Assembly: GCA_028281985.1 (NCBI GenBank)
Contig: JANQIU010000351.1
Span: 1 to 44,607, forward strand
Source: Alphaproteobacteria bacterium
GTDB lineage: Bacteria > Pseudomonadota > Alphaproteobacteria > DSM-16000 > Inquilinaceae
DNA length: 44,607 nucleotides
Direction: 5' to 3'
The notes beneath the pieces are model-generated. The model searched no databases and was not told the origin of the DNA. It worked only from the letters and a program-made list of their open reading frames with translations. Positions 1 through 44,607 of the stretch are shown here, piece after piece (the first letter of the stretch is position 1; each line of letters begins with the position of its first letter). The position numbers and the translations under genes are program-made.

Positions 1-425
1 AGCCGCACGATCTCCTCGGTGCTGGACAGCCCCAGGGCCATCATCTCCGACGGTCCCGGGCGCGTGACGTCTTTGGACAGCCAGATGCCGCCGGGTTCCA
101 GGCCGCGGCTCAGCATGTCCTCCGAGAAGCTGGTCAGGCGCGCCAGCGACTTCTCCACCCGCGGCCCGACTTCGGTGCGGGACCCGCGACGACGGTTCAA
201 CAGGCCGCCGGTGACCAGCCCCTCCAAAGCTTTGCGCACCGTCACCCGCGACACTGAAAGCGCATCCGACATCGCCCGCTCGCTGGGCAGGACCGCCCCG
301 CGGGCCAGCAGCCTGCCGGTAATCGCAGCCTCCAGCGCGCGTTCCAGTCGCCGGTGCAGGGGACGCCCGGTGCCGTCGTCGGCGATCTGCTGCTTCAAAT
401 GGTCCAGAAGGGCGTCGGGCGTCAT
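1..425 (-). CDS. GntR-family (HutC/UTRA) transcriptional regulator, partial
   Basis: The reverse strand reads MTPDALLDHLKQQI and stays open to the window edge, so the C-terminus is missing (about 141 residues visible). Residues ~20-85 form a GntR winged helix, with the family signature LPSERAMSDALSVSRVTVRKAL. It is followed from ~92 by LARLTSFSEDMLSRGLEPG, which is the usual beginning of the UTRA ligand-binding domain of the HutC subfamily. Such proteins are cytoplasmic repressors that release DNA on binding a small metabolite. It is divergent from the SDR gene and a long dyad lies between them, so it probably controls that operon and itself. The ligand cannot be told from the sequence. The ATG at 425 is the only plausible start close to the domain. 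Confidence 0.88.
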   Translation of the reverse strand, partial: MTPDALLDHLKQQIADDGTGRPLHRRLERALEAAITGRLLARGAVLPSERAMSDALSVSRVTVRKALEGLVTGGLLNRRRGSRTEVGPRVEKSLARLTSFSEDMLSRGLEPGGIWLSKDVTRPGPSEMMALGLSSTEEIVR

Positions 426-593
426 CGGGCCGCCAAATGTGCACAGGGTCCGCTTCTCGGGACGTTCCAGCCATAGCCTGCGCGGATCGAAACGTACAGG
501 TCTCCGACAAGGTGCCGGTCGGGGGCGACGGGCAGCGATGTCTCGGCGTGTGTCACCGTCCACCGGTCTTCGCACGATGTCGCACCCGAGAGT

Positions 594-636
594 GGTTGAC
601 GCCGTCTACAAACGACTTAAGTAGACGCCGTCAACC
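594..636. promoter_or_regulatory. Long dyad (operator) in the divergent gntR/SDR promoter region
   Basis: Two 16-bp arms (594-609 and 621-636) are inverted copies with one mismatch, separated by 11 bp. Each outer end carries TTGACG, a good -35 hexamer, and on both strands a weak -10-like hexamer follows 17 bp later. The dyad could therefore hold both divergent promoters and be the binding site of the GntR regulator. The inner part has GTCTAC/GTAGAC, in keeping with the GT...AC ends of GntR operators. It ends 13 bp before the SDR start codon. Confidence 0.7.
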
Positions 637-649
637 GAATGGAACCGCC

Positions 650-1486
650 ATGCACAACCGCCCACTGACCCGCCTTGCCAAGCGATACGGCCCCTGGGCG
701 CTGATCACCGGCGCTTCGGACGGGATCGGCCGGGATATCGCCGACTGTGCCGCCGCGTCCGGCATCAACCTCGTCCTGGTGGCCCGGCAGCGGGACCGGC
801 TGGAGCGTGTCGCCGGTGATCTGTCGACCCGCTACCACGTCGGTGCACGGGTGATCGACGCCGACCTCGGTGAACCTGGCGCGGCAACGGAGATCCTTAG
901 GGCTACCGGGGATCTAGACATCGGTCTGCTGGTCGCCTGCGCGGGATTCGGCACCTCCGGCGCATTCATCGACGGCGACCTCGACCAGGAACTAGACATG
1001 GTCGACGTCAACTGCCGGGCGGTACTGGCGCTGACCCATCCCTTCGCCCGGCGGTTCGCCGAACGCCGTCGCGGCGGCATCGTCCTGATGGGCTCGCTGC
1101 TGGCATTCCAGGGCGTGGCACGGGCCGCCAACTACGCCGCGACCAAGGCCTATGTGCAGACCCTTGCCGAGGGCCTGCACCGGGAACTCAAGCCCTACGG
1201 CGTCGACGTCCTGGCCGCCGCGCCCGGGCCGGTCCACACCGGCTTCGCCGATCGCGCCGGCATGACGATGGGCATGGGCCTGCGCCCGGAGCAGATCGGC
1301 CGCGCCACCCTCGATGCCCTGGGACGGCGGGTGACCGTCCGGCCCGGCTGGCTGTCGAAGCTGCTGGAGGCCTCGTTCATCGGCCAGCCCCGATGGATGC
1401 GATCCCGCATCCTGGGGCTGGTGATGAAGGGCATGACCCGGCCGCAGGCGGCGCCGGGCGCAAGCCGGGAGACGGGTCATGCCTGA
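650..1486 (+). CDS. Short-chain dehydrogenase/reductase (SDR)
   Basis: A 278-residue classical SDR. The NAD(P)-binding motif TGASDGIG lies at about residues 20-27, ACAGFG stands in place of the NNAG motif, GSLLAFQG supplies the catalytic Ser, and YAATK supplies Tyr and Lys. The C-terminal third (RPGWLSKLLEASFIGQPRWMRSRI) resembles the long-chain-type SDRs of the DltE/YqjQ kind that act on lipophilic ketones or acyl substrates. The ATG at 650 was chosen because it begins just before the Rossmann fold; an in-frame ATG far upstream would run through the dyad. It overlaps the lipoprotein gene by 8 bp and is probably controlled by the divergent GntR regulator. The substrate is unknown. Confidence 0.9.
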   Translation: MHNRPLTRLAKRYGPWALITGASDGIGRDIADCAAASGINLVLVARQRDRLERVAGDLSTRYHVGARVIDADLGEPGAATEILRATGDLDIGLLVACAGFGTSGAFIDGDLDQELDMVDVNCRAVLALTHPFARRFAERRRGGIVLMGSLLAFQGVARAANYAATKAYVQTLAEGLHRELKPYGVDVLAAAPGPVHTGFADRAGMTMGMGLRPEQIGRATLDALGRRVTVRPGWLSKLLEASFIGQPRWMRSRILGLVMKGMTRPQAAPGASRETGHA

Positions 1487-2000
1487 GCGGCGCAAGCGAA
1501 GCCGGCGCTGGCTGGTCGGGGGTGCGGTGCTGGCGCTCGCGGTGCTGCCGATGCTCAGCCTGAATGGCTGCGCGATCTCGACACCGTACCGAACCAGTGA
1601 CGACGGGACAGTGCCGCCGGCGAACGACACGGTTCTGGTGGTGATCACCCACAGTGAACTGGCCGAAGGCACCGACAGCGAATCGGATTTCTGGTCGAAC
1701 GTGTCGGCCGTCGCGGACTCGTTGGACGGGCGTCCCGGGTTCGTCGGTTACCGGCTGCGCCGGCAGTTGCTGGGCCGGAACTCCTGGACCATGACCGCCT
1801 GGGCCGACGAAGCCAGCCTGGAAGCATTCGTCCAGAGCGACGTTCACCAGACCGCCATCCGCGAAGGCTGGCCGGCCCTGGCCCGCGCCCGCTTCGCCCG
1901 GGTGACCCTGCCGCGGTCGGACATGCCGATCTCCTGGGACCGGGCCGTAGCGATCCTGGACGCGCAGGGCCGAGAGTCCGTGAACACCCAGAACCGGTAA
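1479..2000 (+). CDS. Predicted lipoprotein with ABM/DUF3291-like alpha-beta barrel
   Basis: A 173-residue protein. The N-terminus has an Arg-rich n-region, a hydrophobic stretch and a lipobox ending LNGC at about residues 28-31, so the mature protein should be lipid-anchored on the periplasmic side. The rest (VLVVITHSEL, then ESDFWSNVSAVADSLDGRPGFVGYRLRRQL, MTAWADEASLEAFVQSDVH) has the pattern of a dimeric alpha/beta-barrel monooxygenase-like domain: two beta-alpha units, Trp in MTAW, and a following helix. Cytoplasmic versions spread widely; a lipoprotein form is less usual. It starts inside the SDR stop region (8-bp overlap), so the two genes are translationally coupled. The function is unknown; a role with the SDR is inferred only from the coupling. 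Confidence 0.8.
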   Translation: MPERRKRSRRWLVGGAVLALAVLPMLSLNGCAISTPYRTSDDGTVPPANDTVLVVITHSELAEGTDSESDFWSNVSAVADSLDGRPGFVGYRLRRQLLGRNSWTMTAWADEASLEAFVQSDVHQTAIREGWPALARARFARVTLPRSDMPISWDRAVAILDAQGRESVNTQNR

Positions 2001-2075
2001 GCGACGCCGGTTTGCGCCTTGGCCGGCGGAGACCGATACTGCCGCGAACCGATCGGGGAGCGGCGATACACCGGT

Positions 2076-2723
2076 ATGCCTGCACAGAAGCGCAAGAACT
2101 TGCGCGACGCCATCGTCGACGAGGCGCTGAAGATCATCGACGAAACCGGCGTGGAGAGCCTGAGCCTGCGCGAGGTGGCGCGGCGCCTCGGCACCTCGCA
2201 CCAGGCGCCGTACAAGCATTTCCCCAGCCGCGACCACATCCTGGCCGAGGTCCTGTCCCGGGCCTATGGCGACTTCGCCGCGTTCCTGGACGACCGGCCG
2301 AAGACGGGCGACAGCTACACCGATCTGGGCGCCATGGGCCTGCGGTACTTCGAGTATGCCCGGGCGCACCCGCTGCATTACCGCCTGATGTTCAACACGC
2401 CGCCGCCCGATCCGGCGGCCCATCCGGAGATGATGGACCAGGCGCGCCACGCCTTTTCCCTGTTGCGGGATGCGATCGCCGACCTGCCGCTGCAGCACGG
2501 CGATCCGGACGCGCCGGGCGCGGCCGAGTTGGATGCCCTGTTCGTCTGGTCGACCATCCACGGGCTGGTCAGCATCCTGCATTCGGACCTGATCGGCTGC
2601 CTGCAAATCCCGCCGGACGCGCTGGCCCAGGCGATCCCGCGGGTGCTGATGCGGCTCAGTCTTGCCTTGGAGGAAGCCGAACCGGCGCCGACCAGTAGCG
2701 GCACGCTTCAAAGCGACCCCTGA
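2076..2723 (+). CDS. TetR/AcrR-family regulator with WHG-type C-terminal domain
   Basis: A 215-residue regulator. The N-terminal helix-turn-helix is clear: RDAIVDEALKIIDETGVESLSLREVARRL followed by TSHQAPYKHFPSRDHIL. The C-terminal half contains WSTIHGLVSIL, matching the conserved W-H-G region of the TetR_C WHG family. The ATG at 2076 (MPAQKRKN) is preferred to an upstream in-frame start at 2019, since the added residues are not like the family; a GGGGAG stands about 15 bp upstream, which is somewhat far. It follows the SDR-lipoprotein pair on the same strand after a 75-bp gap. Its target and ligand are unknown. Confidence 0.88.
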   Translation: MPAQKRKNLRDAIVDEALKIIDETGVESLSLREVARRLGTSHQAPYKHFPSRDHILAEVLSRAYGDFAAFLDDRPKTGDSYTDLGAMGLRYFEYARAHPLHYRLMFNTPPPDPAAHPEMMDQARHAFSLLRDAIADLPLQHGDPDAPGAAELDALFVWSTIHGLVSILHSDLIGCLQIPPDALAQAIPRVLMRLSLALEEAEPAPTSSGTLQSDP

Positions 2724-2734
2724 CCGGAAACCCG

Positions 2735-2907
2735 GACAGGATCGCCGGAATCGTCCTGGCCGGTGGCCGGTCCCGACGCATGGGCCGCGACAAGCGCTTC
2801 TGTCAGCTTTGGCAGCGCACACGCCGTTACCGGGGCAAGGCGAGCAGGATCCCCTGGTCAACGTCAACACCGAAGCGGACTGGCAGGCGGTGACCCGATG
2901 GCGGCAG
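2735..2907 (+). pseudogene. mobA: Relic of molybdenum cofactor guanylyltransferase MobA
   Basis: From 2741 one frame reads IAGIVLAGGRSRRMGRDK, which is the nucleotide-binding N-terminus of MobA (LAGGxSxRMGxxK). From 2848 a different frame reads DPLVNVNTEADWQAV, which matches the conserved C-terminal end of MobA (FFNVNTPEDL). Only about 170 bp lie between start and end where an intact gene would need about 600, and the two parts are in different frames. There is no start codon before the first motif. This is best explained as a gene broken by a large internal deletion. It begins a few bases after the tetR stop. Confidence 0.72.
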
Positions 2908-3053
2908 CCCACCCGATCGTCTATCGTAGGGCGCGCGCCGGAAGCGACCCGGGCCGATAACGTCCCGGAGCATGCCAGCGATCCGATGGATCCTGAGCGT
3001 GGCTGCGTCGACCCGGTTGCGGACCTTGTCCTGACCGAAAGGCACGGACGACC

Positions 3054-4376
3054 ATGCCGCCATCATCGATGATCGAAGGGGTGCTGCGCCGGATTACCGC
3101 CCAGGGCCGCTCGCTGATCGGCCAGTCGCGCCGGAATGCCGACCTGATCGCCGAATGCAAGACGATCGTTTCGACCGCCGGCCAGGCCTCGGGGCTGGCC
3201 CGGGCGCGTGACGTGCTCGACCAGTACGCCGCCGCCAACGACGATCGGAAGCTCGCCTTCCTGACCGGGCTGGCCACCCAGTTCGGCCCCGACGCCGAAG
3301 CGCTGGGTGCCTGCATCGACAGCTATCTGTCCGGGCATTCGCCGGCCGGCATGCGCGACCTGCACCAGGTATCGGAGCCGGGCGGGGTCGAGGTCATCCG
3401 GCGGTTGAACCGCGCACCCGGTGCCACGGCCGATCTTCTGTCCATGCGCACCGACGTCCTGCGGCTGAAGCGGGACAATGCCGAACTAGAGGCCCTGGAC
3501 CGCGATTTCCGTCACCTGTTCGGGTCGTGGTTCAATCTCGGCTTTCTGGAGATGCGGCGGATCGACTGGTCGGTCCCGGCCGAGATCCTGGAGAAGTTCA
3601 TCACCTACGAGGCGGTCCACGAGTTCCGCGGCTGGGAGGATCTGCGGCGGCGGGTCGGTGCGCCCGACCGGCGCCTGTACGCCTTCTTCCATCCCTCCAT
3701 GCCGGCCGAACCGTTGATCTTCGTCCAGGTCGCGCTGACCCGGGACATCCCCCGGGCCATCGCCCCGATCCTGGCCGAGGACCGGGCGACCCTGCCGCCG
3801 CAGGAGGCGAACACGGCCGTTTTCTACTCCATCACAAACTGCCAGGAGGGATTGCGCGGCATCGCCTTCGGCAGCTTCCTGATCAAGCAGGTGGTCGAGC
3901 AACTGCGCTTCGAACTGGAGGGGCTGGAGCGGTTCGTCACCCTGTCGCCGGTGCCGGGGCTTCGCGCCTGGGCCGAGGACCCGGCCAACGCGGACGGCCT
4001 GCTGGCGCCGCGACATGTGGCGGCGATCGCCGCCCTGGACACCAATTGGGCCGGCGAGGGCCTGCCGGAGGAAGCGCGCAGCCCGGCGCTGAGCGAGATC
4101 GCGGCGATCTACCTGACCCGGGCGACCCGGTCGGAAGGCGGTGCCCGCGATCCGGTGGCGCATTTCCACCTGGGCAACGGCGCCCGGCTGGAGGCGATCA
4201 ATCCGGGCGCCGATACCGGCCGGCGCGGCTGGGCCCGGTCCTGGGGCGTGATGGTGAACTACCTCTACGACTTCGCCAGCATCGAGCGGAACCACGAGGC
4301 CTACGCCAATGACGGGGCGGTCATCGCCTCGTCCGCCATTCGACGGTTGGGCCGCCCGCGGAAAGAGCGGGGCTGA
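3054..4376 (+). CDS. Malonyl-CoA decarboxylase (MCD family)
   Basis: A 440-residue cytoplasmic enzyme that converts malonyl-CoA to acetyl-CoA and CO2. The N-terminal helical domain (about 1-140) is followed by the catalytic acetyltransferase-like domain with the family hallmarks FFHPSMPAEPLIFVQVAL (~211-228), FYSITNCQEGLRGIAFGSF (~257-275) and TLSPVPG with the catalytic Ser at ~298. The His of FHLGNGA (~372) corresponds to the catalytic His known from the human enzyme. Length is normal for the bacterial family. GAAAGG 11 bp upstream supports the ATG at 3054; a second ATG at 3069 lacks a ribosome site. It stands alone, without malonyl-CoA synthetase (matB) or the matC transporter in view. Confidence 0.93.
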   Translation: MPPSSMIEGVLRRITAQGRSLIGQSRRNADLIAECKTIVSTAGQASGLARARDVLDQYAAANDDRKLAFLTGLATQFGPDAEALGACIDSYLSGHSPAGMRDLHQVSEPGGVEVIRRLNRAPGATADLLSMRTDVLRLKRDNAELEALDRDFRHLFGSWFNLGFLEMRRIDWSVPAEILEKFITYEAVHEFRGWEDLRRRVGAPDRRLYAFFHPSMPAEPLIFVQVALTRDIPRAIAPILAEDRATLPPQEANTAVFYSITNCQEGLRGIAFGSFLIKQVVEQLRFELEGLERFVTLSPVPGLRAWAEDPANADGLLAPRHVAAIAALDTNWAGEGLPEEARSPALSEIAAIYLTRATRSEGGARDPVAHFHLGNGARLEAINPGADTGRRGWARSWGVMVNYLYDFASIERNHEAYANDGAVIASSAIRRLGRPRKERG

Positions 4377-4474
4377 CCCCACCACGACATTCTCCAGCTT
4401 GCGCGGAACTGTCACGGGACGGTCATATCTCGGCAACGTGCCTGTTTTGTTGCCCGGTTACGCTGTGCCGTCCG

Positions 4475-4490
4475 GCAGGCATTCGCCTGC
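4475..4490. other. Small hairpin in the leader of the binding-protein gene
   Basis: A perfect 6-bp stem (GCAGGC / GCCTGC) with a 4-base loop lies 30 bp before the start codon of the binding-protein gene. There is no T-run, so it is not a typical terminator. It may shape the 5' leader of the transporter mRNA. Nothing else definite was seen in 4377-4519. Confidence 0.3.
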
Positions 4491-4519
4491 GCCTCACAGC
4501 ATCAACTGGGAATACGGCC

Positions 4520-5824
4520 ATGAACCGCATCATTGCGTCCGGGCTCGCTGCCGCTGTCGGCTGCACGCTCGCCGCCGGCGCCGCCGCGCAGGAGACGATC
4601 GAGATCGACTACTTCTTCTGGAGCCCCGACCGGATGGAGTTGGAACAGCGGCTGATCGATGCCTACATGGCCGCCAATCCCGGCGTGACCATCAACGTCC
4701 AGGCGCAGCCGCCGAGCGATTACTGGCCGCGCATGTCGGCGCTGGCCGCCGCCGGCGACCTGCCGGACGTGTTCTACATGTCCAGCGGCTTCATCGAGGA
4801 GTGGCAGGGCAACGGCCTGCTGGCCAACCTCCAGCCTTACGTCGACCAGTTGGATCTGTCCGACTACTACACCGGCACCTTCGGCCCGGCCCGCTTCCCC
4901 GACAGCGACACCGGCGACATGTACGCCTTCCCGGTCAACTGGGTCGGGCCGGTGCTCTTCTACAATCAGGATGCCTTCGACGCGGCCGGCCTGGACTACC
5001 CGTCCGACGATTGGACCTGGGACGAGTTCCTGGCCGCCGCCCAGGCGCTGACCGTCGACGAGAACGGGGACGGCCGCGCGGAGCAGTACGGCTTCTGGGC
5101 CTATGGCCGCTACGCCCAGATCGAGCCCTGGGTCTATCGCAACGGTGGCCGGCTGCTGAACCCGGCGGGCACCCGCCTGGACCCGACGCCGGAAGCCGTG
5201 GAGGCCCTGCGGTTCGTGACCGACCTGACCCGCGAGCACGGCGTGGCGCCGACCCCGGCGGAGATGGAAGGCATCCGCCAGCAGGACGTGTTCCCCATGG
5301 GCCTGGCCGCCATGTGGGTGGACGGCAGCTGGAACGTCGCCAACACCCGCACCGTGGCCGGCGACGACTTCAACTGGGGCATCGCCCTGGTGCCCCAGGG
5401 GCCGAGCGCCACCCCGGACACCATGCGCGCCTATACCTGGATCGACATGCTGGCGATGTCCCCGGACACCGAGCATCCCGAGCAGGTCTGGGACTTCATC
5501 CAGTTCATGACCAGCGGTGAGCGGGACGCCACCGACTTCGCCGGCGGCATGGTGCCGTCCAACCGGGTCACCGCCGAATCCGACGCCTGGCTGGAACGCG
5601 ACCAGCAGCCGGGCAACAAGGAGGTGATCCTGCAGCTCGGCGCCATGCCCGGCACCACCAGCTTCACCCAGGGCTGGAGCGAATGGCGCGGCTATGGCCC
5701 GGCCGACAGCGGCGGCATGAACGGCGAGCTGGACGAGGTGTTCAACGGCCGCAAGACCCTGGATGAGGCGATGGCCGCCTTCGTCGACTTCGGCAACAGC
5801 GTGCTGACCCGGTACTACCCGTAA
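4520..5824 (+). CDS. ABC transporter substrate-binding protein, family 1 (sugar/glycerol-phosphate type)
   Basis: A 434-residue periplasmic protein. Residues 1-23 are a standard signal peptide with cleavage probably after AAGAAA and before QET. The mature part has the UgpB/MalE pattern: IDYFFWSPDRMELEQRLIDAYMAANPGV at the start, DLPDVFYMSSGFIEEW near residue 80-95, and a hinge region with VNWVGPVLFYNQDAF. It binds the substrate and delivers it to the two permeases that follow. A hairpin separates it from the first permease gene, as in other binding-protein operons where the first product is made in excess. The ligand cannot be assigned; the nearby DeoR regulator and EEP hydrolase favour a sugar, polyol or phosphorylated polyol. 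Confidence 0.93.
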   Translation: MNRIIASGLAAAVGCTLAAGAAAQETIEIDYFFWSPDRMELEQRLIDAYMAANPGVTINVQAQPPSDYWPRMSALAAAGDLPDVFYMSSGFIEEWQGNGLLANLQPYVDQLDLSDYYTGTFGPARFPDSDTGDMYAFPVNWVGPVLFYNQDAFDAAGLDYPSDDWTWDEFLAAAQALTVDENGDGRAEQYGFWAYGRYAQIEPWVYRNGGRLLNPAGTRLDPTPEAVEALRFVTDLTREHGVAPTPAEMEGIRQQDVFPMGLAAMWVDGSWNVANTRTVAGDDFNWGIALVPQGPSATPDTMRAYTWIDMLAMSPDTEHPEQVWDFIQFMTSGERDATDFAGGMVPSNRVTAESDAWLERDQQPGNKEVILQLGAMPGTTSFTQGWSEWRGYGPADSGGMNGELDEVFNGRKTLDEAMAAFVDFGNSVLTRYYP

Positions 5825-5840
5825 CCCGGACGGCAAGGGA

Positions 5841-5864
5841 GGGGGTGCCGTCGATGGCGCCCCC
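5841..5864 (+). other. Intercistronic hairpin between binding-protein and permease genes
   Basis: A 9-bp stem (GGGGGTGCC pairing with GGCGCCCCC, one G-U pair) with a 6-base loop fills the 52-bp gap. There is no T-run. The position resembles the intercistronic hairpins that protect binding-protein mRNA and lower expression of the downstream permeases. The permease start at 5877 has no obvious ribosome site after the stem; the only strong purine tract is inside the left arm. Confidence 0.55.
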
Positions 5865-5876
5865 CTTCTCCCGGTC

Positions 5877-6749
5877 ATGCGCCGCGCACCGATTACCCCG
5901 TATCTGTTCCTGGCGCCGATGGTGGTGGGCCTGCTGGTCTTCCGCGTCATTCCCATCGGCGTGTCGTTCTTCGCCAGCTTCACCCATTGGAACGTGATCG
6001 CCCCGCCGCAATGGGCGGGGCTGGCCAACTACCGGGAGATGCTGGGGTCCGCCGATTTCTGGCGGGTCCTGGGCAACACCAGCCTGTTCGCGGCCATGTA
6101 TGTGCCCGGCGTCATGATCATCGGGCTGGCACTGGCCGTGTTGGTCAACCGCAAGCTGCGGGGGATCACCTTCTTCCGCGGTCTGTTCTTCATGCCCTAC
6201 ATCACCTCGCTGGTGGCGGTGGCGCTGGCCTGGCGCTGGGTGTTCTCCACCCGGTTCGGCCTGCTGAACAACGCGCTGATCGAGGTGTTCGGGATCACCA
6301 ACCCGCCGGCCTGGCTGTCCGATCCGATCTGGGCGCTGCCGTCGGTGGCGATCGTCTATATCTGGCAGTCGGCCGGTTTCGTGATGTTGCTGTTCCTGGC
6401 CGGGTTGCAGAGCATCGACCGCACCCTGCACGACGCCGCCCGGCTGGACGGCGCCACCGCCTGGCAGAGCTTCCGTTACGTCACGCTGCCGCTGCTGTCG
6501 CCGGTGGTGTTTTTCGTGATGATCATCAGCCTGATCACCTCGTCCCAGACCTTCGAGGTGACCTACGCCCTGACCCGAGGCGGCCCCAACGGCGCCTCGA
6601 CCACCCTGGCCTACAGCGTTTTCCAGAACGCCTTCGTCTTCTACCGGATGGGCTATGCCTCGGCGCTGGCCTACACGCTGTTCGCCCTGGTCGGCACTCT
6701 GACGCTGCTGAACTTCACCCTGCGCCGCCGGTGGGTGCATTATGGTTGA
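5877..6749 (+). CDS. ABC transporter permease, MalF/UgpA type
   Basis: A 290-residue inner-membrane protein with about six hydrophobic segments, beginning PYLFLAPMVVGLLVFRVIP. The cytoplasmic EAA loop that docks the ATPase is clear: DAARLDGATAWQSFRYVTLPLLSP (about residues 188-211). It forms the translocation pore together with the next gene product. The ATG at 5877 is used because no in-frame alternative exists upstream. The end overlaps the next permease by 8 bp. Confidence 0.93.
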   Translation: MRRAPITPYLFLAPMVVGLLVFRVIPIGVSFFASFTHWNVIAPPQWAGLANYREMLGSADFWRVLGNTSLFAAMYVPGVMIIGLALAVLVNRKLRGITFFRGLFFMPYITSLVAVALAWRWVFSTRFGLLNNALIEVFGITNPPAWLSDPIWALPSVAIVYIWQSAGFVMLLFLAGLQSIDRTLHDAARLDGATAWQSFRYVTLPLLSPVVFFVMIISLITSSQTFEVTYALTRGGPNGASTTLAYSVFQNAFVFYRMGYASALAYTLFALVGTLTLLNFTLRRRWVHYG

Positions 6750-7632
6750 TCGCGCCGGCACGCTGACACTGCCGGCCGTTCGGAGCGGGTCGCTGCGCCG
6801 GGACCGGATGGCCACGCAGACGCTGATCTACGTGTTCCTGATCGCCTTCGCCGCGATCACCGTGTTTCCCTTCGCCTGGATGGTGATCACCTCGCTGAAG
6901 GACCCGCGGGACGTCTTCCGTATCCCGCCAAGCCTGGTGCCGGGGCTGCTGTTCACCGACCAGCCGCTGGCCAACTACCAGACCATCTTCACCGAGCTGA
7001 ACTTCGCCCGCTATCTGTTCAACTCGGCCTTCGTGGCCACCACCTGCGCCATCGGGCAGTGCGTGACCTGCTCGCTGGCCGGCTTCGCTTTCGCCCGGAT
7101 GGACTTCCCCGCCAAGCGCTGGCTGTTCATCGGCCTGCTGGCGACCCTGTTCGTGCCGGTGGAGGTGACGATCATCCCGGAGTTCCTGTTGATGATCCAG
7201 CTTGGCTGGCTGGACACCTATCTGCCGCTGATCGTGCCGTCGCTAATGGTCGGCGCCTTCGGCACCTTCCTGTTGACCGAGTTCTTCAAGACCATCCCGC
7301 GCGACTACGAGGAAGCGGCGGCGGTCGAGGGCGCCAACGCCTTCCAGGTCTACTGGCACGTGTTCCTGCCACTGTCCCGGCCGGCGCTGGCCAGCCTGTT
7401 CGTCGTCGCCTTCATCACCAACTGGAACGAGCTGCTGCGCCCGGTCCTCTACATCACCAACCCGGACCTGCGCACCGTGCCGCTGGCGCTGATGTCGTTC
7501 CAGGGCGAGTACGAATCCGCCTGGACGCTGCTGATGGCCGGAGCGGTGTTGTCGATCCTGCCGATGGTGCTCGTGTACCTGGCCGCGCAGCGCTACATCG
7601 TCCAAGGCTTCATGTCGTCGGGCATCAAGTAG
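6742..7632 (+). CDS. ABC transporter permease, MalG/UgpE type
   Basis: A 296-residue second pore subunit. The first membrane segment is LIYVFLIAFAAITVFPFAWMV, followed by the family signature MVITSLKDPRDVF. The EAA loop reads EEAAAVEGANAFQVYWHVFLPLSRPAL (about 189-215). Its start lies within the end of the preceding gene. No ATP-binding subunit follows; instead the next gene is on the opposite strand. The importer must borrow an ATPase from elsewhere in the genome, as known for some family 1 sugar transporters that share a common MsmK/UgpC-like ATPase. Confidence 0.93.
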   Translation: MVDRAGTLTLPAVRSGSLRRDRMATQTLIYVFLIAFAAITVFPFAWMVITSLKDPRDVFRIPPSLVPGLLFTDQPLANYQTIFTELNFARYLFNSAFVATTCAIGQCVTCSLAGFAFARMDFPAKRWLFIGLLATLFVPVEVTIIPEFLLMIQLGWLDTYLPLIVPSLMVGAFGTFLLTEFFKTIPRDYEEAAAVEGANAFQVYWHVFLPLSRPALASLFVVAFITNWNELLRPVLYITNPDLRTVPLALMSFQGEYESAWTLLMAGAVLSILPMVLVYLAAQRYIVQGFMSSGIK

Positions 7633-7667
7633 CCGTTGCCCAAAGTCGCTTTCGCAGCGCACCGGCG

Positions 7668-8570
7668 TCACAGGCGGAGCTCGAACCAGGCAGGCTGGTG
7701 GTCGGACCCGTCGGCGTCCGCGTCGATCCAGGCACCGGTGACCGCCGTCGCCAGGGCCGGCGTGACGAAGCCGTAGTCGAGCCGCCGGCCCAGGCCGCTG
7801 GCCACGTCGTCGAAGAACGTGACGCCGCCGGTTTCCTCATGGCCGGCCGCCACCCAGGCGTCGGCGAAACCGTCAACCGCAAGCAGCCGCTGGACGGTTG
7901 CCGGCAACGGACCGTGCAAAGCACGCGCGTGCGGCGCCCGCGGCCCGACGATCTGGGTATAGTTGTCGCTGTCCGGCGTCAGGTTGAAGTCGCCCAGCAG
8001 GATGGCGTCCGCCGGTACCGGCGGCAGGTTGCCGCCGTCGTCCCAGTGGCCGTCCGGGCCATCGCCCGAGATCACCGGGCCTTCCGCCGGGGCGCCCCGC
8101 ACCCATGCCAGAAGCTGGTCGATCTGCCGGGCCCGCAAGGTCGGCGACAGGTGATGAAGGTGGGTGCAATAGACCCGGACGGGCCGTTCCGGCACGGCAA
8201 TCACCGTCTCCAGCGCGCCGAGCTGCAGCGACAGGTGGTTGGCACCGCCGGTCTTCGGCACGTAGAGCAGCAGCCGGGAGGACAGGATCGGCCAGCGCGA
8301 CAGGATCATGTTGCCGAACTGCCGGCGCCGGTTTCCAGGCGGCCGCCCGGCGGCCAGCACGTCGACCGTCGGCCCGTAAACCCAGTCATGATCCGGCAAC
8401 CGTTCCCCGATCGCCGCCGCCTGGTCGAAATCGCCGGAGCGGCGGGCGAACCGGTCGACCTCCTGCAGCCCGACGATGTCGGCGGACGCGATCGCATCGG
8501 CGATCCGGCCGGCATCGGTCTGCCCGTCCCGCCCGCGGCAGAACTGGACGTTGTAGGTAACGACGCGCAT
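7668..8570 (-). CDS. Endonuclease/exonuclease/phosphatase (EEP) family hydrolase
   Basis: A 300-residue EEP-superfamily protein. Motifs in order: MRVVTYNVQF (metal-site Asn), LQEVDR (catalytic Glu), a long middle with THLHHLSP, LLGDFNLTPDSDNY (GDFN, metal and catalytic site) and DGSDHQPAWFEL (SDH, general base). All the usual active-site residues are present, so it should be an active Mg-dependent phosphodiesterase or phosphatase. No signal peptide is seen. GGGAG 8 bp before the ATG at 8570 decides the start over a longer reading frame. It converges with the importer operon and diverges from the DeoR regulator; a role in processing a phosphorylated substrate of that importer is possible but unproven. 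Confidence 0.88.
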   Translation of the reverse strand: MRVVTYNVQFCRGRDGQTDAGRIADAIASADIVGLQEVDRFARRSGDFDQAAAIGERLPDHDWVYGPTVDVLAAGRPPGNRRRQFGNMILSRWPILSSRLLLYVPKTGGANHLSLQLGALETVIAVPERPVRVYCTHLHHLSPTLRARQIDQLLAWVRGAPAEGPVISGDGPDGHWDDGGNLPPVPADAILLGDFNLTPDSDNYTQIVGPRAPHARALHGPLPATVQRLLAVDGFADAWVAAGHEETGGVTFFDDVASGLGRRLDYGFVTPALATAVTGAWIDADADGSDHQPAWFELRL

Positions 8571-8749
8571 CAACGACGCTCCCGGGCCGGACCGGCCAGC
8601 TGCTTGGCAACAGTGGATGGGACGGCGCCGACCGGCGCCTGTGGTCACGGAAGAATAGCTGCTTTGCCGCCGCTGATGCGTGACAATCCCGGGATGATTG
8701 GCCCAGTCTAGGCACGCAAGCTCCCCGACTGAGGCAAGGACCGCGACGC

Positions 8750-9565
8750 GTGGCGGCTTACAAGATCCCAGGATCGCGCAAGCAGGAGATCCTGGCCTAT
8801 ATCCGCAGTGGCAAGGAGATGCACGTGGCCTCCCTGGCCGCGGCGCTGCGCGTGTCGCCGCAGACCATCCGGCGCGACCTGACGGCGCTGGAGCGCGAAG
8901 GGATCATCAAACGGGTCTACGGCGGCGCGCTGCCGACCGCGCTGCCGCGCCAGGCCCCGGTCATGGACCGGTCCCAGGTCAACACGGACGAGAAGGCAGC
9001 CATCGCGCGCGTCGCGGCCGGTTTGGTCCAGGAACAGCAGCGCCTCTTCATCGGGTCCGGCAGCACCAACCTCGCCGTTGCCCGCGCGCTTGCCGGCGGA
9101 CCGAAGATCCGTGCCCTTACGACCTTCGTCCCGATCCTGGAAATCCTCGGCGGGGCCGGACACGATGTCGAGGGGACGGGCGGCCACTACGACGCGGCGT
9201 TCATGACCTTCCTGGGCCCGGACGTGATCCAGTCGGTAACCGAGCGGATCTTCGACCTGGCCTTCGTCAGCGTGCAAGGCGTCCACGCCGATCTGGGGGT
9301 GGTCGAAATGGGCCAGTTCCAGATCCAGTTGCAGCGGGAGATCGTCCGGCGCACGCGGACCTATGTGGTCATGGCCACGGCGGACAAGTTCGGCCAAACG
9401 GGCAACTTCACCAGTACGCCGCTGTCGATGATCGACATCCTGATCACCGATCGGGCGCCGTCCCCGGCCTTCCGGGAGCTGCTGGAGGAAAAGGGCGTGG
9501 AGGTTCTGTGGCCGGGCGTCGACCGGACGGCCGCCCCTGCACCGGAGAAGCGCCGGGCCGGCTGA
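8750..9565 (+). CDS. DeoR/GlpR-family transcriptional regulator
   Basis: A 271-residue repressor-type protein beginning with GTG; AAGGA stands 9 bp upstream. Residues ~10-65 are the DeoR helix-turn-helix (KQEILAYIRSGKEMHVASLAAALRVSPQTIRRDLTALE, then KRVYGGA). The C-terminal DeoR sensor domain has IGSGSTNLAVARAL for phosphate binding, and VVMATADKFGQ near its end. The family usually senses a phosphorylated sugar or polyol. It is divergent from the EEP hydrolase and downstream of a Ugp-like importer, which it may control. Its stop codon directly abuts the stop of a truncated VOC gene on the other strand. Confidence 0.9.
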   Translation: MAAYKIPGSRKQEILAYIRSGKEMHVASLAAALRVSPQTIRRDLTALEREGIIKRVYGGALPTALPRQAPVMDRSQVNTDEKAAIARVAAGLVQEQQRLFIGSGSTNLAVARALAGGPKIRALTTFVPILEILGGAGHDVEGTGGHYDAAFMTFLGPDVIQSVTERIFDLAFVSVQGVHADLGVVEMGQFQIQLQREIVRRTRTYVVMATADKFGQTGNFTSTPLSMIDILITDRAPSPAFRELLEEKGVEVLWPGVDRTAAPAPEKRRAG

Positions 9566-9778
9566 CTATCGCGGATTTGTCTCAATTTTCTCCTCGGCCG
9601 GTTCGTTGATCGCCAGGCCGACATTCATGATCCGCCCCTGGTCATCCCGGACGGCCTCGTCGACGACCACCGCGCCGAACGCCGTCTTGTAGAACGCGAC
9701 CGCATCACCGGCCCTGTCGATGCCCAGATAGGGTATGACGCCGGTCATCAGTCGTTTCTTGTCGAGCGTGTCCGTCAT
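9566..9778 (-). CDS. VOC-family (PhnB/glyoxalase-like) protein, C-terminally truncated
   Basis: A 70-residue reading frame with a strong ribosome site (AAAGGA, 7-8 bp before the ATG at 9778). It has the first beta-alpha-beta unit of a PhnB-like VOC protein (VIPYLGIDRAGDAVAFYKTAFGA, then GRIMNVGLAIN). At the point where the family continues with a strand and loop such as GGALMLSD, the frame runs into unrelated residues EPAEEKIETNPR and stops. The normal length is about 130-150 residues, so half of the fold is missing. The stop lies exactly against the end of the deoR gene, as if a deletion joined the two. It is probably nonfunctional. Confidence 0.7.
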   Translation of the reverse strand: MTDTLDKKRLMTGVIPYLGIDRAGDAVAFYKTAFGAVVVDEAVRDDQGRIMNVGLAINEPAEEKIETNPR

Positions 9779-9800
9779 CCCGCCGTCCTTTCCTGCCAGG

Positions 9801-10277
9801 TCACCCGTGCGCTCCGGCGAAGGCCGCCTCAAGCGTTGCGATGTCGATCTTGCGCATCTGCAGCATCGCCGCTTGCGCCCGCTCGGCGGCCGGTCGGTCG
9901 GCGTCGCCCAACAGGCGGATCAACCGCTTCGGCACGATCTGCCAGGAGAGGCCGTACCGGTCGACCAGCCAGCCGCATTGGCTTTCCTGACCGCCATCGG
10001 CGGTCAGCGTGTTCCACAGCCGGTCGGTTTCGGTTTGATCCACCGTCAGGACGGAAATCGACGCGGCCGGGCTCAAACGGTAATGCTGGCCTCCGTTGAT
10101 GATCTGGTAAGGGGCACCGCCGAGGGTGAAATCGATGGTCAGGGCCGGACCGTCTGGTTCCGGCCGCATGACCGTCTCGACCCGGCTGTCGGGTAGCAGG
10201 GAGACGTAGAAGGTCGCGGCTGCCTCGCCATCCTTCTCGAACCACAGACAAGTCCTGACCCTCGGTTCGCCGTCCAT
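9801..10277 (-). CDS. VOC-family (PhnB-like, 3-demethylubiquinone-9 methyltransferase-like) protein
   Basis: A 158-residue protein. VRTCLWFEKDGEAAATFYVSLLPDSRV opens the first half, GGAPYQIINGG is the typical PhnB loop, and DRLWNTLTADGGQESQCGWLVDRYGLSWQIVPKRL closes the second half. This is the common PhnB/3-dmu-9_3-mt pattern of a stand-alone VOC fold; the chemistry of most members is unknown. GGGAAGAAG a few bases before the ATG at 10277 sets the start. It lies 49 bp after the TetR gene and 22 bp before the truncated VOC gene, so all three form one operon, presumably controlled by the TetR protein. Confidence 0.88.
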   Translation of the reverse strand: MDGEPRVRTCLWFEKDGEAAATFYVSLLPDSRVETVMRPEPDGPALTIDFTLGGAPYQIINGGQHYRLSPAASISVLTVDQTETDRLWNTLTADGGQESQCGWLVDRYGLSWQIVPKRLIRLLGDADRPAAERAQAAMLQMRKIDIATLEAAFAGAHG

Positions 10278-10326
10278 GACTTCTTCCCAGATCAGTTGTC
10301 CCGCGCCGACTTGGACGCAGGATGGT

Positions 10327-10965
10327 CTAGTGATCCGACGGTGTCGCAGACCGTTGAAACAGCAATGCGATGTAGCGTTTGAGGTGGTCGACACTCTCCA
10401 GCGCGACGGCCGGGTCGCCCGTCGCCTTGGCCAGGATGAAGGCCCCCTGCAGAACGGCCTGGGTGTGCTGTGCCAGGCTGGCCGGGGTCCAATCGGCGGC
10501 GACGCCATGCGCCTGCATGGCGGCGGCAATATCGGGTTCCAACGTGGCGGCATGACCGAAGATGCTGTCGGCGCAGGCGTCGCGAATGGCCGGATGCGAT
10601 CCGTACGCCTCCTGCACCATGGTGCCCACCAGGCAGGTGAACTCGGCCAGTTCGCCCTCGATCAACGCCCTGCGGAAATCGACATAGGCCAGCACGCGCG
10701 CCAGCGGGTCTTCCGGCTCGTGATAGGGGGCGGTGTTGAAGAACGCAGACGTCGTTTCGGCCCAGAACCGGGCCGCGGCGACGCCGAGGGATTCCTTGGT
10801 CGGAAAGTGATGAAAGAACGCGCCCTTGGTGACATTGGCGGCGGTGCACAGATCGTCGACCGTCGTCGCCGCAAAGCCCTTGGACCGGATGACGCTGCGC
10901 GCCGCCTCCAACAGGCGGATCCGCGCATCGCCCCGTTCCGGTTCATGCTTGGTCGGTCTCGGCAT
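10327..10965 (-). CDS. TetR/AcrR-family transcriptional regulator
   Basis: A 212-residue regulator. Residues ~15-60 form the helix-turn-helix (RIRLLEAARSVIRSKGFAATTVDDLCTAANVTKGAFFHHFPTKESL in shortened form: the motif VTKGAFFHHFPTKE is diagnostic). The C-terminal ligand domain includes CLVGTMVQEAYGSHPAIRDAC, like the TetR_C_6-type sensors for electrophiles or alcohols. A perfect short dyad stands 9 bp upstream of the start, and the two VOC genes follow downstream, so it should repress its own operon. Confidence 0.9.
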   Translation of the reverse strand: MPRPTKHEPERGDARIRLLEAARSVIRSKGFAATTVDDLCTAANVTKGAFFHHFPTKESLGVAAARFWAETTSAFFNTAPYHEPEDPLARVLAYVDFRRALIEGELAEFTCLVGTMVQEAYGSHPAIRDACADSIFGHAATLEPDIAAAMQAHGVAADWTPASLAQHTQAVLQGAFILAKATGDPAVALESVDHLKRYIALLFQRSATPSDH

Positions 10966-10973
10966 GCGATTTT

Positions 10974-10993
10974 GATACCAATCGGTCGGTATC
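10974..10993. promoter_or_regulatory. Probable TetR operator
   Basis: GATACC and GGTATC are perfect inverted arms around an 8-bp centre; the inner part has a further ACCAATCGGTCGGT pattern. The site ends 9 bp before the start codon of the tetR gene, which is where autorepressor sites of this family usually sit. Confidence 0.65.
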
Positions 10994-11145
10994 TATGTCA
11001 AGATGCCGTCTGGACTGCTCGAACGAAACGCCCGCCTGACATCCTGATCGCGACAACGATCCGGCCGAACGGCAGAACACCCAAGGGGTGCGGTCGTGAT
11101 GCAGCGTCGGCCTTGCAACCCCGGATGATGATCGCAGGTTGACCG

Positions 11146-11463
11146 TTAGCGGGATCCGCTGGCGGTATCCGAGTTGTCTGGCCCCACTGCCGAACGCGAT
11201 CGGTCGGGAAGCGCGCATGCGATGTGACGCATGTAGATCAACGCCTGACCAACCGCCATTACCAGAAGGCTGGCAACGGCATGGGTGCCGTATCCAATAA
11301 GGCTGATGCGGATGGCATCCACCAGACCACTGGTCAGAACCTGCCAGTCCATCACGATCACGATCGGCAACAGGAACAAACCGATCAGGCCGACAAAGCG
11401 GAGTGTTTCACCAAGCCGACATGTCCCCTGGAACCGAGGTTGTTGCGAGGCGGTTGCTATCAA
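11146..11463 (-). CDS. Small membrane protein with two predicted TM helices
   Basis: A 105-residue protein, not recognised as a named family. Two hydrophobic segments are visible: FVGLIGLFLLPIVIVMDW (about residues 23-40) and HAVASLLVMAVGQALIYM (about 61-78), with a hydrophilic tail rich in Ser and Asp. The start appears to be TTG at 11463, backed by GGAG 8 bp upstream; no ATG lies before the first membrane segment. It stands alone between the TetR operon and the next divergent gene. The unusual start codon and lack of a known family leave some doubt. Confidence 0.5.
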   Translation of the reverse strand: MIATASQQPRFQGTCRLGETLRFVGLIGLFLLPIVIVMDWQVLTSGLVDAIRISLIGYGTHAVASLLVMAVGQALIYMRHIACALPDRSRSAVGPDNSDTASGSR

Positions 11464-11737
11464 TTCGGCTACTCCAGCGGAGCCCTATCGGCTCTGGGCT
11501 TAGCAATGAAGCGACGAGTCACCCGCATAAGCTGCACCGGATGTCGAACAGCCAGCAAGCCTTGTCCCGTCTTGCTTGTGTGGCCGTCCACGCTGATCGC
11601 CGGCGAGCCCGCAACACGAAATGGTTGTCTTTTCTAACGTACCTTTACCACTCTTTAGGGGTTGGTCTCGATAACTGTGTAAGTCCGCTGGCAAGACCGC
11701 TTTGCTTCATCGTTCCAATGCAGAGGGATAGACCCCG

Positions 11738-12187
11738 ATGGACATACGCTTTGTGGTGTCCGCAGCGCTGGTCGCGCTCATTGTATTCTTCGCGTACAAA
11801 CTCGTAACAGATCAAGACGGCGTCGTCGTTGTTGTCGAGAACTTGCCAACGGAGTTTCAGTCTGCCTGTCAAGCAGAGCCGGAAATGTGCCGGTGTGTGT
11901 ATGAATGGCTGGAATTCGTCGCGAGCAATGAAGAGCTCATGGCCCTGAACACCAGGCTTGTCCGGGAACTTGGCCACGAACCCAGCATCGGCGAGTGGGC
12001 CAGTACCTGGCAGACCCACCGATCCCCGCAGGTTAGCGAATGGTTGCGGGAGTCGTTAAACACCATCAACATGCCCTTCTTCGATCGTTGCTTGGACGAC
12101 CTCTGGGTGGCCGAACAACGTGCGGCTGGAAACCCTGGGCTGCCGACTTTCGAAGAAACCGCCCGCGCACTGCCGGACGGCAACTGA
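11738..12187 (+). CDS. Hypothetical single-pass membrane-anchored protein
   Basis: A 149-residue protein with one N-terminal hydrophobic helix (FVVSAALVALIVFFAYKLV, residues 5-23) and no cleavage site, so the remainder should face the periplasm. The soluble part has four Cys, with CRC near residue 51-53 (CQAEPEMCRC) and a later CLDD, so disulfides are likely. AGAGGGA 8-10 bp upstream of the ATG supports the start. GC content is lower than in the neighbours. The family was not recognised. The 274-bp gap before it holds no other feature that could be supported. Confidence 0.7.
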   Translation: MDIRFVVSAALVALIVFFAYKLVTDQDGVVVVVENLPTEFQSACQAEPEMCRCVYEWLEFVASNEELMALNTRLVRELGHEPSIGEWASTWQTHRSPQVSEWLRESLNTINMPFFDRCLDDLWVAEQRAAGNPGLPTFEETARALPDGN

Positions 12188-12259
12188 TCGACCGATCACG
12201 GCCCAACATCCCCCTACTATTGCCTGTCGAATGGTAGGCGTCGGACGGAGGCCGCCTAG

Positions 12260-13201
12260 CTAGGGAAACTCGAACCTGTACCGGTCCTCTTTTGCCATCG
12301 GGCAGTTCCGGTGTAACCAGCGCAGAAAGGTCCCTGCAAACTGCCGCGAAGGGTGGCCATCGGCCGGGCTGTCGAGACGATCGTCGTCCACACGGACGGT
12401 GGCAAGCAGACCCCAGTCCCGAAAGCCCCAGTCAACGGAGGCAAACAGGTCCGCAGCCTCTGCCAGGCCCATGACCTCCATGGCGCGGCATACGGCGGTG
12501 AACCTTCGGAAACGTATCGCAAGGTCAATATCGAACGGCGGCTCAAGCCGAAGCGCCGTCCTGTAGTCTTCAAGCGCTTCCCGGTACCGGCCGATTTGCA
12601 TGTTCAGGTCCGCGCGCGCCACGAGCGTACCGTAGCTTTCCGGCTCGATGGCCAAACCGTGATCAAGGTCCCCGATCGCCCGATCCCAGTTCCCGACCGC
12701 CGCGTGCAGGCCGGCGCGCCGCACAAGAGCATCCAGCATGTTGTCGAGTTCCATCTCGACCACCGCGTCGATCTGGTCGAAGGCCATCGACCTCAACTCC
12801 GCGGCTCGCCCGTCATTCGCCTGCGCCGTCTCCAACGCGGCAAGATCCATCAGGAGACCGGCACGGACAGACATGCCGATCGCACGCACTTCGATTGGCG
12901 CATCTTCATCTTCGATCCACGCCGTACAGTTCACCAACCGATCTGCAAGGATCAGCTTCTCATCAAGGCATATTTCAGCGGATTTCGGCGCGTCCCCTTC
13001 GGCGTCGACCAGTGAATCTGCTATCGCCATGACGGGCACAAAGGCGAAGGCCGCAATGATCGCGGCAACCGCCACAAAAGCTGCCGCCTGAAGATGCCGA
13101 CCGTGCGGCGGCCTCGCGCACACTCGCGTTCGCATCCGACCCATAGCTCCCAGAGAGGTGATCCGTTTCTTGCAGAAATGGAGAGTGCTCTGCGTCGACA
13201 T
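12260..13201 (-). CDS. Exported TPR-repeat protein
   Basis: Up to 313 residues. A hydrophobic helix (AAAFVAVAAIIAAFAFVPVMAIADS, about residues 39-60) is a probable signal peptide or anchor. The middle carries at least two tetratricopeptide repeats: AVGNWDRAIGDLDHGLAIEPES and QIGRYREALEDYRTALRLEP. The C-terminal part is not recognised and ends in a Trp/Cys-rich segment. Start choice is uncertain: the ATG at 13201 has AGGA only 3 bp away; in-frame ATGs at 13144 and 13135 would give a more usual signal peptide. TPR proteins of this kind are usually protein-binding adaptors in the periplasm. It converges with the preceding membrane-anchored protein. Confidence 0.75.
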   Translation of the reverse strand: MSTQSTLHFCKKRITSLGAMGRMRTRVCARPPHGRHLQAAAFVAVAAIIAAFAFVPVMAIADSLVDAEGDAPKSAEICLDEKLILADRLVNCTAWIEDEDAPIEVRAIGMSVRAGLLMDLAALETAQANDGRAAELRSMAFDQIDAVVEMELDNMLDALVRRAGLHAAVGNWDRAIGDLDHGLAIEPESYGTLVARADLNMQIGRYREALEDYRTALRLEPPFDIDLAIRFRRFTAVCRAMEVMGLAEAADLFASVDWGFRDWGLLATVRVDDDRLDSPADGHPSRQFAGTFLRWLHRNCPMAKEDRYRFEFP

Positions 13202-13367
13202 CTATCCTGATTTGTGGCGAAAGGGTCCATAGAGCAGCTACGGCCAACTCAGTTGAGTATGCCTGTTCGTAAGACCGACATCCTTATCAGAGGCCGGGCA
13301 CCGGTCGCGTCCAATGTCATGGTGTTTTGGGACATGACGGACGGTCAGGACACGCCAGCCCCTTGCA

Positions 13368-13396
13368 GCAGAATTTTACCTATGGTGAAATTCTGC
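13368..13396. promoter_or_regulatory. Operator-like dyad upstream of the XRE-cupin gene
   Basis: Two 13-bp arms (GCAGAATTTTACC and its inverse, one mismatch) surround a 3-bp centre. The AT-rich core stands out from the GC-rich surroundings. It ends 26 bp before the start of the XRE-cupin regulator, so it is the best candidate binding site for that protein and would control the whole downstream operon. Confidence 0.7.
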
Positions 13397-13422
13397 CCAT
13401 GAACAGGCGTCGGATGTGACCG

Positions 13423-14121
13423 GTGTCGGAGGCGCAGGCTGCGGCATCGACCTTGGGCATGAAGCTGCGGCAACGCCGCAAGCAGGCCGGGATGACGTTG
13501 CAGGAGGTCGCCGCCAAGGCCAGCCTTTCGATCGGTTTCGTCTCCCAGGTCGAACGCGACCTGTCCGCGCCGTCGCTGTCGTCGTTGATCGGCCTGGCCG
13601 GGGCGCTTGGCGCGCGCGTCGAGGAATTTGTCCGGTCGCCGGACACGCCCGGACCGATCAGCCGGCACCGCCAGCGCGCCACCTACACCACCGGGGGTAC
13701 GACCGGCGCCAATGCCCCGGCTTATGAGCGGGTCAGCGACGATTTCCCCGGCCGGCAACTCAGCTCCGTCATCATCACCCTGCCGCCGCGGTACACGGCG
13801 GAAGCCATCAGCCATGACGGGGAGGAGCTGATGTACGTCATCGACGGACACGTACAGTGTACCATCGACGGCGTGACCCGGAGCCTGAGCCCTGGTGACT
13901 CCGTCCATTTCCCGTCGAAACTGAACCACTGCACCAGCAATCCGGAGGACACGCCGGCGCATGTGCTGTGGGTCGGCACGTTGCAGTTGTTCGCCGACGG
14001 CGCCCCGCTGGGGGGCGGCATCACCGGCGACGTCCTTGGTGACAACAGTCCGGCAGCCAAGCCGGCGCATGAACCCAGAACAGAGGCATCACGAACAACC
14101 GGATCGGGAGACCCGACATGA
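13423..14121 (+). CDS. XRE-family regulator with C-terminal cupin sensor
   Basis: A 232-residue protein. Residues ~14-68 are a lambda-Cro-type helix-turn-helix (KLRQRRKQAGMTLQEVAAKA, SIGFVSQVERDLSAPSLSSL). Residues ~125-195 are a cupin barrel (HDGEELMYVIDGHVQCTIDG, LSPGDSVHFPSKLNH). Such two-domain proteins often sense the compound that the neighbouring operon breaks down, for example PuuR for putrescine. The GTG at 13423 is used; the ribosome site is weak, and ATG at 13459, just before the helix-turn-helix, is an alternative. The end overlaps the next gene by ATGA, so the regulator is the first gene of the operon it probably controls. Confidence 0.88.
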   Translation: MSEAQAAASTLGMKLRQRRKQAGMTLQEVAAKASLSIGFVSQVERDLSAPSLSSLIGLAGALGARVEEFVRSPDTPGPISRHRQRATYTTGGTTGANAPAYERVSDDFPGRQLSSVIITLPPRYTAEAISHDGEELMYVIDGHVQCTIDGVTRSLSPGDSVHFPSKLNHCTSNPEDTPAHVLWVGTLQLFADGAPLGGGITGDVLGDNSPAAKPAHEPRTEASRTTGSGDPT

Positions 14122-15716
14122 TCGATGTGAAGACCAGCGTTTCGGCCCTGGCCCTTGCCGGCGCCACCGCCCTGCTGCCGATGGCGGCCGGCGCGCAGAC
14201 CACCCTGCGCCTGGACGAAGTGGCGGTGGGCGAACTGGACCCGGCCAAGGCCACCGACTACGCCGACTCCATCCTGATGTTCAATGCGTACGATACGCTG
14301 CTGCTGCCGACCCGGGGCGGCGGCGGGATGGCCCCGCATCTGGCGGAATCCTGGGCAGCGGCGGGAACGACTTTCACTTTCACCCTTCGTGATGATGTGG
14401 CGTTCGCCAGCGGCAACCCGCTGACCGCTGCCGATGTGGTGTTCTCCTACGACCGTCTGATCGCGCTGGGCCAGGGTTTCTCCCACCTGTTCCGCGACCA
14501 TGTCGCCTCGGTCGAAGCCACCGGTGACCGCACCGTCGTCTTCACCCTGAACCAGCCCTACGCCCCGTTCCTGGCCGGCCTGACCCGCTTGCAGATCGTC
14601 GATTCCGCCACCGTGCTGGCGAACCTGGAAGACGGCGATTTCGGCGACCTCGGCGATTACGGTCAGGCATTCCTGTCGGCCAATGCCGCCGGCACCGGCG
14701 CCTATGCCGTCACCGCGCACAACCCGCAGGAAGAAACCACCTTCGCGCGCAACGACGGCTACTTCCTGCCGTTCGACGGCGCCGCCCCGGATGTCGTGCG
14801 CCTGCGCTACGGACTGGAAGGTGCCACGGTGCGCACGCTGATCGCCCGCGGTGAGCACGACATCGCATCGCAATGGCTGCCGCCGGAGATCGTCCGCGGC
14901 ATTGCCGAAGGCGACGGCACCCAGCTGCTGCTCGAAAGCGGCACCGGCGGCTTCTACATCAAGCTGAACACCCAGAAGCCGCCCCTGGACGACGTGCATT
15001 GCCGGCGCGCGCTGGCCTATGCGCTGGACTACGCCTCGGTGCTGGCCCTAGTGCAGGTGACCGACGAGGTCGCCCAGGGACAGCCGGCCAACGGCCCCCT
15101 GCCGGTGGGCATGCTGGGGTCGGACCCGGGCCTGGCCTATCCCGGGCAGGACATGGACCGCGCGCAGCAGGAACTGGAGGCCTGCGCCTACGCCCCGGGC
15201 GACCACACGCTGGAGATCTCCTGGATCGCCGAAGTGCCGATCGAGGAACGGTTCGCGCTGCTGATGCAGTCGAACTTCCAGCAACTGGGCTTCGGCACCG
15301 AGGTCGTCCGCGTGCCCTGGGCGCTGTTCACCGAACGGGCGACGTCGGTGGAGAGCACGCCGCATATCTCGCAGCTGTTCGTCAATTCAACGACGCCGGA
15401 CCCCGACGCGCTGGTCTACAACATGTATCACTCGACCGTCGCCGGGACCTGGCAGTCGGTGGAATGGCTGCAGAATGACGACGTCGACCGGCTGCTGGAG
15501 GCCGGCCGGGCCGAACTGGACCAGGACGCCCGCGCGGCGATCTACCAGGAGTTGGGGGCGCTGCTGGTCGACCTGCAGCCGACGATCTACGCCTACGAGA
15601 CCCAGAGCGTGTTCCCGGCCAGCAGCCGGGTCACCGCCCCGTCGCTGTCGGACCCGGCTCAGTCCTATCTGGTCAACGGCATGAACTTCATGTTCCGCCA
15701 TATGTCGGTCGAGTGA
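14118..15716 (+). CDS. ABC transporter substrate-binding protein, family 5 (DppA/OppA type)
   Basis: A 532-residue periplasmic protein. Residues 1-26 are a signal peptide with cleavage after AAGA and before QTT. The mature protein has the family 5 landmarks: LDPAKATDYADSILMFNAYDTLL, MAPHLAESW, FTFTLRDDVAFASGNPLTAADVVFSYDRL and, later, RRALAYALDYASVL. It captures peptides or other charged medium-size compounds and hands them to the DppB/C permeases. Coupling to the regulator by a 4-bp overlap is unusual and suggests that the regulator and importer are always made together. The true ligand is unknown; the downstream enzymes suggest a peptide-like cyclic amide. Confidence 0.94.
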   Translation: MIDVKTSVSALALAGATALLPMAAGAQTTLRLDEVAVGELDPAKATDYADSILMFNAYDTLLLPTRGGGGMAPHLAESWAAAGTTFTFTLRDDVAFASGNPLTAADVVFSYDRLIALGQGFSHLFRDHVASVEATGDRTVVFTLNQPYAPFLAGLTRLQIVDSATVLANLEDGDFGDLGDYGQAFLSANAAGTGAYAVTAHNPQEETTFARNDGYFLPFDGAAPDVVRLRYGLEGATVRTLIARGEHDIASQWLPPEIVRGIAEGDGTQLLLESGTGGFYIKLNTQKPPLDDVHCRRALAYALDYASVLALVQVTDEVAQGQPANGPLPVGMLGSDPGLAYPGQDMDRAQQELEACAYAPGDHTLEISWIAEVPIEERFALLMQSNFQQLGFGTEVVRVPWALFTERATSVESTPHISQLFVNSTTPDPDALVYNMYHSTVAGTWQSVEWLQNDDVDRLLEAGRAELDQDARAAIYQELGALLVDLQPTIYAYETQSVFPASSRVTAPSLSDPAQSYLVNGMNFMFRHMSVE

Positions 15717-15735
15717 CCACGGGCATTCGCTGACC

Positions 15736-15765
15736 GTCCGCGGATCGGGTGTCCGGTCCGCGGAC
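15736..15765 (+). other. Intercistronic hairpin between dppA-like and dppB-like genes
   Basis: A perfect 9-bp stem (GTCCGCGGA with TCCGCGGAC) around a 12-base loop lies 19 bp after the binding-protein stop and 20 bp before the permease start. No T-run follows. It probably stabilises the upstream mRNA segment or reduces read-through into the permease genes. Confidence 0.6.
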
Positions 15766-15785
15766 CTTGAGTGAAGGCGGCGCGC

Positions 15786-16823
15786 ATGGGCCCTTCCCTG
15801 CTGACCTCGTTGATCCGGCGGCTCTGGATGTCGCTGTTGGTGCTGATCGGCGTGTCGATGCTGATCTTCTGCATTGCGCGCGTGATCCCCGGCGATCCTG
15901 CGCGCATCGCCCTTGGCCCCAACGCGACCCAGGAGCAGGTCGACCTGCTGCGCGAGCGTCTGCATCTGAACGATCCGCTGCCGGTGCAGTATGCCGAGTT
16001 CGTCAAGGAATCGCTGCAGGGCGACCTGGGCATGTCGCTCTACACCAATCGCCCGGTGGTGACGGATATCGGCGATTTCCTGCCGGCGACGCTGGAGCTG
16101 GTGCTGTTCGCCGGCATCCTGATGGTGGCGATCGGCGTGCCCCTGGGCGTCCTGGCCGCCCGCTACCGCGACGGCTGGGTGGACAATCTGGTGCGGCTGC
16201 TGTCGCTCGCCGGCGTGGTCACGCCGACCTTCGTCTGGGCGGTGTTCCTGATGCTGGGCTTCGCCTTCTTCCTGGAATGGTTCCCGGTGGCCGGGCGCCT
16301 GTCGGAAGGCGTGCCGCCACCGCCGGGGATCACCGGCCTCTACACCCTGGACGCCCTGCTGACCGGCCGCTTCGCCACCTTCGCCGACGCGGTCACCCAT
16401 ATCGTCCTGCCGGCCACCGCCCTGGCGATGACCGGGATCGGCCAGACCGCCCGGCTGACCCGGGCCAGCGTCGCCCAAGCCTACGACACGCCGTATGTCC
16501 ATATGGCGGAGGCCTACGGCTACCCCGAAGGCCGGATCGCCAGCCGCTATGCCCTGCGCCCGGCGATGATCCCGACCCTGACCATCCTGGGGCTGGATTT
16601 CGCCGCCATGCTGGGCAACGCCTTCCTGGTCGAAGCCGTGTTCGCCTGGCCCGGGCTGGCCCGCTACGGGGTGCAGGCGATCCTGCACAAGGACCTGAAC
16701 GCCATCGTCGGCACCGTGCTGGTGATCTCGGCCTTCTTCCTGATCGTCAACATCCTGGTCGATCTGACGGTGGCCTGGCTGAACCCGCGCATCCGGCTGG
16801 AGAACCGGAGGGCGGCCGGATGA
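15786..16823 (+). CDS. ABC transporter permease, DppB type
   Basis: A 345-residue inner-membrane protein. The N-terminal segment has the DppB signature (SLLVLIGVSMLIFCIARVIPGDPARIALG), followed by LRERLHLNDPLPVQYAEFV and LGMSLYTNRPV. The EAA loop lies near TPYVHMAEAYGYPEGRIASRYALRPAMIPTL in shortened form (MAEAYGYPEGRI). About six membrane helices. The ATG at 15786 is favoured since GAAGG lies 8 bp upstream; GTG at 15771 would extend it by five residues. It overlaps the next gene by ATGA. Confidence 0.93.
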   Translation: MGPSLLTSLIRRLWMSLLVLIGVSMLIFCIARVIPGDPARIALGPNATQEQVDLLRERLHLNDPLPVQYAEFVKESLQGDLGMSLYTNRPVVTDIGDFLPATLELVLFAGILMVAIGVPLGVLAARYRDGWVDNLVRLLSLAGVVTPTFVWAVFLMLGFAFFLEWFPVAGRLSEGVPPPPGITGLYTLDALLTGRFATFADAVTHIVLPATALAMTGIGQTARLTRASVAQAYDTPYVHMAEAYGYPEGRIASRYALRPAMIPTLTILGLDFAAMLGNAFLVEAVFAWPGLARYGVQAILHKDLNAIVGTVLVISAFFLIVNILVDLTVAWLNPRIRLENRRAAG

Positions 16824-17671
16824 TCGCCGCCGTGTTCAACAGCCGCGGGTGGTACAAGTTCCGCCGCAACCCGTTGTCGATGGTCGGCCTGTTCCTGGTG
16901 GCGCTGGTCGTGCTGATGGCCGTGCTGGCGCCGCTGGTCGCGCCCTATCCGCAGCATGCCGGCGCCTTCGTCGACTTCGTCAACGCCAGCCAGCCGCCCT
17001 CCTGGTCCAATCCGTTCGGCACCGACCTGGTCGGGCGCGATGTCCTGAGCCGGGTGATCTTCGGCTACCAGATCTCGCTGATGCTGGGTGTGGTGGTGCT
17101 GGGCATCGCCGTGCCGATCGGCGTCGGGCTGGGATTGGCGGCCGGATATTTCGGCGGTGTCGTCGACTACGTCATCATGCGGGTGGTCGATGTCTTCCTG
17201 TCGATCCCGCCGCTGGTGCTGGCCATGGCGATCATGGGCTTCCTGGAGCCGACGCTGACCAACGGCATGATGGCCGTCGCGGCGATGTGGTGGCCCTGGT
17301 ACGCCCGGCTGGCCTACAACATGGCCCGGTCGGAATCCCGCGAAGGCTATGTCCTGGCCGCGGAAGTCATCGGCGCATCGACCCCGCACATCCTGATCCG
17401 CGAGATCCTGCCGAACTGCCTGCCGGCGGTGTTCACCAAGATCACCCTGGACCTGGGCTTCGTCATCCTGATCGCCTCGTCGCTGAGCTTTCTGGGCCTG
17501 GGCGTGCAGCCGCCGACCCCGGATCTGGGCTCCATGGTCGCGGAAGGCGCGCGCTACCTGCCGGACAACTGGTGGATGGCGGTGTTCCCGGCCCTGGCCA
17601 TCCTGGTCGCCGTCCTGGGCTTCAACCTGCTGGGCGACGGGCTGCGCGACGTGATGGACACCGACCGGTGA
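16820..17671 (+). CDS. ABC transporter permease, DppC type
   Basis: A 283-residue partner of the DppB-type subunit. The typical start is KFRRNPLSMVGLFLVALVVLMAVLAPLVAPY in outline (RRNPLSMVGL), followed by NPFGTDLVGRDVLSRVIFG, the DppC hallmark. The EAA loop is YVLAAEVIGASTPHILIREILPN. ATGA overlaps at both ends show tight translational coupling with its neighbours. Confidence 0.94.
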   Translation: MIAAVFNSRGWYKFRRNPLSMVGLFLVALVVLMAVLAPLVAPYPQHAGAFVDFVNASQPPSWSNPFGTDLVGRDVLSRVIFGYQISLMLGVVVLGIAVPIGVGLGLAAGYFGGVVDYVIMRVVDVFLSIPPLVLAMAIMGFLEPTLTNGMMAVAAMWWPWYARLAYNMARSESREGYVLAAEVIGASTPHILIREILPNCLPAVFTKITLDLGFVILIASSLSFLGLGVQPPTPDLGSMVAEGARYLPDNWWMAVFPALAILVAVLGFNLLGDGLRDVMDTDR

Positions 17672-18594
17672 GCGGCACCGCCATCCCTGCGGATGCGCCG
17701 CTGCTGCAGATCCGCGACCTGACCCTGGCCTTCGAGACCTGGCGCGGCCCGGTGGAGGTGCTGCATGGCATCTCCCTGTCGATCCGGCGGGGGGAGAAGG
17801 TGGCGCTGGTCGGCCAGTCAGGCTCCGGCAAGTCGGTGACCGCGCGCATCGTCGTCGACCAGATGCGCCGCCAGCGGGGCGCGCGCATCGGCGGGCACGT
17901 CCGGTTCGACGGTCTGGACCTGCTGGGCCTGAAGGAGCGCACCGCCCGCGCCCTGCGCGGCACCGCGGTGTCGATGGTGTTCCAGGACCCGACCTCGGCC
18001 CTGAACCCGGTGTTCACCATCGCCGCCCAGTTCCGCGAGGTGCTGCGCCGCGCCGAACCGACCCTGACGGCCGAACAGGCCCGCGGCCGGGCAGCGGAGG
18101 CGCTGTCGCACGTGTTGATCCACGATGCCGACCGGGTCCTGGACTCCTATCCGTTCCAGCTTTCGGGCGGCATGAACCAGCGGGTGCTGATCGCCATGGC
18201 GATGGCCAACCATCCCCGGCTGCTGGTGGCGGACGAGCCCGGGACCGCGCTGGACGTCACAGTACAGGACCGGACATTGAAGCTGATGGCCGCGCTGACC
18301 GAGGAGCAGCACACCGCCGTCCTGATGATCTCCCACAATCTGGGTGTGGTGCGCGAGTTCGCCGACCGGGTCTACGTGATCTATCACGGCCGTATCGTCG
18401 AGCACGCGCGTACGGCCGACCTGTTCGCCGATCCCCGGCATCCCTACACCCGCGCCCTGCTGCTGGCGGTGCCGAAGATCTCCGGCGGCGGCCTGCCGAC
18501 CGGGCTGCTGGAAGCCAGCGGCGACTTCCAGGCCCCGGCGGTGATCCACCCGGGATGCGAGGAGCCGCCGCTGGACATCGGGGTCGCGGCATGA
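17668..18594 (+). CDS. ABC transporter ATP-binding protein, DppD/OppD type
   Basis: A 308-residue cytoplasmic ATPase starting at GTG that overlaps the DppC stop. Walker A is GQSGSGKS (about residues 50-57), the Q-loop reads MVFQDPTSALNPV, the ABC signature is LSGGMNQR, Walker B is LLVADEP, the D-loop is GTALD, and the switch His is in ISHNLG. The C-terminus ends with few residues after the RHPYTRALL motif: one Cys (HPGC) remains where OppD/DppD proteins usually have a longer Cys-containing tail with an oligopeptide-transporter C-terminal domain. The catalytic core is complete, so it should still pair with the DppF-type ATPase. Confidence 0.93.
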   Translation: MSGTAIPADAPLLQIRDLTLAFETWRGPVEVLHGISLSIRRGEKVALVGQSGSGKSVTARIVVDQMRRQRGARIGGHVRFDGLDLLGLKERTARALRGTAVSMVFQDPTSALNPVFTIAAQFREVLRRAEPTLTAEQARGRAAEALSHVLIHDADRVLDSYPFQLSGGMNQRVLIAMAMANHPRLLVADEPGTALDVTVQDRTLKLMAALTEEQHTAVLMISHNLGVVREFADRVYVIYHGRIVEHARTADLFADPRHPYTRALLLAVPKISGGGLPTGLLEASGDFQAPAVIHPGCEEPPLDIGVAA

Positions 18595-19427
18595 CCGGGG
18601 CGATCCTGACCCTGGACCGGGTCGGCAAGACCTTTCTTGCCGGCGGCCGCAAGGTGCAGGCGCTGGACGATGTCAGCCTGTCCGTCGCGCGGGGCGCTTG
18701 CCACGCCATCGTCGGCGAGTCCGGATCGGGCAAGTCCACCCTGGGCAACCTGGTCCTGGGCGTGCTGCGACCGACCACCGGCACGCTGGCCTTCGACGGC
18801 GACGAACTGCCGGTACGCCGGCCGCTGGGGCTGAAGCGCCGGATCCAGCTTGTCCAGCAGAACCCACTTTCGTCGTTGAACCCCAAACGGTCGGTCGGCG
18901 CCAGCCTGCGCCTGGCCCTGGATGTCCACCGACTGGCGCCGACGGCGCGCGAGCGGCGGTCGCGCATCGGCGCCCTGCTTGAGGAAGTCGGGCTGGAGGC
19001 GAACCTGGCCCAGCGGGCGCCGGCGGCGTTGTCTGGCGGCCAGCGGCAGCGGGTGGCCATTGCCCGGGCGCTGGCCTGCCAGCCGGACCTGATCGTCCTG
19101 GACGAACCCACGTCGGCGCTGGACGTGCTGGTCCAGGCGCGGGTTCTGCACCTGCTGACCGAACTGCGTGCGCGGCGCGGCCTGACCTACCTGTTCATCA
19201 CCCACGACCTGGCCATCGTCCGCAATCTGGCCGACGGGATGTCGGTGTTCGAGAAGGGCAGGCTGGTGGAAAGCGGCCCCGTCGACGCCGTGTTCCGGGC
19301 GCCGAAGCATCCCTACACCGCCCGATTGATCGGTTCGATCCCCGTGGTCACGCCGGAAGAAGCCGCCGTGCGCGATGCCGCCGCCCGGATCGCCGCCGGG
19401 ACCACCAACGCCGGGGCGGCCGCATGA
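18591..19427 (+). CDS. ABC transporter ATP-binding protein, DppF/OppF type
   Basis: A 278-residue second ATPase, joined by an ATGA overlap. Walker A is GESGSGKST, the Q-loop LVQQNPLSSLNP is followed by KRSVGASL, the signature is LSGGQRQRV, Walker B is LIVLDEP, then TSALDVLVQA, and FITHDLA carries the switch His. The end of the protein has the transporter tail HPYTARLIGSIPVVTPEEA. With the DppD-type protein it forms the heterodimeric motor of the importer. A 39-bp gap follows, and a new ribosome site begins the catabolic genes. Confidence 0.94.
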   Translation: MTGAILTLDRVGKTFLAGGRKVQALDDVSLSVARGACHAIVGESGSGKSTLGNLVLGVLRPTTGTLAFDGDELPVRRPLGLKRRIQLVQQNPLSSLNPKRSVGASLRLALDVHRLAPTARERRSRIGALLEEVGLEANLAQRAPAALSGGQRQRVAIARALACQPDLIVLDEPTSALDVLVQARVLHLLTELRARRGLTYLFITHDLAIVRNLADGMSVFEKGRLVESGPVDAVFRAPKHPYTARLIGSIPVVTPEEAAVRDAAARIAAGTTNAGAAA

Positions 19428-19466
19428 CCCCTCGACCGCCAGAACCCCGGTAACCGGAGACCGCCC

Positions 19467-21560
19467 ATGCCCGACGACCCGTCCGCCCCCAAGACGATCC
19501 GCGTCGCCACCGATGTGGGCGGCACGTTCACCGACCTGGTCTATTTCGAGACGGACCGGGGAACCGGCGAACAGGCCGTGCGCACTGCCAAGGTCGACAC
19601 TACGCCGCCGGCCTTCGAAGAGGGGGTGCTGAACGTCCTGGCCAAGGGCGGCGTCGATGTCGGCACGGTCGACTTCATGGCCCACGGCACCACGGTGGTG
19701 ATCAACGCCCTGACCGAACGCAAGGGGGCGAAGGTCGGCCTGATCACCACCCAGGGCTTCCGCGACGTGCTGGAGATCGCCCGCGGCAACCGGCCCGACT
19801 TCTTCAACCTGAAATACGTCAAGCCCGAGCCCTTCGTGCCCCGCTATCTCCGCCGCGAGGTCCCCGGCCGGATGACCTTCAAGGGCGAGGAGCGGCAGCC
19901 GCTGGACCTTAAGGAACTGGACCTGATCCTGGCGGATTTCCGGGCCGACGGCGTGCAGGCGGTGGCCGTCTGCCTGCTGCACAGCTATGCCAATCCGGCC
20001 CATGAACAGGCCCTGACGGCGGCGATCGCCGAGCGCTGGCCGGAAGTCACGGTGGTGTCCTCACACCAGATCACTCGGGAATGGCGGGAGTACGAGCGCA
20101 CCAACACCGCCGTCCTGTCGGCCTATGTGCACCCGGTCGCCGACCGGTACCTGGGGCGGCTGACCGATGGGCTGGGGGCCGCCCGCTTCGACGGCAGCCT
20201 GTACATCATGCGCTCCAACGGCGGCGTCGATACGGTCGAGGCGACGCGGCAGATCCCCATCATCATGGTCGAATCCGGGCCGGCCAGCGGGATGCTGGGC
20301 GCGGCCGAACTGGGCCGGCGGCTCGGTTTGCCCAACGTGCTGGCGCTCGACATCGGCGGCACCACGGCGAAATGCGCCCTGATCGAGGGCGGCCAGGTCA
20401 GGGTCACGTCCGACTACTGGATCGGGCGCAGCCGCAAATCCGCCGGCTATCCGATCATGGTGCCGGTGGTCGATCTGGTGGAGATCGGCAATGGCGGCGG
20501 TTCGATCGCCTGGGTCGACGATTTCGGCAAACTGCATGTTGGCCCGCAGTCGGCCGGCGCGGCCCCGGGGCCGGCGGCCTACGGCCGCGGCGGCGACCAA
20601 GCCACGACGACCGACGCCAATCTTGCGCTGGGCCGCATCAACCGCGACTTCTTCTGCGGCGGTGAGGTGGTGGCGGACATGGGCGCGGTCGACGCGGCAC
20701 TGGACCGGCTGGCCGCGCGGCTGGAGGTCGACCGCCGGGAAGCGGCGCGCGGCGTCATCCGCATCGCCAACAACAACATGATCAATGCGCTGAAGCTGGT
20801 GTCGCTGAACCGGGGCCACGATCCGCGCGATTTCACCATGATCGCCTTCGGTGGGGGCGGCGGCATGCATGCCGCCGCCTTGGCCGGCGAACTGGGCGTC
20901 CGTCGGGTGGTGATCCCGGCGGAAGCGGCGGTGTTTTCCGCCTGGGGCATGATGATGTCCGACCTGCGCCGGGATTTCTTCGTCACCCATCTGGTCGATG
21001 CCACACCCGCAGGTCTGGCGGACCTGGCCGCGACCGGACGGGAGGTGGAGCGCAGCGCCCTGACCGCCTTTGCCGACGAAGCCATCGCCGCCGACCAGGT
21101 CCGGTTCACCCGCTTTGCCAAGATGCGCTACCAGAACCAGGAGCATTCGGTTGAGGTGCCGCTGCCCGACGGCGACTTCGACAAGCAGGGCGCGTCGGTG
21201 GTCGACGCCTTCCACGGGCTGTACGAGCGGGAATACACCTACCGTCTGGACGCGCCGGTGGAGGCCATCGGCCTGCACATCATCGCCACGGCGGAAGTCG
21301 GCAAGCTGCAGCCGGTCCGGCTGCCGTCGAACGGCGCGGATGCCGCGGCGGCGGTCAAGGCGACGCGCAACGTCGACTACGCGCTGGAAGGCGTGCATCC
21401 GGCCACGATCTACGACGGCGACAAGCTGGCGCCGGGCATGCGGTTCACCGGGCCGGCCGTGATCGAGGAGACCGGCACCACCGTGGTGGTCCACCCCGGT
21501 CAGTCGGTGGAGATCGACGACTACCGCAACATCCACATTCTGATCGGCCAGGGGGGCTGA
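19467..21560 (+). CDS. hyuA: Hydantoinase/oxoprolinase A-type subunit (ATP-dependent)
   Basis: A 697-residue protein of the N-methylhydantoinase A / 5-oxoprolinase A family. The N-terminal ATPase-like motif DVGGTFTDLVYF lies at 16-27, MAHGTTVVINALTERKGAKVGLIT at ~70-93 is diagnostic, RSNGGVDTVEA and VESGPASGMLGA mark the middle, LDIGGTTAKCALIEGG is the second phosphate-binding motif, and AFGGGGGMHAAALA lies in the C-terminal third. Family members use ATP to phosphorylate and open a five-membered cyclic amide (5-oxoproline, hydantoin or N-methylhydantoin) together with a B subunit. GGAG 7 bp before the ATG sets the start. Two B-type genes lie downstream, so this A subunit may serve both. Confidence 0.92.
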   Translation: MPDDPSAPKTIRVATDVGGTFTDLVYFETDRGTGEQAVRTAKVDTTPPAFEEGVLNVLAKGGVDVGTVDFMAHGTTVVINALTERKGAKVGLITTQGFRDVLEIARGNRPDFFNLKYVKPEPFVPRYLRREVPGRMTFKGEERQPLDLKELDLILADFRADGVQAVAVCLLHSYANPAHEQALTAAIAERWPEVTVVSSHQITREWREYERTNTAVLSAYVHPVADRYLGRLTDGLGAARFDGSLYIMRSNGGVDTVEATRQIPIIMVESGPASGMLGAAELGRRLGLPNVLALDIGGTTAKCALIEGGQVRVTSDYWIGRSRKSAGYPIMVPVVDLVEIGNGGGSIAWVDDFGKLHVGPQSAGAAPGPAAYGRGGDQATTTDANLALGRINRDFFCGGEVVADMGAVDAALDRLAARLEVDRREAARGVIRIANNNMINALKLVSLNRGHDPRDFTMIAFGGGGGMHAAALAGELGVRRVVIPAEAAVFSAWGMMMSDLRRDFFVTHLVDATPAGLADLAATGREVERSALTAFADEAIAADQVRFTRFAKMRYQNQEHSVEVPLPDGDFDKQGASVVDAFHGLYEREYTYRLDAPVEAIGLHIIATAEVGKLQPVRLPSNGADAAAAVKATRNVDYALEGVHPATIYDGDKLAPGMRFTGPAVIEETGTTVVVHPGQSVEIDDYRNIHILIGQGG

Positions 21561-21562
21561 CC

Positions 21563-22378
21563 ATGGCAAGCGCACCCCATATCCGGATCCTGTATCTGAG
21601 CCCGACCGTCGACCGCGGCGACACCGACGCCCTGTTCGCCGACGCCGCCCGCGACCACAAGCTGCCCGGCACCGAGGTCCATGTCGCCTCGCTGCCGGAA
21701 GACGACGGCGGCTTCACCCACATCGAGTACCGGTCGTATCAGGCGATCGTCACCCGCGGCATCATCCGCGCGGTGCGGGCGGCGGCGCGCGAGGGCTTCG
21801 ACGGGTTCGTCATCGGCTGCTTCTACGACACCGCCCTGCACGACGCGCGGGAGGTGTCGGGCGACATGGTCGTCACCGCCCCGTGCAGCGCCTCCTGCGA
21901 GATCGCCGCCAGCCTGGCCAACCGGTTCGGGGTCGTCATCGGCCGGCGCAAATGGGCCAACCAGATGCACGACGCGGTCCGGGACTGCGGCCAGGCACAC
22001 CGGCTGACCGGGTTCTATCCGGTGGACCTGGGCGTCAACGACTTCCAGACCGACCATTCCGAAACCGAGCGCCGGCTGGTCGCCGCCGGCCGCAAGGCGG
22101 TCGAGGCGGATTTCGCCGAAGCGGTCATCCTGGGCTGCACGCTGGAGGTCGGCTTCCATCGCCAGGTGTCGGCCGAGCTTGGCGTGCCGGTGATCGACCC
22201 GGCGATCGCCGCCCTGAAGCGGGCGGAGTACGGCGCGCTTCTGCGCCGGCAGTGCGGCTGGAAACCCAGCCGCAAATGGTCCTGCGAAGCACCGCCGGAA
22301 GCCGAGATCGAACGCTTTGGCGGTTTCGACACCAACCGGGCCTTCGCCAACCGCATCGCCGTCCCGGCGGAGGCGTGA
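21563..22378 (+). CDS. Asp/Glu/hydantoin racemase family protein
   Basis: A 271-residue cytoplasmic enzyme of the HyuE/Asp-Glu racemase family. The two catalytic Cys expected for acid-base racemisation are present: IGCFYDTAL (Cys ~86) and LGCTLEVG (Cys ~192). The segment VIDPAIAALKRAEY fits the family C-terminus. It is somewhat longer than many hydantoin racemases (about 240), with an added tail ending in NRAFANRIAVPAEA. It begins two bases after the HyuA stop with a G-rich ribosome site. In this operon it would interconvert D and L forms of the cyclic substrate or of the product. Confidence 0.88.
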   Translation: MASAPHIRILYLSPTVDRGDTDALFADAARDHKLPGTEVHVASLPEDDGGFTHIEYRSYQAIVTRGIIRAVRAAAREGFDGFVIGCFYDTALHDAREVSGDMVVTAPCSASCEIAASLANRFGVVIGRRKWANQMHDAVRDCGQAHRLTGFYPVDLGVNDFQTDHSETERRLVAAGRKAVEADFAEAVILGCTLEVGFHRQVSAELGVPVIDPAIAALKRAEYGALLRRQCGWKPSRKWSCEAPPEAEIERFGGFDTNRAFANRIAVPAEA

Positions 22379-22383
22379 AGGCC

Positions 22384-23490
22384 ATGGACATGCAGAAGAC
22401 CGAAGCCCGACTGTCGGCCCTGCGCGCGCGCATGCGCGCGACCGGCGCCGATCTGGTCGCCCTGGGACCCGGGCCGCATATGCAATGGCTGGTCGGTTTC
22501 GTGCCCCACGCCGACGAGCGGCCCTGCCTGTTGCTGGTTGGCCCGGAGCGGGAAGCCTTCCTGATGCCGGCGCTCAATGCCGTGGGCAGCCGGCAGCACA
22601 CCGACATCCGGTTCTTTGAATGGAGCGACGAGGCCGGCCCCGCGGCGGCCCTGTCCGCGGCCTTGGAGCATCTGGGGACCACCGACGCCACCCGCGTCGT
22701 CGTCGACGAGAGCATGCGCGCCAGCTTCGCCCTGCTGGTGCTCGACACCCTGCGCGGTGCGGCGCATGCGTTCACCGAGGAGACCAGCGGCGCCCTGCGA
22801 CAGCTCAAGGACGCGGACGAGCAGGCGGAGATCCGTCGCAACGCCGGGATTGGCGACCGGGCCATGCAGGCCCTCCAGGCCGCCGCCCGACCCGGGATGA
22901 CCGAGCGCGCCCTGGCTGCAATTGCCCGGTCGGTGTTCGAGGCCGGGGGCGCGGCGCCGCTGTTCACCATCGTCGGATCGGGTCCCAACGGCGCCGCGCC
23001 GCACCATCAGACCGGGGCGCGACCCCTGGCCGTCGGCGACGCCGTGGTGGTCGATATCGGCGCGCGACAGGGCAGCTATTCCAGCGACATCACCCGCATG
23101 CTGGCCGTCGAACGGCCGCCGGAAGGCTACCCGGAAGTCCATGGCATCGTCGACACGGCGGTGAAGGCCGCGCTGGCGGCGACCCGGCCGGGGGTTCCGG
23201 CAAAGTCCGTCGACGCCGCGGCACGCAACCGGATCGCAGAAGCCGGGTACGGCGACTACTTCGTCCACCGCACCGGCCACGGCCTGGGGCTGGAAGGGCA
23301 TGAGCCGCCCTATCTGACCGCCACCAGCGAGACGGTGCTGGAGGCGGGCATGGTGTTTTCCATCGAACCCGGGATCTATCTGCCCGGCCGGTTCGGCATC
23401 CGGCTGGAGGAGATCGTCATCCTGCACGACCACGGACCGGAAATCCTGTCCGGCCTGTCCCGCGACCTGTTCGTCACGCAAGGGGGCTGA
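22384..23490 (+). CDS. M24-family metallopeptidase (Xaa-Pro aminopeptidase/creatinase-like)
   Basis: A 368-residue two-domain protein. Residues 1-135 are the creatinase-type N-terminal domain. The C-terminal pita-bread domain keeps all five metal ligands: Asp224 and Asp235 (VVDIGARQGSYSSDITR), His299 (HRTGHGLG), Glu328 (FSIEPGIY) and Glu342 (GIRLEE). His207/208 in PHHQTGA may be the substrate His. This favours an active metal-dependent Xaa-Pro peptidase over creatinase, which lacks some ligands. The ATG at 22384 is chosen because GGAGG lies 10 bp before it; the GTG at 22375 overlaps the previous stop but has no room for a ribosome site. No signal peptide: it acts in the cytoplasm on imported material. 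Confidence 0.9.
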   Translation: MDMQKTEARLSALRARMRATGADLVALGPGPHMQWLVGFVPHADERPCLLLVGPEREAFLMPALNAVGSRQHTDIRFFEWSDEAGPAAALSAALEHLGTTDATRVVVDESMRASFALLVLDTLRGAAHAFTEETSGALRQLKDADEQAEIRRNAGIGDRAMQALQAAARPGMTERALAAIARSVFEAGGAAPLFTIVGSGPNGAAPHHQTGARPLAVGDAVVVDIGARQGSYSSDITRMLAVERPPEGYPEVHGIVDTAVKAALAATRPGVPAKSVDAAARNRIAEAGYGDYFVHRTGHGLGLEGHEPPYLTATSETVLEAGMVFSIEPGIYLPGRFGIRLEEIVILHDHGPEILSGLSRDLFVTQGG

Positions 23491-23492
23491 CG

Positions 23493-25163
23493 ATGCGCGA
23501 TACCCCGACCACCGACCCGATCACGCTGGAGATCATCCAGAGCGCCCTGCAGGCCGCTGCCGACGAGATGTTCGCGGCCATGCGCAAGACGGCGATGAGC
23601 GCGATCATCTACGAAGTCCTGGACATGGGCACCGGCATCACCGACGGGCAGGGCGAACTGGCCGGGTCCGGGGCCGGTATTCCGGCCTTCGTCGGCGTGC
23701 TGGACAAGGCCGTGCAGCGCATCCTGGAGATCCACGGGGCCGCCGGCGCCATCGAACCGGGCGACATCTTCGTCACCAACGACCCGTTCTACGGCGGGGT
23801 GACCCACCTGAACGACGTGATCATCGCCCTGCCGGTGTTCGCCGAAGGGCAGATCGTCGCCTGGACCGCCAACATCGCCCATTGGAACGACATCGGCGGC
23901 ATGACCCCCGGCTCCATGTCGACCGAAGCGCGCGAGCTGTACCAGGAGGGCCTGCGCCTGCCGGCGATCAAGCTGTTCTCCCGCGGCGAACCGATCACGC
24001 CGGTGATCGAGATCATGAAGGCCAACAGCCGCCTGCCGGACTATCTGGTGGGCGACATGTGGGCCGCCGTCGCCTCGGTCCGCGTGGGCGAGAAACGGCT
24101 TTTGGAGCTGGTCCAGAAGTACGGCCGCGCGGTCTTCGTCGAGGCCATGGCGCGCTACATGGACTACGGCGAGCAGGTCACCCTGGCGGCCCTGCGCAAG
24201 TTGCCCCAGGGCCGGTTCGAGCTGGCCGAGGAGCAGGACGACGGCCGCATCTTCAACGTGGCGATCGAGATCGCCAACGACGGACTGACCATCGACCTGC
24301 GCGACAACCCGGACCAGGACGTCTATTCCGCCAATGTCAGCGCCGACGGCGCCCGCGTGGCGTCGCAGATGATGCTGAAATCTGTGACCGACCCGGAATC
24401 GGTCTGCAATGGCGGGTCGTTCCGGCCGCTGAAGGTGCTGCTGCGCGAAGGCAGCCTGTTCGACGCCAAGCCGCCGGCCGCCCACAGCTTCTACTTCGAA
24501 ACCGAGGTGCGGCTGTTCGATATCATCTGGCGCTGCCTGGCCCAGCACCTGCCCGGGCACTTGTCGGCCGGGCATTTCGCGTCGATCTGCGGCACGGTGA
24601 TCGGCGGCCCGCACCCGGATACCGGCCGGCACTACACCATCGTGGAACCGGAGCTGGGCGGCTGGGGCGCGCAGACCGGCCGCGACGGGGTCAGCGCCAT
24701 GTTCTCCGGCTTCCATGGCGAGACCTTCAACTGCCCGGCGGAGATTTCCGAGGCGCGCAACGGGCTGTTCGTCGACTGCCTGGCGATCAACGACGAGCCG
24801 GGCGGCGAGGGCGAATGGCGCGGTGGCAAGGGCATTCGCATGGACTACCGGGTCCGGGCCGACGGCAACTTCCTGACCTGCGGCTATACGCGCTCGCGCA
24901 TCCTGCCCTGGGGGCTGGAAGGCGGGCGCGAAGGCTCGCCCAACTACATCGAAATCCGCCGCACCGACGGGACCTGCGAGCGCATCGCCATGACCACGGG
25001 CCTGACGGTCAACCGGGATGACGTGATCCGGGTGGTCACCGGCACCGGCGGCGGCTACGGCGACCCGGCGCGCCGGCCCCGCGGCAAGGTGCTGGACGAC
25101 ATCCGCGACGGCTACATCACGCCCGAACGGGCGCGGGAGGTCTATGGTGTCGAGCCCGACTGA
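23493..25163 (+). CDS. hyuB: Hydantoinase/oxoprolinase B-type subunit, first copy
   Basis: A 556-residue protein of the HyuB family. Landmarks in order: PITLEIIQSALQAAADEMFAAM, KTAMSAIIYEVLDMGTG, GDIFVTNDPFYGGVTHLNDV, AWTANIAHWNDIGGMTPGS, SICGTVIGGPHPDTGRHYT, GGWGAQTGRDGVSAMFSG, and GGGYGDPARRP at the end. With the A subunit it forms the ATP-dependent cyclic-amide hydrolase. Length is normal for the family. It starts two bases after the M24 stop, and its last 20 bp overlap the second B gene. Confidence 0.92.
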   Translation: MRDTPTTDPITLEIIQSALQAAADEMFAAMRKTAMSAIIYEVLDMGTGITDGQGELAGSGAGIPAFVGVLDKAVQRILEIHGAAGAIEPGDIFVTNDPFYGGVTHLNDVIIALPVFAEGQIVAWTANIAHWNDIGGMTPGSMSTEARELYQEGLRLPAIKLFSRGEPITPVIEIMKANSRLPDYLVGDMWAAVASVRVGEKRLLELVQKYGRAVFVEAMARYMDYGEQVTLAALRKLPQGRFELAEEQDDGRIFNVAIEIANDGLTIDLRDNPDQDVYSANVSADGARVASQMMLKSVTDPESVCNGGSFRPLKVLLREGSLFDAKPPAAHSFYFETEVRLFDIIWRCLAQHLPGHLSAGHFASICGTVIGGPHPDTGRHYTIVEPELGGWGAQTGRDGVSAMFSGFHGETFNCPAEISEARNGLFVDCLAINDEPGGEGEWRGGKGIRMDYRVRADGNFLTCGYTRSRILPWGLEGGREGSPNYIEIRRTDGTCERIAMTTGLTVNRDDVIRVVTGTGGGYGDPARRPRGKVLDDIRDGYITPERAREVYGVEPD

Positions 25164-26799
25164 CCCCGCGGGCCTCGGCGATCCGGTCACGCTGCAGATC
25201 ATCCAGGAGGCGCTGACCGGCATCGGCGACGAGATGTTCGCCGTGCTGAAGAAGACGGCGATGAGCCCGATCATCTACGAGGTGCTGGACGCCGGCACCG
25301 CCGTCACCCTGCCCGACGGCGACCTGGCGGCCTCGGGCAGCGGCATCCCGACCTTCGTCGGCGTGCTGGACAAGGCGGTCAAGCGCATCCTGGAGCTGCA
25401 CGGGGCACCGTCGCCGGGCGACCTGTTCGTCACCAACGACCCCTATTTCGGCGGCGTCACCCATCTGAACGACGTGGTGCTGGCCTTGCCGGTGTTCGCC
25501 GGAGACACGCTGATCGCCTGGACCGCCAACATCGCCCATTGGAGCGATATCGGCGGGCGCAGCCGCGGCTCCATGTCCACCCAGGCGACCGAGATCTGGC
25601 AGGAGGGGTTGCGCCTGCCGGCGGTCAAACTGTTCGACCGGGGCCGTATGGTGCAGCCGGTCTTGGACCTGGTGATGGCCAACTCCCGCCTGCCGGAATT
25701 CGTGCGGGGGGACCTGTGGGCCGCGGTCGCGGCCGCCCGCGCCGGCGAACGGGCAGTGCAGGCCCTGGCCGCCAAGTACGGGGTGGCGGTGTTCCGCCAA
25801 TCCCTGAGGGATTTCCTGGATACCGGCGAAGCGGTGACACGGGCCGGGCTGTGCCGCCTGCCGCACGGCCGCTTCGCGGTCAGCGAGGGGCAGGACAATG
25901 GCGAGGTGTGGTCGGCCGAAATCGAGATCAGCGCCGACGCCTTCGTCGTCGACCTGCGCCATGCCCCCGACCAGTCGGCCGGCCCGTACAACACCAGCCG
26001 GGACGGTGCGGTCATCGCCGCACAGATGATCCTGAAATCGATCACCGCGCCGGACACGCCGCTGAACGGCGGGTCGCTGCGGCCGCTGACGGTGCTGACC
26101 CGGCCGGGCAGCCGGTTCCATGCCCTGCCGCCGGCGCCGCACGGATTCTACTTCGAAACCCGCATCCGCCTGCACGACCTGCTGTGGCGCTGCCTGGCCG
26201 ACCATCTGCCGGACACGCTGCCGGCCGGCGGCTTCGCATCGATCTGCGGCACGGTCATCGCCGGGCCGAACCCGGACACCGGCCGCCGCTACACCCTGGT
26301 GGAGCCGGAAATCGGTGGCTGGGGCGCCAGCCCGGGCCGGGACGGTGTGTCGGCCCTGTTCTCCGGCGTGCACGGCGACACGTTCAACTGCCCGGCGGAG
26401 ATCACCGAGGCGCGCTACGGCCTGGAGGTCGGCCGGCTTGCCCTGAACGACGAGCCCGGTGGCGCGGGGCGCTGGCGCGGCGGGCGCGGCATCGTGGTCG
26501 ACTACCGGGTGCGGGCCGACGACACCACGTTGACCTGTGGGTACACGCGGGCGGTCCAGCCGCCCTGGGGCCTGGCCGGCGGCGGTGCCGGCACGCCGAA
26601 CCGGGTCGAGGTGATCCGGGCGGCCGGCGCGATCGAACGCCACGCCATCGCTTCCGACATCCCGCTGGCGGGCGGCGACACGGTGCGCGTGATCACCGGC
26701 CAGGGCGGCGGCTATGGCGACCCGCGACAGCGCAGTGCCGAGGCGATCGACCGCGATCGCCGCGACGGGTGGGAGCGGAACCAGGCGGCTGCCGAATAG
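25144..26799 (+). CDS. hyuB: Hydantoinase/oxoprolinase B-type subunit, second (tandem) copy
   Basis: A 551-residue paralogue of the preceding gene. The same landmarks recur: PVTLQIIQEALTGIGDEMFAV, KTAMSPIIYEVLDAGTAV, GDLFVTNDPYFGGVTHLNDV, AWTANIAHWSDIGGRSRGS, SICGTVIAGPNPDTGRRYT and GGGYGDPRQRS. Differences are spread along the protein, notably in the segment between residues 150 and 300, so this is an old duplication rather than a recent copy. GGGAGG just before the ATG supports translation despite the 20-bp overlap. Two B subunits with one A subunit suggest alternative complexes with different substrate or stereo preference, or a paired B1-B2 assembly. Confidence 0.92.
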   Translation: MVSSPTDPAGLGDPVTLQIIQEALTGIGDEMFAVLKKTAMSPIIYEVLDAGTAVTLPDGDLAASGSGIPTFVGVLDKAVKRILELHGAPSPGDLFVTNDPYFGGVTHLNDVVLALPVFAGDTLIAWTANIAHWSDIGGRSRGSMSTQATEIWQEGLRLPAVKLFDRGRMVQPVLDLVMANSRLPEFVRGDLWAAVAAARAGERAVQALAAKYGVAVFRQSLRDFLDTGEAVTRAGLCRLPHGRFAVSEGQDNGEVWSAEIEISADAFVVDLRHAPDQSAGPYNTSRDGAVIAAQMILKSITAPDTPLNGGSLRPLTVLTRPGSRFHALPPAPHGFYFETRIRLHDLLWRCLADHLPDTLPAGGFASICGTVIAGPNPDTGRRYTLVEPEIGGWGASPGRDGVSALFSGVHGDTFNCPAEITEARYGLEVGRLALNDEPGGAGRWRGGRGIVVDYRVRADDTTLTCGYTRAVQPPWGLAGGGAGTPNRVEVIRAAGAIERHAIASDIPLAGGDTVRVITGQGGGYGDPRQRSAEAIDRDRRDGWERNQAAAE

Positions 26800-26837
26800 G
26801 GCCGGCTCCCGGTCGATCCGGATGGAGGCCGAATGCG

Positions 26838-29800
26838 ATGCTGGGGACAGGAGAAGTAGACACCACGCCCGCGCGCCGCGCGATCCGCGACTTCACGCTG
26901 GCCGAGGAGAATGCGCTGGTCGGCGATCTGCTGGGTCGGGTCGGCCTCGACGCGGACGCGCGCGATACCATCGGCAGCCAGGCCAGACACCTGGTCGAAG
27001 GCGCCCGCCGCCGCATCGCCCGCGGCGGGATGATCGAGCAGTTCCTGCAGGAATACGGCCTGAACAACGACGAAGGCATCGCCCTGATGCGCCTGGCGGA
27101 AGCGATGCTGCGCACGCCGGACGCGCTGACCGCGGATGCCCTGATCCGGGACAAGGTGTCGGCAGCCGCCTGGGCGGCGCATCGCGGCCACAGCCCGTCG
27201 CCCCTGGTCAACCTGTCGACACGGGGATTGAGCGCGGCCGCCGCCTGGCTCGACCGATCGGCGCCGCCCGACCCGGCGCTGCCCGTGCGCCGGGTGGTGC
27301 AGCGGCTGGCCGAACCGATCGTCCGGACCGCCGTGGCCCAGGCCATGCGCATCCTGGGCGACCATTTCGTCCTGGGCCAGACGATGCCGGCGGCCATGGC
27401 GCGGGCACGACCCTTCGCGGCGCGCGGCTACCGCCTGTCCTACGACATGCTGGGCGAAGCGGCGCTGACCCGCGGCCAGGCCGACCGGTACCTGAGAGCC
27501 TATGCCGACGCGATCGCCGCCGTCGCCGGGATTGCCGAGCCGGGGATGGTGGCCAGAAACCCGGGCATCTCGGTCAAGCTGTCGGCCTTGCACCCCCGAT
27601 ACGTGCCGGGTCAGCGGGTGGACGTGCTGTCGACGCTGCTGCCGGCCCTGCGCCGTCTGGTTGCCGCCGCCCACGCCGCCGACATCGCGATTACCATCGA
27701 TGCCGAAGAGGCCGACCGGCTGGAGCTGTCGCTGGACCTGTTCGATGCGCTGCTGGCCGATCCGGAGACCCGGGGATGGCCGGGCCTGGGTTTCGTGGTG
27801 CAGGCCTACCAGCGCCGCGCGCTGCCGGTGATCGACTGGCTGATCGCCCGCGCCCGGGCCACCGGACGGCGGATCATGGTGCGGCTGGTCAAGGGGGCCT
27901 ATTGGGACAGCGAGATCAAGCGGGCGCAGGAGCAGGGGCTGGACGACTATCCGGTGTTCACCCGCAAGGCCTGCACCGACGTGTCCTACCTGGCCTGTGC
28001 CCGGCGGCTGTTCGACCACCCGGACGCGGTCTATCCGCAATTCGCCACCCACAACGCCCACACCATCGCCGCCATCCTGCATATGGCCGGCGACAACGGC
28101 GATTTCGAACTGCAGCGCCTGCACGGCATGGGCGAGCCGCTGCACGATGCCGTTGTCGAGCAGGGGCAGGCCGTCAGCCGCATCTACGCCCCGGTGGGCG
28201 GCCATCGCGACCTGCTGCCGTATCTGGTGCGACGGCTGCTGGAGAACGGCGCCAATTCCTCCTTCATCAACCAGCTCTTCGACCCGGCCCTGGCGGTGGA
28301 CGACGTCGTCGGCGACCCGATCGCCGAGCTGGCCCACGCGCCCTGCCGCCGCAACCCGCGCATCCCGATGCCCCGGGACATCCTGGACGGCGAGCGCCTG
28401 GGCGCGGGCGGCATCGATCTGGCCAACCCGGCGGCGGTCGCGCGCCTGGCGATGGCGTTGGACGGTCGTCCCGACGCCGGGGCAACATCGATCATCGCCG
28501 GTCGGGATCGCACCGGCTCACCCCGCCCCGTCACCAGCCCGGCCGACAGGCGCGTGCTGGTTGGCCATGTGACCGAAGCGACGACCACCATGGTCGACGA
28601 GGCGGTCAGCGTCGCCGCGGACCACTGGCCGGCCTGGGCCGGGCGTGCCGCCGGCGACCGGGCGAACACCTTGCGCAGCGCCGCAGACGCGCTGGAAGAC
28701 GACCGGGACGCTTTCATCGACCTGGCGATCCGCGAGGCCGGCAAGACCCCGGCGGACGCGGTGGCGGAAGTGCGGGAGGCCGCGGATTTCTGCCGTTACT
28801 ACGCAGACCGGGCCGCCGATCCGCGGATGCAGGACCGGCAGGCCCTGGGCCCGATCGCCTGCATTTCGCCGTGGAACTTCCCGCTGGCGATCTTCCTGGG
28901 CCAGGTGTCCGCCGCCCTGGTCACCGGCAATGCCGCGATCGCCAAGCCGGCGCCGCAGACACCGCTGATCGCCGCCCGCGCCGTCCGTCTGCTGCACGCG
29001 GCCGGGGTGCCGCCGGAGGTGTTGGCCCTGTTGCCCGGCGACGGCCAGATCGGCGGCGCCCTGGTCGCCGATCCCCGGATCGCCGGGGTCCTGTTCACCG
29101 GATCGACCGCCACCGCCCAGGCCATCCACCGCGCCATCGCGCAGACGTCAGACAGCGCACCGCTGATCGCCGAGACCGGCGGCGTCAATGCGATGATAGT
29201 CGATTCAACCGCCTTACCCGAACAGGCGGTCCGGGACGCCCTGGCCTCGGCGTTCCAGAGCGCGGGCCAGCGGTGCTCCGCCCTGCGCCTGCTGTGTGTG
29301 CAGGAGGATATCGCCGACGGGTTCCTGGAGATCCTGGCCGGGGCGATGGCGGAACTGCGGGTCGGCGACCCCGCCAGCCTGGCCACGGATGTCGGCCCGG
29401 TGATCGATGCGGCCGCGCACCGGCGTATCGACGACCATGTCGCCGACCTGGACCGCCGGTTCCGGCGGATCGCCACCGCGCCGCTGTCGTCCGGTTGCGA
29501 ACACGGCACCTACGCCGCACCGGTCGCGTTCGAACTCAACAGCGTCGACGACCTGGCGGAGGAGGTCTTCGGCCCGGTCCTGCATATCGTGCGCTACCGC
29601 GCCCGGGATCTGGAGGCGCTGGTACAGCGGATCAACGCCGCCGGCTACGGTTTGACGATGGGCCTGCATTCGCGGATCGACGAGACCATGCGCCGGGTGC
29701 GCGACACCGCCCGGGTCGGGAACCTGTACATCAACCGCAACCAGATCGGCGCTGTCGTCGGCGTGCAGCCCTTCGGCGGCGAAGGCCTGTCCGGCACCGG

Positions 29801-30509
29801 CCCGAAAGCCGGAGGCCCGCACTATCTGGAGCGCCTGACCCGCCCGGGACCAGCCCCGGAGGCAATGCCGGCCGATCGCGGCGGGGTCGCGGTGATCGGC
29901 GCCCCGCCGCCGGCCTGGGATCCGTCGGCGGCACGCGCCGCCCAGCGCACCTGGGCAAGCCAGGACCGGATGGCCGCCCTGCGTCGGGCGGTCGACCAAA
30001 CGGCTTGCGCCATGCCTGACCTGTCCGGGCTTGATGAGCCGGCGCAGCTGCCGGGCCCGGCGGGCGAGCACAACACCCTGACCCTGTCGGGCCGCGGCAT
30101 CGCCTTGTGTCTGGGGCCCGACGGATGGCTCGACCGGCAGGTCCTTCGGGCACTGGCCACCGGCAACGCCGTTCTCGCGGCCGTGACGCCATCGGCGCAG
30201 GCTGCTGCCGATACGCTTCGCACTGTCTTAGAGGCGTCGGGCGCCCCGGCAGACCTATTGCAGCTCGTCGCCATCGACGACGGCCGCCTTCCCGCAGACC
30301 TGCTGATGTCGGCCGATATCGACGCGGTATGCGCCGACCTGGATCCGCCGGCGCAGGCGGCGATACGACAGACACTTGCCCAACGGCGCGGTACGATCGT
30401 GCCCCTGGTCCGGTGCCAGGACCCCATCGCCCGCCTGACGGTCGAGCGCACACTGACCATCAACACCGCTGCGGCGGGCGGCGACGCGCAACTGCTGGCA
30501 ACCGCCTGA
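26838..30509 (+). CDS. putA: Bifunctional proline dehydrogenase / L-glutamate gamma-semialdehyde dehydrogenase PutA
   Basis: A 1223-residue enzyme that oxidises L-proline to glutamate with FAD and NAD. Residues ~15-110 are the alpha-helical PutA domain; ~175-480 are the FAD barrel (SVKLSALHPRY, TIDAEEADRLELSLDLF, MVRLVKGAYWDSEIKRAQ, GANSSFINQLFD). The aldehyde dehydrogenase part follows: Asn680 in SPWNFP, Glu779 in AETGG, Cys813 in SAGQRCSALR, then EEVFGPVLHIVRY and QPFGGEGLSGTGPKAGGP. About 220 residues after ~1005 form the extra C-terminal domain of long (type B) PutA. There is no N-terminal ribbon-helix-helix, so it is not an autorepressor. GGAGG 9 bp before ATG 26838 fixes the start. It lies 38 bp after the second B gene, in the same operon. 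Confidence 0.96.
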   Translation: MLGTGEVDTTPARRAIRDFTLAEENALVGDLLGRVGLDADARDTIGSQARHLVEGARRRIARGGMIEQFLQEYGLNNDEGIALMRLAEAMLRTPDALTADALIRDKVSAAAWAAHRGHSPSPLVNLSTRGLSAAAAWLDRSAPPDPALPVRRVVQRLAEPIVRTAVAQAMRILGDHFVLGQTMPAAMARARPFAARGYRLSYDMLGEAALTRGQADRYLRAYADAIAAVAGIAEPGMVARNPGISVKLSALHPRYVPGQRVDVLSTLLPALRRLVAAAHAADIAITIDAEEADRLELSLDLFDALLADPETRGWPGLGFVVQAYQRRALPVIDWLIARARATGRRIMVRLVKGAYWDSEIKRAQEQGLDDYPVFTRKACTDVSYLACARRLFDHPDAVYPQFATHNAHTIAAILHMAGDNGDFELQRLHGMGEPLHDAVVEQGQAVSRIYAPVGGHRDLLPYLVRRLLENGANSSFINQLFDPALAVDDVVGDPIAELAHAPCRRNPRIPMPRDILDGERLGAGGIDLANPAAVARLAMALDGRPDAGATSIIAGRDRTGSPRPVTSPADRRVLVGHVTEATTTMVDEAVSVAADHWPAWAGRAAGDRANTLRSAADALEDDRDAFIDLAIREAGKTPADAVAEVREAADFCRYYADRAADPRMQDRQALGPIACISPWNFPLAIFLGQVSAALVTGNAAIAKPAPQTPLIAARAVRLLHAAGVPPEVLALLPGDGQIGGALVADPRIAGVLFTGSTATAQAIHRAIAQTSDSAPLIAETGGVNAMIVDSTALPEQAVRDALASAFQSAGQRCSALRLLCVQEDIADGFLEILAGAMAELRVGDPASLATDVGPVIDAAAHRRIDDHVADLDRRFRRIATAPLSSGCEHGTYAAPVAFELNSVDDLAEEVFGPVLHIVRYRARDLEALVQRINAAGYGLTMGLHSRIDETMRRVRDTARVGNLYINRNQIGAVVGVQPFGGEGLSGTGPKAGGPHYLERLTRPGPAPEAMPADRGGVAVIGAPPPAWDPSAARAAQRTWASQDRMAALRRAVDQTACAMPDLSGLDEPAQLPGPAGEHNTLTLSGRGIALCLGPDGWLDRQVLRALATGNAVLAAVTPSAQAAADTLRTVLEASGAPADLLQLVAIDDGRLPADLLMSADIDAVCADLDPPAQAAIRQTLAQRRGTIVPLVRCQDPIARLTVERTLTINTAAAGGDAQLLATA

Positions 30510-30528
30510 GACCGGCTTCGCTAAGGCC

Positions 30529-31422
30529 CTATGACCGGACGAAGGCATAGGCGCTGTCCCGGGCCGCGGCGGCGGTCACCCCGAAATAGGCCTTGAACTC
30601 GCGGCTGAACTGGGACGGGCTTTCATAGCCCACGGCGAAAGCCGCATCGTTGGCGCGCATGTTCTCGTGGACGATCAGGCTGCGGGCCCGGGTCAGGCGC
30701 AGCTTCTTGATGTATTGCAGCGGCGTGTCGCCCATGGCCGTCTTGAAAGCGCGATAGAAGACCGGGCTGCTCATCCCGGCCTCCGCCGCCATCTCGTCGA
30801 CCGATCGTTTCTGTGCCAGGTCGGCCCGAACGCCCTGCAGCACCCGGGCGATCCGGGCATGGCGACCGTCGGCATGCAGCATGGCCCGCAGGACCGAACT
30901 CCGGCCGTGCTGGAGGGCGCGATAGAGGATCTCGCGCACCACGCCCGGGCCGAGAACGGCAGTATCGGCAGCATCACACAGGCACGTCAGAAGGCGCGCG
31001 ACCGCCTCGCGCATGTCGTCGTGCATGCCGACCGGTTCGACGCCCAGCGCGGCGGGGTCACCGCCCGGCCCGCAGCCGTCGACAAAACCGGTCAGTTCGA
31101 ACAGCGTGGCGACGTCGATGTCGATGAAGACGCCCAGCAGCGGCGCGTCGGCGCTGGCCCAGGTCTCGCACTCGGCGGCCACCGGCAGGCTGGCGACCAG
31201 ATAGTGGTCCGGGTCGTAGGTAAACACCTGATCGCCGACGTGAAGGATCTTGCGGCCCTGGACCATGATGATCAGGCCGGAGTCATACAGCAGGGGCGCG
31301 CGGGCGACCGGCCGATCCGCCCAGAAAAGCTTCACCCCGGCCAGACCGGTCGGGGCAAAACCGCTTTCCTCCAGCCCCAAACGGGCCGCGAGGCGGTTCA
31401 CCCTCGGCATGCTCTCGCCCAT
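30529..31422 (-). CDS. AraC-family regulator (AraC_N type)
   Basis: A 297-residue regulator. The N-terminal half (GVKLFWADRPVARAPLLYDSGLIIMVQGRKILHVGDQ in outline; GLIIMVQGRK and YLVASLPV are characteristic) is the AraC_N sensor domain often found next to small hydrolase or reductase genes. The C-terminal ~100 residues are the double helix-turn-helix: SVDEMAAEAGMSSPVFYRAF and NDAAFAVGYESPSQFSREFK. GGAG 7-8 bp upstream of the ATG at 31422 decides the start over a longer frame. It converges with putA and diverges from the alpha/beta hydrolase, its likely target. Confidence 0.9.
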   Translation of the reverse strand: MGESMPRVNRLAARLGLEESGFAPTGLAGVKLFWADRPVARAPLLYDSGLIIMVQGRKILHVGDQVFTYDPDHYLVASLPVAAECETWASADAPLLGVFIDIDVATLFELTGFVDGCGPGGDPAALGVEPVGMHDDMREAVARLLTCLCDAADTAVLGPGVVREILYRALQHGRSSVLRAMLHADGRHARIARVLQGVRADLAQKRSVDEMAAEAGMSSPVFYRAFKTAMGDTPLQYIKKLRLTRARSLIVHENMRANDAAFAVGYESPSQFSREFKAYFGVTAAAARDSAYAFVRS

Positions 31423-31442
31423 GGCCACACTCCAGCTACCGA

Positions 31443-31452
31443 CACAATTGTG
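31443..31452. promoter_or_regulatory. Short palindrome in the araC/hydrolase intergenic region
   Basis: CACAATTGTG is a perfect 10-bp palindrome located 20 bp upstream of the AraC-type start in a 160-bp divergent promoter region. It may be part of a regulator site, but AraC proteins usually bind direct repeats, so the assignment is weak. Confidence 0.3.
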
Positions 31453-31582
31453 CAATGGAGAAGCCGCTGAGTCGATAGAATCCGCCAGGTTCGATAGGAT
31501 CAGGCAAAACGATGACGGGATCGGGCATTCGCCGTTCGGGGCAAAACAGTAGTCTGCCGCCACCGAACGACTGGAGACAGCG

Positions 31583-32521
31583 ATGCTCGATCACAGCGAT
31601 ATCCCCGCCGACAAGCTCGACGCCATCAAGACCCTGGCGGCGTTCTGCGTCACCACCCCCTTCCGGACGCCGATCCACAAGACGCCGGCCGATCACGGTG
31701 TCGACACGTGGGAGGACGTGTTCTTCCCCTCCGCCGACGGCGTACCGCTTGATGGCTGGTATGTTCCGGCCGTCGACGGCGAGAGCGACAAGCTGATCGT
31801 GATGAACCACCCCTATCCGATGAGCCGGTCCGGCTTCACCGGGCATTGGGGCGAACCCTGGAACGTGGTGGACGATCTGGAGATCGATTTCGTCGCCCAG
31901 ATCGCCCATCTGGCCAAGGCCGGCTACAATGTCCTGGCCTACGACCTCCGCAATCATGGGCGCAGCGGCGCGGCCAATGGCGGCATCTGCGGCGTCGGCC
32001 GTTACGAGTGGCGCGACTGCGTCGGCGCGAAGCGCCATGTGGACGCGCATCCGCGCCTCAGCCGGATGAAGCTCGGCCTCTTCAGCCAATGCACCGGCGG
32101 CAACGGGCAGTTCGAAGCCATCCACCGGGACCCGGACCTGTTCGACAACGTTCTGTGCATGCTGTCGCCGATGACCCTGTCGATGGTGGCGATGAAACAG
32201 GTGTTCGCCGGACTCTATGGCATCGAGGACTACATGGATGCGGTAATCGATGAGGAGCGCAAGCTCGGCGGCTTCACCCACCGGGAAATGGACCCCAAAC
32301 CTTTCGCGCCGTCCGTCAAGATGCCCGTCCTGCAGTTCCAGGTGAAGGACGACGCCTGGACCGACAACCCCCGTGACGGGCAGGAGATCTTCGACCTGAT
32401 CGGCTCCAACGATAAGGAACTGTTCTGGATCGAAGGCACGACGCGGCGGTTCGATGGCTACAACTACTTCGGCAGGAACCCGGAAAAGATGATCGCCTTC
32501 TTCGATCACCACATGCGGTAG
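31583..32521 (+). CDS. Alpha/beta-hydrolase-fold protein with Cys at the nucleophile elbow
   Basis: A 312-residue cytoplasmic protein. The fold is clear: KLIVMNHPYPM (strand and oxyanion region), GYNVLAYDLRNHGRSG, the nucleophile elbow LGLFSQCTGGNG, and PVLQFQVKDDAWT carrying the acid (Asp257 or so). At the elbow the middle residue of the S-Q-C-T-G pattern is Cys170 in place of the usual Ser, as in dienelactone hydrolases. At the end, where a His is expected (GxxH), the sequence is EGTTRRFDGYNYFG, with no His. The substrate is unknown. It begins after AGAC-AGCG-type spacing with GGAGAC upstream of the ATG and is divergent from the AraC regulator. Confidence 0.85.
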   Translation: MLDHSDIPADKLDAIKTLAAFCVTTPFRTPIHKTPADHGVDTWEDVFFPSADGVPLDGWYVPAVDGESDKLIVMNHPYPMSRSGFTGHWGEPWNVVDDLEIDFVAQIAHLAKAGYNVLAYDLRNHGRSGAANGGICGVGRYEWRDCVGAKRHVDAHPRLSRMKLGLFSQCTGGNGQFEAIHRDPDLFDNVLCMLSPMTLSMVAMKQVFAGLYGIEDYMDAVIDEERKLGGFTHREMDPKPFAPSVKMPVLQFQVKDDAWTDNPRDGQEIFDLIGSNDKELFWIEGTTRRFDGYNYFGRNPEKMIAFFDHHMR

Positions 32522-32568
32522 GCAACGCCGCGGGAGCAGACAAGGTCACGGGCGCCAGGGAGGCGTCG

Positions 32569-33426
32569 TCACACCCGGCGCGCGATCAGGACATGGCACG
32601 ACGCGCCGAGCACCAGCGGCCGGTCGCGGCCGCCGGCGCGGCGCTCGAAGGCGGCGAGGACGGCACGCTCCACCGTCGCTCGCTCGCTCGGCTCACAACG
32701 GGCGATGAGAGACCCTGTGATCGGGTTGCCGACCATGCCGCGCCACATCGCAGCGGGGCTGGGCAGGGCAAGCGTCGCATCGACGACGTGGATCTCCACA
32801 TCCGCCACGGGAGCGGCCGAGGTGACCTCCTCGGCCAGACCCTCCGCCGTTGCGAGACCGGCCCAGCCGGGTCGCGGCGGCGGATCGGTCAGGCGGGCGG
32901 GCAGCGCGGCCATGAGCGGTTCGACCTGGGCCCGCGCCAGCTCATTGTGCTCGGCGCCCCGCCAGACGGCGGTCACCAGGAACCCGCCGGGCCGCAGGGA
33001 CTCCGCCGCCGCGCGCCAGCCCGAGGGCCGATCGGGGAAGAGGAAGATGCCGAAACATGAAAGGGCCGCATCGAAGGCGGCGTTTTCCAGGCCGAGGGTC
33101 TGACCGTCGCGGACCTCGCAGCGGGCATGCGCGCCCAGGGGCGCCAGCGCCCTTTCGGCAAGCGCCACCATCGCCGGCGAGATGTCGATGGCCAGCACCG
33201 CACCGCCCCCGCGATCGGCACAGAGACTGGCCGCCGCGACGGCCAGGTCACCGGGTCCGCAGGCGATGTCGAGAATACGGGGTGCGGGCGGCAAGCGGTC
33301 TTCGACCATGCGCAACATGGTCCGCGCGACATGGCCGGTCAGCGGCGCGAACAGCTGCGCATAGTCCGGCGCGTGCGCATCCCACATCCGAGCGGTGGCC
33401 AAGTCGTCGTTCGCGGATGTCGACAT
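32569..33426 (-). CDS. Class I SAM-dependent methyltransferase
   Basis: A 285-residue cytoplasmic protein. Motif I is ILDIACGPGD (about residues 51-60), the acidic residue after strand 2 is in LAIDISPAMV, and AALSCFGIFLFPDRPSGWRAAAESLRPGG covers motifs II-III of the Methyltransf_11/25 type (CFGIFLFPD, LRPGG). The end is less conserved. GGAGG 10 bp before the ATG at 33426 sets the start over an upstream ATG at 33468. The substrate cannot be predicted. It follows the cytochrome-type gene on the same strand after 138 bp containing two dyads, so it probably has its own promoter. Confidence 0.9.
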   Translation of the reverse strand: MSTSANDDLATARMWDAHAPDYAQLFAPLTGHVARTMLRMVEDRLPPAPRILDIACGPGDLAVAAASLCADRGGGAVLAIDISPAMVALAERALAPLGAHARCEVRDGQTLGLENAAFDAALSCFGIFLFPDRPSGWRAAAESLRPGGFLVTAVWRGAEHNELARAQVEPLMAALPARLTDPPPRPGWAGLATAEGLAEEVTSAAPVADVEIHVVDATLALPSPAAMWRGMVGNPITGSLIARCEPSERATVERAVLAAFERRAGGRDRPLVLGASCHVLIARRV

Positions 33427-33483
33427 GGGGGCCGTTCCTCCGTCAGCGCCGGCAAGCCAAGCCGCCATACTGTCCGACTAGAC

Positions 33484-33499
33484 CTGCCTCGGGAGGCAG
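33484..33499. promoter_or_regulatory. Dyad upstream of the methyltransferase gene
   Basis: CTGCCTC and GAGGCAG are perfect 7-bp inverted arms around GG. The site lies about 58 bp before the methyltransferase start codon, a position suited to an operator. There is no T-run on either side. Confidence 0.35.
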
Positions 33500-33524
33500 C
33501 TAAGCGGGACTGAATGAGCTTTCG

Positions 33525-33557
33525 CCGCGCTTGCTCCAAGGTCTGCTTTGAGCGCGG
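33525..33557 (-). terminator. Hairpin after the cytochrome-type gene
   Basis: A 7-bp stem (CCGCGCT with AGCGCGG) with a 19-base loop begins 8 bp beyond the stop codon of the minus-strand cytochrome-type gene. No T-run follows in that direction, so it could be a weak or Rho-assisted terminator or simply an mRNA 3' end stabiliser. Confidence 0.35.
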
Positions 33558-33564
33558 TATCGGT

Positions 33565-35004
33565 CTAATCGAGCGTTGCGATGTAGGCCAGAATGGCCGC
33601 GCGATCGCTCGCCGAGTCCAACCCGTCGAACCCCATAGTTGTGCCGGGCACCAGCGACCGGGGCGATCTCAGAAAGCTATCCAGAACAGCATCGCTCCAA
33701 ATGCCCTCTGTCTCCGCAAAAGACCTGAGCGCTGGCGAGTAGTACTGGAAGCCGTCGTCAGAGGCGATCGGACGACCGACGATGCCGGCCAGGCTGGGGG
33801 CAACGGTGCTATCCCTGGATGAGGCATGACACAGGGTGCACTGCGCAAACAATTGCCGACCGAGTTCCACGGGGTCCTGCGTAGCACTCCCCGAAGTTGC
33901 CACGGTGTACCTCGCCCGCAAATCCAAGAGCTCTGCCAGCTGCGCCTCCGACAGCGCGTCACGCACATTCAGCATCGCCATTGCCTGCGACCAGGTCATT
34001 CGCGCCTCAATCTCGCCGACTGCCCCGCCCAAATGCTGAACGGCCTCTGCATCGATTACGTCACCAACAAGGGCGACTTCCAGCACGCGCATCAGCTCTC
34101 CCCGAATAGCGAGAAACTCGTCAAACGCCACAAGGTTCTGCTGCACGGCAACATCCAACATCCGCCGTTGATCGGGCGTGAGGATATCCAGCACCTCTTG
34201 GGCAACGGCCCCACGCCGCACGCCATGGCCGGACGCAAGGCGGAGGCTGACAAATCCGAAGTGCTGACTTGGTTTACCTACGACTTCGAAGTCGTTGAAC
34301 TCCGGTGACCCGGTCGTCCAACTCAGCAGACGCGCCGCAAGATTGATGAGCTCCTGCCGATCCACATCCGGCAGTCTGTTGCGATTGCCCGAGCGCGGGA
34401 TTGCAATCGGCTCACCGGCGGCATGGCCCGTGCGGATCAGCGCAAGTGTTGATTGCTGTTCCGGTGTCAGGGTCCCGGCGATCTCGCCAAAGCTTTGGGC
34501 GATAACGCGACCGAGTTCGGCCTCGGATGCACCATACGTGCTACCGAGCGCCAGGAACTCGGCCTCGTCGACGCGTTCCCCTACAAGGAGCCGTTCCAGC
34601 GCACGGTTCATCTGGATGCGCGCATCTTGCGTCTCTCGATACGCCGGTCCCTGTTCATCCAACAGGGCGACCAGCACATCGATTTGGGGTCCTTCGAGAA
34701 CAGCAAGAGTGTCACGCGCAACATGCGCCCGGGTCACGCTTTGCCCACTCGATACGCGCAGCGCAACGAAACCGAAGAAGTTGGCCATTCTGCCGACCGA
34801 TATATAGTCGTTATTGGCAGGTGTGCCCGTCAGCCACGTCAGCGTTCTTGACGCGACAGCAATCCGCAATTGTTGTTCGCCGACTTCGTGACCTGAAAGG
34901 TCGCGCAGTGCAGGAGCGCCGCTCTGAGCACCGGCTGGCACGGCCATTGCGGCGGCAAGGAGCAACCCAAGGAGGGCTGCCGGCGTTCGCAGAGTCGTTG
35001 GCAT
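33565..35004 (-). CDS. Secreted protein with duplicated helical domain fused to cytochrome c
   Basis: A 479-residue protein. Residues 1-26 are a signal peptide (cleavage after PAGA). Two related segments of about 140 residues follow: ~49-192 (LTWLTGTPANNDYISVGR, FFGFVALRVSSG, TLTPEQQSTLALI) and ~224-368 (LLSWTTGSPEFNDFEVVGK, HFGFVSLRLASG, DILTPDQRRMLDVAV). They share a start motif, a FGFVxLRxxSG core and LTPxQ helices resembling CpxP/Spy-like periplasmic repeats. Residues ~378-479 are a class I cytochrome c: heme motif CTLCH (389-393) and axial Met457 in PGTTMGFDGL. AAAGGA precedes the ATG. It stands alone; the electron partner is unknown. GC content is somewhat lower than the main operons. 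Confidence 0.82.
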   Translation of the reverse strand: MPTTLRTPAALLGLLLAAAMAVPAGAQSGAPALRDLSGHEVGEQQLRIAVASRTLTWLTGTPANNDYISVGRMANFFGFVALRVSSGQSVTRAHVARDTLAVLEGPQIDVLVALLDEQGPAYRETQDARIQMNRALERLLVGERVDEAEFLALGSTYGASEAELGRVIAQSFGEIAGTLTPEQQSTLALIRTGHAAGEPIAIPRSGNRNRLPDVDRQELINLAARLLSWTTGSPEFNDFEVVGKPSQHFGFVSLRLASGHGVRRGAVAQEVLDILTPDQRRMLDVAVQQNLVAFDEFLAIRGELMRVLEVALVGDVIDAEAVQHLGGAVGEIEARMTWSQAMAMLNVRDALSEAQLAELLDLRARYTVATSGSATQDPVELGRQLFAQCTLCHASSRDSTVAPSLAGIVGRPIASDDGFQYYSPALRSFAETEGIWSDAVLDSFLRSPRSLVPGTTMGFDGLDSASDRAAILAYIATLD

Positions 35005-35486
35005 TTGGCTTCCTTTCGCGGACTGTCCGTCCTTTAAACGACCAGACGCGCGGTTTCCGTCGAAGAACTATTCCCAAAATTCAACCGAGGACATTGGCTT
35101 CAGATTCTTAAGTGTCACGTCCTTCAGTACGATCCCGTCCCGACACATCAAAGCACCGTCATCCTGTTTTCGTGCCGCGTATCAGGGTTTTTTCTTTTCC
35201 AAGCAGCCTGTTAGCCCGAGCAAAATACTGCTCTGGCGACTGAATGACGTGCCGGCACCTCTGCCATGGGCGGGATGTACTGCGCGGCTAATCGCCTGAC
35301 AGTGCCGCTCGGGGGTTGAGGGTCAGGCGACTACCCTCGCAGTACAGGCAGAAACAGGTGCTCGACGCACGCGCAGCAATAGCCGGAAGCGCGACTACGC
35401 CGTTACCCCCGCCACCGAGCCAAACAATGAGGAATCGCCAAGTGACCGGACAATCGCGTCTCCGCTCCCATCACCAGCACGATGGG
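35005..35486. other. Gene-free interval of 482 bp
   Basis: No convincing coding region was found. The left part should hold the promoter of the cytochrome-type gene. A T-rich stretch (about 35188-35200) and a large imperfect inverted repeat (35276-35346) are the only marked features. Base composition begins to shift towards AT-rich at the right end where the methyltransferase begins. It forms the left border of the AT-rich islet. Confidence 0.6.
35276..35346. repeat. Large imperfect inverted repeat (25-bp arms)
   Basis: Arms at 35276-35300 and 35322-35346 are inverted copies matching at 22 of 25 positions, around a 21-base centre. Each arm starts TGTACTGCG and ends TCGCCTGAC. Transcribed on either strand it would form a long hairpin. 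There is no T-run. It may be a small nonautonomous element, a repeat-type bacterial palindrome or a structural RNA; the sequence alone does not decide. Confidence 0.65.
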
Positions 35487-36365
35487 CTATCCAGGCAGTC
35501 TCGCAAAAATGGTGGCACTGCGCCCAATACCGATTTCAGCAAAGGCGGTATACATCTTCTGACGGATGGTATCCGTCAGAGCCATTTCAAGGGAACGACG
35601 TTTCGCGTGCAGTTTTGGTCCGACTTTCGGGTCAGACACATAATCGTCACCCATCATCAGGAATAATTCCATTGGGAAATCACTGTATTGATATTCGATA
35701 TTGAGTCCTCTGCCTTCCAGGAAAGCTCTCAGTGTCTCAAAATTAAAGTAGTGAAGATGATGTGGCAACGATACCCACCATTCTTTGGGTTCTATCGTCT
35801 TTTCCGCCATCTCCTGCAGGGCACTGAAATCATTGGGTATTTGAATCACAACCAGCCCACCCGGTTTCACCAACCTCAGTACGGCGGATAATATGTCAGA
35901 TGGGTTGGGCGTGTGCTCCAATACCTTCAGCAATAACACGGCATCCCAAGCCTGTTGTTGTTCAGATTGAGCTGAGAACGACTCAATATCGCCCTGCATT
36001 ACATTGCGATTTTTACCTTTTGCGAAATACACAGCAGTCTTTGAGAGCTCAACGCCGGCAGCATCAAATCCAGATTCATCAAATGACTCGACCAGCTCCC
36101 CCAACCCTGCGCCGAGGTCAAGCACACGCGTTCCAGAGTTAAGCGAAACAAGGATATCGATGATATCCTTATGAAAAGTCCGCCTTTGCCACTCCCTTTC
36201 CATGCGCTCGTCGTCGCTTTCCTGGAAGCGACGATCATGATCTTGCATGGCCTCGTAATACTCAGCCTCGTACAAATTCAACAGCGATTTCCGATCAGGC
36301 ATGCTTTCAGCCTTCAAGAAACCAAACTGCGGGTCCCTTACGAGCCCTGACTTGGCGTGACTCAC
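35487..36365 (-). CDS. Class I SAM-dependent methyltransferase (Methyltransf_23 type)
   Basis: A 292-residue protein from GTG, with AGGAG 8 bp upstream. Motif I is VLDLGAGLGE (81-90), the acidic position is in GVELSKTAVYFA, and LLLKVLEHTPNPSDIL and LRLVKPGGLVVIQIPNDF give motifs II and III. Near the end PHHLHYFNFETLRAFLEGRGL is typical of methyltransferases that act on sugars or small molecules in surface polysaccharide and secondary-metabolite clusters. Codon use and base composition are clearly AT-richer than in the flanking genes. It lies 33 bp downstream of the metallo-beta-lactamase-fold gene and is probably cotranscribed with it. Confidence 0.88.
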   Translation of the reverse strand: MSHAKSGLVRDPQFGFLKAESMPDRKSLLNLYEAEYYEAMQDHDRRFQESDDERMEREWQRRTFHKDIIDILVSLNSGTRVLDLGAGLGELVESFDESGFDAAGVELSKTAVYFAKGKNRNVMQGDIESFSAQSEQQQAWDAVLLLKVLEHTPNPSDILSAVLRLVKPGGLVVIQIPNDFSALQEMAEKTIEPKEWWVSLPHHLHYFNFETLRAFLEGRGLNIEYQYSDFPMELFLMMGDDYVSDPKVGPKLHAKRRSLEMALTDTIRQKMYTAFAEIGIGRSATIFARLPG

Positions 36366-36398
36366 CTGGAACTCCTCTTTAAATCGAACAAATTCGCA

Positions 36399-37796
36399 TC
36401 ATGAGAACACAGAGGAAATGCGTCTTGGCGAAACGTTTTCCCTCTTGACTGCTAAGTCATTATTGTCGAGCCACACCCTGAACAATAACAACGTATCCCA
36501 AAACATCATCTCTTCAGTACAGAATGACCCTGGGCGACGCATGTTCATTGACCCGCCGCGGATATCCTCGAAGCTCAGCGCGCCCTCGATAACGCTCTGC
36601 ACGCCCCAGGCGTCCATCTCCAAGATCATATCGGTGTGCTCATCCGCATCAAGTGTGTAAGGAACATGTCTCGCCGATGCCTTATGGTCTTTAAAATTAA
36701 AGCTAAGCTCATAGCCATATTTGTCTTCGCCATCCTTGATTGCCAGTATGACACGATAGAGTTCGGTGTCGGCGACTTTATCAAGGGCCAAAGAGAAGAT
36801 TTCCTCAAAGTTATCTTGGACATGATTAAGGTAACGGAAGATCAGCCTGTCAAATGCGTCTTTATCGAAAACAAACTGGCCCATCCATTCATGCACACCT
36901 GCAAATACCGCCCTAACGTCTTCCCGATTACGCAAAGCCCTAATCTGGTTATTCATTTCCTCGGTATTTGTGTAAATCGGCTTCAGATGATCAGGCATAT
37001 CATTCAAATCGATGTAGTCGCCTGGCGCCGGCGTTAACACGCGGAAAGGAAGTTTGTTCTCCTTAGCAAACCCCGGCACATCAATAATTGTTGGTCCAAT
37101 ATATTTATCAGTCTCAGGCAACGACAAAAAGACCATGTCTGAGGCACATGGAACAACGACCTTTGCTCCTGACAAGACACCATAGTTACAAGTACGCCGA
37201 AGGATCTTTTGGGCTATCTGCTTGGCGATCTCCATTTTCACATCAGGCGCCATCTCGAAAAACGTTGGGTAGATGGAAGAATTGGGTAATCCCAGCAATG
37301 CAAGGTCGACATCAAATGATTGCCCGATATGAGCTGCATCTTCATCAGACAGCATACAGTCGTTCTGGTTGAAAAGAATGTTCTCGCCGTCCTGAATAAC
37401 GATGGCACTATCTGTTGTGGCCAAATCAGCATAGAGAGAGATGGTCAGGTCATCTGCTATTTTGACAGTCTCACGGTGATCAATCTCGACAAAGTTTTCA
37501 AAGCCCATCTTTTTTAGAGTTGGCTTCATGGGATTATTCAGTTCGCCATATTTTCTCATAATAATAGGAATATCGCGACGGAAATGCTTGAGCGTGTCCA
37601 CGCAATAGTGATCAACGTGATTATGGGAGATGTACAGATAATCCTGATCAACGTAAGTCTCAGGATCTATCGGACATTCCGGAAACTGCCATAAATTGTT
37701 ACTGATTGGGTTGTATACCCAAGGGTCACCTAAAAGTCGTTTTCCAGAGGCCGTAATGATTTGGTACGACGCATGTGAATAATATCTGATCTTCAT
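36399..37796 (-). CDS. Metallo-beta-lactamase-fold protein, CMAH-like
   Basis: A 465-residue cytoplasmic protein. It opens MKIRYYSHASYQI, then LLGDPWVYNP (24-ish) and YISHNHVDHY with the HxHxDH metal motif at about residues 58-63. This order (SHA, DPW, SHNHxDH) is like the metallo-hydrolase half of CMP-N-acetylneuraminate hydroxylase and its bacterial relatives, but the Rieske domain of that enzyme is absent. The C-terminal ~150 residues (NHVQDNFEEIFSLALDKV, MILEMDAWGVQSVIEGALSFEDI) look like a lipid-carrier or SCP2-like appendage. AAGGA 8 bp upstream supports the ATG at 37796. The AT-rich composition marks it as foreign. Its exact reaction is unknown. Confidence 0.82.
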   Translation of the reverse strand: MKIRYYSHASYQIITASGKRLLGDPWVYNPISNNLWQFPECPIDPETYVDQDYLYISHNHVDHYCVDTLKHFRRDIPIIMRKYGELNNPMKPTLKKMGFENFVEIDHRETVKIADDLTISLYADLATTDSAIVIQDGENILFNQNDCMLSDEDAAHIGQSFDVDLALLGLPNSSIYPTFFEMAPDVKMEIAKQIAQKILRRTCNYGVLSGAKVVVPCASDMVFLSLPETDKYIGPTIIDVPGFAKENKLPFRVLTPAPGDYIDLNDMPDHLKPIYTNTEEMNNQIRALRNREDVRAVFAGVHEWMGQFVFDKDAFDRLIFRYLNHVQDNFEEIFSLALDKVADTELYRVILAIKDGEDKYGYELSFNFKDHKASARHVPYTLDADEHTDMILEMDAWGVQSVIEGALSFEDIRGGSMNMRRPGSFCTEEMMFWDTLLLFRVWLDNNDLAVKRENVSPRRISSVFS

Positions 37797-37850
37797 TTGC
37801 CTTGTCCTTCTGACCCGCTCGCACAAGTGGCCCAATCGTTGCGAGAAAGG

Positions 37851-38084
37851 TTAACCAATATTACAGTTCTGGTGCGACGACTTTCGCGCAGCGTAAGCCA
37901 GAGCCGCAGGAAGGAGCAAGATTGTTTTTGACGCCGGTGATCTACAGCCCGGCAATCTGTGCTGTCTGCAGGTGTTGTAATTCTGGCGCCCGCGCTCGAT
38001 CAGGACTTCGACTTCCTTGTGCGCATGAAGGGTTTCGCTATCGAGTAGTTCACGCTTGAGCATGCCGTTGAAACGCTCGGTCAA
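37851..38084 (-). pseudogene. IS3-family transposase (OrfB) C-terminal relic
   Basis: The reverse frame reads TERFNGMLKRELLDSETL and IERGRQNYNT, matching the end of the IS3-family integrase core (ESFNxxLRDELLxxE ... RxHYNTxRPHSxLGYRPPA). After NYNT the usual RPHSSLGYRPPAP pattern has decayed to RQHRLPGCRSPASK. Everything before ERFN is missing: upstream in frame there is unrelated sequence and a stop. Only about 70 of roughly 280 residues remain, with no recognisable terminal repeats. It is a fossil of an insertion element at the edge of the AT-rich islet. Confidence 0.78.
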
Positions 38085-38233
38085 CCGAAAGGTGGTCTGC
38101 GGGCATCCTGCGCGTTAAGCGGCCGAGCGGGGGATGTCGTCGGCTGGCACGGGGCGCTGGGGATAGCGGTGCAGGCGGGCGTCAGCGGACCCGACGTCCC
38201 ACCGGGTGGTCGGCTTGGTAAAGCCTCACTACT

Positions 38234-38245
38234 ATTATCATCATT
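38234..38245. promoter_or_regulatory. AT-rich motif upstream of gntR, shared with the downstream operator
   Basis: ATTATCATCATT lies 65 bp before the start of the GntR/FCD gene. The same motif with one change (ATTATCATCCTT) occurs at 39128-39139, before the operon that follows this gene. Both stand out in GC-rich surroundings and could be sites for the same regulator. Confidence 0.5.
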
Positions 38246-38309
38246 ACGCCCGATCGGCGCCGCACCGGTGCCGTCACGAGAGCAGCGGAAGCGCATAGGG
38301 ACCAACCGC

Positions 38310-39077
38310 ATGAGCGAGCCGGCCCGGATCACCGATCTCCGACTGCCGCCGGTGCAGAGCAAAACGGACGCCATCGTCGCGGAGATCCGGCGTTGGATCA
38401 TCACCCAGCGGCTGAAACCCGGCGACCGGCTGATCACCGAGAAGGAGCTGATGGAGACGTTCCAGGCCAGCCGGGGCAGCGTCCGTGAGGCCCTGAAGGC
38501 GCTGCAACATCAGGGTTTGATCCGCCTGAAGCCGGGGGTCAACGGCGGGGCCGAAGTGGCGTCGATGTCCTATGCCCGGACCAGCCAGTTCCTGCGCAAC
38601 CATTTCTACTTCCAGGACCTGACCTGGGCGCAGATCTATGACCTGCGCCGGCAGTTGGAGCCGCAACTGGCGGTCGACGTGCTGCCGTTCCTTGATGCCG
38701 ACGACTACCAGGCCCTGGAGGAAACCATCCGGATCTGCGAAGCCAACATGCGGCCCGGCGGCGATCGGGACGCCCTGCGCCACGCGGAAATCGACTTCCA
38801 TGCCGTGCTGGCGCGGCGCTGCCCCAACCCGCTGACCCGCTTCATCTGCCGGTTCCTCAACGATCTCATGGGCGAACTGACGGTGACCCGCAACATCGTC
38901 GATCCGGGCGGGGAACGCTTCTCGGCCGACAACGTCAACGCGCATCGCCGCCTGTTGGAAGCGATGCGGGCCGGCGACGCCGCGGCGCTGGAGCGGTTGA
39001 TGGCCGATCATATCGAGGAAGCGGCCTGCTTCGTCTGCGCCCGCGAAGGCGCCGTAGAGGCCAAGGTCCTGCTGTAG
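38310..39077 (+). CDS. GntR-family transcriptional regulator, FadR/FCD type
   Basis: A 255-residue regulator. The winged helix is at about 15-85 (AIVAEIRRWIITQRLKPGDRL, LMETFQASRGSVREALKALQHQGLI). The C-terminal FCD domain is all-helical: IYDLRRQLEPQLAVDVLPF, HAEIDFHAVLARRCPNPL, and HRRLLEAMRAGDAAALERLMADHIEEA with the metal-ligand His pattern of FCD proteins, which often bind carboxylic acids. The ATG at 38310 has AGGG about 10 bp upstream. A terminator follows directly. It probably controls itself and the downstream ThDP/amidohydrolase operon. Confidence 0.9.
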   Translation: MSEPARITDLRLPPVQSKTDAIVAEIRRWIITQRLKPGDRLITEKELMETFQASRGSVREALKALQHQGLIRLKPGVNGGAEVASMSYARTSQFLRNHFYFQDLTWAQIYDLRRQLEPQLAVDVLPFLDADDYQALEETIRICEANMRPGGDRDALRHAEIDFHAVLARRCPNPLTRFICRFLNDLMGELTVTRNIVDPGGERFSADNVNAHRRLLEAMRAGDAAALERLMADHIEEAACFVCAREGAVEAKVLL

Positions 39078-39099
39078 GCGCCACCGGGCGCCCTTTTTT
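39077..39099 (+). terminator. Rho-independent terminator after the GntR/FCD gene
   Basis: GGCGCC, a 4-base loop and GGCGCC form a 6-bp GC stem followed by C and a run of six T. The stem begins at the last base of the stop codon. It separates the regulator from the operon behind it. Confidence 0.85.
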
Positions 39100-39114
39100 G
39101 GGATTGCCCCTTGA

Positions 39115-39139
39115 AATCATCATGATGATTATCATCCTT
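39115..39139. promoter_or_regulatory. Overlapping palindromes upstream of the VOC/E1 operon (probable GntR operator)
   Basis: AATCATCATGATGATT (39115-39130) is a perfect 16-bp palindrome. It overlaps a second perfect one, GATGAT-T-ATCATC (39124-39136). The stretch is strikingly AT-rich and lies between the terminator and the first gene of the operon. It shares ATTATCATC with the region before the GntR/FCD gene, so it is the best candidate operator of that regulator. Confidence 0.7.
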
Positions 39140-39198
39140 CCAACCAACGGATAAACGCCGCCACAGAGCGGCCCGGTTTGGCAGGGATAGGCGCACCG

Positions 39199-39642
39199 TT
39201 GAAAAGCTGGCATCACAGCTCGCTGGCCGTGACCGACATCGACCGGGCGGCACGGTTCTATCGCCAGGCGTTCGGCTTCGAGACGGTGTTCGAGGTCCGC
39301 GGGATGTCCCGCCAGATCGCCGATATCACCGGGCTGCGGAACCTGCGCTGCGACCTGATGCAATTGCGCGCGCCGGTCGGCGACCATGTGCTGGAGCTGA
39401 TCGCGTTTACCGGCGACGCCGTTCCGGCCGCCGGCCCGCCAGACGCGCCGGTGCGGCCCGGTGCCGGCCATGTCTGCTTCGTCGTCGACGACCTGGACGC
39501 CGCCCTGTCCCACGCGCAGGGCCACGGCGCCCGCCTGTTGGGGACGATCACCGCCTTCGAAGAAGGCCGGGCCGCCTATCTGATCGAGCCGGCAGGCTCG
39601 GTCATCGAACTGGAACAGCTCGACGACGGAAGCCCGCCATGA
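39199..39642 (+). CDS. VOC-family (glyoxalase/dioxygenase superfamily) protein
   Basis: A 147-residue two-module VOC protein: WHHSSLAVTDIDRAARFYRQAFGF begins the first half, GAGHVCFVVDDLDAALSHAQGHGA begins the second, and PAGSVIELEQL closes it. His in WHHSSLAV, Glu in VLELIAF, His in GHVCFVV and Glu in VIELEQ fit the usual metal-site positions. The start is taken as TTG at 39199 with TAGGCG upstream; TTG at 39178 would add seven residues. It ends in an ATGA overlap with the E1 alpha gene. Its reaction is unknown; epimerase, glyoxalase or dioxygenase activity would all be possible. Confidence 0.83.
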   Translation: MKSWHHSSLAVTDIDRAARFYRQAFGFETVFEVRGMSRQIADITGLRNLRCDLMQLRAPVGDHVLELIAFTGDAVPAAGPPDAPVRPGAGHVCFVVDDLDAALSHAQGHGARLLGTITAFEEGRAAYLIEPAGSVIELEQLDDGSPP

Positions 39643-40601
39643 ACACCGGCCCCACCCTGGAGCGGTTTCGCCGCATGCTGGAGATGCGCCATTTCGACGA
39701 AGCCTGCCTGGAGGGGGTGCCGGGCTTCGAAATCCACGGCGAGTTGCACACCGGCATCGGCCAGGAGGCGATCGGCGCCGGCATGGCGGAATCCCTGCGG
39801 CCCGGCGACGCCGTGGTGTCGACCCACCGCAATCACTACCACGCTCTGGCCAAGGGGGTCGCCCTGCGGCCGCTGCTGGCGGAAATCTTCGAAAAGGAAA
39901 CCGGCCTGTGCCGCGGCCGCGGCGGGCACATGCATCCGTTCGATCCGGCGACCAACTTCTCCGCCACCGGGATCGTCGGCGCCTCGCTGCCGGTGGCGCT
40001 GGGCTACGCCTACGCCTACCGCTTGCGCGGCACGGACGACGTGGCGATCGGGGTCACCGGCGACGGCGGCGTCAATACCGGCGGCTTCCATGAGACGCTG
40101 AACATGGCCGGCGCCTGGAAGCTGCCGCTGGTGGTGCTGGTGGAGAACAACCTCTATGGGATCTCGGTACCGATCGAGGCGGTTTCCGCCACCGCGACCC
40201 TGGCCGAGCGGGCCGCGGCGTACGGCGCCTGGGGGCGCAAGGTCGACGGCACCGATCCGGACACCGTCGCCGACGCGTTTGCCGAGGCCGTGACCCATGC
40301 CCGGTCGGGCCGGGGGCCGGCCCTGCTGGAGGCCACCTGTTTCCGCTTCCGCGGCCATTTCGAAGGCGACCACGACAACTACCGGCCGCGCGAGGAGAAG
40401 CAGCGCATCCGGCGCGACCACGATCCCCTGACCCTCTATCGCGCCAAGCTCACGGCGGCGGGCGTCGCCGACCAGGCGACGCTGGATGCTCTGGCGGCGC
40501 AGGGCAAGGCCGCCATGGCGGCGTTGCTGGCCGAGGTGCGGGCCGACGCACAGCCGGAAGCGGCCGGGGCGCTGCGCTACCGCTTCGTCGAGGAGGCCTG
40601 A
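39639..40601 (+). CDS. ThDP-dependent 2-oxoacid/acetoin dehydrogenase E1 alpha subunit
   Basis: A 320-residue subunit. The thiamine diphosphate motif is GDGGVNTGGFHETLNMA ... ENN (about 141-171), preceded by the E1 alpha pattern STHRNHYHALAKG and RGRGGHMHPFD. RFRGHFEGD near ~270 fits the AcoA/PdhA type. It pairs with the E1 beta gene 4 bp downstream to form the alpha2-beta2 decarboxylase. No E2 acyltransferase or E3 dihydrolipoamide dehydrogenase is found in the window. Closest in pattern to acetoin dehydrogenase E1 alpha; the substrate is unknown. Confidence 0.92.
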   Translation: MNTGPTLERFRRMLEMRHFDEACLEGVPGFEIHGELHTGIGQEAIGAGMAESLRPGDAVVSTHRNHYHALAKGVALRPLLAEIFEKETGLCRGRGGHMHPFDPATNFSATGIVGASLPVALGYAYAYRLRGTDDVAIGVTGDGGVNTGGFHETLNMAGAWKLPLVVLVENNLYGISVPIEAVSATATLAERAAAYGAWGRKVDGTDPDTVADAFAEAVTHARSGRGPALLEATCFRFRGHFEGDHDNYRPREEKQRIRRDHDPLTLYRAKLTAAGVADQATLDALAAQGKAAMAALLAEVRADAQPEAAGALRYRFVEEA

Positions 40602-40604
40602 CCG

Positions 40605-41627
40605 ATGACCGCGACGGCTGCACCCCCACCCGCCCGCGACGCGCTCAACGTCTCCCAGACCATCTCCGAAGCGCTGGCCATCGAGATGCAGCGGGACGAA
40701 CGGGTGCTGCTGTTGGGCGAGGATGTCGCGCGCAACGGCGGTGTCTTCGGCTGCACCCGCGGCCTGCTGGAGCGGTTCGGCGAAGACCGGGTGCGCGACA
40801 CGCCGATCTCAGAAATGGGCTTCACCGGCATGGCCGTCGGCCTGGCGATGGCCGGCTTTCGCCCGGTCGTCGAAATCATGTTCGTCGACTTCATCGGGGT
40901 CTGCCTGGAACAGGTCTACAACGCCATCGCCAAAATCCCCTACATGTCGGGCGGCGGCTACCGGATGCCGGTGGTCATCAAGACGGCCGGCGGCCTGATC
41001 GGCTCGGCGGCCCAACATTCCCAGTGCCTGTGGGGGCTGTTCGCCCACCTGCCGGGCCTGCAGGTCGTCGCGCCATCGACTCCCTTCGATTACCGCGGCC
41101 TGATGGCCTCGGCGGTCGAGACCGACAATCCGGTCGTCTACATCGAGCATAAGGGCCTGTTGCTGAAGAAGGGCCGCGACTTCCGCAACCAGGTCCCGGT
41201 GCCGGAAGCGCGCTACAAGGTGCCGATCGGCAAGGCACGGGTAGTGCGGCCGGGCGGCGATGTCAGCCTGGTGACCCTGTCGGCCGGGGTGGAGCATGCG
41301 CTTGAAGCGGCTGAGGTCCTGGCCGCCGAGGGGATCGATGTCGATGTCATCGACCTGCGGAGCGTGGTGCCGCTGGATATGGAGACGGTGACCCAGTCGG
41401 TGACCCGTACCGGCCGGCTGCTGGTGGTCGACGAAGACTATTTGAGCTTCGGCCTGACCGGCGAAGTGATCACGCGCACGATCGAGGCGCTGGGACCATC
41501 GGCCTTGCAGGCGGTGGCCCGGCACGCCGTGCCCGACGTACCGATCCCGGCAGCCCGGTCGCTGGAGCAGGCCGTGGTGCCCGGTGCCGGCTCGATCGCT
41601 GCCGCCGTCCGGCGCCTGGTGGCCTGA
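40605..41627 (+). CDS. ThDP-dependent 2-oxoacid/acetoin dehydrogenase E1 beta subunit
   Basis: A 340-residue subunit with the usual pattern: VSQTISEALAIEMQRDERVLLLGEDV, DTPISEMGFTGMAVGLAMAGFRPVVEIMF, PGLQVVAPSTPFDYRGLM, and in the C-terminal domain VDVIDLRSVVPLDMETV and LLVVDEDY. Conserved Glu in SEMGF contacts the thiamine ring. AGGAGG 8 bp upstream of the ATG gives strong initiation. Partner of the preceding gene. Confidence 0.92.
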   Translation: MTATAAPPPARDALNVSQTISEALAIEMQRDERVLLLGEDVARNGGVFGCTRGLLERFGEDRVRDTPISEMGFTGMAVGLAMAGFRPVVEIMFVDFIGVCLEQVYNAIAKIPYMSGGGYRMPVVIKTAGGLIGSAAQHSQCLWGLFAHLPGLQVVAPSTPFDYRGLMASAVETDNPVVYIEHKGLLLKKGRDFRNQVPVPEARYKVPIGKARVVRPGGDVSLVTLSAGVEHALEAAEVLAAEGIDVDVIDLRSVVPLDMETVTQSVTRTGRLLVVDEDYLSFGLTGEVITRTIEALGPSALQAVARHAVPDVPIPAARSLEQAVVPGAGSIAAAVRRLVA

Positions 41628-41630
41628 CCC

Positions 41631-42416
41631 TTGGCCGGATCGGACACCTGGGCCGGTCACAGGGCCGTCGTTATCGGCGCGGCCGGCGCCATCGGCCATG
41701 CCTGCACACGGGCCTTTGCCGAGGCCGGGGTCACCGTGACGGCCCTGGACAAGGACCTGGACAGCGCCGCGGCAACGGCGGCAACCCTGTCCGGAGACCA
41801 TGCCGCCCTGGCGCTGGATGTGTGCGATCCCGTGGCCGTGGCCAAGGTCGCCGAGGAGGTCTGGCGGGCGGGCACCTACGACAGTGTGGTCTACGCGCCG
41901 GGGACCGTGTTCACCGCCAATGTGGCCGACATCCCCTGGGCCCGCTACCGCGCGCTGATGAGCGTGAACCTGGACGGGGCCTTCCATGTCGCCCAGGGCT
42001 TCGTGCGGCCGATGCTGGCGGCTCACCGGCCGGGCTCGTTCGTCTTCCTGTCGTCCATGGCCGGATTGCGCGGCGAGGCGGGCGCCTCGGCCTATTGCGC
42101 TTCGAAGTTCGGGCTGATCGGCCTGGTGCAGTCCTTCGCGGCGGAGATGACCGGCAGCGGGATCCGGGTCAATGCGGTCGCCCCCGGCAATGTGGACACG
42201 CCGATGCTGCGCCAGGTTGCCCGCGAGGTTGCCGCCAGCACCGGCCCCTCCGGCGATCCGGACGCGACCTATGCCTCGTTCGCCCGGGTGGGCGCGGCAC
42301 GGCGCCTGGTCACCCCGGCCGAAGTGGCCGATGCCTGCGTGTGGCTGGCCGGCCCGGCATCGGCCGGGGTCACCGGCACCACCCTGCGCGTCGACGCCGG
42401 CGCGCTGGTCGGCTGA
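41631..42416 (+). CDS. Short-chain dehydrogenase/reductase (FabG-like)
   Basis: A 261-residue SDR starting at TTG three bases after the E1 beta stop. The cofactor motif is GAAGAIG (16-22), Asp in LALDVCD contacts the adenine, the catalytic Ser is in LSSMAG and YCASK supplies Tyr and Lys. The end VTGTTLRVDAGALVG is typical of FabG-like members. The NAG motif is replaced by YAPGT, which is unusual. In acetoin-type pathways an SDR of this kind interconverts a diketone and hydroxyketone; here such a role is inferred from position after the E1 genes. Confidence 0.9.
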   Translation: MAGSDTWAGHRAVVIGAAGAIGHACTRAFAEAGVTVTALDKDLDSAAATAATLSGDHAALALDVCDPVAVAKVAEEVWRAGTYDSVVYAPGTVFTANVADIPWARYRALMSVNLDGAFHVAQGFVRPMLAAHRPGSFVFLSSMAGLRGEAGASAYCASKFGLIGLVQSFAAEMTGSGIRVNAVAPGNVDTPMLRQVAREVAASTGPSGDPDATYASFARVGAARRLVTPAEVADACVWLAGPASAGVTGTTLRVDAGALVG

Positions 42417-42430
42417 ACGGGACCGGGGCC

Positions 42431-44200
42431 ATGGACACCAAGGACATCGCAAGACCCCGCAGTACCGGCGGCATGCGCTCCGAGGACACGCCCACCCCCG
42501 GCGTGTTCGCGCCGCCGGAATCGATGCGCCCCACACTGGTGGGCGAGCGCTACATGATCTCCGCCGGGCATCCGCTGGTGGCGCAGGTCTGCGCCCGGGT
42601 GCTGGAGGCCGGCGGTACGGCGATCGACGCCGGTGTGGCTGGTGGGCTGGCCAGCAATGTCATCCAGGCCGACATGTGCAATCTGGGCGGGGTGGCACCG
42701 ATCGTCCTGCGCTGCGCCGGTCAGGATACAGCCTGGGCGATCTCGGGCGTCGGCACCTGGAGCCGGACGGTGACCCTCGCGCGTTTCCGCGACCGGTTCG
42801 GCGACGACATGCCTCTGGGGCTTGGGGTCGGCGTGGTGCCCGCGGCCCTCGACGCCTGGGTCACCGCCCTGGACCGGTTCGGCACCTGGCGATTTGCCGA
42901 TGTCGCGTCGGACGCCATTGCCTACGCCGAAGAGGGCTTCCCCCTGGACCACCGGACCGCCGCGGCGCTGGGCATCCTCGGCCGCACTTTCGCGGCCTAC
43001 GACCACACACCGGCGGTATACTGGCCGGACGGCAAGCCACCCCGCCAGGGTGACCGGCTGCGGCAGGCCGCGCTGGCCGACACCTTGCGGCGGCTGGCGG
43101 CGGCGGAGCAGGCGGCCGATCGGCGTGCCGGCCTCAAGGCCGTACGGGACGCCTTCTACCGGGGCGACATCGCCGCACGCATCGCCGACTGGTCCGCAGC
43201 GCACGGCGGCTGGCTGACGCGCGACGACCTGGCCGGCTTTGCCTGCACCGTGGAACCGGCCCCGTCGGTTGCCTATCGCGGCCACCGGGTGTTCACCAAC
43301 CCGGCCTACTCCCAGGGACCGATCCTGCTGCTGGCGCTGCGGCTTCTCGAACGCCTGGACCTGGCGTCGTGCACCGCCGGATCGGCCGATGCGCTGCACC
43401 TGATCCTGGAAGCCCTGAAGCTGGCCTTCGCCGAGCGCGAGCGGGCGATGACCGATCCCGCGTTCGCGACCGTACCGCTGGACGACCTTCTGGGGGACGC
43501 TAATGTCGCCCGCCTGGCAGGGCAGATCGACCTGGGGTCCGCCCTGCCCGACCCGATCGGCAGCGCCGGCGCACCCGGGCAGGCACGCTGCGACACCACC
43601 TATCTCTGTGTCATCGACGCGGCCGGCAACGCTTTCTCGGCCATGCCGTCGGATACGATCGACGGTAGCCCGCTGATCCCCGATCTGGGCATCATCGTCT
43701 CGCCCCGGGGGGTCCAGTCCAGCAACCGTCCGGGCCACCCCAACGCGCTGGCGCCCGGCAAACGGCCACGCCTGACACCCTCCCCCGCCCTGGCGCTCGG
43801 CCCGGAACGCACCGGCGCCGAGCGCCGGGTCCTGGCCTTCGGCTGCCCGGGCGGCGACGTCATCGTCCAGTCGATGCTGCAGAGCTTCCTGAACGTCGTC
43901 GATTTCGGCATGAGCCTGCAGCAGGCGGTCGAGGCGCCGCGGGCCGCCACCTTCTCCTTCCCCGGGTCGTTCTTTCCCAACCCTCACTTTCCGGGCCGGA
44001 TCGACGTGGAAGCGCGCGTCCCACAGGCCGCGCGGGATGATCTGGCGGCCCGCGGGCATCGGGTGTCGCCCTGGACCGACTGGGAGTTCGATGCCGGATC
44101 GGTACAGATGGTCGGTGATCTGTCGGACCCCGCGGCCGGCGGGCGGGTGTTGGGCGCCGCGGCCGACCCGCGCCGCTGCGCCTACGCATGGGGGCGCTGA
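42431..44200 (+). CDS. Gamma-glutamyltransferase-like Ntn amidohydrolase (HpxW-like)
   Basis: A 589-residue GGT-family protein. Landmarks: SAGHPLVAQVCARVLEAGGTAIDAGVA near the start, DMCNLGGVAPIVL, VPAALDAWVTALDRFG, and the self-cleavage site CDTTYLCVIDAAGN with Thr389 as the expected N-terminal nucleophile of the small subunit. RLTPSPALAL and FGCPGGDVIVQSMLQ fit the small subunit. No signal peptide is seen, unlike true GGTs of the periplasm. Next to DUF4089 and AtzE-like amidase genes, it resembles HpxW, the oxamate amidohydrolase of Klebsiella (established for the hpxWXYZ cluster). The position after TT differs from classic GGT (YLC against HYS), so a non-glutamyl substrate is likely. Confidence 0.88.
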   Translation: MDTKDIARPRSTGGMRSEDTPTPGVFAPPESMRPTLVGERYMISAGHPLVAQVCARVLEAGGTAIDAGVAGGLASNVIQADMCNLGGVAPIVLRCAGQDTAWAISGVGTWSRTVTLARFRDRFGDDMPLGLGVGVVPAALDAWVTALDRFGTWRFADVASDAIAYAEEGFPLDHRTAAALGILGRTFAAYDHTPAVYWPDGKPPRQGDRLRQAALADTLRRLAAAEQAADRRAGLKAVRDAFYRGDIAARIADWSAAHGGWLTRDDLAGFACTVEPAPSVAYRGHRVFTNPAYSQGPILLLALRLLERLDLASCTAGSADALHLILEALKLAFAERERAMTDPAFATVPLDDLLGDANVARLAGQIDLGSALPDPIGSAGAPGQARCDTTYLCVIDAAGNAFSAMPSDTIDGSPLIPDLGIIVSPRGVQSSNRPGHPNALAPGKRPRLTPSPALALGPERTGAERRVLAFGCPGGDVIVQSMLQSFLNVVDFGMSLQQAVEAPRAATFSFPGSFFPNPHFPGRIDVEARVPQAARDDLAARGHRVSPWTDWEFDAGSVQMVGDLSDPAAGGRVLGAAADPRRCAYAWGR

Positions 44201-44202
44201 CC

Positions 44203-44400
44203 ATGCCCGGCCGCCCCCCGCCCGCGTTCGACGCCGAGGCGTATCTGGACGCATCGGCCGCTGCCACCGGCTTGGCCGTCCGGCCTGAGCATCGGCCCGG
44301 CGTTATCCGCCACCTGGATCGGACGGAGGGTTTTGCCCGGCTGCTGGCCGATGTCGACCTGCCGGCCACCTGCGAGCCGGCCTGGAGCTTCCGGCCATGA
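44203..44400 (+). CDS. DUF4089/AtzG-like small subunit (HpxX-like)
   Basis: A 65-residue protein: FDAEAYLDASAAATGLAVRPEHRPGVIRHL, LLADVDLPATCEPAWSFRP in outline. The pattern AYLDASAAATGL ... VIRHLDRT ... EPAWSFRP is that of AtzG/DUF4089 proteins, which wrap around an AtzE-like amidase much as GatC does with GatA. GGGGGC 8 bp upstream of the ATG at 44203 supports this start over ATG 44188, which lies inside the previous gene. The stop overlaps the amidase start by ATGA, so the two subunits are made in coupled amounts. Confidence 0.82.
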   Translation: MPGRPPPAFDAEAYLDASAAATGLAVRPEHRPGVIRHLDRTEGFARLLADVDLPATCEPAWSFRP

Positions 44401-44607
44401 TGTCGGCGCTGGAAATCGCGGCGGCTGTGCGGGCCGGTTCCCTTTCCGCCCGGTCGACGGTCGACGCCGCGCTGGACCGGATTGCCGAGGTGAATCCGCG
44501 CATCAACGCCTTTACCGCCGTCTACCACCAGCGGGCACGCCGGGAAGCCGAAGCCGTCGACCGGCAGGTGGCGGCGGGGCGCAATCCCGGGCCCCTGACC
44601 GGCGTAC
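44397..44607 (+). CDS. Amidase-signature enzyme, AtzE/HpxY-like, partial
   Basis: The first 70 residues of an amidase are visible before the window ends: MMSALEIAAAVRAGSLSARS, then VDAALDRIAEVNPRINAFTAV and a helix with GPLTGV. This is the usual N-terminus of the amidase-signature family before its Lys-Ser-Ser core, which lies outside. Coupled by ATGA to the DUF4089 gene, it should be of the AtzE type; HpxY of this type takes part in oxalurate hydrolysis. A second ATG directly follows the first and could be used instead. Confidence 0.85.
   Translation, partial: MMSALEIAAAVRAGSLSARSTVDAALDRIAEVNPRINAFTAVYHQRARREAEAVDRQVAAGRNPGPLTGV

Follow-up and report, generated by a model that had tools for sequence, protein, structure and literature searches.

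The gene and its product

The window (the whole stretch of DNA analysed, 44,607 nt in length) carries on its reverse strand an intact ORF encoding a protein of 479 residues, at the position given in a first-pass annotation of this DNA (Table 1). From the N-terminus, the product consists of a signal-like segment, a pair of helical repeats and a cytochrome c domain of class I. The gene shows a dN of about 0.2 and a dS of about 2 (the latter near saturation), a synonymous excess of roughly tenfold, and a closer pair of orthologues gives a dN of 0.06 versus a dS of 0.57. Since synonymous changes far outnumber non-synonymous ones, the gene is under purifying selection.

Table 1. Features of the cytochrome-fused gene and of the protein it encodes, in window coordinates
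Feature	Residues	Coordinates	Strand	Basis and remarks
CDS, 479-aa protein		33565..35004, stop included	(-)	ORF reading, orthologues, purifying selection
Predicted export signal	1-27	34924..35004	(-)	Basic start, hydrophobic stretch, AGA-QSG; sequence reading
Repeat 1	47-198	34411..34866	(-)	Repeat-versus-repeat alignment, profile comparison
Module 1	47-92	34729..34866	(-)	TWLTG...NDYISVGR..NFFGF...R..S; outside Spy-type match; 15/46 positions invariant
Core 1	93-198	34411..34728	(-)	Helical; LTxxQ-type sites 103-107, 179-183; Metal_resist/LTXXQ match
Repeat 2	218-368	33901..34353	(-)	Repeat-versus-repeat alignment, profile comparison
Module 2	217-265	34210..34356	(-)	SWTTG...NDFEVVGKPSQHFGFVSLR..SGH..RRG; 20/49 positions invariant
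Core 2	266-366	33907..34209	(-)	Helical; LTxxQ-type sites 275-279, 351-355
Class I cytochrome c domain	378-479	33568..33873	(-)	Closest to c552/c550/c2
Haem attachment motif CTLCH	389-393	33826..33840	(-)	C389, C392, H393 invariant
Predicted axial haem ligand, Met457	457	33634..33636	(-)	Invariant

The C-terminal domain had been read as a complete class I cytochrome c with a CTLCH motif and an axial methionine, and this is borne out. Its match to Pfam Cytochrom_C (PF00034) covers the C-terminal 100 residues (E 2e-4, 22.9 bits against a cut-off of 21.3), and C389, C392, H393 and M457 are invariant in 18 sequences. A PDB search with the domain retrieved c552 at E 2e-16, the closest solved relatives being c552-type carriers, such as the c552 seen in complex with arsenite oxidase (8ed4). 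The genome from which the window derives also has genes of the cytochrome c assembly family PF01578.

Duplication of the helical region

The proposal that the region in front of the cytochrome is duplicated is confirmed. Residues 29-205 and 206-375 share 34% identity across 152 residues (BLASTP E 9e-22), none of 5000 shuffled controls scored as high as the repeat-versus-repeat comparison (z = 26.5), and profile-profile comparison of the two repeats, using profiles made from 19 orthologues, gave a probability of 99.9% and an E of 1.2e-33. The WLTGTP/SWTTGSP-, FGFVxLRxxSG- and LTPxQ-type motifs on which the proposal drew are present in the protein, and the reservation attached to it, that the two segments might lack significant mutual similarity, does not hold.

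Both repeats have the same build, an N-terminal module (about 46 residues) and then a core (about 105 residues). The modules follow a common pattern, in which W-x-TG is succeeded by G-K/R, FGF, then R, S and often H, and finally R. They contain 35 invariant positions of 95, versus 17 of 209 in the cores (Fisher p 4e-9), and the invariant fractions of the two modules (0.33 and 0.41) compare with 0.15 for the cytochrome. The strongest constraint in the protein is on these modules, which lie beyond the stretches that match Spy-type families; a search for a known domain corresponding to the N-terminal module of each repeat found no match.

The cores carry two L-x-x-x-Q sites per repeat, at 103 and 179 in repeat 1 and at 275 and 351 in repeat 2. 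The glutamine is kept in 17-18 of 18 sequences, while a strict LT is found only at 179 and 275. There are no cysteines and few histidines in the repeats, and the cores lack a conserved Cys/Met/His cluster. The tandem domain is acidic (pI about 4.9), and the AlphaFold model of the helical part is a confident one (pLDDT 85, pTM 0.85).

Similarity to Spy, CpxP and Metal_resist proteins

The helical repeats had also been likened to Spy/CpxP proteins, a comparison that applies to the cores and only in part. Among 13 members, Pfam Metal_resist (PF13801), a family that takes in ZraP/CnrX-type proteins, matches the cores of 12 (best E 2e-9), and LTXXQ (PF07813) those of 9. The planctomycete orthologue at locus L017 scores 34.1 bits against PF13801, over the gathering cut-off of 29.2, but the window protein itself stays under the cut-offs of both families (19.5 to 22.3 bits for PF13801; 21.2 to 23.0 bits for PF07813, cut-off 24.3). 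Sequence profiles gave no significant match to Spy in the PDB (E 0.5-0.7 only). When the two-repeat model was compared with the PDB by Foldseek, Spy was absent among the 50 matches listed (best E 0.08); the matches listed for the tandem domain were only generic helical proteins, and the 50 listed for the whole model were only cytochromes. The cores thus have the look of distant relatives within the Spy/metal-resistance group, membership being unproven because the window protein scores under the cut-offs and the fold search gave nothing.

Distribution of the cytochrome-fused family

A family scan using one genome per species gave 20 loci, in marine alphaproteobacteria and other bacteria: Hyphomonadaceae, Rhodobacteraceae-type bacteria, Tateyamaria, Roseibium/Labrenzia, Geminicoccaceae, Vibrio, Granulosicoccaceae, Planctomycetota and a MAG labelled Nitrospiraceae (Nitrospirota). 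The tandem domain joined to cytochrome c occurs in 18 further genomes, 17 of them with a gene that is intact in the alignment, plus L014. Within the window's class the architecture was seen in 1 of 385 sampled genomes (the window's own), and it is rare. A candidate for a second member in this class (L025, E 5e-4) was rejected, as it is on the strand opposite a gene that, judged by its sequence, is O-acetylhomoserine sulfhydrylase-like.

Three of the genes do not read as intact. In that of Vibrio methylphosphonaticus (L014:8001-9404) a conserved Trp codon reads as a single in-frame TGA, reflecting either decay or a sequencing error, and that of a Granulosicoccaceae MAG (L022:8906-11466) is interrupted by an IS66 element, close to whose ends lie imperfect inverted repeats of 34 nt. 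The gene at L023 is cut by a contig end.

Relatives of the window protein were not found on viral contigs, and the plasmid matches listed involve only the cytochrome c part, with the exception of one Chlorohelix gene that belongs to the sister family described below. A conserved operon partner was sought among the loci of the cytochrome family and not found. At L020 a response regulator, a histidine kinase and the gene follow one another in that order, the sole such locus in this family. The first-pass annotation did not recognise the architecture, and our searches agree: no entry describing a tandem domain with cytochrome c was found in Pfam, NCBIfam or the literature searched, and the family is apparently undescribed.

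Sulfatase-fused forms

At three loci in planctomycete-type genomes (L017, L019 and L021) the tandem domain and cytochrome c run on into a formylglycine-type sulfatase, giving a single chain of more than 930 residues. PF00884 was matched in the two that were scanned, L017 and L021 (E 2e-45 and 3e-36), L019 also matches the L017 sulfatase, and a C-x-P-T/S-R site can be read in all three. Among solved structures, the L017 sulfatase is closest to the kappa-carrageenan sulfatase S1_16 (9fo1). Only 3 of the 18 aligned family members carry this domain, and the tree is compatible with either a single or a multiple origin of the fusion. The window protein ends after the cytochrome, without a sulfatase domain, and its genome has no match to the L017 sulfatase at E 1e-10. 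A sulfatase as the general partner of the family was rejected on the lack of a match in this and several other genomes.

A further sulfatase of the L017 genome (44% identical) is preceded instead by two Lcl_C domains and EF-hands, so that such sulfatases take various N-terminal partners. The Lcl_C/EF-hand form of this sulfatase type is encoded at L074:1866-4781.

A sister family without cytochrome c

Profile searches revealed a sister family of tandem proteins that have no cytochrome c (L026, L053-L061 and L063, excluding L058, which is a plain Spy-like gene). They come from genomes sampled in the phylum to which L017 belongs and in the class of Vibrio comitans, and from the Chlorohelix plasmid. 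By hhalign, the similarity between the two families extends along the full length of the tandem region (99.5%, E 1.7e-22). In a tree of the repeats, which bears on whether the duplication is older than the split of the two families and carries a long-branch warning, the repeats pair within each family (support 99/95).

Metallophosphoesterases adjoin the sister-family genes at L026, L053, L055 and L057, and PEBP (YbhB-like) proteins are fused to them at L059 and L060 and encoded nearby at L026, L054 and L063. At L026 and L061 a regulator and then a kinase lie upstream, in the same order and orientation as at L020. An arylsulfotransferase-type gene (L055:3-1097) lies upstream of a PKD-containing sister-family gene, at a distance of about 3 kb.

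Possible function

The interpretation we favour, tentatively, is that the window protein is a redox-coupled periplasmic binding protein or enzyme, in which a tandem ligand-binding domain is combined with a built-in cytochrome. It would be exported to the periplasm as a soluble protein carrying a single covalent haem c, its two Spy-like repeats packing within the chain, plausibly in the manner of a Spy-type dimer made as one polypeptide. The modules, with their many invariant residues (K, R, H, S, W and FGF), may form a specific ligand or substrate site, the ligand probably being a metal or an anion, for instance an ester of sulfate or phosphate. The cytochrome would exchange electrons with the bound material and either pass them on to the respiratory chain or receive them from it. 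In the three sulfatase-fused relatives, the sulfatase on the same chain would act on the same material. A specific site is favoured because the invariant residues sit in the modules rather than the cores, and electron exchange because a cytochrome is attached; built-in cytochrome mediators are a known arrangement in other oxidoreductases (PMC6472588).

This interpretation is supported by the two Spy-like LTxxQ-type sites per repeat, the confident helical model, the likeness of the cytochrome to c552-type mobile carriers, the PF01578 genes, the sulfatase fusions, and the metallophosphoesterase and PEBP neighbours of the sister family. Counting against it, a second redox cofactor site is not recognisable in the repeats, given their lack of Cys and few His, and the sister family works without a cytochrome. 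The scarcity of sulfatase fusions and the absence of a similar enzyme from the window's genome also weigh against it, as does the failure to find a conserved neighbour pointing to the substrate, or a solved fold matching the two-repeat model.

It is unlikely that the protein is a metal or envelope-stress sensor, in which the tandem domain would recognise a metal or stress signal in the manner of ZraP, CnrX and CpxP and signal to a two-component kinase, with redox or gas sensing contributed by the haem. Metal_resist is the best Pfam match, and the regulator-kinase-gene order recurs in both families, but two-component genes stand beside only one cytochrome-family locus, the cores have no Cys/Met/His cluster that is conserved, and the Met-His ligation of the cytochrome is typical of carriers, not of sensors. 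For the sensor-like character and metal binding mentioned in the first-pass annotation, the sole support comes from two-component genes next to one orthologue and to two genes of the sister family. It is likewise unlikely that the protein is an ordinary electron carrier of the periplasm, with a tandem domain that only docks it to a partner enzyme or to the envelope: the cytochrome is indeed an ordinary c552-type carrier, and in the sister family the haem-free domain stands next to other secreted proteins or is joined to them, yet no conserved partner gene was found, and modules more conserved than the cytochrome would be unusual for a mere docking part.

Spy has two LTxxQ motifs and forms a cradle-shaped dimer (PMC4791398), and its client surface is positively charged (PMC8144458). 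A single-chain, ATP-independent chaperone of the Spy type, with the cytochrome keeping clients reduced or sensing oxidative stress, is less likely again, for although the paired LTxxQ-type sites and the weak LTXXQ/Metal_resist matches suit it, the acidic tandem domain contrasts with that surface, a promiscuous chaperone leaves the invariant modules unexplained, and the match to Spy itself is not significant.

A more far-reaching interpretation is a long shot. Here the tandem domain with its FGF modules would be the founder of a new periplasmic substrate-binding or catalytic class for compounds bearing sulfate or phosphate. Electrons would go straight from the bound substrate to the cytochrome, and the sulfatase-fused forms would act as single-chain desulfating and oxidising enzymes.

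The protein defines a domain family that is absent from the libraries searched, with a highly conserved site, found in distant phyla and joined to cytochrome c, sulfatase, PEBP and PKD parts. The ligand would tell whether helical scaffolds of the Spy/metal-resistance type became binding proteins or enzymes coupled to redox chemistry, and could reveal a new oxidation step in the periplasm, perhaps one by which sulfated polymers of marine origin are used.

Comparison with known systems

Like Spy and CpxP (PF07813), the window protein appears periplasmic and all-helical in its repeats, a window repeat and a Spy subunit each have two LTxxQ-type sites, and the cores give a weak profile match. It differs in having two repeats in one chain, each with an extra conserved module, in being acidic and fused to cytochrome c, and in giving, within the present searches, no significant sequence match to Spy and no Spy fold among the matches listed for the two-repeat model. 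Metal_resist proteins are similar in that the repeat cores of nearly all members match the family, L017 above the cut-off, and dissimilar in that the window protein falls under it and metal ligands are not evident. With the class I cytochromes c (c552 of Paracoccus and Pseudorhizobium, c550 CycA, c2) it shares the fold, the CxxCH motif and the Met ligand, at about 31-39% identity to the bacterial members in structural alignments; unlike these, the window's cytochrome is the C-terminal domain of a larger protein. The C-terminal domains of L017, L019 and L021 resemble S1 sulfatases, the solved ones nearest to that of L017 being the kappa-carrageenan enzyme and GalNAc-6-sulfatase, but are fused behind a tandem domain and a cytochrome.
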